Source: Cupriavidus sp. IDO
GTDB lineage: Bacteria > Pseudomonadota > Gammaproteobacteria > Burkholderiales > Burkholderiaceae
Direction of reading: 5' to 3'
DNA: 64,000 nucleotides
Assembly (NCBI RefSeq): GCF_000812465.1
Contig: NZ_JWMA01000201.1
Coordinates: forward strand, 1 to 64,000
In this document: one piece after another, positions 1 through 64,000 of the stretch
Layout of the letters: each line of letters begins with the position of its first letter
How positions within the stretch are numbered: the stretch's first letter is position 1
Made by a program: the position numbers and the translations under genes
Notes under the pieces: generated by a model
What the model saw: the letters and a program-made list of their open reading frames with translations, nothing else
Databases searched by the model: none
What the model was told of the DNA's origin: nothing

Positions 1-519
1 CGAGGTCGGGAGGACGGCCTGTCAATGCCTCGCGCCGCCTCGTTACCACGCGGCAGGCATCGTAGCTATGCCCTGAAGCGAATACCCGTACAAAAACCGT
101 CGAACACTACGATAAGACTGGCCGTCCGCCGAGGACAGAAAACGCGTTTTTGGTTACTTTTGTCGCTCGGACAAAAGTGACTCGCCCGGCAGGGCGAAAC
201 GGGTCCGTCGACCCACGACAGCGGCCAACCCACAGCCCCCAACCTCAGACGCCCCAAGACGCCATCCCCACAATCCCGCGAACGCCCATTAAGAGCCGCT
301 GGGTTCCCGCCTTCACCAGAACGAAGAATCGGCTCCCAGAAGCAATGCCAAGTGCATAGATCTCCCGCCAGCCCGAGCGGGGCGCAGCCAACTGATGCGC
401 AAATGCCGGAAATCGCAAATTCTATTGAAGCCTGTTCCCAGGGGGTTCCCGACCCGACCGCGTTTGAACGAATATGTAGCCCACACCCAGACAACGCCGC
501 TGCGACGGATCGCCAAACC
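1..519. other. Leading non-coding stretch
   Basis: I see no convincing gene before the LtrA-like reading frame. Short open frames exist on both strands, but they lack ribosome binding sites and have unprotein-like composition. The only structured element is the hairpin pair at 156-196. The left part could be the downstream end of a gene outside the window. Confidence 0.5.
156..196. repeat. Tandem hairpin element (intergenic repeat type)
   Basis: Two hairpins lie side by side. The first has a perfect 9-bp stem (ACTTTTGTC at 156-164 with GACAAAAGT at 170-178) and a 5-nt loop. The second is CGCCC/GGGCG at 183-187 and 192-196. From memory, similar TTTTGGTTACTTTTGTC-type hairpins recur between genes in many proteobacterial genomes, so I read this as a dispersed intergenic element. 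It could also stop transcripts coming from the left, but no T-run follows it. Confidence 0.5.
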
Positions 520-1695
520 ATGCCCCCCAACTTCCTCCGCGTCCGCGACGGGCACGAAGCCCGCGTCACCGAAGGCGAGCTGTTCTTCGACCTGATCTAC
601 GCCTTCGCCATCACCCAGCTGTCGCACCTGCTGCTGCACCATGCCACCCTGCATGGCGCGCTGGAAACGCTGGTGCTGTGGTTTGCGGTCTGGCTCGGGT
701 GGCAGTACACCTGCTGGGTCACCAACTGGTTCGATCCCGACGCCCTGCCCATCCGCCTGCTGCTGTTTGCCGCGATGGCGCTGGGCCTGCTGATGGCGGC
801 CAGCCTGCCGGAAGCGTTCGGCACGCGCGGGCTGGTATTCGCCATCTGCTACGTTGCGCTGCAGGTCGGCCGCACGCTGGTGGTGGTGCTGTTGCTCGAC
901 CGCGATCATGCGCTGTCCGCCAACTTCCGCCGCATGGCCTGCTGGCTGGTCATCTCCGGCGCGTTCTGGATGGCCGGCGGCCTCGCCCACGGGCAGCTGC
1001 GGCTGCTGCTGTGGATCCTGGCGGTGCTGTGCGAGTACGGTGCGCCAATGACCGGCTTCTTCATTCCCGGCCTTGGTCGCTCACATGTCAGCGACTGGCG
1101 CAGCGCCGAAGGCGGGCATATCGCCGAACGGTGCCAGCTGTTCGTGATCCTGGCGCTCGGAGAGTCCGTGCTGGTCACAGGCAGCACGCTGGCAGGCGCC
1201 GGGCATTGGGATATCCCGGTGGTGATCGCGGTGCTGGTCTGCTTCCTGGGCAGCGTGGCAATGTGGTGGGTCTACTTCGATACCAGCGCCGGCGCCGCGT
1301 TGCATGCGCTGACGCATGCGCGCGAGCCGGGGCAGATGGCGGCGTGGATGCACTATGTGCACGTCTTGCTGATCGCCGGCATCATCGTCAGCGCCGCGGC
1401 CGATGACCTGGTGATTGCGGAGCCGGACCAGCGCATCGGCGCCGCATCCGGAACACTGCTGCTGGCCGGGCCGGCCATCTATCTGCTGGGCAATGCGCTC
1501 TACAAGTGGATCATCTACGGCTGGCTGCCGCTGTCGCACCTTGGCGGGCTGGCGATGCTCGCCGTGCTGGCGCCGATTGCACCGCACACGGATCTGCTGA
1601 TGGTGGGTGGCCTGACCAGTGCGGTGATGTGCGTGGTGGCGGCATGGGAAAGCATTTCACGCCGGCGCAGCAGGCGCGGGGCGGCACCCGCGTGA
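520..1695 (+). CDS. LtrA-like (low temperature requirement A) membrane protein
   Basis: This 391-residue integral membrane protein matches the LtrA family in its N-terminal block (VTEGELFFDLIYAFAITQL), followed by many hydrophobic segments that I count as about ten to twelve. The in-frame ATG at 520 was chosen because family homology begins right there (MPPNFLRVRDGHE). The 56 codons upstream are unprotein-like, although no strong ribosome binding site is visible. LtrA was named from a Listeria cold-growth locus and its biochemical role is unknown. The gene ends 24 bp from the convergent alcohol dehydrogenase, so it is probably monocistronic. Confidence 0.8.
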   Translation: MPPNFLRVRDGHEARVTEGELFFDLIYAFAITQLSHLLLHHATLHGALETLVLWFAVWLGWQYTCWVTNWFDPDALPIRLLLFAAMALGLLMAASLPEAFGTRGLVFAICYVALQVGRTLVVVLLLDRDHALSANFRRMACWLVISGAFWMAGGLAHGQLRLLLWILAVLCEYGAPMTGFFIPGLGRSHVSDWRSAEGGHIAERCQLFVILALGESVLVTGSTLAGAGHWDIPVVIAVLVCFLGSVAMWWVYFDTSAGAALHALTHAREPGQMAAWMHYVHVLLIAGIIVSAAADDLVIAEPDQRIGAASGTLLLAGPAIYLLGNALYKWIIYGWLPLSHLGGLAMLAVLAPIAPHTDLLMVGGLTSAVMCVVAAWESISRRRSRRGAAPA

Positions 1696-1719
1696 AGTGG
1701 TGCCGCCCACGGCCGGGCT

Positions 1720-2808
1720 TCAGCGCTCGAACAGGATCACCGAGCGCGCCAGCTCGCCGCGCCGCAGTTCGTCGAACGCATCATTGATCTGCCCGAGCTG
1801 CAGGCGCTGGGAAATCAGCTCGTCCAGCTTCAGCTTGCCCGCCATATAGAAATCCACCATGCGCGGCATATCCACCGGGAAGCGGTTCGAGCCCATCATC
1901 GAGCCCTGGATGCGCTTCTCGCCGAGGAAGTCGCTGCCCTTCAGCTCGATCTTCACGCCCGGCGCAATCATGCCGATGACGGTAGCAGTGCCGCCACGGC
2001 GCAGCATGGCAAAGGCCTGCTCGGCGGTCTGCTTGAGGCCGATGGCCTCGAAAGCGTGATGGACGCCGCCACCGGTGAGTGCGCGCACAGCGTCCACTGC
2101 GTCAGTGCTGCCGGCGTCGACCACATCCGTCGCGCCGAACTGCCGCGCCAGTTCCAGCTTGCCCGGCATGCGGTCAATGGCGATGATGCGCCCTGCTCCC
2201 GCGATCGCTGCACCATTGATGGTGGCGAGGCCGATGCCGCCGCAGCCGATCACCGCCACGGTCTCGCCGGGGCGCACGTTGGCGGTATGCATCACGGCGC
2301 CCATGCCGGTGGTCACTGCGCAGCCGATCAGCGCGGCGCGGTCGAGCGGCATGTCGCGGCGAATCGCCACCAGCGCATGCTCGTGAATCAGCATCTGTTC
2401 GGCAAAGGCGGACAGGTTGACGAACTGGTTCATTGGCCCGCCCTGCCGGCCCATCAGGCGTGGCTCCTCGCCTTCGCGGCGGCGCGTGTCCGGCTCGACG
2501 CACAACGAAAGATGCCCCGTCAGGCAGTGCTCGCAATGGCCGCAGTAGGCTGACAGGCAGGTAATCACGTGGTCGCCGGGCTTGACCGTGCGCACGTCCG
2601 AGCCGACTTGCTCGACCACGCCCGCGGCCTCGTGGCCCAGCACGACCGGCATGGGGTACGGATAGGCGCCATCGAGGAAATGCAGGTCGGAATGGCAGAC
2701 CCCGACCGCCGCCGTGCGTACCAGCACTTCACGCGGGCCGGGCTTGCCGATGGCAATGTCTTCGATGACGAGCGGGGTCTTCGGTTGGTGCAGGACGGCG
2801 GCTTTCAT
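1720..2808 (-). CDS. Zinc-dependent alcohol dehydrogenase (class III-like MDR)
   Basis: This is a cytosolic NAD(P)-dependent zinc alcohol dehydrogenase of 362 residues. The catalytic zinc ligands C38, H59-E60 and C163 are present, as are the structural-zinc cysteines C89, C92, C95 and C103. The Rossmann motif GCGGIG lies near residue 188. It resembles the FrmA/AdhC-type branch, but the substrate (alcohol or S-hydroxymethyl-thiol adduct) cannot be set from sequence. The ATG at 2808 follows an AAGGAGA ribosome binding site, so an extension to 2868 is unlikely. A TetR-style palindrome at 2898-2911 sits in the probable promoter region. Confidence 0.9.
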   Translation of the reverse strand: MKAAVLHQPKTPLVIEDIAIGKPGPREVLVRTAAVGVCHSDLHFLDGAYPYPMPVVLGHEAAGVVEQVGSDVRTVKPGDHVITCLSAYCGHCEHCLTGHLSLCVEPDTRRREGEEPRLMGRQGGPMNQFVNLSAFAEQMLIHEHALVAIRRDMPLDRAALIGCAVTTGMGAVMHTANVRPGETVAVIGCGGIGLATINGAAIAGAGRIIAIDRMPGKLELARQFGATDVVDAGSTDAVDAVRALTGGGVHHAFEAIGLKQTAEQAFAMLRRGGTATVIGMIAPGVKIELKGSDFLGEKRIQGSMMGSNRFPVDMPRMVDFYMAGKLKLDELISQRLQLGQINDAFDELRRGELARSVILFER

Positions 2809-2897
2809 GGGTCTCCTTGGATGCCGGTGCCATGCGCGTGTCACGAAGGCTGCGCGACTGCCGGCCATGTGCTTCAGTGGATGCAGGTGCTTAACTT

Positions 2898-2911
2898 ACC
2901 GTTCAAACGGT
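2898..2911. promoter_or_regulatory. Palindrome, possible repressor operator
   Basis: ACCGTT and AACGGT form a perfect 6+2+6 inverted repeat about 90 bp upstream of the alcohol dehydrogenase start and 160 bp upstream of the EF-hand-like small gene. The size and symmetry suit a TetR-family dimer. No such regulator gene is adjacent, so the assignment is speculative. Confidence 0.35.
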
Positions 2912-3019
2912 TGTTCAGTGAAGGGGCCCCGGGCCCGTTACTCCCCTGGTGGGAGGGAAGTCGATCTTCTAGCATAGATACGCTGGCCAGGCGACCGACA
3001 AGGCAGGGAGCGCCTGATA

Positions 3020-3048
3020 TGACGGTTACGAGTCAAGTGACGGTTACG
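3020..3048. repeat. 11-bp direct repeat
   Basis: TGACGGTTACG occurs twice, at 3020-3030 and 3038-3048. The copies are offset by 18 bp and lie just upstream of the preferred start of the EF-hand-like small protein. It could be a tandem activator or response-regulator site, or chance. Confidence 0.3.
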
Positions 3049-3069
3049 CGGCTTCAGGAGGTAATGGAT

Positions 3070-3372
3070 ATGTCTGCCACAAGGATTGAGATGTGCGACC
3101 AGGATGGCGACGGGGTATTGACCATTCGAGATGACGGCGCCGCATTTTCAGGGGTCGCGCTTGAGCTTTCGAATCTTTTCGGTGAAGACGTGGTCGCGGA
3201 TCTTGACAAGCACCAGTTGCTCAATTGGTGCGAGATGGTCGCGGCCCACCTTCGCAACCAAGGCGTTATGCCAAGCGAGTGCGCTCCGGAGGGCTGCGTC
3301 AAGAAAACCAGTCAAAGCCGGACGAAAGAGCAGCCTGGCGTCGAGGAGCTCTTGCAGTCGGCGGCATCTTGA
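3070..3372 (+). CDS. Small hypothetical protein with EF-hand-like loop
   Basis: I do not recognise this 100-residue protein. Residues 10-21 (DQDGDGVLTIRD) fit an EF-hand or dockerin-type calcium loop, with acidic residues at positions 1, 3, 5 and 12, glycine at 6 and a hydrophobic residue at 8. The middle is predicted helical with a Leu/Val pattern, and the C-terminus is Lys/Ser/Gln-rich. No signal peptide is seen. AGGAGG at about 3056-3061 best fits the ATG at 3070; in-frame ATGs at 3064 and 3019 are alternatives. A good terminator follows at 3387-3416, which supports a real short transcription unit. Confidence 0.55.
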   Translation: MSATRIEMCDQDGDGVLTIRDDGAAFSGVALELSNLFGEDVVADLDKHQLLNWCEMVAAHLRNQGVMPSECAPEGCVKKTSQSRTKEQPGVEELLQSAAS

Positions 3373-3386
3373 CGCTGACGAACGCG

Positions 3387-3416
3387 AGACGCTCTACTGG
3401 CAACAGAGCGTCTTTT
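3387..3416 (+). terminator. Rho-independent terminator
   Basis: An 8-bp stem (AGACGCTC at 3387-3394 with GAGCGTCT at 3406-3413) encloses an 11-nt loop and runs directly into TTTT. It lies 15 bp after the stop of the EF-hand-like gene. Confidence 0.75.
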
Positions 3417-3576
3417 CGTTGGCGCATTGATTAACAATCCCCACCAGCCAGCGCTTCCCGTCTATCTCCAGGCCGAACCCGAGAGCCCCCCACTCTGTGG
3501 CGCCAGTGGCTGGATTGATTGTGGGCGGGCTGACCGCCAGGTGATTGACATATCCACCGCTATCAGTGCGCTGCAT
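3394..3576 (-). CDS. Possible short hypothetical protein
   Basis: This 60-codon frame has protein-like composition in its middle (WGALGFGLEIDGKRWLVGIV). It lacks a clear ribosome binding site and its stop falls inside the terminator hairpin of the neighbouring gene. It may be a real small protein, a fragment of a lost gene, or chance. Confidence 0.22.
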   Translation of the reverse strand: MQRTDSGGYVNHLAVSPPTINPATGATEWGALGFGLEIDGKRWLVGIVNQCANEKTLCCQ

Positions 3577-3719
3577 GATGGCCAGTCGGCCGACGCATGA
3601 CCTGAATTTCCGGCCCAGTACGGGATTCGCGGGAACTTGCTACATTGCTGACTGCTGGCGAAAACAGCCCCACGCTGCTGCCCCGCTCACCGCAAACCGA
3701 CAGACCAAGGAGACATCGA

Positions 3720-4856
3720 ATGCGCACCGCACTTCAACTTCGTTCGCAAATCAAGAGCAGCGGTGAACTCGAGCTGTCGCTAGACAGCATCGACACGCCG
3801 CGCCCTGGCTCGGATGAAGTGCTCATCCGCATTGAAGCCTCTCCCCTCAACCCGTCCGATCTCGGCCTGCTGTTCGGTGCGGCCGACATGCGCACGGCCA
3901 AGGCCAGCGGCACGGCCGAGCGCCCCATAGTCACCGCGCGCGTTCCGGAAGGCGCGCTGCGCAGCATGGCGGGCCGCCTGGATGCGTCCATGCCGGTTGG
4001 CAATGAGGGCGCGGGCGTGGTCGTCGAGGCAGGGTCGTCCCCTGCGGCGCAAGCCTTGATGGGCAAGACCGTGGCTGCCATCGGCGGCGCGATGTACTCG
4101 CAGTACCGCTGCATTTCGGCGGACCAGTGCCTGGTCCTGCCCGAAGGCGCCACGCCTGCTGACGGCGCGTCGTCATTCGTCAACCCGCTCACCGCACTGG
4201 GCATGGTCGAGACCATGCGGCTCGAAGGACATAGCGCCCTGGTGCATACCGCCGCGGCCTCCAACCTGGGCCAGATGCTCAATCAGATCTGTCTCAAGGA
4301 TGGCATCAAGCTGGTGAACATCGTGCGCAAGCAAGAGCAGGCGGACCTGCTCAAGGCACAAGGTGCGGTCCACGTCTGCAACGCCGCGTCGCCCACGTTC
4401 ATGCAGGACCTCACCGAGGCACTCGTCGCCACTGGCGCAACGATCGCGTTCGACGCCACGGGCGGCGGCAAGCTCGCCGGCCAGATCCTCACCTGCATGG
4501 AAGCGGCCTTGAACAAGACGGCCCGCGAATACAGCCGCTATGGCTCGACCACCCACAAGCAGGTCTACCTCTACGGCGGCCTGGACACAAGCCCGACCGA
4601 GTTCAACCGCAACTTCGGCATGGCGTGGGGCATGGGCGGCTGGCTGGTGTTCCCGTTCCTGCAGAAGATCGGGCGCGAGCGGGCCAACGCGCTGAAGCAA
4701 CGCGTGGTGGCGGAGCTGAAGACCACCTTTGCCAGCCACTACTCGAAAGAGATCTCGCTGGCCGAGGTGCTGGACCTGGACGTGATCGCCGTCTACAACA
4801 AGCGCGCGACGGGGGAGAAGTACCTGATCAACCCGAACAAGGGCCTGGCCGGATAA
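3720..4856 (+). CDS. Zinc-free MDR-family oxidoreductase (quinone reductase-like)
   Basis: This is a 378-residue medium-chain dehydrogenase/reductase. The N-terminal GroES-like half contains EVLIRIEASPLNPSDLG and VGNEGAGVVVEAG. The cofactor half contains ALVHTAAASNLGQMLNQ and FDATGGG. No catalytic zinc cysteine/histidine set is visible, which fits the NADPH:quinone or enone reductase side of the family. The ATG at 3720 follows an AAGGAGA site at 5-nt spacing. The gene appears to be transcribed alone; substrate unknown. Confidence 0.85.
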   Translation: MRTALQLRSQIKSSGELELSLDSIDTPRPGSDEVLIRIEASPLNPSDLGLLFGAADMRTAKASGTAERPIVTARVPEGALRSMAGRLDASMPVGNEGAGVVVEAGSSPAAQALMGKTVAAIGGAMYSQYRCISADQCLVLPEGATPADGASSFVNPLTALGMVETMRLEGHSALVHTAAASNLGQMLNQICLKDGIKLVNIVRKQEQADLLKAQGAVHVCNAASPTFMQDLTEALVATGATIAFDATGGGKLAGQILTCMEAALNKTAREYSRYGSTTHKQVYLYGGLDTSPTEFNRNFGMAWGMGGWLVFPFLQKIGRERANALKQRVVAELKTTFASHYSKEISLAEVLDLDVIAVYNKRATGEKYLINPNKGLAG

Positions 4857-4857
4857 A

Positions 4858-5193
4858 TCACCCCGGGGCGCCTTGCGCGCCCACCGTGTCAGGAATCAGC
4901 CGCTGGGCCACAGCCAGCGGCGCGGCACTGCCGGCCGGCAATGGGTGAGCGCTTTCCAGTTCCGCGGCGTGGAAGCTCACCCGGGCGCAGCCCTGGCAGT
5001 CATCGCGCACGAGCACGCGCAACGGCAAGTCCAGCACAGCGCTGGTTGCCGCGAGCATCAACGGCGTTCCCCGCTTGACGTTGCCATAGATCAGCAGCTG
5101 CATCGGCGGCATTGCCAGCCCGGCGTTGCGTGCAGCCTCGGCATGGTCGATCCTCGCGAAGAACGTCATGCCCTTGTCCAATTGGCCGGTCAC
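4858..5193 (-). CDS. DUF302 domain protein, N-terminally short
   Basis: The frame contains the DUF302 core: FFARIDHAEAARNAGL, MPPMQLLIYGNVKRGTPLM and DLPLRVLVRDD. DUF302 proteins are small and of unknown function, often linked to redox or envelope contexts. Members usually carry about 20-30 residues ahead of the FARIDH block that form the first strand and helix. Here only a GTG (5193) gives a start, with 8 residues before that block. The DNA immediately upstream in another frame reads like the end of a different protein. I suspect a gene truncated by rearrangement, possibly not functional. It is convergent with the MDR gene, with 1 bp between stops. Confidence 0.6.
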   Translation of the reverse strand: MTGQLDKGMTFFARIDHAEAARNAGLAMPPMQLLIYGNVKRGTPLMLAATSAVLDLPLRVLVRDDCQGCARVSFHAAELESAHPLPAGSAAPLAVAQRLIPDTVGAQGAPG

Positions 5194-5459
5194 GGCCGGC
5201 TGCTGCCGGTGATGCCGCGGCCGTCTCTGACCACAGGGCAGAACAGTCGCTCGAGCGGCCGCCTGACCGCGATGGGAAAGGTCGGCTCATGGCCCAGAGC
5301 GGCCAAATAGCGCTCTCGTGCCACGCAGTTGGGGGACTCCAGGTTTCTCAATGAAAAAAATAGGGATGATGGCCAAATGATGGATTGATCACAGATCGAC
5401 AGGCGCGTAAATCAGAAGACGTCAGATTGGAAGCCGCGATCAATCCGAGTGAGGCAGCC

Positions 5460-6131
5460 ATGACCTTGTCCGATCCCGAAAGGCTTGCTCAGTATGTCCG
5501 GGCCCTTCCCGACTTCGTTGTCTATAAGACCGTCGATGGCAACTACAACCATGTCGGTGCGACCGTTGCCGATGCGGTTCTCCAAGCCAATTTGCGATAT
5601 GCAACGCATGTGAAGCCGCGTGTGAACCGAATTCTGGCGGTTTATCCAGCGGCGCGGACGACCCGTGCTGTTCTTGCCCTGTTGGGGACAATCAGCGCCA
5701 CGGACTTCCTTCATTGGCGAGGCCAAGATCGCGCCTAACGCTTTTGTCACATTCTTGGCCTGTTCGCCTCGGAAGGCATAGATACCGAGGTGCACCTGCG
5801 CGACTGGCTATCCGACAGTGCGAGTCCGCAAAAGCTGCGGTCCATCAAGGGCATTGGCCCGAAGACAGTGGACTACTTCCGAATCCTGGTAGGAGTATCC
5901 ACCAGTGCAATTGACCGACATCTCCGCAACTTTCTCTGGTTGGCCGGGCTAATCCCGAGTGGTTATGCTGATGACCAAGCCGTGATCAATGTCGCAGCCG
6001 ACATCCTTGGCATCGACCGCGCCCACTTCGATCACAGCATCTGGCAGTATATGAGCAAGCGTGGGACGACATCTGGCATCGCCGGTTCGAGTCGCGGCAG
6101 GGCCTGTGACTTTGGGGCATCGTTGCAATGA
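5460..6131 (+). pseudogene. HhH-type DNA glycosylase-like gene interrupted by one TAA
   Basis: Read through a single in-frame TAA at 5736-5738, this gives one continuous protein of about 223 codons. The second part carries a helix-hairpin-helix with KLRSIKGIGPKTVDYFRIL and a following helix with the conserved Asp region (STSAIDRHLRNFLWLAGL), as in endonuclease III-like proteins. The flanks stay in the same frame and read as normal protein (FLHWRGQDRA, stop, RFCHILGLFASEGIDTE), so a nonsense mutation is more likely than a frameshift. The ATG at 5460 follows a GAGG site. Without readthrough, the N-terminal piece ends before the HhH. The last 25 codons are of low quality, so the natural end may also have drifted. 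Confidence 0.7.
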
Positions 6132-6258
6132 AGGCCAATCAGGCGAACAGCGTGCCGAGGGGGGGAAGGGTTGCAGCACGCCTGAGCTACGGCGAGGTAG
6201 AGCCGGTCCGCTGAAGGCCCGGGCAAGAGCACGCCTGCCGGCTCTTGGGAGATGCGCT

Positions 6259-6456
6259 ATGGATACTCCATTTGCCCACGGTACCTTCGTCAAGGTGCTA
6301 AACGCACGTACACCGCGTACCGAATTTCTCGTCGGCCAGATAGTGCAAATCGTCGCCTACGGCAAGCGGACCGGTGTTTATGCCGTATTCTTCGATGGCG
6401 AAATGTTTGCACCATTCCGGCATGAGGACTTTGATGTGGTGCGACATAGCGAGTGA
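6259..6456 (+). CDS. Small hypothetical protein
   Basis: This 65-residue protein is not recognised. It is compact and beta-rich in pattern (TEFLVGQIVQIVAYGKRTGVY, read in shorter blocks), reminiscent of a small SH3-like barrel, but that is only an impression. A GGGAG site precedes the ATG. It lies 127 bp after the broken glycosylase gene. No membrane segment or signal peptide is visible. Confidence 0.45.
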   Translation: MDTPFAHGTFVKVLNARTPRTEFLVGQIVQIVAYGKRTGVYAVFFDGEMFAPFRHEDFDVVRHSE

Positions 6457-6799
6457 AATTGCCTTGCGCCAACGTATAGACGGTGCCTGAACCGGTCTCC
6501 AATCAGCCAGAATGAGACCGTCCCGACTTTGCTACGGGCGACCGTCTCAACGTCAATATTGGACGACAATTCTTACCGTTGCGACTGCTCCAGATCTCGG
6601 AGTGCATTCTCGCGATGTCCGAGCTGACGTTAGCGACGGAAACTCTGCCGTTCCGGCCATCCGCTCGCATATAGATCGGTGGCCGAGACACCGGTCGGAC
6701 CGTGCGTGCAACGCTGAACAGTGTCATGAAAAGTTCTGGGGCAAGCGTCATGCGCGACCAAGTACTATCGGCGCTGAACGCGGTCGCACCGCTGTCTGT
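6457..6799. other. Intergenic stretch with a weak hairpin
   Basis: No gene is supported. An inverted repeat CGGTCTC (6493-6499) with GAGACCG (6514-6520) could end transcription from the small gene upstream, but no T-run follows. The minus frame at 6503-6751 has random-looking composition. Confidence 0.45.
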
Positions 6800-7744
6800 T
6801 CACTCGGCATCGAGCTGCATCAGAGCGCTGACATGAGCTATTGCACTCGTGGCCAATGCGTCAAGGCTATAGCCCCCTTCCAGGATCGATACGATGCGGC
6901 CGTCGCACGTCTCGTCGGCAATTTGCATCAGTTCCTTGGTAATCCAATGGAAGTCACTGTCCTCCAGGTTCATGCCAGCGAGGGGATCCAGGCGGTGCGC
7001 GTCGAATCCCGCGGAGACAATGAGGATTTCGGGGGCGAACGCCCTTAGCGAGGGAAGCACGAGGGCGGAAATCGCGGCACGGAACTGCGCCGGCTCACAG
7101 CCGCGAGGCAACGGAACGTTGACAATATTGTGGTTCACTCCTGTCTCGGACCGGGCTCCGGTACCGGGATAGAAAGGCGACTGGTGGCTGGATGCATAGA
7201 ACAGCTCCGGGCGGTCGAAGAATGCTGCCTGGGTTCCATTGCCGTGATGCACATCGAAATCGACCACAGCGACGCGCTCGAGTTTGTGGACCTCATAGGC
7301 GTAGGCCGCCGCGATCGCCGCCTGGTTGAAAATGCAAAAGCCCATCGCCTTCGCCGGTTCAGCGTGATGGCCGCACGGCCGCGTTGCGCAGAACACGTTA
7401 CGCGCCTGGCCGTCCATCACCGCATCGACACCCGCGCAAGCAGCGCCGACGCAGCGCATGACGGCTTCCCGCGAGCCAGGCGACATGACCGTATCGCCCG
7501 CGTCCAGCGGCACGTATCCCTGGGTGGGGGCGCTTTGCGCGATCTCGTCGATGTAGTACGAATCGTGGATCAATTGCAACTGCTCGACGGTGCCCATCGG
7601 CGCATCGCGCCGTTCCAGCGAAGCGAACTCCGGCGTTCGCAACGCCTGCACGACGGCTCTCAGGCGTTCGGGCGACTCCGGATGGTGCGGCCCGGGGCGG
7701 TGTTCGAGACACGCGGAGTGGGTATAAATAATCGTAGTTGTCAT
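6800..7744 (-). CDS. Histone deacetylase family protein (class II-like amidohydrolase)
   Basis: This 314-residue cytosolic zinc amidohydrolase belongs to the HDAC/AcuC/acetylpolyamine amidohydrolase superfamily. The catalytic His pair H126-H127 is in RPCGHHAEP. The zinc ligands are D164 and H166 in DFDVHHGNG and D248 in SAGFDAH. The transition-state tyrosine is Y292 in LEGGY. Bacterial members deacetylate polyamines or lysine side chains, and the substrate here is unknown. No strong Shine-Dalgarno is seen. It stands alone, with no acetylpolyamine or acetoin genes beside it. Confidence 0.9.
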   Translation of the reverse strand: MTTTIIYTHSACLEHRPGPHHPESPERLRAVVQALRTPEFASLERRDAPMGTVEQLQLIHDSYYIDEIAQSAPTQGYVPLDAGDTVMSPGSREAVMRCVGAACAGVDAVMDGQARNVFCATRPCGHHAEPAKAMGFCIFNQAAIAAAYAYEVHKLERVAVVDFDVHHGNGTQAAFFDRPELFYASSHQSPFYPGTGARSETGVNHNIVNVPLPRGCEPAQFRAAISALVLPSLRAFAPEILIVSAGFDAHRLDPLAGMNLEDSDFHWITKELMQIADETCDGRIVSILEGGYSLDALATSAIAHVSALMQLDAE

Positions 7745-8281
7745 GTTCGGCTGTACTCGGTTTCAACCGGCGACGTTGGTGGTCTACGTCAATCGTCACG
7801 GCAATCCCATCAGATATGTAATATATCAGGAGAGCGCGAACACCAACTGTCCAGCCGGTTTTGAAGAGTCGCAGCGCCAGCCCGGCACGGTCGTGCGTTT
7901 TTTGTGGGGTAGTGATCTTTTTGATGGGTGGCCCCGTTGGGCGGTGGCGCTAGCCGAAAGCGGCAGAGTCCGGCTCAGGGGGGCGGTTGAATCCGCGATG
8001 GCCCGCTCCAGGTCCAGCCGCCGAGCCGCCGCCGTTTGTGCCCGGCGCCTTGGCCGGGGCTTGATCTTGTCGCATTCGGTCTTCGGTGGGCTCTTTCCGC
8101 CGAACGTTCATGAACCGCCGTTCATCCGCGAAGAGAAGGTCTCTAGCCGACCCATCCCGGTCATCCACCAGATCTGAAATGAATGTCCGATGCGCACCGA
8201 GAAGCCGCCAGTCAGCCCTGTTTCAGCGTAACGACGCGGCTCTTTTTTTTGAACAGCACGAAAGACGCCAGTACATGCCGT
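7745..8281. other. Intergenic stretch upstream of the deacetylase gene
   Basis: Apart from one low-confidence minus frame (7950-8168), I see no gene. An AT-rich patch near 7805-7835 could carry the promoter of the deacetylase gene. Confidence 0.4.
7950..8168 (-). CDS. Possible small disordered protein
   Basis: This 72-codon frame is rich in Arg, Asp, Gly and Pro and would be disordered. An inner ATG gives a start at MNVRRKEPTEDRMRQDQ. There is no recognisable family and only a poor ribosome binding site. It may be chance. Confidence 0.25.
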   Translation of the reverse strand: MDDRDGSARDLLFADERRFMNVRRKEPTEDRMRQDQAPAKAPGTNGGGSAAGPGAGHRGFNRPPEPDSAAFG

Positions 8282-8416
8282 TTATACGACTTGGCGAATG
8301 AGTATGATTATCACGTAGGCTGCGGCAACCACCAGCATGGCCCCAGCAAAGGCCAGGTAGTATCTAGCCCCGTGGTGTGGCGGATGGGAATGAAAGTGAT
8401 GAACAACAGGCTTCAT
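8282..8416 (-). CDS. 44-residue His-rich single-pass membrane peptide
   Basis: The frame starts at the ATG whose complement is at 8414-8416, preceded by AAGGGGAAG at good spacing, and ends with TAA. The N-terminal 16 residues contain six histidines (positions 6, 7, 9, 11, 14 and 15). They are followed by a single transmembrane helix at about residues 19-40 (YYLAFAGAMLVVAAAYVIII) and a short RQVV tail. I do not know a family. The cluster of histidines beside a membrane helix suggests metal binding, but that is inference. It lies upstream of the minus-strand deacetylase gene and downstream of a Nudix gene on the same strand. Confidence 0.5.
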   Translation of the reverse strand: MKPVVHHFHSHPPHHGARYYLAFAGAMLVVAAAYVIIILIRQVV

Positions 8417-8521
8417 TTGCTTCCCCTTGACCACGTTGCCCACAATTGGAGCTTAGCCCTGCCATGGCAACGGACCAAGCAAGCCTGCTCGCCCGGCTCA
8501 ACCGCCGGAGAAGACATGCAC

Positions 8522-8896
8522 TTAGCGCTGGCGTACCAGCCAGAAGCTTTCAATAATCTGGCGCGTCGCGGGGCTGATGACAATCTCCCCCAGCTCCGCT
8601 TGCGAGAACCACTGGCAGCGTGCGATTTCCTTGCTAGGCTTTGGCGCGGCAGATTTCCCAATATTGGCGACGAAGACATGGTGCACGGTCGTTGCACCTA
8701 TGACCTGGAACAGAAAGCCGAGCCCTCGAGCCAGCAAGGTGGTTTCCTCTAGAAGCTCCCGTCCTGCGGCGTCAGCAAATGTCTCGTCCTTGCTCGGACG
8801 CCCACCCGGCAGCGCCCACCGGCTGCCGTCCTTGGAAACCAGCAGCACGCGGTCGCCGCGCGCGCAAACCACGGTGGCCCTTATCTTCGTCTTCAT
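8522..8896 (-). CDS. Nudix hydrolase (copy 1)
   Basis: This 124-residue single-domain Nudix hydrolase should cleave a nucleoside diphosphate linked to another moiety. The Nudix box is read as GRPSKDE, seven residues, then RELLEET. The Mg-binding glutamates are present, but the glycine normally two residues after the EE pair is Thr. The N-terminal strand block (RATVVCARGDRVLLVSKDG) is typical. No clear ribosome binding site is seen before the ATG. A paralog about 70 percent identical by eye lies at 22466-22840 on the other strand. Confidence 0.85.
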   Translation of the reverse strand: MKTKIRATVVCARGDRVLLVSKDGSRWALPGGRPSKDETFADAAGRELLEETTLLARGLGFLFQVIGATTVHHVFVANIGKSAAPKPSKEIARCQWFSQAELGEIVISPATRQIIESFWLVRQR

Positions 8897-9217
8897 CAGT
8901 CGAGTGGGGTAAATTCAAAATTTGGCGCCGATCTTACACGCGAGGCCGAGGCGGCGCAGACAGGGCAGAATTCTTCCTTGCTCCACACGGGAACCTCATG
9001 CAGGCCTGCCCACGTCAGCCGTTCTATAAGGCGGTTCCTCGACTGGTTTCAGCCGTCAAATCGGCGATGCTCTAGCGGCCGTTTCTGGCCGACAAGCGCC
9101 GGTCGTCAGTCCAAGCCCCCGGCGCATGCGCATTTCGGATGGCTGAAAGTCGCATTCCGGTTCGTAGCCCGCCCGACACGTTCGTAGACTCCATGCATTC
9201 CAACAAGCGGAGTGCAC
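8897..9217. other. Divergent intergenic region (Nudix / Bug)
   Basis: This region should carry the promoters for the Nudix gene and the Bug-PhzF-RidA operon. I cannot pick a specific promoter or operator. No gene is supported. Confidence 0.45.
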
Positions 9218-10201
9218 ATGTCCATCCTGTCCATTTCAACGCGCAAGGCCCGCTGCGTCGCGCTGGCGGCCGCGGCCGCAGCAAGTTGCGTCGCCGCCTA
9301 TGCGGAAACCTGGCCATCAAAGCCGATCACCGTGGTCGTGCCATTTCCGGCTGGCGGCGGTACCGATCTGGTGGTTCGCTCCATCCAGCCGCTGTTGCAG
9401 CGTGAGCTCGGCCGCCCCGTCGTGATCGACAATCGCAGCGGCGCGGGCGGCACGCTTGGGTCTGCCTATGTCGCGCGGGCTGCGGCCGATGGATATACGG
9501 CCGGCGTGGTCACGACGAGCACGCACGCGGTAAGCGTTGCCCTATATCCAAAGCTGACGTACAACCCGGCGAAGGACTTCGCCTATGCCGGATTCATTGG
9601 CACGTCGCCTTATGTGCTGGCCGTCAACAACACCTTGCAGGTGGCGGATGCCAAGGCGCTTGTCAGCAGACTGAAGGCCGACAAGGCGCAGCACAGCTTC
9701 GGTTCGGTTGGTGTCGGCACCGTGTCGCACCTGATGGGCGAGCAGTTTCAGAAGCTCGTCGCCGTGCCGATGGTTCACGTCCCGTATCGCGGTGCGGCGC
9801 CGGCGTACACTGATCTGATTGGTGGACAGGTGCAAATCATGTTCGACAATCCGGTAGGACTGGCGCCATACATCAAGGCACACAAGATTGCCGCCATTGC
9901 CGTGACCGCTCCGACACCGCTGCTCCCCGATGTACCGACGTTCGCCAGCCAGGGCGTGCCAGGCTTCGAGCAGCAACTGTGGTATGGCATCGCCTTTCCC
10001 AAGGGAACGCCCGCTGCGATCGTCGATCGCTTCAATGCAGCACTGAACAAGGTGCTCTCTGACAATGCGGTCGTGGCCGATCTCTCGAGCAAAGGTGTGA
10101 CGGCGCGCCCCGGTACACCCGCCGCACTGCAGGCCGCGGTTCAAGCAGACATCCCGTACTGGGGCAAGATTGCCAGTTCCGTGGGAGCTACAGGTGAGTA
10201 A
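9218..10201 (+). CDS. Bug/TctC-family periplasmic solute-binding protein
   Basis: This 327-residue secreted receptor of the tripartite tricarboxylate transporter type has an N-terminal Sec signal with cleavage near AYA-ETW. Family blocks are visible: WPSKPITVVVPFPAGGGTD, NRSGAGGTLGS, HVPYRGAAPAYTDLIGGQV and LPDVPTFA. Bug proteins bind organic acids, amides or aromatic acids. No TctA or TctB membrane gene is nearby, as is common in Burkholderiales. The start at 9218 has GGAG about 8 nt upstream. Its stop overlaps the PhzF start, so the two are translationally coupled. Confidence 0.92.
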   Translation: MSILSISTRKARCVALAAAAAASCVAAYAETWPSKPITVVVPFPAGGGTDLVVRSIQPLLQRELGRPVVIDNRSGAGGTLGSAYVARAAADGYTAGVVTTSTHAVSVALYPKLTYNPAKDFAYAGFIGTSPYVLAVNNTLQVADAKALVSRLKADKAQHSFGSVGVGTVSHLMGEQFQKLVAVPMVHVPYRGAAPAYTDLIGGQVQIMFDNPVGLAPYIKAHKIAAIAVTAPTPLLPDVPTFASQGVPGFEQQLWYGIAFPKGTPAAIVDRFNAALNKVLSDNAVVADLSSKGVTARPGTPAALQAAVQADIPYWGKIASSVGATGE

Positions 10202-11060
10202 TGTCAGTCTGATCCGGGTTTTTGTACGCGATGGGCGAGGCGGCAATCCGGTGCCGCTGGTCTCCGATGCCCGTGGCATGAGCGCGGTGGAAATGCGAAG
10301 GGTTGCTGCAGCATATGGGCACGAGTCCGCCTTTGTATTGCCGAGTGATATCGGTTGCGACTGGCGTTTCCGATTCTTCGTTCCGCAGCACGAGATGGAG
10401 ATGTGCGGCCACGCCACCGTGGGCACGCTGTGGGCGTTGCGCCAATGGGGCCGCTGGACGACCCCGGCGGTGCGCATCGAGACGCTGAGTGGCATCGTGC
10501 TGGCGTATTGGGACGATGCGCTGCAATCCGTTTGGATCTCGCAGCCGGCGGTGCGTACCCAGACGCTGGACGCCGGGGCATCGGGCCGAGTGGCGGCGCA
10601 ACTTGGTTTTTCAGCCGGTACGTATGCGGCCACCAATGCCGCGACGAGTCGCGTCAAGACGCTCATCGCCTTGCCTTCCGTGGCGGTGCTGGACAGCTTG
10701 CAACCGGACTTCTCGACCATGGAGTCGCTCTGCGCATCGATCGGCTCAACCGGGCTCTATCCCTATGCATTTGGCGTATCGAAAGCGGACGGCCGACCCG
10801 TGATCCATGCGCGGCAATTTCCAAAGTCGTCCGGCTATCCCGAGGATGCCGCCACCGGCATAGCGGCGGCTGCCTTATGGGGCTTTCTGAACCAGGCGGG
10901 TGAACTGGCTGGCCCTGATGGAAAGGTGTCTTCCATCGCGGTCTGGCAAGGTGATGCCATGGGCAGCCCCTCGGAAATTCTCGTGGCGCCGCGCCATACG
11001 GATGCGGGCGAGCCTGACGGATGCTGGCTCAGCGGCAGCGTGACTTGGAGCGATGCGTGA
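10194..11060 (+). CDS. PhzF-family isomerase-like protein
   Basis: This 288-residue protein has the PhzF/YddE diaminopimelate-epimerase fold. The catalytic glutamate E44 is in YGHESAF, and the second-half signatures EMCGHATVG and DAATGIAAAAL are present. PhzF catalyses an isomerisation in phenazine synthesis, and most homologs have unknown substrates. The GTG at 10194 is preceded by GGGAG and overlaps the Bug stop by 8 bp. Co-transcription with Bug and RidA suggests handling of an imported amino-acid-like or enamine-forming compound, not phenazine, since no phz genes are present. Confidence 0.87.
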   Translation: MSNVSLIRVFVRDGRGGNPVPLVSDARGMSAVEMRRVAAAYGHESAFVLPSDIGCDWRFRFFVPQHEMEMCGHATVGTLWALRQWGRWTTPAVRIETLSGIVLAYWDDALQSVWISQPAVRTQTLDAGASGRVAAQLGFSAGTYAATNAATSRVKTLIALPSVAVLDSLQPDFSTMESLCASIGSTGLYPYAFGVSKADGRPVIHARQFPKSSGYPEDAATGIAAAALWGFLNQAGELAGPDGKVSSIAVWQGDAMGSPSEILVAPRHTDAGEPDGCWLSGSVTWSDA

Positions 11061-11542
11061 CGGACAGCTCCCCCGAGGCGCGGCTTGCCGCAGCGGGATT
11101 CACGTTGCCCGAAGTGTCAAGTCCACGTGGCAGCTATGCGCCGTATTGCGCGATCCAGGTCGGCACATCGCAATGGGTGTCGATTGCCGGTCAGGTATGC
11201 CGGCGGAACGGCGTGGCCATGGCGGGCCAATGCCGGAGCGACGATGATCTGGAATTCGCCCGCCATGCCGCCGAAGTATCGGTGCTGAATGCGCTGGCCA
11301 TACTGCGGCTGGCTTGCGACGGCCAGTTGTCGCGCGTGATCCAGATCGTTCGCCTTCGCGGCTTCATCCGCGCGGCACCGGACTTTACACGACATGCGGC
11401 AGTGCTCGATGCGGCCTCGGCGGTTATGCGCTCAGCATTCCCCGGTCAGCCGCTGCCGGCACGCAGCGCGCTTGGCGTGGCCAGCTTACCGGACCGGGCT
11501 TGGACGGAGATTGAGGTCGACGCCATTGTGATGACGGCCTGA
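11057..11542 (+). CDS. RidA/YjgF/UK114-family protein
   Basis: This is a 161-residue member of the RidA superfamily, whose founding members hydrolyse reactive enamine/imine intermediates from PLP enzymes. The blocks VSIAGQVCRRNG and PARSALGVASLPDRAW match the family, including the arginine that positions the substrate. It starts at a GTG overlapping the PhzF stop by 4 bp (GTGA). It is longer than the usual 125-130 residues, so it belongs to a divergent subgroup. Confidence 0.85.
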   Translation: MTDSSPEARLAAAGFTLPEVSSPRGSYAPYCAIQVGTSQWVSIAGQVCRRNGVAMAGQCRSDDDLEFARHAAEVSVLNALAILRLACDGQLSRVIQIVRLRGFIRAAPDFTRHAAVLDAASAVMRSAFPGQPLPARSALGVASLPDRAWTEIEVDAIVMTA

Positions 11543-11559
11543 AGGCGTCGGCCGCTAGG

Positions 11560-12330
11560 CTACGACGGCGCCGGCACTTCGCGCAGCAACCGGTGCAGAT
11601 GCCCGCTGGAGGCAAAGCCGAGATCCATGCTGACGCAGGCGGCGGACCGGCCTCCTGCAATCAGCTTGCGTGCGTGCTCGGCCAGGATACGACGCCGTAC
11701 GGTCACGGGCGTCGTGCCCAACTCGATCTGACAGGCGCGCTGCAAATGTCGGATCGAGATGCCCAGTTCGCCGGCCACGGTATCGATCGATGGCAAGGGC
11801 ATGTCGCGTTCGAGCGCCGCATGGAAGCGCTGGACCATGCGCAGTGCGACGGACGCCGGCTCTTCGGGCATCGCCAGCGGCCGGCTCGTCATGATCTGCG
11901 CCACGATGGCGCGCACGAGCCAGGACGCGCTGGTGAATGAGATCGTAGGCGCGAGCAGCGCCTCAAGCATCGCGATCGTCGCGGCGTCCAGGTGCATGGC
12001 GCCGAACCGTAGGCACACGGGCAGGCGATCGGGCGGCAGATAGAGTTCCCCGTGCTGCTGAAGGCCGTGCTCGGATGCCGTCAGGTGCGACGTCGACGCA
12101 TGCAGCAGTACAGCGGTACCGCGCACCAGCGAAGCGGCATGCAGTGCGTCTGGCTCGCCGGACGAATCGTTCCAAACCGTCCTGAGCCTGCCCATGCGCG
12201 GCCACAACAGCATGCCGCAGTCGTGGATGTGCCATGCTCGGCGAAAAGCAGGCTGTCGGCTGTCATGTAGGGCGAATCCATGCTCCGCGGTCAGGTGAAG
12301 CTTGGGAGACAGGTGAGGATCGTTGGTCAT
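11560..12330 (-). CDS. AraC-family transcriptional regulator
   Basis: This 256-residue regulator has an N-terminal cupin-like sensor (HIHDCGMLLWPRMG) and a C-terminal double helix-turn-helix. The first HTH is TVAGELGISIRHLQRACQ and the second contains SMDLGFASSGHLHRLLRE. The ATG at 12330 is chosen because homology starts there; the ribosome binding site is weak. It is convergent with and 17 bp from RidA, so it is a candidate regulator of the Bug-PhzF-RidA operon. Confidence 0.85.
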   Translation of the reverse strand: MTNDPHLSPKLHLTAEHGFALHDSRQPAFRRAWHIHDCGMLLWPRMGRLRTVWNDSSGEPDALHAASLVRGTAVLLHASTSHLTASEHGLQQHGELYLPPDRLPVCLRFGAMHLDAATIAMLEALLAPTISFTSASWLVRAIVAQIMTSRPLAMPEEPASVALRMVQRFHAALERDMPLPSIDTVAGELGISIRHLQRACQIELGTTPVTVRRRILAEHARKLIAGGRSAACVSMDLGFASSGHLHRLLREVPAPS

Positions 12331-12954
12331 CGCAGGCGTTCCGGCAGTCACAGGCGGAATGCCACCGATAATACGCCGTTCCGTGGACTGGGGGCAGCGG
12401 AGCGCTAAATCGGCGGAGCCGCGCACGCCCTGTTATGGCAACAGTCTGGTTTCCAGTTCCGACTTAGTGCGTGATTCGGCCATCGACCACGTGCCGACCG
12501 TCGCTTTGCGACCCACTTCGGCCCGTCAACCTACGGTCACCTCGACGGCGGTCTCCAAGGTACAACGGTCGTTCAGTAATTCGCATCGCAAGGCGGGTGT
12601 TCGGCCTTCTCAGCCGTTCGACAATCAACAGTTGAAAGGCCGAGCACGACGGCTTTGCGAAACGGCCGGCGAGATGCCGCGCCCATCAGGAGGGACAAGC
12701 CCGTTGCAACTAGCCTCTATCGGCTGATGCCGTCAATGATCGATGCGATCCCTTTTTGTAGCAGAGACCAGTCCAGGCCGGCGGAGTCCACGGTGAGCGG
12801 CAGCTTCCGGGAGGATATGAACGTCGGATATGGCCGGAGGCTGTGTGGTGACGTCAGCCCGAGGGGATGTTGGACGCTACTCAGTGCCTGCGCCGATGCG
12901 GCAGCAGACGCCGCATCGGCCCTGATTCCTGAGCCCGCGCGCAGCCGCTGCGGC
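12331..12954. other. 624-bp stretch without a supported gene
   Basis: Open frames here have random-looking composition and no ribosome binding sites. The stretch may hold remnants of older genes. No repeat, tRNA or hairpin stands out. Confidence 0.45.
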
Positions 12955-13869
12955 TCACTGGGAGAACATCTTCTTCCCGGGAACGTCGAGCGCTGCTTTC
13001 AGTACCGTGCCAGAGCTGGATTCCGTAATGAACAGCGTGCGGTTTCCCTCGCCGCCGTAGGCGATGTTGGTCGTGTGGTCGCCAACCGCCGACATGATGC
13101 GGTGCACGGGCTCGCCCCGGGCGTCAACCACCCAGACCGAACCCATGCCGGTATGGGCGATGGCAAGGCGGCCACGTGCGTCCAGCGCAAGGCCGTCAGG
13201 TCCTGTCCCGCCTGAGAGCTGCACGAAGGTCCCGACCTTGCTGGCCGTGCCATCGCGCATGAACGGCACCCGCCAGACAGCGTTCGCCCGCGTCACTGCA
13301 AGGAAGAGGATCGATTCATCGAGGTTCATCACCAGGCCGTTCGGACTGGGGATGCGATCCAGCACGCAGTCGAGTCGTCCTTGCCGGCTGAACCGGAACA
13401 GGCGGCCACTGGGATCCTGGTGGCCTGACAGCCCTTGGTCGGTGAAATAGAGATCGCCGTTGGCCGCGAAGAACAGGTCGTTCACCGCCCTGAACCGCTC
13501 GGCGTAGTGTCGCTCCAGCAGCGGGCTCACTTTCCTGGTCTCGAGGTCGAGTACCATGATTCCGTGCTTGTAGTCGGCAATATAGGCACGTCCGTCGCGG
13601 CCAAATTTCAGACCATTCGGCCAGCCGTCGTACTCCACAACCACCTCGCACTCTGCCGATGGCGTGAAGCGAACAATCCGCCCGTTCGGTGCATCTACAC
13701 AGTACAGATGGCCGTCATTGCCGAAGCTAGGCCCTTCCAGCAGCGACCGGGTCGGAATGCCGTGGGGTTGGCTGTTTTCCCAGGCAGTGGCCATGTCGGG
13801 GCGCGGAGCCGCCTCGGGCAGGCGCGCGAACACCGTGGCCTGGGTAACGGGGGGTGGCGCAAAGAACAT
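12955..13869 (-). CDS. SMP-30/gluconolactonase/LRE-family lactonase
   Basis: This 304-residue six-bladed beta-propeller enzyme should hydrolyse a sugar or aromatic lactone using one divalent metal. The metal-ligand motifs are in order: LLEGPSF, AVNDLFF, SPNGLVMN and GPDGLALDARG. No signal peptide is present. The ATG at 13869 follows AGGAG, 10 bp after the MFS stop. It is the last gene of the SDR-to-lactonase operon, which suggests ring opening of a lactone made by the SDR. Confidence 0.88.
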   Translation of the reverse strand: MFFAPPPVTQATVFARLPEAAPRPDMATAWENSQPHGIPTRSLLEGPSFGNDGHLYCVDAPNGRIVRFTPSAECEVVVEYDGWPNGLKFGRDGRAYIADYKHGIMVLDLETRKVSPLLERHYAERFRAVNDLFFAANGDLYFTDQGLSGHQDPSGRLFRFSRQGRLDCVLDRIPSPNGLVMNLDESILFLAVTRANAVWRVPFMRDGTASKVGTFVQLSGGTGPDGLALDARGRLAIAHTGMGSVWVVDARGEPVHRIMSAVGDHTTNIAYGGEGNRTLFITESSSGTVLKAALDVPGKKMFSQ

Positions 13870-13879
13870 CCGGGATCTC

Positions 13880-15178
13880 CTACAGACTATCCATGGAAAC
13901 GCCCGAGCTGGTGGGGCGCCTCGGGCGTGCATCCACGAGCGGGTTGTCGCCGATGCGTTTGCGCGTTGCGACCTGGGAAATAGCCGCGCCGGCGAGGAGC
14001 AGCACGCCGGCCGCAGCGAAAGCATAATTGTATGAGCTGGTCGCGGCAACCAGATAGCCGGTCACAATGGGGGCCAGGATGCCGAACACGTTCCCGCCGA
14101 CGATGGCGATGCTGTTCGCCTTGCCGGCATCCGATGCATGGACAAGCAGGTCGTTGGCAAGCGCCATGTTCAGCGAGATCGCCGTAGCGATGCCCGTGAG
14201 CGAGACAGCCAGCAGCAGCACGATGACCCAGATGTTGTCCACGACCGGTGCAGCAAGAATCACGGACGAGCAGAGAAGCATCGCGCCGATCATTGGCCTG
14301 CGCTTCCCGGCTTCGGCGTCTCCGGGCCGAAGGACTCTGTCGCTGAACTTGCCCAGGAGCATGCCGAACAGCACTGCGCAGCCATACGGCAACGCCGTGT
14401 AGATGGCGGCCTCCTTGATGTCCATGCCTTTGGTTGCCTGCAAATAGCTGGGCAGCCAGGTCAGGAAAAGGTATTGGGTGTACACGGCACACCCCTGTGT
14501 GAGGGCAATCCCCCACATGCTCCCGGACTTCAGCAAGCCAGCCAGGCCGACACCACCGCTCATTGCCGCCGTCGCTTCAGACCCCGCGGCAACGTCGGAA
14601 GCCTCCGGTCGAGAATTGCGGAACCAGATCATCCATGGAGCGAGCCATAGGAGGCCGACGGCCCCCGCAAGCATGAATGCGGCGCGCCAGCCGAAGACAG
14701 ATACCAGCCATCCAATGACCAGTGCGCCAAGCGCCGGGCCGGCGTATGCGCCACTGTTGAAGATGGTGGTGGCGAACCCTCGGTTCTTCGCGGGCACCTG
14801 GTCACGGATGAACTTGTTGGCGCACGGGTAGCTGGTTGCCTCGCCGGCGCCCATGACCAGGCGCGTGGCGAAGAGCGCCGGGAAACTGCCGACCAGTCCC
14901 GTGAACACGGTGGCAATCGACCACACGCCCATGCCGCCTGCGCTGACCCCTCTTGCGCCGTACTTGTCGGCGAGGATGCCCGACGGGATCAGGCAGAGCA
15001 GGTAAGTCCAGAGGAATGACGAGAAGAGATAGCCCATTTCCACCGGGCCCAAATGGAACTCGGCGGCGATAGGCTTGGCGGCAACCGAGAGCGCCACGCG
15101 GTCAAGGTAGTTGATTAAAGCCATGGTGAAGAGCAGCAGGTACACCGCCACCATGCTTCGGGGGGTTGAGGATTTCAC
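13880..15178 (-). CDS. MFS transporter, anion:cation symporter type
   Basis: This is a 432-residue major facilitator protein with twelve predicted membrane helices. It resembles the ACS family (tartrate, glucarate, phthalate and galactonate permeases): NYLDRVALSVAAKPIAAEF at helix 1 and GILADKYGARGVSAGGMGVW at the helix 2-3 loop. The GTG at 15178 has AGGAGAC in front. It probably imports the organic acid processed by the operon. An unusually stable hairpin (15262-15298) lies between it and the upstream cupin gene. Confidence 0.88.
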   Translation of the reverse strand: MKSSTPRSMVAVYLLLFTMALINYLDRVALSVAAKPIAAEFHLGPVEMGYLFSSFLWTYLLCLIPSGILADKYGARGVSAGGMGVWSIATVFTGLVGSFPALFATRLVMGAGEATSYPCANKFIRDQVPAKNRGFATTIFNSGAYAGPALGALVIGWLVSVFGWRAAFMLAGAVGLLWLAPWMIWFRNSRPEASDVAAGSEATAAMSGGVGLAGLLKSGSMWGIALTQGCAVYTQYLFLTWLPSYLQATKGMDIKEAAIYTALPYGCAVLFGMLLGKFSDRVLRPGDAEAGKRRPMIGAMLLCSSVILAAPVVDNIWVIVLLLAVSLTGIATAISLNMALANDLLVHASDAGKANSIAIVGGNVFGILAPIVTGYLVAATSSYNYAFAAAGVLLLAGAAISQVATRKRIGDNPLVDARPRRPTSSGVSMDSL

Positions 15179-15261
15179 AATGTCTCCTGTTCTTGTCCGC
15201 CGCCGTGATCCTGGCGGGGTGCGGCCTCCCATGGGACGCTTGCTTGAATTGCCCGAGGGGC

Positions 15262-15298
15262 GGCCTTCCCTGCCTGGCGCGTGCCAGCAGGGAAGGCC
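15262..15298 (-). other. Stable intra-operon hairpin
   Basis: A perfect 12-bp stem (GGCCTTCCCTGC at 15262-15273 with GCAGGGAAGGCC at 15287-15298) encloses a one-base bulge and an inner TGGC/GCCA stem with a 4-nt loop. No T-run follows in the direction of transcription, so it is more likely an mRNA-stabilising or partial-termination element between the cupin and MFS genes than a full terminator. Confidence 0.7.
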
Positions 15299-15304
15299 CC
15301 GAAC

Positions 15305-15718
15305 TTACGTGTTGTGTTCGGCAGCGATGGGACGGGTTTCGCCGGTCTCCACCAGGGTTCGGCTCGCGTTCATCGACCCGTAGATCCAGAGAATCTTCAT
15401 GGGCGCAGTTGCCGAAGCATTACGGAAACGGTGCGGAACATTCGGGGGAATGAACGTAGCATCGCCCCGCTTGACGGGAATGGATTGCCCATCGATGTCA
15501 AAAATGGCGTCCCCCTCGATCAGCACCACGCTCTCTTCGGTATTGTGATGATGGAACGGGATCTCCGCGCCGCCGGCAAACTCGGTATAGCCCGTGATGA
15601 AGGCCGTGGCCCCCACCGCCTTGCCGACCAGGGGGGTCGTGCGGGCGCCGCCGCCCCGGTCATGGGTCTGGATGGTGTCAGGCTTCAGCAGCACGGAGTT
15701 GGATGCGGTCTTGATCAT
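15305..15718 (-). CDS. Single-domain cupin protein
   Basis: This 137-residue beta-barrel protein has cupin motif 1 (PFHHHNTEESVVLIEGD) with histidines and glutamate for metal binding, and motif 2 (GDATFIPPNVPHRFRN). Such cupins can be isomerases, decarboxylases or dioxygenases. The operon context suggests an isomerase or epimerase step on a sugar-acid or keto-acid intermediate, but this is inference. There is no strong ribosome binding site; the gene sits 29 bp after the aldehyde dehydrogenase. Confidence 0.82.
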   Translation of the reverse strand: MIKTASNSVLLKPDTIQTHDRGGGARTTPLVGKAVGATAFITGYTEFAGGAEIPFHHHNTEESVVLIEGDAIFDIDGQSIPVKRGDATFIPPNVPHRFRNASATAPMKILWIYGSMNASRTLVETGETRPIAAEHNT

Positions 15719-15747
15719 GGCGTTGACTGGAAAATGAGGAGGAAGGA

Positions 15748-17118
15748 TCAGTGGGTGGGGCCGACCCACACCGTCTTGATGTTGGTGAATTCGCGGATGC
15801 CAAACTCGCCGAGTTCGCGGCCGTAGCCGGATTGCTTCACACCGCCAAAAGGAAGGCGCGGATCGGAGGCGACCAGCCCGTTGACAAACACGGCACCGGC
15901 TTCGATTTGCCTGCTGAGGATATGGGCGCGCGCGAGGTCGTTGGTCCAGAGTGCGGCGCCCAGCCCAAATTCCGTGGCGTTCGCAACTTCGATCGCCTGC
16001 TCGGCGCTGCTGACCCGGATCACTGCGGCGACAGGCCCGAACGTCTCCTCCACGGCCGCAGCCATGCGCGGCGTGACCCGGTCCAGAATGGTCGGGGCGT
16101 AGTAGAAGCCCGGCCCGTCGAGCGGGTGCCCGCCCAGCGCAATCACGGCGCCGGCATCGACAGAGCGCTCCACCTGCGAGTGCAGATCGCTGCGCAAGTT
16201 GGCGCGCGCCAGCGGCCCTATGGTGGTGTGGCGATCCATGGGGTCGCCGACTTTCAGCATGCGCGTCCCGGCGCAGAACGCGGCAACAAACTGATCGGCG
16301 ATCGCCTCTTCGACAATGAATCGCTTGGCGGAAATACAGCTCTGGCCCGTGTTCGAGAACCGGGCTTTCACTGCCATCCTGGCCGCGGCTTCGACGTCCG
16401 CATCGGCCAGCACGATAAACGGGTCGGAGCCGCCAAGTTCCAGGACCTGCTTCTTCATGAGGCTTCCGGCCTGGGCGGCGATCAGTTTCCCGACGGCCGT
16501 GGAGCCGGTCAGCGTCACGGCGGCGACGCGCGCATCGGCCAGCACGCCCGCGACGTCCGATGCTTCGATCATCAGGGTGGTGACCAGGCCCTCGGGCGCA
16601 CCCGCTTCGCGGAAGACGTCCGCCAGCGCGAGCGCGCACTGCGGCACGTTATTGGCATGCTTGAGCAATGCTGCATTGCCCGCGGCCAGGGCGGGGGCCG
16701 CAAAGCGGATGAACTGCCAGAAGGGGTAGTTCCACGGCATCACCGCCAGGACGACGCCCAGCGGATCGAACACCACCCGGCTGTCCGCCGCACTGCTGGG
16801 AACATGGAGGTCAGCCAGAAAGGCCGGCGCTGACTCGGCGTAAAACTCGCAGGTCCACGCCGATTTCTCGATCTCGGCTGCCGCCTCCGCGATCGGCTTG
16901 CCCATCTCGGCAGTGATCATGGCAGCAAACCGCGCCTGATGGCGGCGAAGCACCGCGGCCACTGCCTTCAGGAGTGCACAGCGTTCGTGAATCGGTTGCA
17001 TGCGCCATGCTTGCTGGGCAAGCACGGCCGAACGCAGCTTGCGCTCGGTGTCGTCGGGACGGTCGAACGGATAGCGCCCGATCTCTGCGCCGGTCGAAGG
17101 GTTGACTGAGACAATCAT
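15748..17118 (-). CDS. NAD(P)-dependent aldehyde dehydrogenase (succinate-semialdehyde type)
   Basis: This 456-residue cytosolic aldehyde dehydrogenase oxidises an aldehyde to a carboxylate. N130 (PWNYPFW), K153, the general base E227 (LELGG) and the nucleophile C261 (NTGQSCISAKR) are all in place. The shorter length and YPFWQFIRF block fit the Sad/YneI-like succinate-semialdehyde subgroup. Neighbouring SDR, cupin and lactonase genes suggest a terminal oxidation in the same pathway. The ATG at 17118 is the only reasonable start. Confidence 0.9.
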   Translation of the reverse strand: MIVSVNPSTGAEIGRYPFDRPDDTERKLRSAVLAQQAWRMQPIHERCALLKAVAAVLRRHQARFAAMITAEMGKPIAEAAAEIEKSAWTCEFYAESAPAFLADLHVPSSAADSRVVFDPLGVVLAVMPWNYPFWQFIRFAAPALAAGNAALLKHANNVPQCALALADVFREAGAPEGLVTTLMIEASDVAGVLADARVAAVTLTGSTAVGKLIAAQAGSLMKKQVLELGGSDPFIVLADADVEAAARMAVKARFSNTGQSCISAKRFIVEEAIADQFVAAFCAGTRMLKVGDPMDRHTTIGPLARANLRSDLHSQVERSVDAGAVIALGGHPLDGPGFYYAPTILDRVTPRMAAAVEETFGPVAAVIRVSSAEQAIEVANATEFGLGAALWTNDLARAHILSRQIEAGAVFVNGLVASDPRLPFGGVKQSGYGRELGEFGIREFTNIKTVWVGPTH

Positions 17119-17181
17119 GGGTAAGTAGGTAGCAGGTTGTTTAGCGTTTGCGGCGATGGCAAGGTGACGCCTGCGGCAACG

Positions 17182-18159
17182 TCAGAGTTGTTCACTGACG
17201 AGGACCTTGCGTCGAATCAGGTCTTCCAGGATGCCGGAGTCCTTTGCCAGCCTTGCCTTGAATTCCTCAGGCGTGCTGCTCACGACGTCAAACCCGTTCT
17301 GGGCGAACCGCTTCGCGATCTCCGGGTTGCGCATCACCTCCGCAGTGGCCGAAACGATCTTTCGCCGGACGTCTGCCGGCAGGCCACTGGGGGCTGCCAG
17401 GCCAACCCAGGTGGGGTACTCCAGGCCGGGAATGGACTCACTCATGGTCGGAACACCCGGCAGCAGTGCTGACCGCTTCGATGATCCGACGGCAATGGCC
17501 CTGACCTTGCCGGCCTGGATATGCGGAAGCAGCACGGATACCCCCGCGAACGCGAAATCGATGTGCCCGCCGAGCAGGTCCGTAATCATCGGCGCCGCTC
17601 CCTTGTAGGGAACGTGAGTCGTTTTCAATTGGCGCGCCAAGGCCATCTGGGCACTGTTGACGTGCCCGGCCGACGCCACGCCCGACGTGCCATACGTGGT
17701 GCCTGGATGGGCTTTGAGGTAGGCGATCAGCTCTTCCAGGTTCTTGACGGGCAGATCGCCGCGGGTGACCAGAACTTGCGGCGTCGTCACCAGGAGGTTC
17801 AGGTAGTCGAACGACTTGAAGGTGTCGTAGCGCAACGCCTTCATGATCTGGTAGTTGGCCGCTTGCGTATCCAGCGCAAGCATCAGCGTGTAGCCGTCGG
17901 GCTTCGAACGGGCGACCTCTGCAGCGCCGATGGATCCGCCGGCGCCAGGCTTGTTTTCGATCACGACAGGTTGTCCCAGCTTCTCGCCGAGGGCCACGCT
18001 GATGATGCGAGCCGTCTGATCGACGGCGCCGCCGGCCGCGAACGGGACGATCAGGCGGATCGGTTGATGGGGATACCCCTCTGCCGAAACCAATGCGCTG
18101 GCACTGGCACAGATAGCGAATACGGTGGCGTTGAAAAGGCGTCGATAGATGGATGCCAT
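17182..18159 (-). CDS. Bug/TctC-family periplasmic solute-binding protein
   Basis: This is a 325-residue secreted receptor. A Sec signal runs to about SALVSAEG, then come QPIRLIVPFAAGGAVDQTA, NKPGAGGSIGA, HVPYKGAAPMITDLLGGH and LPGVPTMSE. It delivers an organic acid or amide to an unknown importer. There is no TctAB pair here, although an MFS transporter sits in the same operon. The ATG at 18159 has GGAGACAACC upstream. It is the second gene of the operon. Confidence 0.92.
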   Translation of the reverse strand: MASIYRRLFNATVFAICASASALVSAEGYPHQPIRLIVPFAAGGAVDQTARIISVALGEKLGQPVVIENKPGAGGSIGAAEVARSKPDGYTLMLALDTQAANYQIMKALRYDTFKSFDYLNLLVTTPQVLVTRGDLPVKNLEELIAYLKAHPGTTYGTSGVASAGHVNSAQMALARQLKTTHVPYKGAAPMITDLLGGHIDFAFAGVSVLLPHIQAGKVRAIAVGSSKRSALLPGVPTMSESIPGLEYPTWVGLAAPSGLPADVRRKIVSATAEVMRNPEIAKRFAQNGFDVVSSTPEEFKARLAKDSGILEDLIRRKVLVSEQL

Positions 18160-18250
18160 GGTTGTCTCCGATCTTGTTTTTATCCGGCCGGTTCCAGCGA
18201 TCGCATGAACCTGGCCGGGCACAGGTGCGGGGCGTTAAGGTGTTTGGGCG

Positions 18251-19045
18251 TTAAGGTGTGCTGGCGATCAGGCCGCCGTCGACGACGATCTCGGTGCCGG
18301 TGACGTAACGGCTCTCGTCGGCGGCCAGGAACAGCGCGGCATGGGCCGTGTCCCAGGCGTCACCCATGTATTTCATGGGAATCTGGTTGTTCCGGCGCGC
18401 CAGGAAACCTTCCGGGTCACCCTGCGCATATTTCTGGACCAGGTTATCGAGAAGCGGCGTATGCATGAGGCCTGGCACCACGCAGTTCAGCCGGATACCT
18501 TCTGCGGCGTGGATCACGGCTGTCGTTTTCGTGAACTGGATCAGCGCCGCCTTGGCCGCTGCATAGGCAACCTGGGGCTTGCCAACGTAGCGCAGGCCAG
18601 CGACCGAAGATACGTTGATGACAGAACCGGCGCCCTGCTTGCGCATGATCGGCAGCACATGCTTGCAGGCGAGATACGCGCCTTTCAGGTTCACCTGGAT
18701 CTGAGCGTCCCAGACTTCTTCCGTCATATCAACGGGTCCGCCGGGCTGCGACAGGCCAACATTGTTGACCAGGATGTCGATGCGCCCATACCGCTCGAAG
18801 CACTCGTTGACCACGCGCTCGACGTCATGGGCTTTGGTGGAGTCGCACTGCACCACATGGGCGTGGCTGCCTTCTTCCTGGATCAGCTTGCGCGTTTCTT
18901 CGGCGTTCGCCAGATTGAGGTCGGTGCCGAAAATCCTGGCACCCTGCCGGGCCATCAGGACCGCCATGGCTCTTCCATTGCCCCATCCCTGGGCCACTGC
19001 GCCACATCCCATGATGAGGGCAACCTTGTCGGTCAGTTTCAGCAT
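18251..19045 (-). CDS. Short-chain dehydrogenase/reductase
   Basis: This 264-residue NAD(P)-dependent oxidoreductase has the SDR catalytic set: Asn in the helix 4 region, S146/S147 in NVSSVAG, Y161 and K165 in YAAAK. The glycine-rich cofactor motif is an unusual MGCGAVAQGWGNG instead of TGxxxGxG. It is the first gene of the operon and has an AAGGAGA site before the ATG at 19045. It probably oxidises the imported hydroxylated substrate to a ketone or lactone. Confidence 0.9.
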   Translation of the reverse strand: MLKLTDKVALIMGCGAVAQGWGNGRAMAVLMARQGARIFGTDLNLANAEETRKLIQEEGSHAHVVQCDSTKAHDVERVVNECFERYGRIDILVNNVGLSQPGGPVDMTEEVWDAQIQVNLKGAYLACKHVLPIMRKQGAGSVINVSSVAGLRYVGKPQVAYAAAKAALIQFTKTTAVIHAAEGIRLNCVVPGLMHTPLLDNLVQKYAQGDPEGFLARRNNQIPMKYMGDAWDTAHAALFLAADESRYVTGTEIVVDGGLIASTP

Positions 19046-19140
19046 TCGATTGATCTCCTTTATGGCATCGCGACCTGTCATGCCGGTCAGCGTCGGGAGA
19101 AATCGTAAGCAGGACCGATTGATAAGTGAAATTCTTTGTA

Positions 19141-19173
19141 CCTATTTAATGATAGAGTTTAGGAATAAATAGG
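19141..19173. promoter_or_regulatory. Long-spaced palindrome, likely LysR-type operator
   Basis: CCTATTTA (19141-19148) and TAAATAGG (19166-19173) form a perfect 8-bp inverted repeat with a 17-bp spacer. It lies in the AT-rich divergent promoter region between the SDR operon and the LysR gene. Two half-sites about 25 bp centre to centre fit a LysR-type tetramer footprint or a recognition/activation pair. Confidence 0.5.
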
Positions 19174-19237
19174 CCGCCGCCACGGCAGCCTGGATCTGCT
19201 CGATCCGCCAGCTGGATCGGGTCTCTTGTGATGAGGA

Positions 19238-20182
19238 ATGCGCGTGAATGTGACGCCACGTCAACTCAGAATCTTCCTGGCCCTTGCCGAGTCGCTCAAT
19301 TTCAGTCGTACGGCGGAGAAGTTCTTCGTGACACAGCCGTCCCTCAGCAAGGCTGTGAAGGACCTGGAGGACGCGTTGGGCGTCGTATTGTTCGAGCGCT
19401 CCACGCGCTCGGTGCGGCTGACAGCGGCCGGTGAGCGCATGACCTCACTGGCGCGGCGCGTGGTCGGGGAATTCGATACCGGTCTGCAGCGTCTGCAGGG
19501 CCTGGCGGATCATGAAGCCCACCACGTCGCCATCGCGGCGATCCCGTCGCTGGCAAATGCCGTGCTCCCGGGGGTCTGCGCGAATCTGGATAATCACTTT
19601 CCCGGGCCGCGCTTCACGATCTACGACGGCACCAACGCGTCCACGATTCTGCGCCTGGTCAACTATCAGGTGGATTTCGCCCTGGCCTCCGCAGCGCCGT
19701 CGCACCCCGAGCTGGAGTACGAGGAGGTCATGCGCGACCGCTTTGCGCTGCTCGCGCCGGAGGGGTGGGAGACGGCGGTGCGACCGGTCATGCGAATGGA
19801 AGAACTGCTCGATCTGCCACTGATCAGCGGAACCGACGCGAGTACCGCCAAGGAGTACGTCAGCGCGGCGTTCCTGCAGCGGGGCATTGTCTTCCGTCCG
19901 AAGCTCTCGTTTGACCAGGTGGCCACCGCGGCGGGATTTGTACGCCAGGGGTTGGGGATAGCGATACAACCCTACCTGGGCATCATGCCGCTGCTGGATC
20001 TGCGGGGGATGCGTCTCTGCCAGATCGAGGATGGTCCAATCCGGTCAGTTGGAATCGTACGGCGCAAAGGCTCGCCCCTGTCGCCGATCGCCGAAAAAGC
20101 ACTGGAGGAGGTGCGTGCCGCCGCCGGGAAGCTGGTGCAGCATCTGCCGGCATGGATTCACCCGCCTGCGACCTCGCCTTGA
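19238..20182 (+). CDS. LysR-family transcriptional regulator
   Basis: This 314-residue regulator has an N-terminal winged HTH (TPRQLRIFLALAESLNFSRT, then TQPSLSKAVKDLE) and a C-terminal effector domain of periplasmic-binding fold from about residue 90. It diverges from the six-gene catabolic operon, the usual arrangement for a LysR activator that responds to a pathway intermediate. The ATG at 19238 has a close GAGGA site; GTG at 19244 is possible. Confidence 0.92.
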   Translation: MRVNVTPRQLRIFLALAESLNFSRTAEKFFVTQPSLSKAVKDLEDALGVVLFERSTRSVRLTAAGERMTSLARRVVGEFDTGLQRLQGLADHEAHHVAIAAIPSLANAVLPGVCANLDNHFPGPRFTIYDGTNASTILRLVNYQVDFALASAAPSHPELEYEEVMRDRFALLAPEGWETAVRPVMRMEELLDLPLISGTDASTAKEYVSAAFLQRGIVFRPKLSFDQVATAAGFVRQGLGIAIQPYLGIMPLLDLRGMRLCQIEDGPIRSVGIVRRKGSPLSPIAEKALEEVRAAAGKLVQHLPAWIHPPATSP

Positions 20183-20351
20183 TCGCCGGGTGATGCGTAT
20201 TGGCGGGCGCTTGACGGGCGCCGGAAACGGGCGACCTCGATCAGGACGGTGGAGGTGGTAATCGGCTACGCCGTTGGCGGATGAAAAGGCCGATTATGCG
20301 AAAACAGCGGCAACGGTCGCCCCTTACGGCAAGATCGAACGCACAACAATG

Positions 20352-20993
20352 TCAACGCATCGAACCGGATAGCAGGACCGTTTTGCCTTTGGCGGACGGA
20401 ACCGCATACAGCAAGGCCTTTGCGACAGCAGTTGCCTCGATTGGCTTGTAGTTTGAGGGGATGAGGAAGCCGAGCGCCTTGCCGAGCGCAAATCCCAGCT
20501 TCTCACCCTGCCGCACCGGCTGCCCTACAGCTTCCCGGTCTCCAACAAGAAGAGAAGGACGTGCGATGACCAATCCTTCGAACGGCATTTGCGCCAACGC
20601 GCTCTCGAGATCTCCCTTTACACGGCTATAGAAGACCTTCGAGTTTGGGTCAGCCCCCATCGCGCTCACCAGGCCCGCCTTCTTGACGCCAGCGACCAGT
20701 GCCGACGTGGCGACCGCCAGATTGGCGTCGTAGTCGATAGCGCGAAATGCGGCTTGGTTGCCGGCGACCTTTATCGTGGTTCCAAGCGCCAAATACACCT
20801 CATCCGCAGGCGGCAGGGAAGACAGAGCAGCGAAGTCAACGACATGGGTTGTCAGTTTGGGATGCCGGATTGCCGGCGCCCTGCGGCCTAGGCTGTGCAC
20901 CTCGACCACGGATTCATCGGCCAATAAACCATTGAGTATCTCTCTCCCCACCAGGCCGGTGGCTCCTGCGATGATGACGGTTCGGTTTGCCAT
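20352..20993 (-). CDS. NAD(P)-binding oxidoreductase, NmrA/HTATIP2-like atypical SDR
   Basis: This 213-residue Rossmann protein has an N-terminal GATGLVGREI dinucleotide motif and blocks LGTTIKVAGNQAAFRAIDYD, YSRVKGDLE and ARPSLLVGDRE. These match the atypical SDR group that includes HTATIP2-like proteins. The group often lacks a proven reaction. A GGAG site precedes the ATG at 20993. It is convergent with LysR and probably monocistronic. Confidence 0.85.
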   Translation of the reverse strand: MANRTVIIAGATGLVGREILNGLLADESVVEVHSLGRRAPAIRHPKLTTHVVDFAALSSLPPADEVYLALGTTIKVAGNQAAFRAIDYDANLAVATSALVAGVKKAGLVSAMGADPNSKVFYSRVKGDLESALAQMPFEGLVIARPSLLVGDREAVGQPVRQGEKLGFALGKALGFLIPSNYKPIEATAVAKALLYAVPSAKGKTVLLSGSMR

Positions 20994-21478
20994 TGGCAGA
21001 TACTCCGTAATAAGCAGATTCTCTTACAAGCCGTTGCTTGGCAGGCGAGGCCGAAGGCTTATTGGACCAACTGCAGATCGCCTTCGCCGTCGAAATTGGC
21101 GCATCCCGTCGCGGCGACACGCCATCTCGGCACGTCGAAGAGCAAGTCGTCGCGCTGCGCGTGGCGTCCTCGTGACGACCGACATACTCGCCTACTTCTT
21201 GCGCAACATCAGTTTGGACCAGGCGAAGGGCATTGTCTGTCCGTCGTTCCCGGGGCGCATCATACCCAGGCGCAGTCAATCCGACACGGTCGAGGCTTGC
21301 AACTCCCAGCGCTGCTTGCCCTTCCTCATGCCCGTGTCGTTGTCGAATACGCATTAACGACGAATCCGTGTCAGATTTTTCCCTATTTCTCCCGACATCG
21401 CTCTTCCAGATAGCTCCTCGCTATAGTGAAGACCAGTAAGCGCCTTGGCGGTGCCTGCAACAGTGCTAGGAGGGAGAA
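20994..21478. other. 485-bp stretch without a supported gene
   Basis: Frames on both strands here have low-quality composition and no ribosome binding sites. The right end must contain the promoter of the hypothetical gene at 21479. No repeat or RNA gene recognised. Confidence 0.45.
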
Positions 21479-22192
21479 ATGGATTGCACGTCGTCCGGTC
21501 CACGAGCGTCTAGGGAAACTTCGCGAATCGCACAACGAGGGCAGGCGCCACGCGCGACCCTCGGACAGCCGGGTGTGGCGGAATTACTGCTAAGGTCTGT
21601 GATGGCGTCGACGTGCGGTGCACTCAGCCCAGTCACGCTGGCGGCTCACGTTGGCAGGCCATTGCATAAGGGCAGATGCGACGTCGACGCATGTCTGAAG
21701 CACGGGGACCGTCGGCAGCAGCGATGGTTGGCCGAGCTCAGGCAGGCGGGGGCTATCGTTGGCAGCGCGCATGTTGTCCTGGATGGCGAGCTACCGTCAA
21801 GCAGCTACATGCCATGGCGTAACGGAATGCTGCCGTTTGGGACAGGGCAAGACGACAACTTTGCGCAGTGCCTGGCGGTGGCCCGGCTATGCGACCAGTA
21901 CTCTCAGCGAGAAGCGGCATTCGGTCCGGCATGGCTCACCATCCGCTATTTCCTGGACTTTGGGCCGAGTACCGGGGTGCGGGAAGCCCTGACGGTTTCG
22001 CCGGTGCGGCATCAACAGCTTGGCCCCTTGTGCCAGCAGAACCTCGAAGTACTCGAGGCAGGAGCCAGGGTCGCTACGCTAACCATTGTCCATGAGCACG
22101 CGGTTGAATCCGCCGCCGGGAGGGGACGGTGGTCAGCTCGTAGCCAGGCGACCGCTGCCGATCGACCCGTTTTAGCCGAGCCTCCGCCGTAG
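21479..22192 (+). CDS. Hypothetical protein
   Basis: I do not recognise this 237-residue protein. An excellent AGGAGGG site sits 4-5 nt before the ATG, and third codon positions are moderately GC-rich, which argue for a real gene. The central part (AHVVLDGELPSSSY, FGPAWLTIRYFLDFGPS) is protein-like, while the first 30 residues and the last 25 are low-complexity. No membrane helix or signal peptide is clear. It is flanked by the NmrA-like gene and the second Nudix gene in a patch of below-average GC, so recent acquisition is possible. Confidence 0.5.
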   Translation: MDCTSSGPRASRETSRIAQRGQAPRATLGQPGVAELLLRSVMASTCGALSPVTLAAHVGRPLHKGRCDVDACLKHGDRRQQRWLAELRQAGAIVGSAHVVLDGELPSSSYMPWRNGMLPFGTGQDDNFAQCLAVARLCDQYSQREAAFGPAWLTIRYFLDFGPSTGVREALTVSPVRHQQLGPLCQQNLEVLEAGARVATLTIVHEHAVESAAGRGRWSARSQATAADRPVLAEPPP

Positions 22193-22465
22193 GCCCCCGG
22201 CGTCAGATAAAGTGAATCTGAGGTGCGGCTGCAGAATCTCGCGACATTAGACTTTAAGGCTCTGGCCTTGCCGACGCTTTGGAGTCCCGATCATGCGATG
22301 CAGGGGCAGCGTCACGATCTGCGATCCACGCATGCCGAGAGACTGGCTACTCGCAAGCCGAACTTGCGCCGCAATCGATGGCCGCGGCATTTCCTTGCCC
22401 GGATGCCCTTTCGCGAGGGGCGAGTATGATTAATTCTGCGGGGACTTCCATTGCAGGAACAGATT

Positions 22466-22840
22466 GTGAAATCCAAAACCAGGGCCACAGTTGTTTGCGT
22501 ACGCGGCGACCGTGTGCTGCTAGTTTCCAGGGACGGGAGCAGGTGGGCTCTGCCTGGCGGGCGCCCGAGCAAAGAGGAGACATTTGCTGATGCAGCGGGC
22601 CGAGAGCTGGAGGAAGAGACGGCCTTGACCGCCAAGGGGCTGGTGTTCTTGTTTCAGGTAATCGGCACGACGACAGTGCATCAGGTTTTCGGAGCAAACA
22701 TTAGCAAAACCGCTGCGCCGAGGCCTAACAAAGAAATTGCGTATTGTCAGTGGTTCTCGCTTTTGGAGATAGCTGAGATCGTCGTCAGTCCTACAACGCG
22801 CCAAATCGTTGAGTCGATTTTTCAGCTACACCGATGCTAG
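22466..22840 (+). CDS. Nudix hydrolase (copy 2)
   Basis: This 124-residue protein is a close paralog of the gene at 8522-8896. The Nudix box reads GRPSKEE, seven residues, then RELEEET, with Ala where the late glycine usually sits. A GTG start at 22466 with AGGA upstream matches the start of copy 1 (MKTK versus GTG-encoded MKSK); the TTG at 22451 is less likely. The substrate is unknown. The pair implies duplication followed by divergence. Confidence 0.85.
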   Translation: MKSKTRATVVCVRGDRVLLVSRDGSRWALPGGRPSKEETFADAAGRELEEETALTAKGLVFLFQVIGTTTVHQVFGANISKTAAPRPNKEIAYCQWFSLLEIAEIVVSPTTRQIVESIFQLHRC

Positions 22841-22997
22841 ATGAGTGAGGGTGGCTGTTCGATAATGCGACACCGGAGATATCGGCGCGGCCGGACAACG
22901 CTATTTTGGTAATTGCGCTGCAATCACCACATCCGGGAGGTAAGGCGAGCGAGCCAACCGCGACTAGCGTGCGAGCGAATTCTATGTTCAGGCCCGC

Positions 22998-24653
22998 CTA
23001 TAACTCCTCCCTGATCGGCAACACCCTCAACACCCCGATCCCGATATGCTGCAACGGATCCATCCCCGGCTCGCTGTCGTAGGTCTTCAACTGCCCCTTC
23101 TCACGCGTGGTCCACGTCAGATGACGATGATTGCCATCGGCATCGGTCCGTAGCTCCACCCGATATGCCATATCGAGCAAGCCATCCTCCATGCTCTTGA
23201 TCATCCGTTCGCACAGCGCCGGGCTGTCCAGCACGACGCCCATCTCGGTATTCAGCTTCGCCGAGCGCGGATCCATATTGAGCGAGCCGATGAATACCAG
23301 GTGCCGGTCCACGATGTAGTTCTTGGCGTGCAGGCTGGCCCGGCTGGACGCCATCCAGGTGCGCGAGCGCTTGTTGCGCTTCGAGATTTCCTCGTAGGCG
23401 CTTGGCTTGAGTTCGTACAACTCGATGCCGGCGGCCACCAGCGCCTCGCGGTGCGGTGCGTAGCCGGCGTGCACGGCGCTGACATCCGTCGCGGCAAAGG
23501 AATTGGTCAGGATCCGCACCTTGACCCCGCGCCTGGCCATGGCGACCAGCCATGCCTCGCCGTCGTCGTCCGGCACGAAGTAAGGCGACACCAGCACCAC
23601 CTCGTTCTTCGCGCTGTTGATCAGCTTCTCCAGACGCGTGGTGGCATCGCCGTCCTCCTCGAGCTTGTGCGTGATCTTTGCCGCCTTGTCCGCCACGACT
23701 ACGGCCTTGCCGGTGTAGCCGGGCATGTGGCCGCGTTCAATCCCCTTTGCCAGGCCCGAATCGAGCAGCTCCTGCACGTAGGGGCTGGCGCGTGCCTGGT
23801 CGCCCTTGACTTCGAGCTGCTTGCGCAGCGCGCGCGCCTCGAGAGGGGTCTTCTCGCCGCCGGTAATCAGCGCGGCAACGGGATAGGCCGACTCGTCATT
23901 CCAGTACTCGTCGAAGACCGCCGAAACCTGCGGCACGGCGGGGCCTGCAATCAGCACGTCGAGGTCGCTGAAGTCGATGTCCGGCCGCGCCCCGAAATAG
24001 GCATCGCCGATATTGCGCCCGCCTACCACCGAAATCTGGTTGTCGACCGTCATCGACTTGTTGTGCATGCGGCGGTCGAGCCGGCTGAAGCCCAGCAGCA
24101 GCTCCAGCCAGCGCATGCTGCGGTTGGCAAACGGGTTGAAAAGCCGGACCTCGATGTTCGGATGGGAATCGATGGCCGACAGCGTCTTGTCCATGCCTTC
24201 GGTACGCAGGTCGTCCAGCAGCACGCGCACGTGCACGCCGCGGTCGGCGGCGTCGATGATGTCGCCCAGCACCGCGGCGCCGGTGCCCTTGGTCACGAAT
24301 TCATAGGTCTGCAGGTCCAGGCTGCGCGTGGCCGCTCGCGCCATGGCCAGCCGTGCGGCCAGGGCGTCGGGTCCGGATTGCAGCGGATAGAACAGCGACT
24401 CGCCAGGATGCTGGGCCAGCCGCGACGCCAGCACCTTGCCCAGCGGCGTGTCGCTGGTGTTGGCGGGCGCCACCGAAGGCGTGCGTTGCGCCGAGGCTGG
24501 CAGGCTGGCGCAGCCGGCCATGATGCCCGCGCAGCAACACAGGACGACCACCGTCATCAGGCGCCGCGCCCGCACCAGCCAGTCGAGCAGGTCCATCCGC
24601 GAAGCCGCGTCGCTTCGCCTGCTGGTCCGGGAATGGCGGATCGTCTGGATCAT
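22998..24653 (-). CDS. Phospholipase D family lipoprotein (cardiolipin-synthase C-like)
   Basis: This is a 551-residue membrane-anchored phosphatidyltransferase/phospholipase D. The N-terminus has a helix (LMTVVVLCCCAGIMAGC) ending in a lipobox-like MAGC with C48 as the lipidation site. Two HKD motifs are visible: HNKSMTVDNQISVVGGRN in the first half and HAKNYIVDRHLVFIGSLNMD in the second. ClsC/YmdC-like enzymes condense phospholipids to cardiolipin in the periplasm. The ATG at 24653 has GGGAGAGA upstream. It diverges from the acyl-CoA ligase operon. Confidence 0.9.
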   Translation of the reverse strand: MIQTIRHSRTSRRSDAASRMDLLDWLVRARRLMTVVVLCCCAGIMAGCASLPASAQRTPSVAPANTSDTPLGKVLASRLAQHPGESLFYPLQSGPDALAARLAMARAATRSLDLQTYEFVTKGTGAAVLGDIIDAADRGVHVRVLLDDLRTEGMDKTLSAIDSHPNIEVRLFNPFANRSMRWLELLLGFSRLDRRMHNKSMTVDNQISVVGGRNIGDAYFGARPDIDFSDLDVLIAGPAVPQVSAVFDEYWNDESAYPVAALITGGEKTPLEARALRKQLEVKGDQARASPYVQELLDSGLAKGIERGHMPGYTGKAVVVADKAAKITHKLEEDGDATTRLEKLINSAKNEVVLVSPYFVPDDDGEAWLVAMARRGVKVRILTNSFAATDVSAVHAGYAPHREALVAAGIELYELKPSAYEEISKRNKRSRTWMASSRASLHAKNYIVDRHLVFIGSLNMDPRSAKLNTEMGVVLDSPALCERMIKSMEDGLLDMAYRVELRTDADGNHRHLTWTTREKGQLKTYDSEPGMDPLQHIGIGVLRVLPIREEL

Positions 24654-24966
24654 CGGGTTCTCTCCCTGCGCCGGGAACACGAGAGCCGACGTGCCCGGCG
24701 CCCGCTACTTCCAAACATAGCCTGCCGCGCTGCCCGCCGGCAGTGGAAAGTTTCCTTTCCGCTACGGGCGTTTGTCCTACAAATCCGCCCCTGATGCACC
24801 GCTGCAGCGCAACAACGTTGCGCCAGACGCACACACCGGAGCGATTCGCAGAGCCGGCGGCGCGGCATTCTCTGTTCACAATGTGCACACCTGGAGCCCG
24901 AGCCCTTGTCCGTTCGGCTCCCGATAGGCTTGAATCGGGCCACCTTCCGACACAGGAAGGATGGAG
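24654..24966. other. Divergent promoter region
   Basis: This 313-bp region separates the phospholipase D gene from the acyl-CoA ligase operon. It contains the palindrome at 24807-24823 and a TGTTCACAATGTGCACA-like patch near 24870. No gene is supported. Confidence 0.45.
24807..24823. promoter_or_regulatory. Palindrome, probable operator of the CoA-ligase operon
   Basis: GCGCAAC, a 3-nt spacer and GTTGCGC form a perfect 7-bp inverted repeat 144 bp upstream of the acyl-CoA ligase start. The form suits a TetR, GntR or IclR-type dimer, but no regulator gene lies beside it. Confidence 0.45.
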
Positions 24967-27123
24967 ATGACGATGACCCTGTCCGCTACGGCGAGCGCTT
25001 CGGCGCGCGCCGCCCTCTCGCAACTGCTCGAGCCTGCCTCGATTGCCATTGTCGGCGCCTCGCGCGATACCAGCCGGATCGGCGGCGTGGCGCTGGACCA
25101 CCTGCAGCGCCTTGGTTACCAGGGCACGATCTGTCCGGTCAATCCGCGCTATGCGGAGATCGCCGGCCTGGCGTGCTATCCCGATGTGGAATCCCTGCCG
25201 TACGTGCCCGACGTGGCGGTGCTGGCGCTGGGCGCCGACGAGGTGCTGCCGCAGCTGCAGCGCTGCCACGCGCGCGGCATCCGCGCTGCGATCGTCTACG
25301 CCTCGGGCTTTGCCGAAGCCGGGGAAGCGGGCATCGCGCGCCAGGCCGCCCTGACCGCCTTCGCGCGAGAAAGCGGCATGGCCATCGCCGGCCCCAACTG
25401 CATGGGGCTGGCCAACCTGACCACGCGCGCCATCACCGCCTTCGCCACCACCTTCCGCGCCTTTCCGCCGCAGGACGGCCCGGGCACCGTCAGCCTGCTG
25501 ACGCAGAGCGGCAACGTCTGCGCCATCGTCTACGCGACCGGCCGGCAGATGGACGTGGGTTTTCACCAGTTCATCAACACCGGCAACGAGGCCTGCCTGG
25601 ATTACGCGGACTACCTCGACTTCCTTGCCGACGACCCGCAGACCGGTTCGGTGGTGGGCTATGTGGAAGGCCTGCGCAACGGCAGCCGCTTCATCGATGC
25701 CGCGGCGCAGCTGCGTGCGGCGGACAAGCCGCTGATCCTGCTGAAAGCGGGCGAGAGCGAGGCCGGCTCGGCAGCCACCCAATCGCATACCGCCGTGCTG
25801 GCCGGCAACCAGGCCATCTACCGCGCCGCGTTCGCACAGCTCGGCGCGATGCAGGCGAGCGACCCGACGCACCTGACCGACCTGGCCTACCTGGCAGGCT
25901 TCCGCCATCGCAGCGCCGGGCGCCGCGTGGTAGTGGCCTCGGTGTCGGGCGCAATGGGAGCGCTGTCCGCCGACCTGCTCAGCGCGGCCGGGCTGGAAGT
26001 GCCGCAGCTTTCCGCAGCGGTGCAGCAGCGCCTGCTGGCGGCGGTGCCGGAGATCGGCGGTGTGGCCAACCCCGTGGACATGACCGGCCAGCTGTTCAAC
26101 CGCGATGGCCTGGCCTACGCCGTGCTCGACAACCTGGCCGCCGATGACGGCATCGACGTCATCTACCTCTACGCCACCGCCTACCTGCTCGACCGCGTGG
26201 CCGGCGAGCTGATCGAAGTGGCCGGCAAGACCAACCGCCTGATCGTGGTCGCCACCACGGGCGAGCCCGCCAGCCGGGCCAGGCTGGCCGACGCCGGCAT
26301 CGCGCTGTTCCCGGATTGCGCGCGCGCGGCAAAGGCCCTCGGCACCTACGTGGGCTGGCTCGGCACGGCCGCGCCGACCGCGCGCTGGATGGCGTTGCGC
26401 GCGCAGGTGGGCGGCGGCGCGGCCGGCTACATCCCTTCCGGGCCCATGGACGAATACCAGGCCAAGCAATGGCTGGCGGGCTTCGGCGTGCCGGTCAGCA
26501 CGGAGGTGGTCGCCACCAGCCCCGAAGATGCCGCCAGGGCTGCCACGGGCATCGGTTACCCGGTCGCGGTAAAGGTGCTGAGCCCGGATATCGCCCACAA
26601 GACGGAAGTGGGCGGCGTGCGGCTGGGACTGGCCGATGCCGCCCAGGTAGAGGCGGCGGCGGTCGAGGTGGTGGACGCTGCCAGGCGGGCCATGCCGCAA
26701 GCCCGCCAGCGTGGCGTGCTGGTACAGCAGATGGCTCGCGGCGTGTGCGAGCTGATCGTGGGCGTGACGCGCGATCCGGTCTTCGGTCCGGCCATGACGG
26801 TGGGCCTGGGCGGGATCTTCACCGAGATATTCCACGACGTCGCGCACCGCCTGCTGCCGGTGGACCGGGCCATGGCGCACGAAATGCTTGCCAGCCTGCG
26901 CGGCTACCGCCTGATGACCGACTTCCGCGGCAAGCCCGCGGCCGACATCGACGCCGCGGCCGACGCGATTGCCGCGCTGTCCGACGCCGCCATGGCGCTC
27001 GGCGACAGACTCACCGAGATGGAGGTGAATCCCTTGCTGGTGCGCGAGGCCGGGCGCGGTGCCGTCGCCCTCGATGCGCTGGTCCTGACAGCGCAAGCGG
27101 GCCACGGCGGAGGGTTGCAATGA
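24967..27123 (+). CDS. NDP-forming acyl-CoA synthetase (acetate-CoA ligase family)
   Basis: This 718-residue two-part enzyme makes acyl-CoA from an organic acid, CoA and ATP, passing a phosphate through a histidine. It has an N-terminal CoA-binding Rossmann domain (SIAIVGASRD), a succinyl-CoA-ligase-like domain with the phospho-His candidate H274 in TQSHTAVLAGN, and a C-terminal ATP-grasp domain (YPVAVKVLSPDIAHKTEVGG). The ATG at 24967 gives the best spacing from AGGAAGG; ATGs at 24961 and 24973 are alternatives. Its stop overlaps the Bug start (ATGA). It probably activates the acid captured by the neighbouring Bug protein. Confidence 0.9.
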   Translation: MTMTLSATASASARAALSQLLEPASIAIVGASRDTSRIGGVALDHLQRLGYQGTICPVNPRYAEIAGLACYPDVESLPYVPDVAVLALGADEVLPQLQRCHARGIRAAIVYASGFAEAGEAGIARQAALTAFARESGMAIAGPNCMGLANLTTRAITAFATTFRAFPPQDGPGTVSLLTQSGNVCAIVYATGRQMDVGFHQFINTGNEACLDYADYLDFLADDPQTGSVVGYVEGLRNGSRFIDAAAQLRAADKPLILLKAGESEAGSAATQSHTAVLAGNQAIYRAAFAQLGAMQASDPTHLTDLAYLAGFRHRSAGRRVVVASVSGAMGALSADLLSAAGLEVPQLSAAVQQRLLAAVPEIGGVANPVDMTGQLFNRDGLAYAVLDNLAADDGIDVIYLYATAYLLDRVAGELIEVAGKTNRLIVVATTGEPASRARLADAGIALFPDCARAAKALGTYVGWLGTAAPTARWMALRAQVGGGAAGYIPSGPMDEYQAKQWLAGFGVPVSTEVVATSPEDAARAATGIGYPVAVKVLSPDIAHKTEVGGVRLGLADAAQVEAAAVEVVDAARRAMPQARQRGVLVQQMARGVCELIVGVTRDPVFGPAMTVGLGGIFTEIFHDVAHRLLPVDRAMAHEMLASLRGYRLMTDFRGKPAADIDAAADAIAALSDAAMALGDRLTEMEVNPLLVREAGRGAVALDALVLTAQAGHGGGLQ

Positions 27124-28127
27124 CGCAGGACACGACGGAGTCAGCCGACCGGATCGACTGCCGGCGCCGCAACACGCTCGCGCTGCTGGCCATGGCGCCG
27201 CTGGGCACCCTGATATCGCGCCACGTACTGGCCAACAGCTTTCCCACCCAGCCGGTCACGCTGATCGTGCCCTTCGCGGCCGGCGGCGCCACCGATACGC
27301 TGGTGCGCACGCTGGCCGAAGGCGCCAGCAAGACGCTCGGCCAGCGCGTCATCGTCGAGAACCGGCCCGGCGCGGCGGGCGGGCTCGGCGCCAACGTCGT
27401 GGCGCGCGCAAAGCCCGACGGCTACACGCTGACGGTGATGCCGGAACCGGTGTTCCGCCTCCCTCACCTGCAGAAGACACAGTTCGACCCGATGCAGGAC
27501 TTCACCTACGTCATCCACCTGACCGGCTACACACTGGGCGTGGCGGTGCGCGCCGACGCGCCGTGGAAGTCCTGGCAGGAGATGGTCGAAGATGCCCGCC
27601 GCCGCCCTGGCAGGATCAGCTACGGCAGCACGGGCACCAACAGCACCATGCACGTGACGATGGAAGAGATCAGCCAAAAGCTCGGCATCCAGCTCAACCA
27701 TGTGCCGTACAAGGGCGAGTCCGAGATCATCACCGCGATGATGGGTGAACATATCGACCTGGCGGTCACCGCCGGCGGCATCGGCCCCTACGTGGACAGC
27801 GGCAAGGCACGCTGGCTGGTGCTGTGGACCGCTGCGCATTCGCACCGCTGGCCCAGTGCGCCGACGCTGCGCGACGTCGGCATCGACATGGAGTCGACCT
27901 CGCCGTTCGGCATTGCGGGCCCGCGCAATATGGATCCGCGGGCGGTACAGGTGCTGCACGACGCGTTCCGCAAGGCACTGAACGATCCGGCGATGCGGAA
28001 GATGCTGGTGCGCTTTGACCAGGAGACCGCCTACCTGAACAGCGCCGGCTACACGGCCTTCGCGCGCCAGCGCTACGACAGCCAGGGCAAGCTCGTGAAG
28101 CGGCTCGGCCTGACCGCCAATCCATGA
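27120..28127 (+). CDS. Bug/TctC-family periplasmic solute-binding protein
   Basis: This 335-residue secreted receptor has a signal that starts with a charged RCRRR-type stretch and runs through LALLAMAPLGTL. Family blocks follow: QPVTLIVPFAAGGATD, NRPGAAGGLGANVVA, HVPYKGESEIITAMMGEH and APTLRDVGI. It is coupled by ATGA to the ligase before it. No TctAB genes are present. Its ligand is probably the acid used by the ligase, reductase and dehydrogenase of this operon. Confidence 0.9.
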   Translation: MTQDTTESADRIDCRRRNTLALLAMAPLGTLISRHVLANSFPTQPVTLIVPFAAGGATDTLVRTLAEGASKTLGQRVIVENRPGAAGGLGANVVARAKPDGYTLTVMPEPVFRLPHLQKTQFDPMQDFTYVIHLTGYTLGVAVRADAPWKSWQEMVEDARRRPGRISYGSTGTNSTMHVTMEEISQKLGIQLNHVPYKGESEIITAMMGEHIDLAVTAGGIGPYVDSGKARWLVLWTAAHSHRWPSAPTLRDVGIDMESTSPFGIAGPRNMDPRAVQVLHDAFRKALNDPAMRKMLVRFDQETAYLNSAGYTAFARQRYDSQGKLVKRLGLTANP

Positions 28128-28141
28128 TCCAGGAGACCGGC

Positions 28142-29026
28142 ATGCAATACCGTTCCATCTTTCATCGCGAGCTGTTCGCGGGCCGCGCCATCCTGGTCAC
28201 CGGCGGCGGCAGCGGCATCGGCCGCTGCACCGCGCATGAGCTGGCCAGCCTCGGAGCAAGCCTCGCGCTGGCCGGCCGCAAGCTGGAGAAGCTCGAGCAG
28301 GTGAAAGCGGAAATCGTCGCAGCCAAGCCAGAGGCTGCCAATCGCATCTCGCTGCATGTCTGCGATATCCGCGACGAGGCGCAGGTGCGCGACACCATCG
28401 CCGCTGTACTGAAGACGCACGGCCGCATCGACGGCCTGTTCAACAACGCGGGCGGCCAGTTCCCGTCGCCGCTGCGGGACATCAGCCTGAAGGGCTGGGA
28501 AGCCGTGGTGCGCAACAACCTGACCGGCGGCTTCCTGGTGGCGCGCGAGTGCTTCACGCAATGGATGGAAGCCAACGGGGGCGCCATCGTCAACATCATC
28601 GCCGACATGTGGAACGGCATGCCGGGCATGGGGCATTCCGGCGCGGCGCGTGCCGGCATGCTGTCGTTCACCGAAACCGCGGCATGCGAATGGGCCGCTG
28701 CCGGCGTGCGCGTCAACGCGGTGGCGCCGGGCTGGATTGCTTCCAGCGGCTTCGATACCTATCCGCCCGAGTTCCAGGCGAAGATCCGCCAGCTCGCGCG
28801 CAAGGTGCCGCTGCAACGGCTGGGAACCGAGGCAGAGGTCTCCGCCGCAGTTGCCTTCCTGCTGTCGCCAGCGGCGGCCTTCATCACCGGCTCGACCATC
28901 CGCATCGACGGCGGTGTGCCAAACGCCAAACACACGTGGCCGCAGCCGGAACACCGGCGCTCCGAGCCGTTCAATGGCTTTCCGCTCTACACGCTGCCGC
29001 AGTGCCTGACGCCCTCCGCCGAATGA
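28142..29026 (+). CDS. SDR of the peroxisomal trans-2-enoyl-CoA reductase (PECR) type
   Basis: This 294-residue SDR has the cofactor motif VTGGGSGIG at residues 19-27 and NNAGGQFPSP. The usual YxxxK catalytic pair is replaced by H165-S-G-A-A-R170, the signature I know from PECR-like enoyl-CoA reductases and 2,4-dienoyl-CoA reductases. This points to a CoA-thioester substrate. The ATG at 28142 has AGGAGA at 6 nt, whereas the ATG at 28124 overlaps the Bug stop. It is followed by an acyl-CoA dehydrogenase, so the operon likely processes an acyl- or enoyl-CoA. Confidence 0.85.
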   Translation: MQYRSIFHRELFAGRAILVTGGGSGIGRCTAHELASLGASLALAGRKLEKLEQVKAEIVAAKPEAANRISLHVCDIRDEAQVRDTIAAVLKTHGRIDGLFNNAGGQFPSPLRDISLKGWEAVVRNNLTGGFLVARECFTQWMEANGGAIVNIIADMWNGMPGMGHSGAARAGMLSFTETAACEWAAAGVRVNAVAPGWIASSGFDTYPPEFQAKIRQLARKVPLQRLGTEAEVSAAVAFLLSPAAAFITGSTIRIDGGVPNAKHTWPQPEHRRSEPFNGFPLYTLPQCLTPSAE

Positions 29027-30186
29027 ACGACACCATGATCCTGCAGCCGCCAAACCCGCGCTACTACAGCGCCGATCACGAATCGTTCCGCGCCTCCGTG
29101 CGCCGCTTCTTCGAGAAAGAGGTGGCGCCCAATGCCGAGGCCTGGGACGAAGCCGGCAGCTTTCCGCGCGAGCTGTACCGCAAGGCGTCCGAGGCCGGGT
29201 TGCTGCAGCCAGGCTTTCCGGAGGAATACGGCGGCGCGCCATGCGATGCGTTCTATCGCATGATCCTGTTCGAGGAGCGCGCCTGGGGTGGCTCCGGCGG
29301 GATTGCGTCGGGGCTGTTCTCGCACACCATCGGCGCGCCGCCGATTGCGGCGGCGGGCAGCGAGGCACTGAGGGCACGCGTGCTGCCGCAGATCCTGTCC
29401 GGCGAAAGGATCTCCGCGCTGGCCATCACCGAGCCCGACGCCGGTTCCGACGTCGCGCAGCTTTCGACCAGTGCGCGGCGCGAGGGCGGCCATTACGTGG
29501 TCAACGGCACCAAGCTTTACATCACCTCCGGCATGCGCGCCGACTACTTCACTGTGGCCGTGCGCACCGGCGGCCCCGGCGCGGGCGGCGTATCGCTGCT
29601 GCTGATCGAGGGCGACACCCCCGGCCTCGCGCGCATGCCGCTGAAGAAGATGGGCTGGTGGGCATCTGACACTGCGCAGCTGTTCTTCGAGGACTGCCGC
29701 GTTCCTGTGGAAAACCTGATCGGCGAGGAAGGGAGGGGCTTCGCTGCCATCACGAAGAACTTCAACCACGAGCGGCTGGCGCTGGCTGCTGCCGCCTGCG
29801 GCTACGCGCAGGTTTGCTTCCACGATGCGCTGGCCTGGACCCGCGAGCGCCACACCTTCGGCAAGCGGCTGGCCGACCACCAGGTGGTGCGCCACCAGCT
29901 GGTGGACATGGCCACGCGGATCGAATCCACACGCGCCCTGCTGGACGACCTGGCCGCGCGCCTCGACGACGGCGCCGCGCCGGTGGCGCAGATCGCCATG
30001 GCCAAGAACATGGCCACGCGCACCTTCCAGTTCTGCGCCGACCGCGCCGTGCAGCTGCTGGGCGGCATGGGCTATATGCGCGGCAGCCGGGTCGAGCGGC
30101 TCTATCGCGAGGTCAAGGTGATGATGATCGGCGGCGGGGCCGAGGAGATCATGAAGGACCTGGCGGCAAAGCAGCTGGGGTTGTAG
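29023..30186 (+). CDS. Acyl-CoA dehydrogenase
   Basis: This is a 387-residue FAD enzyme that desaturates an acyl-CoA. It has the FAD/substrate signatures ITEPDAGSDVAQLS and GTKLYITSGM, and the C-terminal helix block VQLLGGMGYMRGSRVERLYRE. The glutamate of the usual YEGT motif is replaced (IGGGAEEIM), so the catalytic base may sit elsewhere, as in isovaleryl-CoA-type enzymes. The start overlaps the SDR stop by ATGA; an inner ATG at 29035 is possible. It is the last gene of the operon. Confidence 0.9.
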   Translation: MNDTMILQPPNPRYYSADHESFRASVRRFFEKEVAPNAEAWDEAGSFPRELYRKASEAGLLQPGFPEEYGGAPCDAFYRMILFEERAWGGSGGIASGLFSHTIGAPPIAAAGSEALRARVLPQILSGERISALAITEPDAGSDVAQLSTSARREGGHYVVNGTKLYITSGMRADYFTVAVRTGGPGAGGVSLLLIEGDTPGLARMPLKKMGWWASDTAQLFFEDCRVPVENLIGEEGRGFAAITKNFNHERLALAAAACGYAQVCFHDALAWTRERHTFGKRLADHQVVRHQLVDMATRIESTRALLDDLAARLDDGAAPVAQIAMAKNMATRTFQFCADRAVQLLGGMGYMRGSRVERLYREVKVMMIGGGAEEIMKDLAAKQLGL

Positions 30187-30253
30187 CGGCAGGTATTGCG
30201 GACAGGGTGGCGCCTTTCGCTGTGCCCGTTTTCTCTTATGATGCCGCCCAACA

Positions 30254-30265
30254 TACCGGCCGGTA
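30254..30265. promoter_or_regulatory. Perfect 12-bp palindrome
   Basis: TACCGGCCGGTA lies in the 206-bp gap between the acyl-CoA dehydrogenase and the permease. Similar palindromes are bound by TetR-type repressors of lipid or amino acid genes, but no regulator is adjacent here. It could be the operator of the permease gene. Confidence 0.35.
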
Positions 30266-30392
30266 GATCCGGGGGGAGGCAGAGGGCGGATACCGGCGCG
30301 ACCGGCGTAGCTGGCGGACGAGCCGGCGCCCGCGGCCTTTCAGCCCGGCACCGGCTTATTGCGCAGCCAATGCGCCCTGTCGCTTACGCCTG

Positions 30393-31940
30393 ATGACCAC
30401 CCAACCTTCCCCCGCGGGCGCGCATGCGCCCGCGCTGCGCCGCACCCTGCGCGCACGGCACCTCACCATGATCGCCATCGGCGGCTCGATCGGCACGGGG
30501 CTCTTCGTGGCGTCGGGTGCCACCATCGCGCAGGCCGGCCCCGGCGGCGCACTGGCCGCCTATGTGCTGATCGGCGCGATGGTGTACTTCCTGATGACCA
30601 GCCTTGGCGAGCTCGCCGCCTATATGCCGGTGTCGGGCTCCTTTGCCACCTATGGCGCGCTCTATGTGGACGAGGGCTTCGGCTTCGCGCTCGGCTGGAA
30701 CTACTGGTACAACTGGGCCGTGACCATCGCTGTGGAGCTCGCGGCGGCACAGCTGGTCATGCAGTACTGGTTCCCCGATACGCCGGGCGTGCTGTGGAGC
30801 GCGCTGTTTCTCGGGCTGATGTTCGCGCTCAACGCGATCTCGGTGCGCGGCTTCGGCGAAGCCGAGTACTGGTGCGCGCTGGTGAAGGTGGTCACCGTGA
30901 TCGCCTTCATCATCATCGGCACGCTGATGATCTTCGGCATCCTGCGCGGCGACCTCTCTGCGTCGCACGGCCTGGCCAACCTCACCATGGGCGACGCGCC
31001 CTTCGTCGGTGGCCTGCCGGCGCTGATCGGCGTGGCGATGATCGCGGGCTTTTCGTTCCAGGGCACGGAGCTGATCGGCGTGGCCGCCGGTGAATCGGCC
31101 GACCCGGCGAAGAATATTCCGAGCGCCGTGCGGCAGGTGTTCTGGCGCATCCTGCTGTTCTACGTGCTGGCAATCCTGATCATCGGCATCCTGATTCCCT
31201 ACACCGATCCCAGCCTGCTCAAGAGCGACGTGCAGACCGTGGGCGTAAGCCCGTTCACGCTGGTGTTCCGCCATGCGGGCCTCGCCTTTGCCGCGGGCGT
31301 GATGAACGCGGTGATCCTGACCGCGGTGCTGTCGGCCGGCAACTCCGGCATGTATGCCTCCACCCGCATGCTCTACAACCTGGCTACCGAAGGCCGCGCC
31401 CCGCGCATGTTCGCGCAGCTCACGCGCAACGGCGTGCCGCTGGTGGCGCTGCTGGCCACCACGGCCGTGGGCGCGCTGTGCTTCCTGACCTCGCTGTTCG
31501 AGAGCAAGTCGGTCTACCTGTGGCTGCTCAACCTGTCTGGCATGACCGGCTTTATTGCCTGGCTCGGCATTGCCGTGAGCCACTACCGCTTCCGCAAGGG
31601 CTTCGTGGCGCAGGGGCTGGACCTGGACCGCCTGCCCTACCGCTCGCCGTTCTTTCCGTACGGGCCGATCTTTGCGTTCGCGCTGTGCATGATCGTCACG
31701 CTGGGCCAGAACTACCAGGCATTCGCCGACGGCAAGATCGACTGGGTGGCCGTGACCGCCACCTATATCGGCATCCCGATCTTCCTGCTGATCTGGCTGG
31801 GCTACCGCATGGTGCGCAAGACGCGCTTCGTGCCCTATGCCGAGATGAGATTCCCCGCCCTTCCGGTGGCTTGCGACGACGCACCCATGCGCGGCGCGGT
31901 GCCGGTGGCGGCTGAATTGGGGCCATTCCCGGGCGCCTGA
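30393..31940 (+). CDS. Amino acid permease, LysP/AroP-type APC family
   Basis: This 515-residue inner membrane permease has twelve predicted helices. The helix 1 motif GGSIGTGLFVASG and the GFSFQGTELIGVAAGESADPAKNIP-type region (read in blocks) are typical of the amino acid transporter subfamily with LysP, and the length fits. It imports an amino acid by proton symport, and lysine or another basic amino acid is the best guess. No strong Shine-Dalgarno is seen before the ATG at 30393. It appears monocistronic. Confidence 0.87.
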   Translation: MTTQPSPAGAHAPALRRTLRARHLTMIAIGGSIGTGLFVASGATIAQAGPGGALAAYVLIGAMVYFLMTSLGELAAYMPVSGSFATYGALYVDEGFGFALGWNYWYNWAVTIAVELAAAQLVMQYWFPDTPGVLWSALFLGLMFALNAISVRGFGEAEYWCALVKVVTVIAFIIIGTLMIFGILRGDLSASHGLANLTMGDAPFVGGLPALIGVAMIAGFSFQGTELIGVAAGESADPAKNIPSAVRQVFWRILLFYVLAILIIGILIPYTDPSLLKSDVQTVGVSPFTLVFRHAGLAFAAGVMNAVILTAVLSAGNSGMYASTRMLYNLATEGRAPRMFAQLTRNGVPLVALLATTAVGALCFLTSLFESKSVYLWLLNLSGMTGFIAWLGIAVSHYRFRKGFVAQGLDLDRLPYRSPFFPYGPIFAFALCMIVTLGQNYQAFADGKIDWVAVTATYIGIPIFLLIWLGYRMVRKTRFVPYAEMRFPALPVACDDAPMRGAVPVAAELGPFPGA

Positions 31941-32171
31941 TAACAAATGGAATGAACAGCACAACGCCGGCGCATTGCACTCACGGCATGGCCGACTAGA
32001 CTGCATGGATGCATCTGCGCGATCATCGCGCCGGCCGGAGGGGTCTGTCATGGCAACCGCAGCGGGCTGCACCACGGGGAATCGTTCTTCGCGCATTCAG
32101 CCGACTCTGCGCCGACACCCCGCTTGCGGGCGCGCACCTTCCGGATCATCCGGCCTGAACGGGAGAGCCAC

Positions 32172-32537
32172 GTGACCGACGCCAGCGACAAGCCATCCAC
32201 ACCGCCAGCGCCTTCGCCGCCAAAGCCGCAACTGGTGCCCACCGGCTATCGGCAGGGGATCATCACCGCCATCACCGTATTGCTGGGCTTCTCGCTGGCG
32301 TTCTGGCGCTTCTGGGGATTCGAGAGCCCCGGCCATTGGAACGCACGCGCCCTGTTCGCCGCCGTATCGCTGGTGGCCGCTGTCACGCTGCAGATCATCT
32401 CGCTCTTCCGTGCGCTGCGCATCGAGGATGACGAAGTGGGCGAGTACCGCCGGACCGTCCGCTGGTTCATCGCCTCCGCCATCGCCCTGCTGGTGGGCCT
32501 GTTCGCCGCAATGCTGGATGCGGCGCTCGGCAGTTGA
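32172..32537 (+). CDS. Conserved small membrane protein
   Basis: This 121-residue protein has a proline-rich cytoplasmic N-terminus (STPPAPSPPKP) and three predicted helices (GIITAITVLLGFSLAFW, ALFAAVSLVAAVTLQIISLF, FIASAIALLVGLFAAML). The GTG at 32172 is preceded by GGGAGAG. I do not recognise a function. It is convergent with the ABC permease gene, with stops touching. Confidence 0.6.
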   Translation: MTDASDKPSTPPAPSPPKPQLVPTGYRQGIITAITVLLGFSLAFWRFWGFESPGHWNARALFAAVSLVAAVTLQIISLFRALRIEDDEVGEYRRTVRWFIASAIALLVGLFAAMLDAALGS

Positions 32538-33305
32538 TCAGCGCGCTTCCGGCCGAGCGGGACGCCACATGCGGGAGATGCCGGTTCGAGCGCGGGCTTG
32601 CGGGCGGATGGTACGCAGCGCCAGCAGTCCTGTAGCGATGCTTTCGATCGCGAAGCAGATCAAGAAGTAGAGCACCGCCACCGCCGCAAAGACCTCCGCG
32701 GCATAGCCCATGCTGCGGCCATTGACCTGCGTGGCGACGGTGGACAACTCCGTCACGCCGACGATATAGGCCAGCGACGTGTCCTTGGTCAGCGACACCC
32801 ACGTGTTCGCCAGCGACGGCAGCATCGCGCGCAGCGTCTGCGGCAGGACGATATGCCATAGCGCCCGCACCGGTGCCAGCCCCAGCGCAAGTGCCGCTTG
32901 TTGCTGCCCACGGCCGATGGCGGCAAACCCCGCACCCAGCGTTTGCGCGATATAGGCCGCACCGATCAGCGCGAGCGCGAGGATCACCGTCAGCACCTCT
33001 CCGACCTGCACGCCGGCCAGCATCGGCAACAGGAAGTAGGTCCAGAAAATCAGCATCAGCACCGGGATCGCGCGCAGCACTGCCAGCAGCGCGCGCAATG
33101 GCCTTGTCACGGCAGGCGGGGCGAGTTCCAGCATGATCGCCAGCACAATGCCGAGAACCGTGGCGCCGGCGCACGCGAGCACGGCCATCAGCAGTGTGAG
33201 CACGGCACCAGCCAGCGGGCCATCGGGGAATGTGCCCTTCAGCAGGTAGGGAAGCTGGCCGAGCACCAGTGCGAGGCCCGCCGGCAGGCCGGTGGTGTCA
33301 GGCAT
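32538..33305 (-). CDS. Polar amino acid ABC transporter permease (HisM/GlnP type), second
   Basis: This 255-residue inner membrane permease has a leading PLAGAVLTLLMAVL helix and the EAA-loop region GRGQQQAALALGLAPVRALWHIVLPQTLR that contacts the ATPase. It overlaps the upstream permease by 8 bp. Together with that gene and the binding protein it would import an amino acid. No ATPase gene follows in the window; the next gene is convergent. Confidence 0.88.
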   Translation of the reverse strand: MPDTTGLPAGLALVLGQLPYLLKGTFPDGPLAGAVLTLLMAVLACAGATVLGIVLAIMLELAPPAVTRPLRALLAVLRAIPVLMLIFWTYFLLPMLAGVQVGEVLTVILALALIGAAYIAQTLGAGFAAIGRGQQQAALALGLAPVRALWHIVLPQTLRAMLPSLANTWVSLTKDTSLAYIVGVTELSTVATQVNGRSMGYAAEVFAAVAVLYFLICFAIESIATGLLALRTIRPQARARTGISRMWRPARPEAR

Positions 33306-34038
33306 GGCGCGCTCCGGCCCAGCCCAGGCGGTGCAGCGCGAGCGGGGCGAGCGCCTGCAGCAACAGGATCAGCGCCAAGTACAGGAGCGTGGCGATGCCG
33401 AAGGCCTGGAACGCCATCAACGTATCGGTCTCGACCTGGCGTGCGGTGTATGACAGTTCGGCAAAGCCGGTCGCCATCGCCAGCGAGGTGTTCTTGATGG
33501 TCTGGCAGAACTGTCCCACCATCGGGCGCGCAGCGATGTGCAGCGCCTGCGGCAATACGATGCGCCACCACGCCGCGCGCGGTGCGAACCCCAAAGCCAA
33601 CGCCGCAGCGTACTGCCCGCGCGGGACGGCAGCGAGTCCCGCCTCCAGCTCCTGCGCATAGAAGGCACTGGCATAGAGGCCAATGCCGAAGACGCTCGCC
33701 AGCGCTTCCAGCGAAGGCGCCGGCAGCGTCAGGCCGCCGAGCGTGACCCCGCGCCAGTCCAAGAGCGCGCCAATGGCGGCATCGCCGAGCAGTTGCGCGG
33801 CGCCGAAGTACCAGAAGAACAGTTGCACCAGCAGCGGTGTCTTGCGCAGAAACCCGATCGCTGTGGTGGCGGCAATGCGCACCGGCCGCAGCGGCGCACG
33901 CCGCAGCAACAGCCAGCCCGCGGCCAGCGCACAGCCGAGGACGAAGACTGCCAGCGACAATGCCACGGTCATGGCAAAGCCGCCGAGCAGCCAGTGCAGG
34001 TATTTGGCGGGCAGGGGTTGCCAGAGAATGGAATGCAT
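33298..34038 (-). CDS. Polar amino acid ABC transporter permease, first
   Basis: This 246-residue permease pairs with the next gene. The EAA loop reads AVPRGQYAAALALGFAPRAA, followed by WRIVLPQAL, and FLRKTPLLVQLFFWYFG is the conserved N-terminal cytoplasmic motif of the HisQ/GlnP group. Its start lies 22 bp from a 14-bp stem hairpin that separates it from the binding-protein gene. Confidence 0.88.
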   Translation of the reverse strand: MHSILWQPLPAKYLHWLLGGFAMTVALSLAVFVLGCALAAGWLLLRRAPLRPVRIAATTAIGFLRKTPLLVQLFFWYFGAAQLLGDAAIGALLDWRGVTLGGLTLPAPSLEALASVFGIGLYASAFYAQELEAGLAAVPRGQYAAALALGFAPRAAWWRIVLPQALHIAARPMVGQFCQTIKNTSLAMATGFAELSYTARQVETDTLMAFQAFGIATLLYLALILLLQALAPLALHRLGWAGARHA

Positions 34039-34059
34039 TAGAGGCAGTGGATTCGGTAA

Positions 34060-34090
34060 CTCCCCTCTCCCGCAGGGCGGGAGAGGGGAG
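34060..34090 (-). repeat. Hairpin between binding-protein and permease genes
   Basis: A perfect 14-bp stem (CTCCCCTCTCCCGC at 34060-34073 with GCGGGAGAGGGGAG at 34077-34090) has a 3-nt loop. Such elements after a binding-protein gene usually raise its mRNA level relative to the permeases. From memory, this G/C/A-rich hairpin type is also a dispersed intergenic repeat in Cupriavidus-like genomes. Confidence 0.8.
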
Positions 34091-34099
34091 AAAACCCTC

Positions 34100-34930
34100 T
34101 CACTTCACAGAGCTCCCGATCGTGAAATCACGTGCCAGCGGCGCAGCGCTCTTCGGCCCGAACCATTTGTCGTAGATGCGCGCGGCCACGCCGGTCTTCT
34201 CCAGATCCAGCAGGATCTGGTCGATCGAGGCCTGCAGGCGGTCCTCGCCCTTGGCAATGCCCACGCCCATGTACTCGCGCGTCAGCGTGAAGGCAGAGAT
34301 CTCGAACTGGTCCTTGTTTGGCAGCGTGGCCAGCAGCGCACCGAGCTTGGCGCCGTCCTGGGCAAAGGCCTGGATCGCGCCGCTGCGCAGGGCCGACAGC
34401 GCCAGCGGGGAATCGTCATAGGCGATCACGCGCGCTTCCGGGTACTTCTGGCGCAGCGTGGTCTCCTGCGTTGTGCCCTTGTCAACGCCGAGGCGCCAGG
34501 TCTTCAGGTCATCCGGCTGGTGCAGCGCGCCCTTCTTCGAGATGAACTGCAGGCCGCTGGCGAAGTACGGCGTGGAGAAACTGATCTGCTGGCGGCGCTC
34601 ATCCGTGATGGTGAAATTGGCGGCAACGATATCGACCTTCTGCGAAGCGAGCAGAGGAATCCGGTTGGCCGGGTTGGTGGCACGGAACTCGGCCTTCACG
34701 CCAAGGCGCCTGGCGATCTCCTGCGCGTAATCGACGTCGAGGCCCGCCGGCGCACTGGTCTTCGCATCGACAAAGCCGAACGGCGGATTGGCATCGAACA
34801 CGCCCACGCGCAGCACGCCGGCCTTGCGGATATCGTCCAGGCGATCGGCCATGGCCATGCCCGGGGCCAGTACGGTGAGGCCGGCAATCAGCGTCAGGGC
34901 GGCGCGGATCAGAGGGGAACGGGAACGCAT
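34100..34930 (-). CDS. Amino acid ABC transporter substrate-binding protein (family 3)
   Basis: This is a 276-residue periplasmic binding protein with a Sec signal ending near AMA-DRLDD. Family-3 motifs include GVFDANPPFGFVDAKTS, GLDVDYAQEIARRLG, VDIVAANFTITDERR and GTTQETTLRQKYP. It binds a polar amino acid and hands it to the two downstream permeases. The ATG at 34930 has GAGAAG upstream; the longer frame to 35056 lacks homology. Confidence 0.9.
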   Translation of the reverse strand: MRSRSPLIRAALTLIAGLTVLAPGMAMADRLDDIRKAGVLRVGVFDANPPFGFVDAKTSAPAGLDVDYAQEIARRLGVKAEFRATNPANRIPLLASQKVDIVAANFTITDERRQQISFSTPYFASGLQFISKKGALHQPDDLKTWRLGVDKGTTQETTLRQKYPEARVIAYDDSPLALSALRSGAIQAFAQDGAKLGALLATLPNKDQFEISAFTLTREYMGVGIAKGEDRLQASIDQILLDLEKTGVAARIYDKWFGPKSAAPLARDFTIGSSVK

Positions 34931-35165
34931 CGGTGTCTTCTCGCTAAGGTTGGATGGCCAGACGATAGCGGTGCGCAGGCACACAGGGAACGAATGGATT
35001 TGCAGATACATATGCCCGGCATCGCGTTGCCACCAGGCAACGCGCCCTTGCGGCAATCAGGGCTTTCCCGCGGATTCCCCGCCAACTCATGCGAAAATGG
35101 CCGCTCACGCATCCGCCTGCGACCAGCCGGATGCGCGCCACCTGATCTTTCCCGGAGACCGACGC

Positions 35166-35783
35166 ATGTACCGCGGAGAACGTTTCAATGGCTACAGTCA
35201 CCTCGCGGGGGCCGTCCTCGCTGCTGCCGGCATGGCAGTACTGGTGACGTCCTCGGCGCTGTACCACGACACGTGGAAGGTCGTCAGTTCGGTGGTGTAC
35301 GGCACCACGCTGGTCCTGCTCTACACCATCTCCACGCTGTATCACAGCCTGCGCGGGCCGGCCAAGGACTTCTTCCAGCGGCTCGACTACTGCGCCATCT
35401 ACCTGCTGATCGCGGGCAGCTATACGCCCTTCGCACTGGTCACGCTGCGCGGCCCGTGGGGCTGGGCCCTGTTCGGCGTCAACTGGGCGCTGGCGGCCAT
35501 CGGCATCGCGCAGGAGTTGTGGATCGGCCGGCGCACGCGCGTGTTCTCGCTACTGATCTACGTGGTGATGGGCTGGCTGGTGCTGATTGCCTTCGGGCCG
35601 CTCGCCGCGGCCTTGCCCAAGGCCGGGCTGTGGTGGCTGGTCGCGGGGGGTGCGCTTTATACGGCGGGGATCGGGTTCTTCCTCTTCGACGAGAAGGTGC
35701 GGCATTTCCATGGGATCTGGCACCTGTTCGTGCTGGCGGGCAGTGCCTGCCAGTTTGTCAGCATCCTCTGGTACGTCGGCTAG
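35166..35783 (+). CDS. Hemolysin III / YqfA-like PAQR-family membrane protein
   Basis: This 205-residue protein has seven predicted helices. The PAQR/hemolysin III hallmarks are present: ERFNGYSHLAGAVLA, STLYHSLRG, LDYCAIYLLIAGSYTPF and the C-terminal HFHGIWHLFVL with metal-type histidines. The family is named after a Bacillus hemolysin, but its bacterial role is uncertain and may concern membrane lipid homeostasis. A GGAGA site precedes the ATG. Confidence 0.88.
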   Translation: MYRGERFNGYSHLAGAVLAAAGMAVLVTSSALYHDTWKVVSSVVYGTTLVLLYTISTLYHSLRGPAKDFFQRLDYCAIYLLIAGSYTPFALVTLRGPWGWALFGVNWALAAIGIAQELWIGRRTRVFSLLIYVVMGWLVLIAFGPLAAALPKAGLWWLVAGGALYTAGIGFFLFDEKVRHFHGIWHLFVLAGSACQFVSILWYVG

Positions 35784-35832
35784 CCGACGGTATCGCTCGC
35801 GCCGGGACGGCTCCCGGCGCGCTTCCTCTCAG

Positions 35833-38262
35833 TTACTGCGGCACCAGCTCCAGCCGCTCACGGCTCTCCTTCTCCACCGCCTTGCGCGTATAGACCAGCG
35901 GGAAATACTCCCCCTTGGCCCACAGCGGCGCCAGATCCCGGTAATGCGGACTGGCTGGGTTGCCCGACTGCCCCGGCGTGTTGACCACGCGCGATGCGTC
36001 CCAGTTGCCCACATCCAGCACCATGCGGAACGACGCGCCGCCAGTCAGCCGGAAGTCGCTGTTGCGGTAGCTGGTATTCATCGGCGTGAACGCCGAGCCG
36101 CCGATTGGGCCGGCGTTGACGTCGTATTGCCGGCGCTCGGCTTCCGTGAGGATCGGCTCCATCGGATGTGCGAAGACAGCCGTGTGCAGCTTGCCCCATT
36201 GCCAGGTGCGCATGTCACCGCCGAGCTTCGCTTCCACTTCGGCCATGGCGCTCTTGAGCGAGGCCAGCATGACCTCGTTGCGTTGTGCCACCGGCATCCA
36301 TGACGCCGGCTGTTCCAGGACCTCGATCATGCGTGCGGCATCGCCGGCGCCGATCAGCTTCGCCGCTTCTGGCGAGGGGATTGCGCGCACCACGGCCGGG
36401 CGCAGGTGCTTGCTGAACCAGACCTCGAACAATGCCGCCGGAGCGCTGTCGGCACGCTCGTTGCCGTCCCAGCCGCGCAGCAGGTCCAGCCCGCGCGCGA
36501 GTTGCGGATCGTCGGAGCGTACGTCCCCGAGCACCGCCACCACGCGCTGCGCGGGCAGCGAAACGGTGTCGTTCTGCCACGCCATCGAGTCCTTCACCGA
36601 GCTGCGCGGATTGGCCGCCACCAGGCTCTTGAGCCGGCGCGCGCGCGAGCTGTCGCTCCACTCGTAGCCAACGCCCAGTTTGGCCGCCGGATGATCGGGC
36701 GGAATGTTGTTCTCATTGGCCGTGACGATGTAGCCGGCCGCCGGATTGTAGGCCCACGGCAGTTCGTCCATGTTGCGATAGCCGGCCCATTCGTAGCGGC
36801 CGTCGCCCGGCACCGGCGTCAGGCCGTCCCAGTTGGGGCGGTTCACGGTCAGCCCGCCGGGCACCCAGCCGATATTGCCGCCGGTGTCGGCATAGACCTG
36901 GTTCTCGCCGGGTGCGCCCCAGCGGTTCATGGCGGCGCGGAACTGATCCCAGTTGCGCGCGCGCATATAGTCCATCGAGCCGAAGTACGGCGCCATGCCG
37001 TAGTCCAGCCACGCGGCGCGCAGCGCCCAGGCCTGTGCGCGCTTGGCGTCGGCATACAGCACCGGGCCGTGGCGGGTGAAGTCGATGGTGACCTTGCGCG
37101 GTGCAGGTTCGCCCTTCACCGCGATTTCCTCGGTGAGGGTCTCCATCGGCTCCCAGCGGCCCTTGTACTTGTACTCGTGCGGATTGGCCGGGTTGGTCTC
37201 GTAGGTATAGAGATCCTCCTGGTCCATGTAGAACCGCGTCAGCCCGAATGCGATGGTGCCGTTATGGCCGATCGAGATGCCTGGCAGGAACGGCTCGCCC
37301 GCGCCGATGACCGACAGTCCCGGCGCATTGAGATGGCTGATGTAGCGCAGGCTCGGCGCACCGTGCGAGCGGTGCGGATCGTTGGCCAGGATGGGCCGGC
37401 CAGTGGTGGTGCGCTTGCCGCCGATGACCCAGTTGTTGGAGCCCAGGCTGCGCCCGGTGTCGCTGTTGGGGTCCACCAGCGCGTAGAGCTGGTCGAGCGG
37501 TATGGCGTCGGCCTTCGCGCTGGTCCAGGCTTCCCTGGGGAAGCGCGCCGAGGCCGTCGCCAGGTCGTAGGCGCGGCGCAGTTCGGCAGCAGGCACCGAG
37601 CAGGTCTCGAGCCCCGCCGGCAGCTTCGGTTCGACCGGCGGATCGAGCTCGCGGCGCAGCCAGTCGGCGCGCGCGGCTGTGTCCCTGGCTTCGCAGTAGA
37701 CACGCGCCCGGTCGATTTCGCCGGTGAAATTGAGCGTCAGGCCATGGTGGCGGATGCGCACGATGTCTTCCGCACGCCAGCGCGCAGGCTTGTAATTCAG
37801 CTTGCGGAATTCCGGGGGCAACAGCTCCGGCTTGCTCTCGGTCAGCGCCACATAGGCATTCACGCCGGCAACGAACGCCTCGGCCACGCGCTTGGCGTCG
37901 GAGCCGTAGGCCAGCCATTCGCGGTACATGTCGCCGCGGAACAGCACGGCGCGCGCCATGCGGTCACCTTCGACATAGGCCGGGCCGAAATCCTTCGCCA
38001 TCTCGCCCAGCCCGCGCTTGCGCCACAGGTCGATCTGCCAGAGCCGGTCGCGCGCGGCCATGAAGCCCTGCACGTAGAAAGCGTCATAGAGCGTGTTGGC
38101 GTAGATGTGCGGCACGCCCCAGCGATCCACCAGGATGCTGGCGGGCTTCTCAAGCCCGGAAACGGCGAAGCGCTCGGCGTGCGCGGGGCCTTCGGCCAGT
38201 GCGGCGGAGGTGGTGGCGAGCAATGCCAGCACGGCGGCCAGCCTGCGGGGGGTGCGTAACAT
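35833..38262 (-). CDS. Penicillin acylase family amidase (Ntn hydrolase, possible AHL acylase)
   Basis: This 809-residue periplasmic precursor should cleave itself into alpha and beta subunits. A Sec signal ends near ALA-EGPAH. The alpha region carries DRWGVPHIYANTLYDAFYVQG. The beta-subunit nucleophile is S275 in SLGSNNWVIGG, followed by ILANDPHRSH. Relatives hydrolyse penicillins, N-acyl-homoserine lactones or other N-acyl amides, and the acyl preference cannot be told from sequence. The ATG at 38262 has GAGGAGACC upstream; the long frame to 38652 is not homologous. It stands alone. Confidence 0.9.
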   Translation of the reverse strand: MLRTPRRLAAVLALLATTSAALAEGPAHAERFAVSGLEKPASILVDRWGVPHIYANTLYDAFYVQGFMAARDRLWQIDLWRKRGLGEMAKDFGPAYVEGDRMARAVLFRGDMYREWLAYGSDAKRVAEAFVAGVNAYVALTESKPELLPPEFRKLNYKPARWRAEDIVRIRHHGLTLNFTGEIDRARVYCEARDTAARADWLRRELDPPVEPKLPAGLETCSVPAAELRRAYDLATASARFPREAWTSAKADAIPLDQLYALVDPNSDTGRSLGSNNWVIGGKRTTTGRPILANDPHRSHGAPSLRYISHLNAPGLSVIGAGEPFLPGISIGHNGTIAFGLTRFYMDQEDLYTYETNPANPHEYKYKGRWEPMETLTEEIAVKGEPAPRKVTIDFTRHGPVLYADAKRAQAWALRAAWLDYGMAPYFGSMDYMRARNWDQFRAAMNRWGAPGENQVYADTGGNIGWVPGGLTVNRPNWDGLTPVPGDGRYEWAGYRNMDELPWAYNPAAGYIVTANENNIPPDHPAAKLGVGYEWSDSSRARRLKSLVAANPRSSVKDSMAWQNDTVSLPAQRVVAVLGDVRSDDPQLARGLDLLRGWDGNERADSAPAALFEVWFSKHLRPAVVRAIPSPEAAKLIGAGDAARMIEVLEQPASWMPVAQRNEVMLASLKSAMAEVEAKLGGDMRTWQWGKLHTAVFAHPMEPILTEAERRQYDVNAGPIGGSAFTPMNTSYRNSDFRLTGGASFRMVLDVGNWDASRVVNTPGQSGNPASPHYRDLAPLWAKGEYFPLVYTRKAVEKESRERLELVPQ

Positions 38263-38393
38263 CAGGTCTCCTCGGTTTTTATGATGGGCTGCGCGATATG
38301 CCGCACAGTTCACACCGAGGATAGAGGAAGCTTGCCGCGCGGGCGAGCCGCGCGGCTGATCTCCGCACGCTGGATTGCGTGCGGTGCAGCAAG

Positions 38394-40004
38394 TCAGTAG
38401 ACGTCCCGGCGATAGCGGCCCGCGTCGGCCAGGCGGCGCAGGCCGTCCTCGCCCAGGATCTCTGTCAGCGCGTCGTCGACCCCGGCAGCCATACCTTGCA
38501 GGCTGCCGCAGACGTAGATGGCCGCGCCGGCCTCGATCCATTCGCGCAGGGCATCGGCATGCCGCCACACGGCGTCCTGCACGTAGCGCAGTGCGCCGCC
38601 GTCGCGGGACCAGACCAGGTCGAGGCGTTCGAGTACGCCTTCGGCCTGCCATGCCGCGAGTTCATCGCTGAAGAAGCCGTCGTGCCGCGCCGAACGTTCG
38701 CCGAACAGCAGCCAGTTGCGGTGACGGCCCGCCACAGCGCGCGCCTTCAGATGTGCGCGCAATCCGGCCAGGCCGGTCCCGTTGCCGATCTGGATCATCG
38801 GGCGATCACCGGCAGGCGGATGGAAGCTGCGGTTGGGGCGGATGCGCAGCGCAATGCGCGCGCCGGCGGGCGCATGCTGCGTCAGCCAGCCGGAGGCCAG
38901 TCCGAGCCGGCCGTCCTCATAGCGGGTCTGCCGCACCAGCAGGTCAAGCTGGCCGTCCTGGGGCAGCGAGGCGATCGAATATTCGCGGTGCGGCAGTGCC
39001 GGCAGGGTGTCGATCAGCCGTTGCGGCGGCAAACCCTGCATCGCCGCGAAGGCCGGTTCGGGCAGCGGCATCCGCGTGGCGAGTGCCTCGGCCAGCGTCA
39101 TCGCATGGCCGTCGCAGCGCACGCGCGTGGCGCCATCCAGCGTGAGGCGCTCCAGCAACCGGTCGACTTCGGCGGGCGCGTGGCACGGGCCGATCTCGGC
39201 GATATCGCCGGGCTGCCAGTCCAGCGCCGCTGCATCGGCAGGTGTCAGCGAGAGGTGAAACGCCGGCGCGCCCTGGCTGCCGGGATTGACGTGATGGCGC
39301 GCCGCCAACCGCCAGTTGCCGTAGCGCGGACGCTCCCAGTCGGCAATCTCGGCACCGCCGCTGAGCGCCGACAGGTGGTTCTGCCAGTGGCGTAGCGCAC
39401 CGGCATCGCCGTTGTCGACTTCGATCAGGTCGAACAGCGGCTGCGCGTGGTGGCGTTGCAGCCAGTCGGACAAGGCGTGGCCGAAGGCGCAGAAGCGCGC
39501 GTAGCTGCTGTCGCCGAGCGCAAGAACGCCATAGCGCAGCTGGCGCAGGCCGTCGTGCCCGGACAGCAGGCGGCGCGTGAAGCCCGAAGCGCTGTCAGGC
39601 GCATCGCCTTCGCCCGTGGTGCTGACGACGAACAGGGCCTGCCGGCAGGCTGCGAGACGGCCCGCATCGAGATCGGCCAGCGACAGCAACTGCACGGGCA
39701 TGCCTGCGCCCTGCAGGGCCGTTGCGGTCTGCAAGGCGAGCTGTTCGGCAAAGCCGGTCTGGCTGGCGTAGGCGACCAGCGTCGCGCCCTCCTTGTCCGC
39801 ACTGCCCGACAGCGCCGACACGCGCGCGCGACGGCGACGATGGTGCGCAAGCACCGCGCCGCAGAAGCCTGCGTAGGCAAGCACCACGCCCGCGGCCATG
39901 CCCGCGCGCGACGGGCTCGACATGGCCAGCGCCACGCCGGCGACGGCTGTCAGCCAGCTCGCGCTGCCGGCCAAATCCGTCAGCATCGGGCTGCCGTCGC
40001 TCAT
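38394..40004 (-). CDS. Membrane-anchored flavodoxin/FNR diflavin reductase (CysJ-like)
   Basis: This 536-residue electron-transfer flavoprotein has one or two N-terminal membrane segments (TAVAGVALAM, GVVLAYAGFCGAVLAHH), then a flavodoxin domain (VAYASQTGFAEQLALQTA) that binds FMN. A ferredoxin-NADP reductase module follows, with the FAD motif REYSIAS, the NADPH pyrophosphate motif GNGTGLAGLRAHL and YVCGSLQGMA. It should take electrons from NADPH through FAD to FMN on the cytoplasmic face. It is the last gene of the PepSY-ApbE operon and overlaps ApbE by 4 bp. Sulfite reduction is unlikely because no CysI gene is nearby. Confidence 0.88.
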   Translation of the reverse strand: MSDGSPMLTDLAGSASWLTAVAGVALAMSSPSRAGMAAGVVLAYAGFCGAVLAHHRRRRARVSALSGSADKEGATLVAYASQTGFAEQLALQTATALQGAGMPVQLLSLADLDAGRLAACRQALFVVSTTGEGDAPDSASGFTRRLLSGHDGLRQLRYGVLALGDSSYARFCAFGHALSDWLQRHHAQPLFDLIEVDNGDAGALRHWQNHLSALSGGAEIADWERPRYGNWRLAARHHVNPGSQGAPAFHLSLTPADAAALDWQPGDIAEIGPCHAPAEVDRLLERLTLDGATRVRCDGHAMTLAEALATRMPLPEPAFAAMQGLPPQRLIDTLPALPHREYSIASLPQDGQLDLLVRQTRYEDGRLGLASGWLTQHAPAGARIALRIRPNRSFHPPAGDRPMIQIGNGTGLAGLRAHLKARAVAGRHRNWLLFGERSARHDGFFSDELAAWQAEGVLERLDLVWSRDGGALRYVQDAVWRHADALREWIEAGAAIYVCGSLQGMAAGVDDALTEILGEDGLRRLADAGRYRRDVY

Positions 40005-41008
40005 GCCAGCATCGCGGCAAACGCCGGGGAGAGATGCTCATCAAAGCCATCGGGGTGCCGCACCAGAAAGCACGCGGCAATGCCGTGGCGGCGCGCGTGT
40101 TCCATGCCGGCTTGCGGGCCCAGCACGGTCAGCGCAGTGGACAGCGCATCGGCCATCATGCACTGCGCATGCAGCACGGTGACCGATGCCAGCGCGTGAC
40201 TGGCAGGATAGCCGGTACGCGGATCGATGGTGTGGGCATAGCGGCGGCCACCGCTGTCGAAAAAGCGCCGGTAGTCGCCCGAGGTCGCCACCGACAGGCC
40301 GTGCAGCGCGACCAGCGTCTGTTCGTCGGACTCGCGCTGCACGCCCGGCGGCGCTTCCAGCGCCACCCACCACGGCATGCCGTCCGGCTTGACGCCGTGG
40401 CCACGCAGTTCGCCGCCGATCTCGGTGAGGTGATGGGACAGGCCCTGTGCATCGAGATAGCGAGCCACGGCGTCCACGGCAAAGCCCTTGGCAATGGCGC
40501 AGAAGTCCAGCGAAACGCCCCCAGGCTGCTGGGCGCGCCTTGCGCCGATATCCAGTTCGATACGTGCCCAGCCACATTGCTGCCGCGCCTGCGCGACCTG
40601 ATCGGCGGACGGCGGCGTGTCGCGCCGCGGCGCCGGGCCGAAGCCCCACAGGTCCACCAGCGGCCCGGCACTCGGGTCATAGGCGCCGCCGCTGTCGCGC
40701 GCCACCTGCAACGCGGTTTGCAGCACGTGAAAGCAATCGTCCGGCAGCGCGTGCCAACTGCCCGGCGCAGCGCGGTTGAAGCGGCTGAGATCCGAATCCG
40801 GCACCCAGTTGCTCATCTGCGCGATCACGCCATCGAGCACGGCCTGGATGCCTTGCAGGATCCCACCCCCATTCGCCGAAGGCGGCAGCACGGCCACCAC
40901 CGACCAGGTGGTGCCCATGGTCTCGCCGCCCCAGCGATGCACCCGCGCATCAGCGGCGAGCGGCACCGGGGGCGCGGACAAGGAAACGGGGATCAGGACG
41001 CGATTCAA
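40001..41008 (-). CDS. apbE: ApbE-type FAD:protein FMN transferase
   Basis: This 335-residue enzyme attaches FMN covalently to Thr/Ser of target flavoproteins. The motifs GGETMGTTWSV, KGFAVDAVARYLD, GGELRGHG, TSGDYRRFF and HTIDPRTGYPA are the ApbE set for FAD and Mg binding. There is no lipobox and only a weak hydrophobic N-terminus, so its export is unclear although its presumed target is periplasmic. It lies between DUF4198 and the diflavin reductase. The likely substrate is the DUF2271 protein two genes upstream. Confidence 0.92.
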   Translation of the reverse strand: MNRVLIPVSLSAPPVPLAADARVHRWGGETMGTTWSVVAVLPPSANGGGILQGIQAVLDGVIAQMSNWVPDSDLSRFNRAAPGSWHALPDDCFHVLQTALQVARDSGGAYDPSAGPLVDLWGFGPAPRRDTPPSADQVAQARQQCGWARIELDIGARRAQQPGGVSLDFCAIAKGFAVDAVARYLDAQGLSHHLTEIGGELRGHGVKPDGMPWWVALEAPPGVQRESDEQTLVALHGLSVATSGDYRRFFDSGGRRYAHTIDPRTGYPASHALASVTVLHAQCMMADALSTALTVLGPQAGMEHARRHGIAACFLVRHPDGFDEHLSPAFAAMLA

Positions 41009-41024
41009 ACCGGGACTGGCGGGT

Positions 41025-41873
41025 TTATTGCGGCAGCACTTCCATCGTCACCGCATAGGTGGCGCGGCGGGACTTGGCGGGCTTGACCGACGCCTTGTCG
41101 TCGCGCACCTCCGCTTCGAGCCAGTACATGCCCGGCGCCGGCCACTTGACGCTGAACTTGCCGTCAGCGTCGGTGGTAGCGCTGAACTCCTGCAACTGGT
41201 CGCGGTAGCGGATGCCGCCCGGCACCACCGAGACCTTCAGGTTGCCGGCAGGCTTGCCGTCCAGCAGCAGGCGGAAGCTGGCCGTGTCGCCGGCGACGAG
41301 ATCGTTCGGGTGCGTGATCGGCGCCAGTTCCAGGCCACGGCCGGTGGTACGCAGGCCCTTGTCGCTCGGCTTGCCGGCGGTGACGAAGGACTCGACGCGG
41401 CCTTCGGCCTGCGTGACCTGCAGGTCCTGCGCGTTGGCGGGCACTTCCTTCGCGAACGACTCGGCCGTGCCGCGCCAGCGCCTGGTCTGGCCATCTACCT
41501 TGTAGCTGGCGAACAGGCCCTGGTTGACCACGGAAACCTTGTACGTGCCGGGCTGGCTCAGGTGCAGGTCGAAGGTGCTGCGATAGCGGCTGGTGGAGGT
41601 GTTCTCGGCCTTCACCGCGCTGCCGTCGGGCGCCGTCACTTGCAGGTTGTCCAGGCGCAGCGGCACGTGTTCGAAGTAGAACAGGTCGTTGGACACGGCG
41701 GCATCCACCGTGACCCACGGATCGCTGCCGGACAGCACTGTGGCCGAAGGCAACAGCCATTGGCGGTGGGCATGCGCGGCCAGCGGCGCCAGTGCGGCAA
41801 GGGCCAGCACGGCAATACGGCTGGCGAAACTGCGGGTCGGGCGTGCGGCGGACAGGATGGCGGAAATGTTCAT
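41025..41873 (-). CDS. DUF4198 periplasmic protein
   Basis: This 282-residue secreted protein has a Sec signal ending near AHA-HRQWLLPS. The histidine right after the signal and HRQWLLPSATVL are hallmarks of DUF4198, a beta-rich family linked to metal uptake or binding. The C-terminal half contains an Ig-like or Cna-B-like module (SATTDADGKFSVKWPAPGMYWLEAEV). No covalent flavin motif is seen. Its place between DUF2271 and ApbE suggests an accessory or metal-presenting role in this redox unit. Confidence 0.85.
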   Translation of the reverse strand: MNISAILSAARPTRSFASRIAVLALAALAPLAAHAHRQWLLPSATVLSGSDPWVTVDAAVSNDLFYFEHVPLRLDNLQVTAPDGSAVKAENTSTSRYRSTFDLHLSQPGTYKVSVVNQGLFASYKVDGQTRRWRGTAESFAKEVPANAQDLQVTQAEGRVESFVTAGKPSDKGLRTTGRGLELAPITHPNDLVAGDTASFRLLLDGKPAGNLKVSVVPGGIRYRDQLQEFSATTDADGKFSVKWPAPGMYWLEAEVRDDKASVKPAKSRRATYAVTMEVLPQ

Positions 41874-41892
41874 CGTCGAGGCTCCGGAGAGA

Positions 41893-42417
41893 TTACGGCT
41901 TCAGGTCGACGGTCACGCCGCCGAGTTCGTGTTCGCCCTTGGCGCGGGCGGTCTGCGCGGATTGCGGCGGCCACGTGAATGGCACGCGCAGCAGCTCGCG
42001 GCCGCCCACTTCACGCGCGGCTTCGACCACGAGCTGGTAGTTGCCGGCCGGCAGCTTGCCCAGCGGGGCCTTGCCGTCGGTGAAGCTCACCGTTTGCTCG
42101 CCGGCCGCGCGGGTCGCGCCGGAAACGCCGTCGGCCGGCATCTGCATGTCGCGGCCGGCCTTGCGCCACCACTGGCGCATGTCCTTGAGCCACTTGGTGC
42201 CCTCGCCGTCCTTGTGCTTCACGTCGTACCAGACGGCCAGCGTCGATACCGGGCTCTGGTCGGCACGCTCGACCCACATCGCCACATAGGGACGGTGGTA
42301 TTCCGCGACGTTCAGGCGCGGGATTTCCACCTTGACGTTCATTTCGGCCGCCATGGCCGGGCCGGCCAGGGGAACCGCGGCCATGCCGGTCAGGGTGACG
42401 GTGAGCAGTCGGCGCAT
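41893..42417 (-). CDS. DUF2271 periplasmic protein with SGAT flavinylation motif
   Basis: This 174-residue secreted protein has a Sec signal ending near AMA-AEMNV. Typical DUF2271 blocks are RPYVAMWVE, LAVWYDVKHKDGEGTKWLKDMRQWWRK (read in parts) and GNYQLVVEAAREVGGRE. Residues 99-102 read SGAT within DGVSGATR, which resembles the ApbE acceptor motif where Thr receives FMN (as in NqrC and other FMN-binding proteins). T102 is therefore the predicted flavin site. With ApbE in the same operon, I infer a covalent flavoprotein carrying electrons in the periplasm. Confidence 0.85.
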   Translation of the reverse strand: MRRLLTVTLTGMAAVPLAGPAMAAEMNVKVEIPRLNVAEYHRPYVAMWVERADQSPVSTLAVWYDVKHKDGEGTKWLKDMRQWWRKAGRDMQMPADGVSGATRAAGEQTVSFTDGKAPLGKLPAGNYQLVVEAAREVGGRELLRVPFTWPPQSAQTARAKGEHELGGVTVDLKP

Positions 42418-42457
42418 ATCGAAGAAACCTCGTCAGAGAAATGCAGAGAAAAACCGT

Positions 42458-43114
42458 TCAGTGGATGTAAAGAATGGCCAGCAGCAGCGGCACCACCAGC
42501 CCCAGCCCCACCAGCGGCCACGTACCCACGCGGCCGGCCGCGTGCAGCTTGAGCAGGAACAGGCCGGTCACGCTGAAGACCAGGCACGCCAGCGCGAACA
42601 CATCGAGGAACAGGCTCCAGGCACCGCCCGTGTTGCGGCCCTTGTGCAGGTCGTTCAGGTAGGAGATCGCGCCGCGCGTGGTCTTTTCGTACTGGGCCTC
42701 GCCGCTGTCGAGCTCGAGGCTGACCCAGGCATCGCCGCCGGGACGCGGGAGCGACACGTAGATTCCACCGCCCGACCATTCCGCTTCGCGCCCACGCGCA
42801 TCGATGTCCAGCGCCTGCGACAGCCACTCGGCCAGCGCCGTGGGCACCGGCCCCTTGTGATCCTTGCCCTTCCCCTCGCCGGCGGGCATCTGCGTCCTGA
42901 GCGCATCCAGCAGGCCGGCTGGCGCGGTCGCATTGCGCGTTACCACAAGCGGCTTCGCCTCGATCTGCGAGGCATGGTTGAGCGTGAAGCCGGTAGCGGC
43001 GAACAGCAGCATCCCGATCAGGCAGATTGCGGAACTGATCCAGTGCCACTGGTGAAGATGTTTCAGCCAGAAGGCGCGGCGCTGCTGGCCGGAAGCCGGC
43101 TGGGTTTCGGTCAT
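42458..43114 (-). CDS. PepSY-associated membrane protein
   Basis: This 218-residue inner membrane protein has about three helices: residues 26-46 (AICLIGMLLFAATGF), 166-190 (FALACLVFSVTGLFLLKL) and 200-217. A periplasmic PepSY-like domain lies between the first two. Histidines H19, H21, H24, H47, H157 and H191 flank the helices and could ligate heme b, as in related ferric-reductase-like PepSY proteins. It is the first gene of the operon and lies downstream of a promoter overlapped by a Fur-like site. It probably carries electrons across the membrane from the diflavin reductase to DUF2271. Confidence 0.85.
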   Translation of the reverse strand: MTETQPASGQQRRAFWLKHLHQWHWISSAICLIGMLLFAATGFTLNHASQIEAKPLVVTRNATAPAGLLDALRTQMPAGEGKGKDHKGPVPTALAEWLSQALDIDARGREAEWSGGGIYVSLPRPGGDAWVSLELDSGEAQYEKTTRGAISYLNDLHKGRNTGGAWSLFLDVFALACLVFSVTGLFLLKLHAAGRVGTWPLVGLGLVVPLLLAILYIH

Positions 43115-43255
43115 TGCGATTGGTCGGCGGGCGCAGCCTTGCCTGGCCCGCTGCCCTTGTCTTGCCCTGGTGTTCTGGAGATGGATGCGCCCGGCGCGGC
43201 GCCATCGCATGGAGGCGCAGTGGCATTGTCATCACACTGCCCGATGCGAGAGAGA

Positions 43256-43284
43256 AGGATAATCGTTCGCATTTGAAACTGCAA
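43256..43284 (-). promoter_or_regulatory. Sigma70-like promoter overlapped by a Fur-like box
   Basis: On the minus strand TTGCAG (43284-43279) and TATCCT (43261-43256) are separated by 17 bp. The plus-strand sequence GATAATCGTTCGCATTTGA (43258-43276) overlaps this promoter and matches the 19-bp Fur consensus at about 11 positions. Iron-replete repression of the PepSY-DUF2271-DUF4198-ApbE-reductase operon is the natural reading. Confidence 0.6.
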
Positions 43285-43414
43285 CGATTCGGTAACGCGA
43301 CAGGATTACGGAGCGTTACAGCGCACTATCCTTCTACGGTGACCAGATCGCCCGGCGCGCCGGCAGCGGGCGCGGAGCCTGCGCCGGGCGCGCCCAACCA
43401 CAGCGGAGACGACC

Positions 43415-43795
43415 ATGGAGTTCCTGAATTCCAACAAGGTGCTGCCGGCAGGCCTGCCATTTTCCGAAGCCGTTCGCGTCGGCAACCTGCTCTACCTGTC
43501 CGGACAGATGGGCATCGTGCCCGGCTCGACCCGCCTGGTTCCGGGCGGCATTCGCGAAGAGGCCAGGCAGGCGCTGATGAACATCCGCATCTCGCTGGAA
43601 GCGCATGGCTTGTCGCTGGAGCGGGTGGCCAAGTGCACCATCATGCTGGCCGATATCGGCGAGTGGCAGGTCTTTAACGAGGTCTACAAGGATTTCTTCA
43701 AGCCACCGTATCCGGCACGCAGCGCGCTCGGCGCGAACGGGCTGGCGCTGGGGGCGCGGGTGGAGGTGGAGTGCGTGGCGGTGTTTGCCGAGTAA
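43415..43795 (+). CDS. RidA/YjgF-family protein
   Basis: This 126-residue trimer-forming RidA homolog has normal family length and starts at an ATG preceded by GGAGACGACC. It contains GNLLYLSGQMGIVPG, the conserved arginine in PPYPARSALGAN, and the RVEVECVAVFA end. Such proteins deaminate reactive enamines and imines. It diverges from the iron-linked redox operon and lies 72 bp upstream of a secreted hydrolase; a functional link is not evident. Confidence 0.9.
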   Translation: MEFLNSNKVLPAGLPFSEAVRVGNLLYLSGQMGIVPGSTRLVPGGIREEARQALMNIRISLEAHGLSLERVAKCTIMLADIGEWQVFNEVYKDFFKPPYPARSALGANGLALGARVEVECVAVFAE

Positions 43796-43867
43796 GCCTG
43801 CCAGCCGCCGGCAGCAATTTCTCTTCGCTTGTATGATTTCCGCCGTCACATAAAAACGGGAGGAGAC

Positions 43868-44977
43868 ATGCAAGGGACGACAATCCGGAAGGCTCGCCAT
43901 GGACTGATGGCGCTGGCCCTGGCGACGGCGATGGGATGGAGCCATGCACAGGCCCAAACCGCGCCGGCGCTTCAGCCGCAGGAAGGCGACGTGGTCGTGC
44001 GCGACTTCCGCTTCCAGGACGGCCAGGTGCTGCCGAGCGTGAAGCTGCATTACGCGACGCTGGGCACGCCCAGGCGCGGCGCGGATGGCAAGGTAAGCAA
44101 CGCCGTCTTGCTGCTGCACGGCACCACCGGCACCGGCCGCGCCTTCCTGGCGCCGGCCATGCAGCAGGAACTGTTCGCGCCGGACCAGCCGCTGGATGCG
44201 TCGCGCTACTTCATCATCATGCCGGACGGCATCGGCCGCGGCGGCTCCAGCAAACCGAGCGACGGCCTGCGCGCCGCCTTCCCGCGCTATGGCTACAGCG
44301 ATGTGGTGGAAGGGCACTACCGCCTGCTGACCGAAGGCCTGCACGTCGATCACCTGCGGCTGGTGCTCGGCACCTCGATGGGCGGCATGCAGACCTGGAT
44401 CTGGGGCGCGAAGCACCCCGACATGATGGACGCGCTGATGCCGATCGCCAGCCAGCCGGTGGCAATGGCGGGCCGTAACTGGCTGTGGCGGCGCACGCTG
44501 ATCGAGGCCATCCGCAGCGATCCTGACTGGAAGAACGGCAACTACAGCATGCAACCGGTGCGCTGGACGGACACCGTGCCGCTGTTTGCTTTGATGACAC
44601 AGAGCGCCGTCACCCTGCAGGCATCGGCACCGGGGCGCGAACCGGTCAACCAGTATTTCGACAAGGCCGTGGCCGACGCCCGCAAGAGCTATGACGCCAA
44701 CGATTACCTGTACTGGTTCGAATCGTCATGGGACTACAACCCCGAGCCGGACCTGGGCAAGATCCGCGCGCCGCTCTACGCCGTAAATTTCGCCGACGAC
44801 CTGATCAACGCCGTCGACCTCGGCGTCATGCAACGCACCGTCCCGCGCGTGCCGAACGGCCGCTTCGTCGAAGTGCCGCAGAGCAGCCGCACCTACGGCC
44901 ACCAGACGCTGGCGCATCCGGAGGTGTGGAAGGGGTATCTTGCGCAGTTGCTGCAGGACTTGCCGAAGAAGGATTGA
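43868..44977 (+). CDS. Secreted alpha/beta hydrolase, homoserine O-acetyltransferase-like
   Basis: This 369-residue protein has a Sec signal (MALALATAMGWSHAQAQ) followed by a MetX-like alpha/beta-hydrolase domain. The oxyanion region is LLLHGTTGTG, the nucleophile S170 is in LGTSMGGMQTW, and the C-terminal acid and base are in YAVNFADDLINA and YGHQTLAHPEVW. True MetX enzymes are cytosolic, so a secreted form is more likely an esterase. The ATG at 43868 follows GGAGGAGAC. Confidence 0.85.
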   Translation: MQGTTIRKARHGLMALALATAMGWSHAQAQTAPALQPQEGDVVVRDFRFQDGQVLPSVKLHYATLGTPRRGADGKVSNAVLLLHGTTGTGRAFLAPAMQQELFAPDQPLDASRYFIIMPDGIGRGGSSKPSDGLRAAFPRYGYSDVVEGHYRLLTEGLHVDHLRLVLGTSMGGMQTWIWGAKHPDMMDALMPIASQPVAMAGRNWLWRRTLIEAIRSDPDWKNGNYSMQPVRWTDTVPLFALMTQSAVTLQASAPGREPVNQYFDKAVADARKSYDANDYLYWFESSWDYNPEPDLGKIRAPLYAVNFADDLINAVDLGVMQRTVPRVPNGRFVEVPQSSRTYGHQTLAHPEVWKGYLAQLLQDLPKKD

Positions 44978-45318
44978 TGCGGGCGGCACTGGTCATGGTA
45001 GGCACCGCAGGTGCTGCCACGTGGTGCCGCCCAGAGGGACCGCGAACCGCTATCCGACCGCCGCCGCCTCAATGCCCTCAGCGACCTCTTCAACCCGACC
45101 AGCCAGCAAGCTTAGTGAGGACTGACAGAGTCCTCGCAATGCATCCACCGTGGTCGCTCGCAGGGCTACTGTTCCCTCCTCCTGGGCGTCACACTCGCCC
45201 TGTGCGAGCAGAGTCAGGACGCAGGCAGTGCCTTGTGCAACGGCAGATGCCAGCGGCGACCGGGTCACGGAAGCACTTTTGTCCGGCGTCGAACCCGATT
45301 TCTTTATCCTCCCTCGCC
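44978..45318. other. Intergenic stretch with one candidate small gene
   Basis: It separates the secreted hydrolase from the convergent ChrA gene. A 72-codon minus frame (45050-45268) is the only feature worth noting. Confidence 0.4.
45050..45268 (-). CDS. Possible small hypothetical protein
   Basis: A GTG-initiated 72-codon frame lies directly downstream of chrA on the same strand. Its composition is protein-like and predicted helical (LASAVAQGTACVLTLLAQG, SLSLLAGRVEEVAEGIEAA) with two cysteines. The ribosome binding site is weak and I know no family. It could be a small helical protein co-transcribed with chrA. Confidence 0.33.
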   Translation of the reverse strand: MTRSPLASAVAQGTACVLTLLAQGECDAQEEGTVALRATTVDALRGLCQSSLSLLAGRVEEVAEGIEAAAVG

Positions 45319-46560
45319 TCAGAACATCGCCCCCGCCGCCCATCCCACCACGCCACTGGCAATCACAACCAGCCACGGCGGCAGCTTCCAGACCATCAGC
45401 GCAACCAGCGCCAGCACGACCGCGCCGATATCTAGCGGACCATGGACCGCGCTGGCCCAAACCGGCTGCCAGAGCGCGGCCAGCAGCAGGCCGACCACGC
45501 CCGCATTCACGCCCGCCAGCGCGGCCTGCGCGCGCCGGTTGCGGCGCAGCGTTTCCCAGAATGGCAGTGCGCCGACCACCAGCAGGAAGGCCGGCAGGAA
45601 AATCGCGAGCAGGCATAGCGCGCCGCCGGCCCAGCCCGACGGTTCGATCTGCATCGACGCGCCGAGGAACGCGGCGAACGTGAACAACGGGCCCGGCACA
45701 GCCTGGGCGGCGCCGTAGCCGGCGAGAAAGGTCTCCTTGCTGACCCAGCCGGTGGGCACTACCGCGGCATCCAGCAATGGCAATACGACATGGCCGCCGC
45801 CGAACACCAGCGCGCCGGCGCGATAGAACGCATCCACCATCTTCAGTGCATTCGCGGGATACAGCTGCGCGAGCAAGGGAAGGCCGGCCATCAGCAAAAC
45901 GAAGAGCGTCAGCGCAATGGCTCCCGCACGATGGCTCACCGGCATCGGCAGCGGATCGTGCGCAACAGCCTCGGCTGGACGAATGAGCAGCACCCCCGCC
46001 ACTGCCGCGGCGGCGATGACGCCAACCTGCACCCAGGGGCCGGGCACTGCCAGCACGATGCACGCGGCGGCCACCATGATGGCAATGCGCAAGGCGTCCG
46101 TGCACAGGCTTCTTCCCATGCCCCACACGGCCTGCGCCACCACCGCTACGGCCACCAGCTTCAGGCCGTGCAGTACGCCCGGTGCCGCGGCCATGCCATA
46201 GCGCGCGACGCCGGCCGCGAACAGGATCATGAGCACGGCGGATGGCAGCGTGAACCCGACCCACGCGGCGATCGCGCCGGCATATCCGGCGCGCGACAGC
46301 CCCAGTGCGATACCGGTCTGGCTGCTGGCCGGGCCGGGCAGGAACTGGCACAGCGCGACGAGATCGGCGTAGGTGCGCTCGCTCATCCATTGCCGGCGCC
46401 TGACGAATTCCTCGCGAAAGTACGCGAGGTGCGCGACCGGCCCGCCAAAGGAGGTCAGGCCGAGGCGCAGGAAGATCAGGAAGACGCCAAGCGGGCCGCT
46501 GTGGTGGTGGTCGGCTTCGCCGCCGGCGGCTTCGGTTTCATTGCGTTGCAGGCTTGCCAT
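45319..46560 (-). CDS. chrA: Chromate transporter ChrA
   Basis: This 413-residue inner membrane protein of the CHR family has two homologous CHR domains. The first begins LGLTSFGGPVAHLAYFREEFV with YADLVALCQFLPGPASSQ. The second begins GALVFGGGHVVLPLLD with QAVPGPLFTFAAFLG. ChrA exports chromate by proton-coupled antiport and gives chromate resistance. A His-rich patch (DHHHSGP) precedes helix 1. The ATG at 46560 was chosen over the TTG at 46584. There is no chrB regulator beside it. Confidence 0.9.
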   Translation of the reverse strand: MASLQRNETEAAGGEADHHHSGPLGVFLIFLRLGLTSFGGPVAHLAYFREEFVRRRQWMSERTYADLVALCQFLPGPASSQTGIALGLSRAGYAGAIAAWVGFTLPSAVLMILFAAGVARYGMAAAPGVLHGLKLVAVAVVAQAVWGMGRSLCTDALRIAIMVAAACIVLAVPGPWVQVGVIAAAAVAGVLLIRPAEAVAHDPLPMPVSHRAGAIALTLFVLLMAGLPLLAQLYPANALKMVDAFYRAGALVFGGGHVVLPLLDAAVVPTGWVSKETFLAGYGAAQAVPGPLFTFAAFLGASMQIEPSGWAGGALCLLAIFLPAFLLVVGALPFWETLRRNRRAQAALAGVNAGVVGLLLAALWQPVWASAVHGPLDIGAVVLALVALMVWKLPPWLVVIASGVVGWAAGAMF

Positions 46561-46803
46561 GTCGTTGTCGCTTCCGGTGCGCAAAGCGGGGATTCTGAGG
46601 CTGAATGTGCAATTCGCTCAATCCGGGCGTTGCGGCGCGCGTGGATTGTGGCGCCTCAGTCACGCCTCCTGACGTCAGGAATCCGCGCTGCCTGCGTGGG
46701 TGGTATTACCCAATCAAGTTAGTTGGCTCCCCTGCCGTTATGCGCTGACGCACACCAAAGTGCCACCGATGACAAAAAGCAGAGAACGGAGGAAGGAAAA
46801 CAA

Positions 46804-48357
46804 ATGCTGCAAAACCTGAGCCTGAGGAAAAAGCTGTTATTGCCCCTGGTATTGAGCTGGATATGTTTGCTCGGCATCACATTGTGGAACGCCTGGGAAA
46901 TGCGCCAGTTGCGCATGGATGAACGGCGGCTGGACCTGGCTCACGTGACCGACACCGCGGTGTCGGTGGTGGCCGAATACGAGGCGCTGGTCAAGGCGGG
47001 CAAGCTGTCGGAGGAAGAGGCGAAGCAGCAGGCAGTGGAGCGTGTGCGTGCTATGCGTTTCGGCAGCGACGGCTATTTCACGCTGATGCGCTCCGATATG
47101 GTGGTGATCATGCATCCGATCAAGTCGGAGATGAACGGCAAGAACATGGATTCGATGCAGGATCCCAACGGCACCTTCCTGTTCCGCGAGATTGCCGCCA
47201 TCGGCAAGGGCCCCGGCAAGGGCTTCGTCGAATACCTGTGGGCCAAGCCGGGTGCCGAGGCGCCGCAGCCCAAGCTGAGCTATGTCGCCAACTTCCGTCC
47301 GTGGGACTGGAATTTCATCGCCGGCTTTTACCTGGACGATATCGACGCCGAGTTCCGTGCCTCGCTGCTGAAGGCGTTCGGGCTCCTGCTGGGCGTGGGC
47401 GCGCTGATGACGCTGGTGATGCTGCGCATCGCCACCAGCCTGCAGAAACAGCTGGGCGGTGAGCCGGCGCTCACCTCGCAGATCGCCGCGCGGATTGCCG
47501 AGGGCGATCTTGGCAGCCAGGTGGCACTGCGCCCGGGCGACGACCACAGCGTGCTGTTCGCCATGCAGCGCATGCAGTCGCGCCTGACCGGCGCGATCGG
47601 CAGCATCCGCGGCTCGGCGGATTCGATCGCCGGCGCGGCCAAGCAGATCGCCGCGGGCAATGCCGACCTCTCGCGCCGCAGCGAAGAGCAGGCGGCCTCG
47701 CTGCAGGAAACCGCGGCCAGCATGGAGCAGCTCACCAGCACCGTGCGCCAGAGCGCCGAGAATGCACGCCAGGCCAGCCGGCTGGCCGAGGGCGCGTCCG
47801 ACATCGCCGTGCGCGGCGGCGGCATCGTCAACCAGGTGGTCGACACCATGGGCGAGATCCGGCAGGCCTCGGGCAAGGTGGTGGACATCATCGGCGTGAT
47901 CGAAGGCATTGCCTTCCAGACCAACATCCTGGCGCTGAACGCCGCGGTGGAAGCCGCACGTGCCGGCGACCAGGGCCGCGGCTTTGCCGTGGTGGCCGGG
48001 GAAGTACGCACGCTGGCGCAGCGCAGCGCCACCGCCGCCAAGGAAATCAAGGCGCTGATCGGCAATTCGGCCCAGCGCGTGGAAGACGGCGCGGTGCTGG
48101 TGGAAAACGCCGGCAAGGCGATGGACGAGATCGTCGAAGCGGTCAAGCGCGTGACCGACCTGATGGGCGAGATGCGCGCCGCCACCGAAGAGCAGACCGG
48201 CGGGATCGAGCAGGTCAACCAGGCGGTGTCGCAGATGGACCAGATGGCACAGCAGAACGCCGCGCTGGTGGAAGAGGCCGCGGCAGCGGCCGCCTCGCTG
48301 GAGGATCAGGCCGAGGCCTTGCATCACGCCGTCGGGCAGTTCAGGCTCGCCGCCTGA
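46804..48357 (+). CDS. Methyl-accepting chemotaxis protein with Cache-type sensor
   Basis: This 517-residue transmembrane chemoreceptor has helix 1 at about residues 11-30, then a periplasmic single Cache domain ([34 protein letters not shown]). Helix 2, a HAMP segment and a long cytoplasmic coiled coil follow, with the signalling tip [20 protein letters not shown]. It senses a small ligand, perhaps an organic acid, and controls CheA. No NWETF-type CheR tether ends the protein. GGAGGAAGG precedes the ATG at 46804. Confidence 0.92.
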
Positions 48358-48400
48358 CGCAAGCTCCCGTCATACCGCCGCCCCAGGGCTGCGTGTATGA

Positions 48401-48450
48401 TGGATCGCAGCCGGCACGCCGCGCATGGCGCACCTGCCGGCTGCGATCCA
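48401..48450. repeat. 16-bp inverted repeat in a 5' leader
   Basis: The left arm at 48401-48416 (TGGATCGCAGCCGGCA) and the right arm at 48435-48450 are perfect complements. The 18-nt loop contains an inner 4-bp stem. The structure lies 21 bp before the GlsB-like start and 43 bp after the chemoreceptor stop. No T-run follows, so it may be a leader structure, an mRNA-protecting element or a factor-dependent end. Confidence 0.75.
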
Positions 48451-48471
48451 GACCACTACCGGGAGCAAACC

Positions 48472-48723
48472 ATGATGGCATTCATTGGCACCGTGTTCGT
48501 TGGCCTTATCGTCGGACTGATCGCAAGGGCCATCAAGCCCGGCGACGACAAGATGGGCTGGATCATGACCATCATCCTCGGCATTTTGGGCTCGATCGTG
48601 GCGGGCTACGTGGGACGCGCCGCCGGCTGGTACCAGCCCGGGCAGCCGGCCGGCTGGATTGCCTCGGTGATCGGCGCGATCGTGCTGCTGGTGATCTACG
48701 GGATGGTTCGCCGCAAGCCCTGA
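48472..48723 (+). CDS. GlsB/YeaQ/YmgE-family small membrane protein
   Basis: This 83-residue protein (called transglycosylase-associated, though no such activity is shown) has three hydrophobic segments rich in glycine: FIGTVFVGLIVGLIARAI, WIMTIILGILGSIVAGYVG and WIASVIGAIVLLVIYG. The family responds to general stress. Two ATGs in tandem start the frame after GGGAG. Its end overlaps the convergent penicillin-binding-protein gene by 28 bp. Confidence 0.85.
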   Translation: MMAFIGTVFVGLIVGLIARAIKPGDDKMGWIMTIILGILGSIVAGYVGRAAGWYQPGQPAGWIASVIGAIVLLVIYGMVRRKP

Positions 48724-51700
48724 TCGACCTTCACGACGTCGGCGCCATCCGGAGGCACCGCGGACGCCGTCTCGCGCGGACGTTTGAACTCCGGCATGGA
48801 ATCGCGGCAACGCAGCAGTGCACGGTCGCTGTTCGGCGTAGCCATGGCCGCTACTTGCGGCGCCATATAGCGCAGCAGCCGTACCGCCAGTGCACTGGTG
48901 AAGCTGTAGCGCGCCGCATAGGGCTCGCGGACACTGATGGTGACGGTGCCGAAGAAGCGTTCGCCGAGGACAAAGACGAACGTCGCCGAGCGGGTGACCG
49001 AGCGCGACGAGATCAGGCGCCCGCCCGGGCCGTAGACCTGGAAGCGCTGGTCTCCCGTACCGGTCTTGCCGGCCACCGGCAACGGCGCCCCCCCCTTCCC
49101 CTGCATGACAAAGGCACCCTGGATCGAGCGGGCCGTGCCGCGCTCTACCACGTCCAGCATCGAGCGCCGCACCAGCGTCGTGATCTCCGGCGTCAGCAGG
49201 CGCTTGCCCTGCTGCGGCTGCAGGACAAAGCTGGAAGCATAAGGCGTATTGGCAGCGAATTCGAGGCTGCGCACGGTTGCCGTCTGGCTCGCGACGCCAC
49301 CGCTCAGGATGATGCCTGCCAGCTCAGCCAGCGCAGCCGGCCGATCGCCGGAGGCACCGATCGCGGTGGCGTAGGACGGGGTCAGCGAGTCGAACGGATA
49401 GCCCAGCCGCTGCCAGCGCCGCGCAATGCGCACGAACGCGTCCTTCTCCAGCAAGGTGCGGATGCGGTTGTCCTGCCCGGCCTTGCTGTGGGAGCGGAAC
49501 AGCCAGCGATAGACCAGCTGGCGTTCGTCCTTGCTCTCGCGCAGCAGCTCCGCGAATGTTGCGTCGGGATGATTGCCCAGGTACTCGACCATCCATAGTT
49601 CCAGCGGATGCACGCGCGAGACATAGCCGCGATCGTTCAGCGAGAACTTGTCGTGGCCGTACTTGCGATAGAGCAACGCCAGGTCCTCGCCCGCCAGCTG
49701 CTTGTCGGTCATGCGCGATCGCATGATGCGCACGTAGCTACCCTCGTCCAGGTCGGGCCGTGCGCTCAGCAGCGCCACCGAGAGCCGCACGGCGGTCAGG
49801 TGCGGCGTGCTCACGCGCACGCGGCCCAGCAGCGTGGCCAGCCGCTGCTCCGAATCCTTGCCGCGGTAGCGCTGGTAGAAGCCGAGCATGTAAGCACTGC
49901 CTTCCTGGTCGGCAAAGCGCTCCAGATAGGCGCGCCGTTCGGGCGAGCCGCGGTCTTCGAAGATGGTGGCCATGTCCGGCGTGGCGTGGAACATCTCATA
50001 GCGCACGATGTCACGCATCATCCGGATAAAGACCAGGTTGACCGAATGCTGGAAGCCGACGCGCACGGTCATGATGCGCTCGCCTTCCCATTTCTCGAAA
50101 TTGGTGAAGCTCTGCAGGCCGCCGCCGGTGTAGAAGCCTTCGCCCGCGCTGCCGGAATACTTGCGCTCCATCGCGGCATCGAGCATCGGCATCAGCTCAC
50201 GCTCTTCGGGATTGCGGGCCTTGCTCAGGTAGTCGATCGCCCAGTGGCTGAGGACGTCCTGCCGCGCCAGGTTCACGCTGGCAAGCTCCGCACGGCTCAT
50301 GCCGGCGTAGCGCGCATGCAGCTCGCTGATGATTTCCAGGTATGTCACCAGGGTGCGCAACTTGGCGGTTGACCCCAGGTTGAGACGGGCACCGCTGTTG
50401 ATGTCGAAAGGCTGGTCGACGTTGTCGGCCTGCACCCGCACCACGCTGGCATTGCCCACGCGCTCGAACAGCGTGAAGCTGGCCATGAGCCTGGACGGAT
50501 CGTCCTGGTCGCGCAGCATGTTGTGGCCATAGAGCCCCATCGTGCGCGCCTCGCCCTTGTCGTGCATGCGCACCAGCACATCGGTGACGATGCGCTGGGC
50601 TTCGCGGTTGATGGTGCTGTCCGCTGTCAGGTCCAGCCGGTCCATGTCATAGCGGCTTTCCACACCGGTCAGCCGGCCGATATCCGCACGCACGCGGTTG
50701 ACGGCCTTGCGCGTGATGAACGGCTCCTGCTCCGGCTTCTGGGGCGGCGCTGCCTTTTCCAGCCGCTGTGCCACGGCGGCATCGCGCAGTTCCGGCGTGA
50801 TGATGCCGTTGGCGGCCAGCAGGCGCAGGTAGCTGCCGGTCAGGGCATCCAGGTTGGTGTCATCGCGCCGCAGGTGATAGGACGGGCGGCGCTGCGAAAT
50901 GATCAGCGACAGCGCGCGCTTGAATGCCTGCGCCTGGCGGCCGGTGGGCGCGCGCGGATCCATTTCCTTGAGCAGGCGGTTGATCTCGCTGAAGTCCTCG
51001 CCGTACCAGACCCACAGGGCGTCGCCGATGCCGTTGATCTCGCCAAAGCCCTCGCGGGCGGACAGCGGCACGGTGTTGAGGTAGTCGACCACGATGCGCT
51101 CGCGCGCCCGCTGCGTATCGGGGCCGTCCATATAGGCGCGCAGCGATGCCGAGGCCATCTGGCGGAACTTCTCCGAGATCGACGCGGTGCGGCCCTGCGG
51201 CGAGTGGCGGTACTTCTCGATCTGCGTGGCGAGCGTGCTGCCGCCCGGCGATTCGTGCGACTTGTCGGCCAGCCTGATGGCCTGGTCGAGCACGGCGCGC
51301 GACAGGCGCTTCCAGTCGAGCGCCGGATTCAAGTTCGGATACTCGGGATTGAGCAGGCCCTGGTTCTCGACATACAGCAACGAACTCACCAGCACCGTCG
51401 GGACCGAAGCGAAATCGTCGTACTGGCGTTCCGGGTAGCGCTGGAAGACCAGCGTGAGTGCGTTGCAGTCACGCAGCATCAGGCCTGCCTGGTTCTTCTC
51501 GCGGTATGGAGGAAAGATGCCCTGGTCCATCAGACGGACCATCTCGGGCGACATGCGGGCCTGTTCCGCCGGTACGTAGCCGTGCCGTTCCAGACGCTCG
51601 GCAAACAGCGGCAGCCGGCCGTAGCCGAGACGCGCGTCGTAGGGACCGGAATGGGGAAAACGGATGCTGTCGCTCGCACCCGGCTGCACTTCGAAGGTCA

Positions 51701-51839
51701 GCTGCTTGCCGAAGCGGCCGAGGTAAAGCGCCTGCCACTGCGAATTGTGCACTTCATTGGAAGCGAGACTGTAAATGACATAGACGCCCCCGCAGAGGGC
51801 GACCGTCACACCAGCGAAAATCCAGCCACGACGTGACAC
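48696..51839 (-). CDS. Class A penicillin-binding protein (GT51 plus transpeptidase) with insertion
   Basis: This 1047-residue bifunctional peptidoglycan synthase has one N-terminal membrane helix (IFAGVTVALCGGVYVIYSL). The GT51 domain carries SPGGSTLATQIEK. In the transpeptidase domain, SxxK is S490 in GSTAKLR, SxN is in QHSVN near residue 600, and KTG is at residues 925-927. The gap of about 320 residues between SxN and KTG is far longer than usual; a charged helical block of roughly 200 residues (49377-50012) is inserted. The GTG at 51839 has GGGGAAG upstream. Overall length exceeds PBP1A/1B types. Confidence 0.87.
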   Translation of the reverse strand: MSRRGWIFAGVTVALCGGVYVIYSLASNEVHNSQWQALYLGRFGKQLTFEVQPGASDSIRFPHSGPYDARLGYGRLPLFAERLERHGYVPAEQARMSPEMVRLMDQGIFPPYREKNQAGLMLRDCNALTLVFQRYPERQYDDFASVPTVLVSSLLYVENQGLLNPEYPNLNPALDWKRLSRAVLDQAIRLADKSHESPGGSTLATQIEKYRHSPQGRTASISEKFRQMASASLRAYMDGPDTQRARERIVVDYLNTVPLSAREGFGEINGIGDALWVWYGEDFSEINRLLKEMDPRAPTGRQAQAFKRALSLIISQRRPSYHLRRDDTNLDALTGSYLRLLAANGIITPELRDAAVAQRLEKAAPPQKPEQEPFITRKAVNRVRADIGRLTGVESRYDMDRLDLTADSTINREAQRIVTDVLVRMHDKGEARTMGLYGHNMLRDQDDPSRLMASFTLFERVGNASVVRVQADNVDQPFDINSGARLNLGSTAKLRTLVTYLEIISELHARYAGMSRAELASVNLARQDVLSHWAIDYLSKARNPEERELMPMLDAAMERKYSGSAGEGFYTGGGLQSFTNFEKWEGERIMTVRVGFQHSVNLVFIRMMRDIVRYEMFHATPDMATIFEDRGSPERRAYLERFADQEGSAYMLGFYQRYRGKDSEQRLATLLGRVRVSTPHLTAVRLSVALLSARPDLDEGSYVRIMRSRMTDKQLAGEDLALLYRKYGHDKFSLNDRGYVSRVHPLELWMVEYLGNHPDATFAELLRESKDERQLVYRWLFRSHSKAGQDNRIRTLLEKDAFVRIARRWQRLGYPFDSLTPSYATAIGASGDRPAALAELAGIILSGGVASQTATVRSLEFAANTPYASSFVLQPQQGKRLLTPEITTLVRRSMLDVVERGTARSIQGAFVMQGKGGAPLPVAGKTGTGDQRFQVYGPGGRLISSRSVTRSATFVFVLGERFFGTVTISVREPYAARYSFTSALAVRLLRYMAPQVAAMATPNSDRALLRCRDSMPEFKRPRETASAVPPDGADVVKVDQGLRRTIP

Positions 51840-52155
51840 GTTTCGGCTTCCCCGTAATGCCGGAGCCCACCGGCGAAAATGGTCCGGAGACCAACCCGGA
51901 TGCGCCAACAAAATGAGACCAGCCGTGCCGATACGCCGTGGCACGACGCCGGCATCATATTGTTAGCGCCTCATGAAGCGCAGGCGAGGCGGTGTCGTCT
52001 ACACGCGCCGCCTGTCTTGATATTAGTAGGATCAGAGGCGGAGCGCTGCAAGCATGTGTCACCTCCCACAATCGTTGCAGACGCGCGTCAGTAGCATAGT
52101 CAGCTTTCGTCACATGCCAGGCGAGCCTGCACCGGCATGTGGCGAAGCGTCCCGA
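51840..52155. other. Intergenic stretch
   Basis: This is the leader of the penicillin-binding-protein gene and the tail region after the aldo/keto reductase, which is on the same strand upstream. No gene, terminator with T-run or repeat is supported. Confidence 0.4.
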
Positions 52156-53184
52156 TCAGGCTGCCGCGGCAACCGGGCGGCCGATCAGCGGGTAGCCGGG
52201 ATCGTTGTAGCCAGGGGTGGAGGCGTGGCCGGGCGTGACCAGCTGGTCGACCATGGCCTCCTCCTCGGGCGAGATCGCCGCGCCCAGCGCGCCGAAGTAG
52301 TCCTCGAACTGCGCCAGCGTGCGTGGCCCGGCGATCACCGAACTGATGATGGGGTTGGCCAGCACCCAGGCGGTGGCAAACTGGCCCGGCGTCAGGCCGC
52401 GCGCTTCGGCATGCGTCTTGAGCTGCTGCGCGATCACCAGCGATGCCTCGCGGAACTCGGTCTCCATGATGCGGCGGTCGGCCCGCCCTGCCCGCGAGCC
52501 TTGCTCCGGCGCCTGCCCCGGCAGGTACTTGCCGGTCAGCACGCCGCGCGCCACCGGGCTGTAGGGAACCACGCCCAGGCCATAGTGCTGGCAGGCGGGC
52601 AGGATCTCGACCTCCGGCATGCGGTTCAGCAGGTTGTAATACGGCTGACATGCGACCGGCCGCGGCACGCCGAGCTGGTCGCACAGCCGCGCGATCTCGG
52701 CAATGCGCCAGCCGCGGAAGTTCGACACGGCCCAGTAGCGGATCTTGCCGGCACGCACCAGGTCGCCCATGGCGCGCACGGCCTCCTCCAGGTTCTCGCC
52801 AGGAAAATCGCGATGCAGGTAGAGGATGTCGAGGTAGTCCGTCGCGAGCCGGTGCAGGCTGGCCTCGACCTCGCGCAGGATCCACACGCGCGAATAGTGC
52901 GAGTGGTTCGGCGCAGCCTGCATCGGGTTGCCGAGCTTGGTGGCCAGCACCCAGTCGTGGCGGTCGCTGGTCAGCAGCCGGCCCACCATCTGCTCGGACG
53001 CGCCCTTGCTGTAGACGTCGGCCGTGTCGATGAAATTGACGCCATGGTCGCGCGCGCTGGCGACGATGCGCGCGGCCTCGGCCTCGTCGGTCTGGTCGGC
53101 AAACATCATGGTGCCAAGGCACAGCGCGGAAACCTTCAGGTTGCTGGCGCCGAGGCGGCGGTAGGGCATGGTGATATCGGGCAT
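52156..53184 (-). CDS. Aldo/keto reductase
   Basis: This is a 342-residue NADPH-dependent (alpha/beta)8 oxidoreductase. The catalytic tetrad is intact: D53 and Y58 (DTADVYSKG), K83 (LATKLGNP) and H124 (ILYLHRDFP). It is close to the YajO/Tas-like and potassium-channel-beta-like group that reduces diverse aldehydes and ketones. The ATG at 53184 has AGGAATCC upstream. It is monocistronic and oriented away from the polyene cluster. Confidence 0.9.
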   Translation of the reverse strand: MPDITMPYRRLGASNLKVSALCLGTMMFADQTDEAEAARIVASARDHGVNFIDTADVYSKGASEQMVGRLLTSDRHDWVLATKLGNPMQAAPNHSHYSRVWILREVEASLHRLATDYLDILYLHRDFPGENLEEAVRAMGDLVRAGKIRYWAVSNFRGWRIAEIARLCDQLGVPRPVACQPYYNLLNRMPEVEILPACQHYGLGVVPYSPVARGVLTGKYLPGQAPEQGSRAGRADRRIMETEFREASLVIAQQLKTHAEARGLTPGQFATAWVLANPIISSVIAGPRTLAQFEDYFGALGAAISPEEEAMVDQLVTPGHASTPGYNDPGYPLIGRPVAAAA

Positions 53185-53659
53185 GGCGGATTCCTGGAAA
53201 GCCTGGGGATGAGCGAAGGATGACGGAGTGAATGCGGATGACTGCCGTTCCGCATTTTGCCGTGCCTTGCGCCGGCTTGCAGGCGATGGCCGGGGCCAAA
53301 TGTCTGCCATTTCAATTAGCGGAGCGAATTGGCCGATATTTCCGCGAATGAATAAACGCATTCCGAAGCAAAATCCCTGTAAAACCACCCGCGCCGGCGG
53401 ATTCCCGGATTCGATTTACCCCTTTCGGGGGATGCTCTCCGGACTCGACGCGATCGAAGTGATTGCATTGTGATATCCGCATTTTCGCCACACCATGAAC
53501 ATTTCTGACATTCTGCCAGCGGCGATTTGGGTAAAATGGCGCCCGCATTAATTCCAGTCCCTCTGCCAAAATCATGAATCGCCACGCCCGTCTTCTCGCC
53601 TTCCACTGCCCGCGCGGCATGTCGACGGCTATCGGGCATTTCGCACGGAGCGCGGCCGG
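53185..53659. other. Upstream region of the polyene-type cluster
   Basis: This 475-bp, comparatively AT-rich region lies between the divergent aldo/keto reductase and ketosynthase-like genes. It must contain the main promoter of the long biosynthetic operon. I cannot name a specific site, and no gene is supported. Confidence 0.5.
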
Positions 53660-54445
53660 ATGCATGTAACCGGCGGCAGTGCAGTGCCTGTCCGCGAGCG
53701 CGGGCAAGACGTGGCGGCAACCTTCGGCATTCGCGCATGGTCGGCCTGGGGCGGCGACCTGCACGACCCGGACGCCTGGCGCGCGTGGGGCACCGCGCCC
53801 GGGCTGCTGACGCAGGCCGAAGCGCCGGCCCTGCCCGAAATGGCGCCGATGCTGCGCCGGCGCGTGCCCTTGCTGGGGCGCGTGGCGCTGGCCTCGGCCT
53901 ATGGCTGTCCGCCGGGATGTGAAGGGATTCCGGTCGTGTTCGCCTCCCGCCATGGCGATACCGGCCGTCTGCTGGAGATGCTGAAGGATCTCGCCGCCGG
54001 CGAAGCACTGTCACCCACCGCCTTCGGGCTGTCCGTGCACAACGCCACCGGCGCGCTTCGCTCGATCGACCGTGCCGACCCGGCCAACCTGCAGGCCCTG
54101 TCCGCGGGGCGCGATACGGTGGAAATGGCCGTGCTGGAAGCCTGCAGCCTGCTGGCCGACGGCGCGCCGGAAGTGCTGCTGGTCTATTACGAAGCCCCGC
54201 TCGCCCAGCCCTACCAGCCGTTTGCCGACGAGCCGGGCTGCCTGCACAGCTGGTGCTGGCGGATCGGCCAGCCGCGCGAGGGCGAGCCGGCATTCAGCCT
54301 TGCCCTTGCCGGCAGCGCTGCAGAGGCCGGGGTTGCCCCGCAGCTTCCGCACGGGCTCGATGTCCTGCGGTTCGTGCTGGCGGGCGATGCCGAGCTGACC
54401 CATGCCGGCGAAAACGCAACCTGGCGCTGGCGGCGCCATGGTTGA
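53660..54445 (+). CDS. Beta-ketoacyl synthase-like protein (chain-length-factor type)
   Basis: This 261-residue protein corresponds to the short N-terminal ketosynthase-like domain found at the start of aryl polyene clusters. Recognisable blocks are RVALASAYGCPPGC, FASRHGDTGRLLEMLKDLA, SPTAFGLSVHNATGALRSI and VEMAVLEACSLLADG. It lacks a full thiolase active site, so it probably partners an elongating ketosynthase. GGAG lies about 13 nt upstream of the ATG. It is the first gene of a tightly packed operon. Confidence 0.82.
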   Translation: MHVTGGSAVPVRERGQDVAATFGIRAWSAWGGDLHDPDAWRAWGTAPGLLTQAEAPALPEMAPMLRRRVPLLGRVALASAYGCPPGCEGIPVVFASRHGDTGRLLEMLKDLAAGEALSPTAFGLSVHNATGALRSIDRADPANLQALSAGRDTVEMAVLEACSLLADGAPEVLLVYYEAPLAQPYQPFADEPGCLHSWCWRIGQPREGEPAFSLALAGSAAEAGVAPQLPHGLDVLRFVLAGDAELTHAGENATWRWRRHG

Positions 54446-55214
54446 GCGGCTCGATCGCGCCTGGCGGGTGTGTGCAACGGGGCTCTGTTTTTCCGGGTTC
54501 GGCCTGGGCGGACTGGTGCTCCGGGTGCTGGTATTCCCGGTGCTTGCCTTGTTGCCATGGAGCAATGCACGGCGCCAGCGGATCTGCAAGGATCTGATCC
54601 ACCACGCGTTCCGGCTGTTCCTCTGGCTGATGCGCAGTGTCGGGGTGATCCGCTACGAGGTGCGCAACGGCGACCGGCTGCGCCGCGAGGGGCAGCTGAT
54701 CGTCGCCAACCATCCGTCGCTGATCGACGTGGTGTTCCTGATTGCGCTGGCGCGCCGGGCGGACTGCGTGGTCAAGGCGGGACTGGCGCGCAACCCGTTC
54801 ACGCGCGGGCCGGTGCTGGCGACCGGCTATGTGCAGAACGATTCCGGCGCGGCCATGGTGGAGGGATGCATTGCCTCCCTGCGCGCCGGCAACAACCTCG
54901 TGATTTTTCCCGAGGGCACGCGCACGGCGCCTGACGGGCAGCTGCGGCTGCAGCGGGGCGCCGCCAACATCGCCGTGCGCGGCGGCTTTGCGCTGACGCC
55001 GGTGGTGATCTGCTGCGAGCCGCCCACGCTGCGCAAGGGCGACAAGTGGTACCGCGTGCCGGTTCGCCGGCCGCGCTATGTCATCGATGTGCGGGAAGAC
55101 ATCGACGTCGGTCAGCTGGTTAGCCCCGGCGTCGACGACGCCATGGCGGTGCGCCAGGTCACGCAGGCACTGACCGAGTTTTTTACCAGGGAGATAGGCC
55201 GTGAAGGCGCTTGA
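54438..55214 (+). CDS. Lysophospholipid acyltransferase-like (PlsC family)
   Basis: This 258-residue membrane-bound acyltransferase has an N-terminal helix (GLVLRVLVFPVLALL), the HX4D catalytic motif NHPSLID and the phosphate-binding motif FPEGTRT. In polyene clusters such enzymes are thought to attach the acyl chain to a glycerol-lipid head group. It starts 8 bp inside the preceding gene; the earlier ATG at 54402 is possible. It overlaps the first ACP gene. Confidence 0.85.
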   Translation: MVERLDRAWRVCATGLCFSGFGLGGLVLRVLVFPVLALLPWSNARRQRICKDLIHHAFRLFLWLMRSVGVIRYEVRNGDRLRREGQLIVANHPSLIDVVFLIALARRADCVVKAGLARNPFTRGPVLATGYVQNDSGAAMVEGCIASLRAGNNLVIFPEGTRTAPDGQLRLQRGAANIAVRGGFALTPVVICCEPPTLRKGDKWYRVPVRRPRYVIDVREDIDVGQLVSPGVDDAMAVRQVTQALTEFFTREIGREGA

Positions 55215-55473
55215 GCAAGAAATCAAAGAACTGATCATCTCGTCGCTGTCGCTGGAGGATGTGGCGACGGGCGATATCGATACCAACGCGCCACTGTTCG
55301 TCGAAGGGCTGGGCCTCGATTCGATCGACGCCCTCGAGCTCGGCCTGGCACTGCAAAAGCGCTACGGCGTATCCATGAGCGGGGACAAGGAAGAGATCCG
55401 CGCTCGCTTCGCGAGCGTCAGCACGCTGGCGGCCTTCGTGGCCTCGCAGCGTTCCGAGCAGGCGCCGGCCTGA
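55201..55473 (+). CDS. Acyl carrier protein 1
   Basis: This 90-residue carrier protein has the phosphopantetheine serine in LGLDSIDALELG. It carries the growing polyene chain as a thioester. It starts at a GTG preceded by AGGGAGATAGG and overlaps the acyltransferase stop by 14 bp. The C-terminal tail is Ala/Ser/Gln-rich. Confidence 0.9.
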   Translation: MKALEQEIKELIISSLSLEDVATGDIDTNAPLFVEGLGLDSIDALELGLALQKRYGVSMSGDKEEIRARFASVSTLAAFVASQRSEQAPA

Positions 55474-55544
55474 TTTGCTGTCTCTCGCTGTCTCTTTATC
55501 CTCTTCCAACCACCCTGATCCCCTTCAAGCTGGTAGGCATGGTC

Positions 55545-55808
55545 ATGACCCAAGACGAAATCTTTGCGCGCGTGTCGGCAGTCCTGCAAGACTCCTTTGA
55601 AATCGACGCCGAACGTATCCGGCCCGAAGCACGCCTCTACGAGGACCTCGACATCGACAGCATCGATGCCGTGGACCTGCTCGTGAAGCTCAAGCCGATG
55701 CTCGACAAGCCGCTCAGGCCCGAGCAGTTCAAGTCCGTACGCACGATCCAAGACGTGGTGCAGGCGCTGGCCCTGCTGATCGACTCCGATTCGCCCGCCA
55801 CGGCCTGA
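55545..55808 (+). CDS. Acyl carrier protein 2
   Basis: This 87-residue carrier protein has the phosphopantetheine serine in LDIDSIDAVDLLVKL. Two different ACPs are usual in aryl polyene clusters, perhaps one for the starter unit and one for extension. The ATG at 55545 fits the GGTAGG site better than the ATG at 55539. It sits 71 bp after ACP 1. Confidence 0.9.
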   Translation: MTQDEIFARVSAVLQDSFEIDAERIRPEARLYEDLDIDSIDAVDLLVKLKPMLDKPLRPEQFKSVRTIQDVVQALALLIDSDSPATA

Positions 55809-55812
55809 GCGC

Positions 55813-56379
55813 ATGGCCTGGCGTAAATGGAGCCTGGGCGTACTGACCCTGTGCTACCCGGTGGCAGTCTATGTCGGGCTGCAATACTGGCCGCCGCGCG
55901 TGATAGCGCTGCTGCTGGTGGCGCTCACGGCGCTGCGCCTGGGCGCCAGTCGCCATCCCGGCCAGCCGGGCTGGCGCGCGCTGGCGCTGGTGGCCGGGCT
56001 GGTGGCGCTGGCGGGGCTGGTCTCGGACCAGGCCATGCCGCTCAAGCTCTATCCCGCGCTGGTCAACGGCGCCCTGCTCGCCGTGTTCGGCTGGAGCCTG
56101 TGGCATCCGCCCAGCGTGGTCGAGCGCCTGGCGCGGCTGCGCGAGCCCGACCTGCCCGCCTCCGGCGTGGCCTACACGCGCAAGGTCACCGCAGCCTGGT
56201 GCGTCTTCTTCTGCTTCAACGGCGCCATGGCCATTCTCACCGCCTGCTTTGCCAGCGATCAGGTCTGGGCGCTCTATAACGGCGCCATTGCCTACGTGCT
56301 GATCGGCTCGATGTTCGCGGGCGAATGGCTCGTACGCCGGCGCGTCATGACTCAGAAGGCAGGGAGCCGCCATGAGTGA
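55813..56379 (+). CDS. COG4648-type cluster membrane protein
   Basis: This 188-residue protein has five or six hydrophobic segments (VLTLCYPVAVYVGL, VIALLLVALTALRLG, LVAGLVALAGLVSD, AAWCVFFCFNGAMAILT, AIAYVLIGSMFAGEWLV). It is the conserved membrane protein that accompanies the AMP ligase in these clusters. No reaction is known. Its start is 4 bp after ACP 2 and its end overlaps the ligase start by 8 bp. Confidence 0.8.
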   Translation: MAWRKWSLGVLTLCYPVAVYVGLQYWPPRVIALLLVALTALRLGASRHPGQPGWRALALVAGLVALAGLVSDQAMPLKLYPALVNGALLAVFGWSLWHPPSVVERLARLREPDLPASGVAYTRKVTAAWCVFFCFNGAMAILTACFASDQVWALYNGAIAYVLIGSMFAGEWLVRRRVMTQKAGSRHE

Positions 56380-58045
56380 GTGGCTTGGTGTCAGTGGCGC
56401 GATGGCGGCGCTGTCGCAGTCGCGCGCTCCGGAAGCGGCGCGGTTCCTGGCACGCGCCACGGCGTGGCGGCGGGCGTTCGCCGCGGCCGAGGGCCGGCGC
56501 TGGGCCATCCAGATCGCTTCCACCGCCGAGTTTGCCGCGGCGATCTTCGGCGCCTGGCACGCGGGCAAGCACGTCGTGCTGCCTGCCGACACCCGGCCGG
56601 AGACGCTGCTGGCACTGCGCGAGCACGCCGATGGCTGGGCCGGTGAACTGCCGCAGGGGCTGCAGGCACCGGACTGCGCGGACGCCGCGGCCGACTGGCC
56701 TGCACTGTCGCCGGACGCGGCAACGCTCACCCTGTTCACCTCCGGCTCGACCGGAGCGCCCGAAGCCATCGACAAGCGCCTGGCGCAGCTGGAAGCCGAA
56801 GTCGGCGCGCTGGAAGCGGCCTTCGGCCCGCGCCTGCCGCGATCCGCACGGCTGCTGACCACCGTTTCGCACCAGCACATCTACGGCCTGCTGTTCTGCG
56901 TGCTGTGGCCGCTTGCGGCCGGGCGCGCGATGCCGGGCGCGCGGCTGGAATTCCATGAGGAAGTGGTTGCCGCCTGCGGGGATACGCCGGTGGTGCTGGT
57001 CAGCAGCCCGGCGCACCTGCGCCGCATGCCGGAAGCGCTGGACTGGGCCGCGGCGCGAGCTGTCGTTTGCGCGGTGTTTTCTTCGGGCGGCCCGCTGCCG
57101 CCGGCAGCAGCGGATGACGCCCTGCGCCACCTCGGACAGTCGCCGATCGAAGTGTTCGGCAGCTCCGAAACCGGCGGCATTGCCTGGCGGCAGCGCGCGC
57201 ACCAGCAGGACCGCTGGACCGCCCTGCCCGGCGTCGCATGGCGCCTGCAGGATGGCTTTCTGGCCGTGCGCTCGGCGCACCTGCCGGCAGACGACTGGCA
57301 CGTCTGCGCGGATCGCGCACTGCCGGACGGTGAACACGGCTTCGTGCTGGCCGGGCGAGCCGATCGCGTGGTCAAGATCGAGGAAAAGCGCGTGTCGCTG
57401 ACGCGCGTCGAGCAGGCGCTGATGGCGTCGCCGCTGGTGCAGGACGCACGCGTGGTGCTGGTGGAACTGGACGTCGGCACGCGCATCGCGGCGGCGGTGG
57501 TTCCCGCCGGGCCGGGTGCTGCAATGCTGGCGGCCAGCGGCCGCGCGGCGCTGATTGCGGCACTGCGGGCCGGCCTGGCCGACGCCGTGGATCCGCTGGG
57601 GCTGCCGCGGCGCTGGCATTTTGCCGATGCGCTGCCGTGCAATGCCCAGGGCAAGACCACCGAGGCCATGCTGCGCGACCTGTTCCGCCAGACCCTGCCC
57701 CGCGTGGTCTGGCTGGACGGCAACGCGCTGACTGCCAATGCCGAGTTGCTGATCGGCGAGCACCTCGCGGTGTTCGACGGTCATTTCCCCGGCACCCCGA
57801 TCGTCCCGGGCGTGGCGCAGATCGACTGGGTCATGTCGCTGGCACCGCAGCGCCTGCCCATACCGCCGCGCGAGCGCTTCGTGCGGCTGGACGTGCTCAA
57901 GTTCCAGGGCGTGATCCGGCCCGGCAGCACAGTCCAGCTCGCGCTGGAATGGCTGCCCGAGAAGCAGGCGCTGGGCTTTCGCCTGACCTCCGCCGCCGGC
58001 CCGCATGCCAGCGGCCGCATCGTATTCCGGAGTGACGATGCCTGA
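56372..58045 (+). CDS. AMP-dependent acyl ligase fused to a hotdog dehydratase
   Basis: This is a 557-residue fusion. The N-terminal 440 residues form an adenylate-forming ligase, with the P-loop LFTSGSTGAPEAIDK near residue 125 and the linker motif GRADRVVKIEEKRVS. It would activate an aromatic acid such as 4-hydroxybenzoate. The C-terminal 105 residues are a FabZ/ApeI-like hotdog domain with FDGHFPGTPIVPGVAQ near residue 470, which dehydrates 3-hydroxyacyl-ACP. The starter-loading and chain-dehydrating steps are thus joined in one polypeptide. Confidence 0.88.
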   Translation: MSEWLGVSGAMAALSQSRAPEAARFLARATAWRRAFAAAEGRRWAIQIASTAEFAAAIFGAWHAGKHVVLPADTRPETLLALREHADGWAGELPQGLQAPDCADAAADWPALSPDAATLTLFTSGSTGAPEAIDKRLAQLEAEVGALEAAFGPRLPRSARLLTTVSHQHIYGLLFCVLWPLAAGRAMPGARLEFHEEVVAACGDTPVVLVSSPAHLRRMPEALDWAAARAVVCAVFSSGGPLPPAAADDALRHLGQSPIEVFGSSETGGIAWRQRAHQQDRWTALPGVAWRLQDGFLAVRSAHLPADDWHVCADRALPDGEHGFVLAGRADRVVKIEEKRVSLTRVEQALMASPLVQDARVVLVELDVGTRIAAAVVPAGPGAAMLAASGRAALIAALRAGLADAVDPLGLPRRWHFADALPCNAQGKTTEAMLRDLFRQTLPRVVWLDGNALTANAELLIGEHLAVFDGHFPGTPIVPGVAQIDWVMSLAPQRLPIPPRERFVRLDVLKFQGVIRPGSTVQLALEWLPEKQALGFRLTSAAGPHASGRIVFRSDDA

Positions 58046-58787
58046 TACCAACTTCAAGCCGGTCGTGCTGGTGCCGGTCTACGACCACGAGCACGCGATC
58101 GGCGCCATGGTCTTGGCCATTCTGGCGCACCCGGTTGCATGCCTGCTGGTCGACGACGGCAGCAAGCCGTCATGCGCGGCCGTGCTGCGCGACATCGCCG
58201 CCCGCCATCCGGACCGCATCAGCCTGGTCAGGCTCAAGCAGAACCGGGGCAAGGGCGGCGCGGTGATGGCCGGCTTCGAGGCGGCCTGGCAACGCGGCTA
58301 CACCCACGCCCTGCAGATCGATGCGGACGGGCAGCACGATGCCGGTTGCATCCCGGATTTCCTGGCACTCGCACGGCAAGACCCCACGGCCATGATCTGC
58401 GGGCATCCGGTCTACGACGCCTCCGTGCCCCGGGCCCGGCTTATCGGCCGCTACCTGACGCACGTCTGGGTCTGGGTCCATACGCTGTCCTTTGCGGTGC
58501 GCGACTCGATGTGCGGCCTGCGCGTCTACCCGCTGGCGAAAGTGGTGCCGCTGACGCGCGAAGAGCGGATCGGCCCGCGCATGGAGTTCGACATCGAGGT
58601 CCTGGTGCACCTGGTCTGGCGCGGCGTGCGCATCGTCAATATCGCCACGCCCGTCACCTATCCGTCGGACGGCGTCTCGCATTTCCGGGTCTGGCGCGAC
58701 AACCTGCGCATCTCGTGGATGCACACGCGGCTGTTTTTCGGCATGGTCCGCCGCCTGCCAATGCTGATGGGACGCAAGCTGACATGA
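58038..58787 (+). CDS. Glycosyltransferase family 2
   Basis: This 249-residue GT-A fold enzyme has PVVLVPVYDHEHAI, the nucleotide-sugar acid LLVDDGS, and the metal motif QIDADGQHD. It is close to dolichyl-phosphate-mannose-synthase-like transferases, but without membrane anchors. It overlaps the ligase by 8 bp (ATG at 58038) and may glycosylate the polyene lipid carrier. Confidence 0.88.
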   Translation: MPDTNFKPVVLVPVYDHEHAIGAMVLAILAHPVACLLVDDGSKPSCAAVLRDIAARHPDRISLVRLKQNRGKGGAVMAGFEAAWQRGYTHALQIDADGQHDAGCIPDFLALARQDPTAMICGHPVYDASVPRARLIGRYLTHVWVWVHTLSFAVRDSMCGLRVYPLAKVVPLTREERIGPRMEFDIEVLVHLVWRGVRIVNIATPVTYPSDGVSHFRVWRDNLRISWMHTRLFFGMVRRLPMLMGRKLT

Positions 58788-59758
58788 GCACCACGACACC
58801 GCGCGAAACCCTGCCCGCCGACCCGCCGGGCCGCCACTGGAGCCGCATCGGCGAAGCCACCTGCGTGTGGGGCGTGTGGTGCCTGTACGGGCTCTACCGC
58901 GTGTTCGGGCGGCCGGTCTTCCGCGCCGTGCTGTATCCGGTCGTCACTTATTACTGGCTGATGCACGGCGCCGCGCGACGTGCGTCGCTGGATTACCTGC
59001 GCCGCGTGCAGCCGGCAGCGGGCGCCGCGCCGGGCGCGCGCCACACGCTGCGGCACCTGTTCTCGTTCGCCGACACGCTGCTGGACAAGCTGCTTGCGAT
59101 CGGCGGGCGCTATGCGTTTGGCAACGTCAGGCGCGAAGGCGCGGAAGTGATGCTGCGCCAGATCGAAAGCGGCCGCGGCGGCATCATCGTCACCGCGCAT
59201 ATGGGCTGCCTGGAGTTGTGCCGCGTGCTGGCCAAACATCGCGCCGGCCTGCGGCTGACGGTGCTGGTGCACACGGCGCATGCGCAGCGATTCAATCGCA
59301 TCCTTGGTCGGCTGGATCCGCAATCGACGTTGCAGCTCTATCAGGTGGACGAGATTTCGCCCGCCACCGCGCAGGAGCTGGCGGACAAGGTCCGTGCCGG
59401 CGAATTCGTCGCCATTGCCGGGGACCGCGCCCCGGCCCACGGCGGCCGCGCCGTCAGCGTGCCGTTCCTGGGCGCGCCGGCCCGCTTTCCGGTGGGGCCT
59501 TACGTGCTGGCGGCGCTGATGGAATGCCCGCTGTTCGCCATGGGCTGCATCCGCCACGGCGACGGCCATCTGCTGCGCTTCACGGAGCTGGCCCGTGAAG
59601 TGAAACTGCCGCGCGGCAGCCGCGAGCAGGCCCTTACCGGCTATGCCACCTCGTATGCAAACTGGCTGGCCGAGCTGCTGGTGATGTCGCCCTATGACTG
59701 GTTCAACTTCTACGATTTCTGGGCAGCTCCTGACGCCCAGCCCGGACGCGGACGCTGA
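58784..59758 (+). CDS. LpxL/HtrB-like acyltransferase
   Basis: This 324-residue membrane-associated lysophospholipid/lauroyl-type acyltransferase has the HX4E catalytic motif in TAHMGCLELCR and the block VAIAGDRAPAHGGRAVSVPFLG. Relatives add secondary acyl chains to lipid A. In this cluster it likely transfers the polyene acyl group to a lipid. It starts by ATGA overlap with the glycosyltransferase. Confidence 0.87.
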   Translation: MSTTTPRETLPADPPGRHWSRIGEATCVWGVWCLYGLYRVFGRPVFRAVLYPVVTYYWLMHGAARRASLDYLRRVQPAAGAAPGARHTLRHLFSFADTLLDKLLAIGGRYAFGNVRREGAEVMLRQIESGRGGIIVTAHMGCLELCRVLAKHRAGLRLTVLVHTAHAQRFNRILGRLDPQSTLQLYQVDEISPATAQELADKVRAGEFVAIAGDRAPAHGGRAVSVPFLGAPARFPVGPYVLAALMECPLFAMGCIRHGDGHLLRFTELAREVKLPRGSREQALTGYATSYANWLAELLVMSPYDWFNFYDFWAAPDAQPGRGR

Positions 59759-59786
59759 TGCGCCGTCTTCGATTTCCCGAGTGCCC

Positions 59787-60203
59787 ATGTCCCAAGACTT
59801 CAGCCACGAGATCACCCTGAGCCCGGCCTTCCACGACCTCGATCCGATGGACGTGGTCTGGCACGGCAACTATGTCCGCTACCTGGAGCAGGCGCGCTGC
59901 GCCCTGCTGGCGCGCTTCGGCTACGACTATCCGGCCATGCGCGATTCGGGCTATGCCTGGCCGGTGGTGGACCTGCGGCTCAAGTATGTGCGGCCGCTGG
60001 TGTACGGCCAGTCGGTCACCATCCGCGCGAGTATCGTGGAGTGGGAACACCGGCTGAAGATCGACTACCTGCTGCGCGACACCGCCACCGGAGAGCGCCT
60101 GACCAAGGCCTATTCGGTGCAGGTTGCCGTCGACATGCGCAGCGGGGAGATGTGCTACGAATGCCCGCCCGTGCTGTGGGAACGACTTGGGGTAAAGCCA
60201 TGA
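59787..60203 (+). CDS. YbgC/FadM-type acyl-CoA thioesterase
   Basis: This 138-residue hotdog thioesterase has the catalytic-Asp region DLDPMDVVWHGNYVRYLEQAR. It could release a product or recycle misprimed ACP. The ATG at 59787 was chosen; a GTG at 59781 is equally placed. It lies 28 bp after the acyltransferase and overlaps LolA by ATGA. Confidence 0.88.
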   Translation: MSQDFSHEITLSPAFHDLDPMDVVWHGNYVRYLEQARCALLARFGYDYPAMRDSGYAWPVVDLRLKYVRPLVYGQSVTIRASIVEWEHRLKIDYLLRDTATGERLTKAYSVQVAVDMRSGEMCYECPPVLWERLGVKP

Positions 60204-60832
60204 CGGGCCGCCGCACTGTACTGATGGCCGCACTGGCGGCATTGACGGTGTGCGGGCTGGGCGCAGTCCCCGCCCGCGCCGCGGACCTGCTGGGTGCTGT
60301 TTCCGCGCGCCTGGCCGATGCGCCGGTGATCCGCGGCCGCTTCGAGCAGCGGCGCCAGCTCGCGGGCTTCGCCAGTCCGCTGGTGTCGCGCGGCGATTTC
60401 CTGCTGGCGCGCGAGCGCGGGCTGGTGTGGACCACGCGCGAGCCCATCGCCTCCAGCTTGCTGGTGACGCCCGCGCAGATCGTCATGTGCGGCGCCGACG
60501 GCCAGGTGCAGCAACGGCTGCAGGCCGACGCCCAGCCGGCCATGCGGGTGGTGAGCGAATCGGTCATCGCCGTGCTGCGCGGAGACCTGGCCGCGCTGTC
60601 GGCACGCTTTGCCGTCGCCGGCAGGCTGGCTGGCAAGGACGGCTGGACCCTCACCCTCACCCCGACCGATGCCGGCATGCGCCGCGCCTTCGCGCGTATC
60701 GAACTGGCCGGCGACCGCTTCGTGCGCCATGTGCGGCTGGAAGAGGTCAGCGGCGACACCACGCAGATCCGCATGATCGATCCTGCCGCCGAGCCGCAAC
60801 TCACCGCCACGGAGGCGCAGCGCTTTGACTGA
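60200..60832 (+). CDS. LolA-like outer membrane lipid carrier
   Basis: This is a 210-residue periplasmic protein with a Sec signal ending near ARA-ADLLG and a LolA-type half-barrel (VIRGRFEQRRQLAGFASPL, GLVWTTREPIASSLL). Cluster-specific LolA homologs probably shuttle the polyene lipid to the outer membrane, not lipoproteins. It overlaps the thioesterase by 4 bp and the MMPL gene by 8 bp. Confidence 0.87.
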   Translation: MTGRRTVLMAALAALTVCGLGAVPARAADLLGAVSARLADAPVIRGRFEQRRQLAGFASPLVSRGDFLLARERGLVWTTREPIASSLLVTPAQIVMCGADGQVQQRLQADAQPAMRVVSESVIAVLRGDLAALSARFAVAGRLAGKDGWTLTLTPTDAGMRRAFARIELAGDRFVRHVRLEEVSGDTTQIRMIDPAAEPQLTATEAQRFD

Positions 60833-63218
60833 TCAGGCCACCCGCGCTTCCTCGCCAGGACTTTCCGGCATCGCCGGGCTGACGCCGGTCGGCCGCCTGC
60901 TGGCCATCGGCTGGCTGCTGCTGGTGCTCGTGCTGGCGATCCACCAGTTCCAGTTCTGGCGCGGCTCGCGCATCGATACCGACGTGATGGCGCTCCTGCC
61001 CGGCAGCGAACGCACCGCCACCGCGGACCGGGTGCTGCGCCAGCTTGCGGATGGCGTCTCGCGCGAAATCGTCGTGCTGGTCGGCGCACCGGACTGGGAG
61101 CGCGCCCGGTCGGCAGCCGGGCGCTACGGGCAGGCAACCGCCGCGCGTGGCGACCTGCTCAAGCCGGTCGACCGGATCGCTGCCTTCGATTTCGACGCGG
61201 CGCTTGCCTTCTACCGGCCTTACCGCGACCGCCTGCTCACCGACGGCCAGCGCGCCATGCTGAGCCACGCCGATCCTGACATGCTGGCGCAGCAGGCACT
61301 GGCGCGCCTGTACCAGTTCTCGGCCGGCACCAGCCTGACCGGGTGGACGGCCGACCCGCTCGGCCTCTGGCAGGACTGGTGGCTGTCGCGTGCCGCGATC
61401 ACGCGTGTGCGCGAGCGCGACGGCCTGACCGCGCTGTCCGGCGACGGCATGCAATGGGTGCTGCTGACCTACCGGATCAGCAAGCCCGCGTTCTCCGTGA
61501 CCGGCGATACCGACTATGGCGACCTGCTCGGCCAGGCCAATGCGGCAGCACGCCAGGCTGACGGGTCCGTGCGCGTGGTGACCGCCGGCATCCCGCTCCA
61601 TGCGGAAGCCGCGGCCGCGCAGGCCAGCTTCGAGATGAACGTGATCGGCTTCGGCTCCCTGGCTGCGGTGTTGCTGCTGGTGTGGCTGGCGTTCCGCTCG
61701 CTGCGTCCGATCGTGCTGGTAGCGCTTTCGCTGCTGATCGGCACCGCGGCGGCGATATCGGTCACCGCCATGGTGTTCGACCGGGTGCACCTGATCACGC
61801 TGGTGTTCGGTGCCAGCCTGGTCGGCGTGGCAGAGGACTACGGCATCCATTACTTCGTCACCCGGCAGGCAAAAGGACGGACGGCGCCGGCGCGCGTCAT
61901 GCGCTTCCTGCTGCCCGGCATGGCGCTCGCATTGTCGACCAGCGTGGTGGCCTACCTCGCGCTGGGCATCGCGCCGTTCCCCGGCCTGCGGCAGATGGCG
62001 CTGTTCTCGGCGGTGGGACTGGTGGCGGCGTTCCTGACCGTGGTGCTGTGGTTCCCGCTGCTGGATCGCGGCCAGCTGCGCGCCACGCGGCTGTCGTCAT
62101 GGCTGTCGGCCAGCCTGGCGCGCTGGCCGCGCGTGCGCGCCGACCGCCGCACCTTGCTGCTGGCGGTGGCGCTGGCTGCGTTTATCGTGCCCGGCATGCT
62201 GCGCGTGAAGCTGGTCGACGATGTACGCCAGCTGCAAAGCTCGCCGCCCGCGCTGATCGAAGCGCAGCGCACCGCCGGACGCCTGCTCGGCAGCCCGAGC
62301 CCGGCGCAGTTCCTGCTGGTGCGCGGCAGCTCCGAAGAACAGGTGCTGGAGCGCGAAGAAGCTGCCAAGCTGGCGCTGGCGGGCATCGTCAAACAGGGCG
62401 GCATGGAAGGCTTCGTGGCCGTCTCCGACTGGGTGCCGTCGGCGGCGCGGCAGCGTGCCGACGCGGCACTGACCGCAAGGCTGGAAGGCCCGGTGCGCGA
62501 GCGCGTCGCCCGCGCCGCGGGCGGGCTGACCGGAGAGGGCGGCAGCGCAGGCATGGCCGCCCCGGATGCGGTGCTGACGTTGCCGATGTGGCTGGCGCAC
62601 CCCGTTTCCGAAACCGTGCGCCATCTCTGGCTGGGCCGCGAAGGCGGCGGCTACGCCAGCGTGATGTTGCTGCGCGGGCTGGACAATCCCGCGAACATGC
62701 CTGCCGTGCAGGCAGCCGTGGCCACCGTGCCGGGCGTGGAATGGGTCGATCGCGTGGCTGACCTGTCGTCGCTGCTCCACCACTACCGGGTACTGATGAC
62801 ATGGCTGCTGCTGGCGGGCGCCGCGGGCGTGGCGCTGCTGCTGGTCTGGCGCTATGGCCCGGCGGCCTGGCGCGCGCTGGTGCCGACCTTGCTGGCCGCG
62901 CTGTTCAGCGTGGCACTGCTGGGCTGGCTGCAGGTACCCTTGCAGTTGTTCCCGGTGCTGGCGCTGGCGCTGCTGCTGGGCGTCGGCGTCGATTACGGCA
63001 TTTTCCTGCTGGAGCATCCCGGCGATGGCGTATCGTGGACAGCGATCGTGCTGGGCGCGGCGAGCACCTTGCTGGCATTCGGCCTGCTGGCCCTGTCGTC
63101 GACCCCCGCACTGCATGCTTTCGGCATGACCATGCTGGCGGGCGTGGGCGCGGTCTGGGTGCTGTCGCCGTGGTTCAGGCCATCGGCATCAGCCGGCGAT
63201 ATTCATGGCACACATTGA
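60825..63218 (+). CDS. MMPL/RND-family exporter
   Basis: This 797-residue inner membrane transporter has two repeats of one plus five helices. A large periplasmic loop follows helix 1, and the transport motif segments contain GVAEDYGIHYFVTR and GVGVDYGIFLLEH. It likely extracts or flips the polyene lipid for LolA. It starts at a TTG (60825) behind GGAGG, overlapping the LolA stop by 8 bp. Confidence 0.9.
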   Translation: MTDQATRASSPGLSGIAGLTPVGRLLAIGWLLLVLVLAIHQFQFWRGSRIDTDVMALLPGSERTATADRVLRQLADGVSREIVVLVGAPDWERARSAAGRYGQATAARGDLLKPVDRIAAFDFDAALAFYRPYRDRLLTDGQRAMLSHADPDMLAQQALARLYQFSAGTSLTGWTADPLGLWQDWWLSRAAITRVRERDGLTALSGDGMQWVLLTYRISKPAFSVTGDTDYGDLLGQANAAARQADGSVRVVTAGIPLHAEAAAAQASFEMNVIGFGSLAAVLLLVWLAFRSLRPIVLVALSLLIGTAAAISVTAMVFDRVHLITLVFGASLVGVAEDYGIHYFVTRQAKGRTAPARVMRFLLPGMALALSTSVVAYLALGIAPFPGLRQMALFSAVGLVAAFLTVVLWFPLLDRGQLRATRLSSWLSASLARWPRVRADRRTLLLAVALAAFIVPGMLRVKLVDDVRQLQSSPPALIEAQRTAGRLLGSPSPAQFLLVRGSSEEQVLEREEAAKLALAGIVKQGGMEGFVAVSDWVPSAARQRADAALTARLEGPVRERVARAAGGLTGEGGSAGMAAPDAVLTLPMWLAHPVSETVRHLWLGREGGGYASVMLLRGLDNPANMPAVQAAVATVPGVEWVDRVADLSSLLHHYRVLMTWLLLAGAAGVALLLVWRYGPAAWRALVPTLLAALFSVALLGWLQVPLQLFPVLALALLLGVGVDYGIFLLEHPGDGVSWTAIVLGAASTLLAFGLLALSSTPALHAFGMTMLAGVGAVWVLSPWFRPSASAGDIHGTH

Positions 63219-63281
63219 GCAGGACGGATCGTCCAGGGGCGTCCGGTTGGCAGTCAACACGTATTGGAAGGGTTGAGTCAT

Positions 63282-64000
63282 ATGAAAACGGAAACAGCGG
63301 ATATCGTCATCATCGGTGCCGGGCCAGCTGGCTCGGTAGCCGCGGGCTTGCTGCGCAAGCAGGGCGTGCAGGTCCTCGTGATCGAGAAGGAAACCTTCCC
63401 CCGCTTCTCGATCGGCGAGAGCCTGCTGCCGCAGAGCATGGCCTATATCGAAGAAGCCGGCATGCTGCGCGCCGTGGTGGAAGCGGGCTTCCAGTACAAG
63501 AACGGCGCGGCCTTCGTGCGCGGCGGGCAAGAGACCGCTTTCGACTTCCGCGAGAAGTTCTCGCCCGGCTGGGGCACGACCTACCAGGTGCAGCGCGCGC
63601 GTTTTGACGATGTGCTGATCCGTGAAGCGGCCAAACAAGGCGCCGAGGTGCGTTTCTCGCACCTGGTGGAAGACGTCGACGTCAGCGGCGCGCAGCCGCT
63701 GGTGACGGTGCGCGCGCCGGACGGCAGCCAGTACCAGGTGCGCGCGAAATTCCTGCTCGACGCATCCGGCTTTGGCCGCATCCTGCCGCGGCTGCTGAAG
63801 CTGGAATCGCCTTCCGGCTTCCCCGTGCGCAGCGCGATCTTCACGCACGTGGAAGACCGTATCGCGCCCGGCACGTTCGACCGCAACAAGATCCTGATCA
63901 GCGTGCATCCCGAGCACCAGGACGTCTGGTACTGGACGATCCCGTTCTCCGACGGGCGCTGTTCGCAAGGCGTGGTGGCGGAGAAGCGCTTTCTCGACCA
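63282..64000 (+). CDS. Halogenase-like FAD-dependent oxidoreductase (cut by window edge)
   Basis: The first 239 residues of a flavin monooxygenase are visible. The FAD motif is IVIIGAGPAGSVAAG, the ribose acid lies in VLVIEKE, and FPRFSIGESLLPQS is shared with tryptophan halogenase-like proteins and those in aryl polyene and flexirubin-type clusters. It may hydroxylate or otherwise modify the aryl head. The ATG at 63282 has GGAAGGG about 10 nt upstream. The 3' end is outside the window. Confidence 0.87.
   Translation, partial: MKTETADIVIIGAGPAGSVAAGLLRKQGVQVLVIEKETFPRFSIGESLLPQSMAYIEEAGMLRAVVEAGFQYKNGAAFVRGGQETAFDFREKFSPGWGTTYQVQRARFDDVLIREAAKQGAEVRFSHLVEDVDVSGAQPLVTVRAPDGSQYQVRAKFLLDASGFGRILPRLLKLESPSGFPVRSAIFTHVEDRIAPGTFDRNKILISVHPEHQDVWYWTIPFSDGRCSQGVVAEKRFLD

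Follow-up and report, generated by a model that had tools for sequence, protein, structure and literature searches.

Which substrate is reduced by the products of the five-gene operon at positions 38394-43114 of the window (the whole 64-kb stretch of DNA analysed), and on which side of the membrane its flavin is attached, are the questions raised by this locus of Cupriavidus sp. IDO. The preliminary description had proposed Fur control by iron and periplasmic ferric reduction. This reading was supported by the comparisons below and matched the published interpretation of such systems elsewhere; the inference was sound, but the proposal was already known. We consider it likely that the locus is repressed by Fur and serves to reduce metal in the periplasm, with ferric iron or ferric siderophores as the most likely substrate.

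Gene content and distribution of the operon

All five genes were located on the minus strand, in the transcription order PepSY, DUF2271, DUF4198, ApbE, and reductase (Table 1), with intergenic gaps of -4 to 40 bases and a 4-base overlap of the reductase and ApbE genes. Coordinates, strand, and Pfam matches bore out the content and order of the five closely spaced genes originally described. An alternative, longer PepSY start is possible at 43210. A single terminator-like site was counted in the operon, at the PepSY end (42501-42476); shuffled sequences gave more (mean 2.5). Rfam yielded zero matches within the 64-kb window. The reductase matched a solved sulfite reductase flavoprotein (1.6e-45), and its FAD_binding_1 match fell below that family's own cut-off. 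Its N-terminus was hydrophobic, a membrane anchor being judged by eye.

Table 1. Positions in the window of the operon genes and of candidate regulatory elements upstream.
Feature	Position	Strand	Evidence and remarks
Flavodoxin/FNR reductase, 536 aa, CysJ-like	38394..40004	-	PF00258 (Flavodoxin_1) 9.5e-25, PF00175 (NAD_binding_1) 6.3e-6
ApbE flavin transferase, 335 aa, TTG start	40001..41008	-	PF02424 1.1e-87
Exported DUF4198 protein, 282 aa	41025..41873	-	PF10670 7.9e-62
Exported DUF2271 protein, 174 aa	41893..42417	-	PF10029 1.7e-54
PepSY_TM_like_2 membrane protein, 218 aa	42458..43114	-	PF16357 5.4e-80
Fur-like box GAGAAGGATAATCGTTCGC	43252..43270	+	14/19 vs classical consensus; near end 138 bases upstream of PepSY start
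Candidate promoter TTGCAG-17-TATCCT	43256..43284	-	Weak, read by eye; overlapped by Fur-like box

The same five gene types were reported in the same order in Caulobacter crescentus (CC3059-CC3063, CCNA_03155-03159; PMC3751524), and a C. segnis locus in our comparison displayed this order directly. Clusters of PepSY, DUF2271, DUF4198, and ApbE genes were published in 2021 (Meheust et al., PMC8238504), with a proposed role of the PepSY-like flavinylation systems in iron reduction and assimilation. These systems share with the window a PF16357 PepSY protein, a DUF2271 protein with an [ST]GA[ST] motif, ApbE, and DUF4198. Since PF16357 or PF03929 defines the PepSY-like flavinylation systems, the window's PF16357 gene, which adjoins those for ApbE and DUF2271, places the locus among them. 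According to that study, clusters were kept if a signal peptide or a lipid site was predicted for at least one target gene.

The arrangement recurred among relatives, as operon-order comparison showed: of 93 related loci, 66 had the five genes in this order, as did 11 of 40 loci sampled from outside the taxonomic order. ApbE was absent in 18 and the reductase in nine of the 93 loci (three of these 27 absences fell on short or cut contigs), and the 40-locus sample comprised 20 loci without ApbE and 20 without reductase. Because many otherwise similar operons lack reductase and ApbE, the full electron route is not obligatory. The occasional absence of the reductase, and the report that flavinylated relays serve many acceptors (PMC8238504), would fit a general periplasmic reducing system for thiols, peroxide, or respiratory electron disposal, for which low iron is merely the inducing condition. 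We regard such a system as very unlikely, given the repeated association with TonB receptors and Fur-like boxes and the conservation of DUF4198 histidines.

Regulatory region and links to iron

Candidate sites were scored against the classical 19-position Fur consensus. Within the window, the score of the operon's box was matched at 48561 (14) and surpassed at 8294 (15). The latter site lay inside a small His-rich ORF and was taken as chance; a plasmid search gave no match to the stretch around it. The operon's box stands out because comparable boxes precede PepSY at related loci: of 92 upstream regions, taken from 91 loci and the window, 38 contained a score of at least 14, as against 8 of 1840 shuffles. 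Scores remained below 13 in 37 of the 92 regions, including most Pseudomonas and Stutzerimonas loci. Elsewhere in the genome, boxes scoring 14/19 preceded feoB, at a distance of approximately 355 bases, and one TonB-receptor gene, at 30 bases. Of the promoter overlapped by a Fur-like box that the preliminary description had claimed, the box held, whereas the promoter is a weak candidate and a strict sigma-70 scan called none in the operon's upstream region. From the box and its recurrence, the operon promoter is predicted to be repressed by Fur. In Caulobacter, a Fur site lies over the promoter of CC3059-CC3063 and Fur control was reported from lacZ assays and EMSA (PMC3751524), whereas regulation in the window was read from sequence.

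The suggested co-occurrence with TonB receptors was found at 42 of the 93 related loci but not at the locus itself: no receptor gene lay beside the operon within the window, and the 11 TonB-barrel matches of the genome all lay on other contigs. The genome also contained one FeoB match. Genes for DUF4198 and DUF2271 were reported to adjoin iron-responsive TonB receptors (PMC7190382), and transposon mutants in CCNA_03155-03159 to have reduced fitness in EDTA (PMC12004947).

Conserved residues and the proposed electron route

In the DUF2271 protein, the sequence DGVSGAT occupied residues 96-102 (42112-42132), with SGAT at 99-102 fitting [ST]GA[ST]; FMN attachment is predicted on T102. By alignment, residue 102 was Thr in 94 of 94 sequences, and in 40 further loci it was Thr in 39 and Ser in one. 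A pattern search had hinted at loss of the flavin site together with apbE in the 40-locus sample, an idea that was rejected as the alignment had Thr or Ser at this position in 40/40. Variants of the motif (TSPT, TQPT, SAAT, SSAT, SGPT, and TGPT) occurred in the first set despite the presence of apbE. The idea of a further flavin site, located in the reductase, was likewise discarded, [ST]GA[ST] being found in only 3 of 84. Flavinylation of a DUF2271 protein, that of A. ursilacus, was shown upon co-expression in E. coli (PMC8238504); by analogy, the window's protein may be modified in the same way.

Histidines of the PepSY protein were strongly conserved (H24 and H157 in 92/92, H218 in 91/92, H191 in 86/92, and H47 in 81/92). 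FoxB, HiuB, and other PepSY_TM ferrisiderophore reductases resemble it as iron-linked membrane PepSY proteins with conserved His. At 218 aa, however, the window's protein is short, and a PDB profile search with it matched no solved chain. The FoxB fold has two heme sites with two conserved His each, and the conserved His of the window's PepSY may serve similarly. Vibrio cholerae VciB, a PepSY-like protein, has reported extracytosolic iron reductase activity (as cited in PMC8238504).

From these comparisons we infer the succession of electron carriers, the use of NADPH as donor, the presence of heme in the PepSY protein, and iron as substrate. At low iron, Fur would leave its box and the five genes would be co-transcribed. 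ApbE would attach FMN to T102 of DUF2271. Electrons from NADPH would pass via FAD and FMN of the reductase to the heme-binding PepSY protein of the inner membrane and on to the covalent FMN of periplasmic DUF2271, by which Fe(III) would be reduced. DUF4198 would use its N-terminal His to bind metal, which it may retain or hand over, and Fe(II) uptake, e.g., by FeoB, would follow.

DUF4198 is probably a metal-binding protein. Conserved histidines were H36 (94/94), H69 (90/94), and H188 (88/94), of which H36 is probably the mature N-terminus, with cleavage between AHA and HRQW as read by eye; a cut before H34 instead also yields an N-terminal His in the window's protein. IsDUF4198 (PDB 9GCB), the sole measured DUF4198 protein found in the literature, was reported to bind Ni, Zn, and Co (PMC12537917). 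It shares the N-terminal His, but its second ligand is His18, whereas in the operon family conserved His are lacking around position 18 and occur at H69 and H188 (compared unaligned). In PDB sequence searches, 9GCB was absent from the matches. The Kd of 18 nM of IsDUF4198 for Ni (PMC12537917), and CrpH, a PepSY_TM relative that is linked to copper and supports heme-copper oxidases, would be in line with a role in reducing or handling copper, nickel, or cobalt instead, in which case the connection to Fur would be a matter of metal balance and not of iron capture. The Fur/iron control reported, with EMSA, for this five-gene set in Caulobacter (PMC3751524), the lower fitness of mutants in EDTA, though EDTA chelates further metals (PMC12004947), and the recurrence of Fur-like boxes and TonB receptors at related loci make this improbable.

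Site of action of ApbE

The window's ApbE aligned with the solved ApbEs 5mgy (residues 22-330) and 6nxi (23-334). Meheust et al. called ApbEs extracytosolic (PMC8238504), whereas no clear export signal was seen in the window's ApbE or in most other operon ApbEs, also in the 9 of 20 genomes in which no other ApbE was found. Signals were assessed by simple hydropathy, run length, and inspection, after removal of rows that lacked a clear anchor motif or were truncated at the 5' end. A best-10-residue mean hydropathy of at least 2.0 was reached by 10 of 75 ApbEs, 89 of 91 DUF4198, and 54 of 89 DUF2271 proteins; at a threshold of 2.3 the counts were 2/75, 76/91, and 29/89. An uncharged, proline-free run of at least nine residues was present in 10/75, 91/91, and 65/89, respectively. 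Each ApbE count of ten includes two Luteibacter ApbEs. At least 57 of the 75 ApbEs passed neither threshold; up to 16 others were borderline.

A side question, compatible with the other readings of the operon, is whether ApbE is exported after all, on a signal that is weak or unusual, to act periplasmically as the standard model has it; we give this somewhat less than an even chance. Eight ApbEs besides the Luteibacter proteins passed the loose hydropathy threshold, the same number passed the run threshold, and the measures are crude and overlook many real signals, as the DUF2271 counts of 54 and 65 of 89 indicate. Moreover, the 2021 authors removed what they called the signal peptide of the cognate A. 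ursilacus ApbE, and so believed it to have one (PMC8238504), and in Salmonella a periplasmic ApbE was reported not to be replaceable by a cytosolic one (PMC12052999). Against export stand the 57 or more ApbEs that failed both thresholds, the interruption of most N-termini by proline or charge shortly after M-x-R-V-L-I-P, and the plain lipoprotein signals on ApbEs found elsewhere when the operon lacks apbE.

Since most operon ApbEs had no clear export signal by these crude measures, DUF2271 may be flavinylated before export. In this respect the window's ApbE may resemble the Klebsiella-type cytosolic ApbE, which has no signal peptide (PMC12052999), although in the window the signal was judged by simple measures. 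Tentatively, and with more doubt than confidence, we suggest that ApbE flavinylates the DUF2271 precursor in the cytosol, followed by Sec export with FMN, and that in the apbE-less Pseudomonas-type operons this site is modified instead by a periplasmic lipoprotein ApbE. Flavinylation before export would remove the need for FAD export.

The present comparison adds a Cupriavidus genome to the known range of a published redox operon for iron starvation, and it offers a testable role for DUF4198 as a metal-binding component. If ApbE is cytosolic, proteins could receive covalent flavin ahead of Sec export; this would alter the usual view of ApbE as acting outside the cytosol with exported FAD, and one exported protein would be loaded on opposite sides of the membrane in different bacteria.

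Conservation of the operon

The five same-strand genes with short gaps that were proposed in the preliminary description were recovered at 43114-38394, with intergenic gaps that were short or negative. Upstream of the operon, the opposite strand carried genes for a Rid-family protein and an alpha/beta hydrolase. The penicillin amidase encoded 131 bases downstream of the reductase showed a weak, sub-threshold resemblance to PvdQ.

Features of the operon and of the surrounding window
Feature	Position	Strand	Remarks
PepSY	43114-42458	minus	
DUF2271	42417-41893	minus	
DUF4198	41873-41025	minus	
ApbE	41008-40001	minus	TTG start
Flavodoxin/FNR reductase	40004-38394	minus	
Penicillin amidase	35833-38262	minus	start chosen at 38262
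Chromate transporter family protein	45319-46584	minus	
His-rich single-span mini-protein ORF	8282-8416	minus	44 aa (MKPVVHHFHSHPPHHG...)

Among 200 genomes of the order, 19 (including that of the window) had a DUF2271 match above the family cut-off, as did 75 of 397 genomes of the phylum. Comparison of operon order across Burkholderiales showed all five genes in order in 12 of the 18 other DUF2271-positive genomes. ApbE was missing in one, in three PepSY and DUF4198 were encoded close to a distant ApbE-DUF2271 fusion, and in two the queries used matched ApbE and reductase alone. Loci L036-L038 carried such distant fusions near PepSY and DUF4198 genes.

A wider set of 93 loci combined 13 loci from genomes of the order with the best 80 of 435 relatives and, having been taken best first, over-represents close kin. 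The full five-gene order was present in 66 of these loci. ApbE was absent from 17, mostly in Pseudomonas and Stutzerimonas, and the reductase from eight (one on a cut contig), mostly in Phenylobacterium and relatives. Both were absent from one locus (3.7-kb contig) and PepSY from another (contig end). In the four reductase-less loci inspected (L061, L067, L088, and L098), the listed downstream frames did not resemble a reductase by eye. Among 40 loci from phylum genomes outside the order, picked mostly by rank, ApbE and the reductase were each found in 20. PepSY, DUF2271, and DUF4198 occurred together in 37 of the 40 loci as compared to 11 with all five genes in order, which, with the gaps in ApbE and reductase, indicated that this three-gene core is steadier than the full route. 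Identification of the operon as a new member of a published system is well supported.

Flavin site and conserved histidines

Residue 102 of DUF2271, the predicted flavin attachment site, was threonine in all 94 aligned sequences and in 39 of 40 further loci (serine in the other). The four-residue core was SGAT in 74 of the 94, the remainder being TGAT, SAAT, SSAT, TSAT, TSPT, TQPT, SGPT, or TGPT. In A. ursilacus DUF2271, replacement of the equivalent threonine is described as abolishing flavinylation, in an E. coli assay in which both proteins lacked what the authors call signal peptides (PMC8238504).

In DUF4198 (numbering of the window's protein), H36 was invariant (94/94) and is likely to be the first residue once the signal is cleaved; H69 (90/94) and H188 (88/94) were nearly so. 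One DUF4198 of Ideonella is described as binding Ni best, followed by Zn and Co, through its N-terminal His and His18 (PMC12537917). Since this ligand set differs from the conserved histidines of the operon proteins, its metal cannot be transferred to them; given the predicted Fur control, iron would be the first guess. The DUF4198 of L036 matched PDB entries 9mhi and 9mhk, named phosphoribosylglycinamide formyltransferase, a name that we suspect to be wrong.

Iron control and TonB receptors

Best matches to the classical Fur consensus (positions matched out of 19) were sought within 250 bases upstream of PepSY in 92 regions, comprising 91 loci and the window, and in 1840 shuffles. Scores of 14 or more occurred in 38/92 regions versus 8/1840 shuffles, and scores of 13 or more in 55/92 versus 46/1840. 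The proposed upstream Fur-like box was thus seen to recur, although 37/92 regions scored below 13. Placement of the box before an upstream receptor gene was rejected as the cause of weak scores, because best scores before such genes ranged from 10 to 14 (13 loci). A single score proves little, since two further places in the 64-kb window reach 14 or 15; the evidence for Fur control is the recurrence of these predicted boxes across loci, rather than the window's own score. A 15/19 match inside the mini-protein ORF is probably due to chance; DNA of this ORF was matched in three of 20 relatives, with a similar ORF read in one (L259).

Elsewhere in the window's genome, a Fur-like box of 14 was located about 355 bases upstream of the single feoB. 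Among 10 sampled receptor genes, one of which has almost no upstream DNA to scan, one had a box of 14 at 30 bases and a second scored 13 about 490 bases upstream. Co-occurrence with TonB receptors, a check suggested in the preliminary description, was seen for 42 of the 93 loci as a receptor-like frame, which in 28 of them lay at most 300 bases from the operon; these frames were identified with a two-seed profile rather than by Pfam. No receptor was found beside the window's operon; the 11 TonB-barrel matches in its genome all lay on contigs other than that of the window.

A Caulobacter operon of the same type is described as switched on when iron is limiting, derepressed in the absence of fur, and Fur-bound (PMC3751524), and its transposon mutants as less fit in EDTA (PMC12004947). 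By analogy with such relatives, the window's operon may act in iron metabolism.

Compartment of ApbE

Most ApbEs are described as apparently secreted, although cytosolic ones exist, and the periplasmic ApbE of Salmonella as not replaceable by a cytosolic one (PMC12052999). Operon ApbEs typically began M-x-R-V-L-I-P and continued with proline or charged residues (such a motif in 56/75). A longer signal on the window's ApbE is impossible, because its frame opens just 13 residues ahead of the TTG start. Plain export signals were seen in two of 75, both from Luteibacter. Besides these, eight exceeded a loose hydropathy threshold (mean of the best 10 residues, 2.0) and eight a loose run threshold (at least nine uncharged, proline-free residues). 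As none of the six run-set proteins among the matches listed was in the hydropathy set, borderline cases number 16 at most, and at least 57 proteins fall below both thresholds. Of the 20 operon ApbEs from the phylum sample, one (L228) had a lipobox; among the other 19, L222 alone passed the run threshold, yet was not signal-like.

Nine of 20 genomes with an ApbE-containing operon yielded no second ApbE match (completeness known for one), and no clear export signal was found in any of the nine operon ApbEs; that of G158 (locus L023) passed the hydropathy threshold, and that of G230 had a nine-residue run next to the domain. All 14 tested genomes with an apbE-less operon encoded ApbE elsewhere. 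Among these 16 proteins, 12 (L146-L157) carried a lipoprotein signal, as did L158 by eye; none was seen in L160 and L161, and L159 was unreadable.

In a quickly built tree of 68 ApbEs, 42 of them operon rows (roughly half of the available ones, with nine chosen in addition), operon ApbEs clustered at an SH-aLRT of 94, just below the 95 mark, separately from lipoprotein ApbEs (SH-aLRT 100). L182, within the operon group, is an operon copy, and Cupriavidus ApbEs were nearest to that of the window, which marks the window as Cupriavidus-like. The second ApbE of the window's genome (L131; contig C112, about 135-137 kb) had no obvious signal by eye; it adjoins genes for an FMN_bind protein and a di-haem peroxidase-like protein, a second flavinylation cluster.

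The Sec system is able to pass bulky attached groups. No report of a signal-less ApbE in a PepSY/DUF2271/DUF4198-type system was found in open-licence papers. Whether ApbE is cytosolic or exported is a more interesting question than the role of the operon in iron metabolism.
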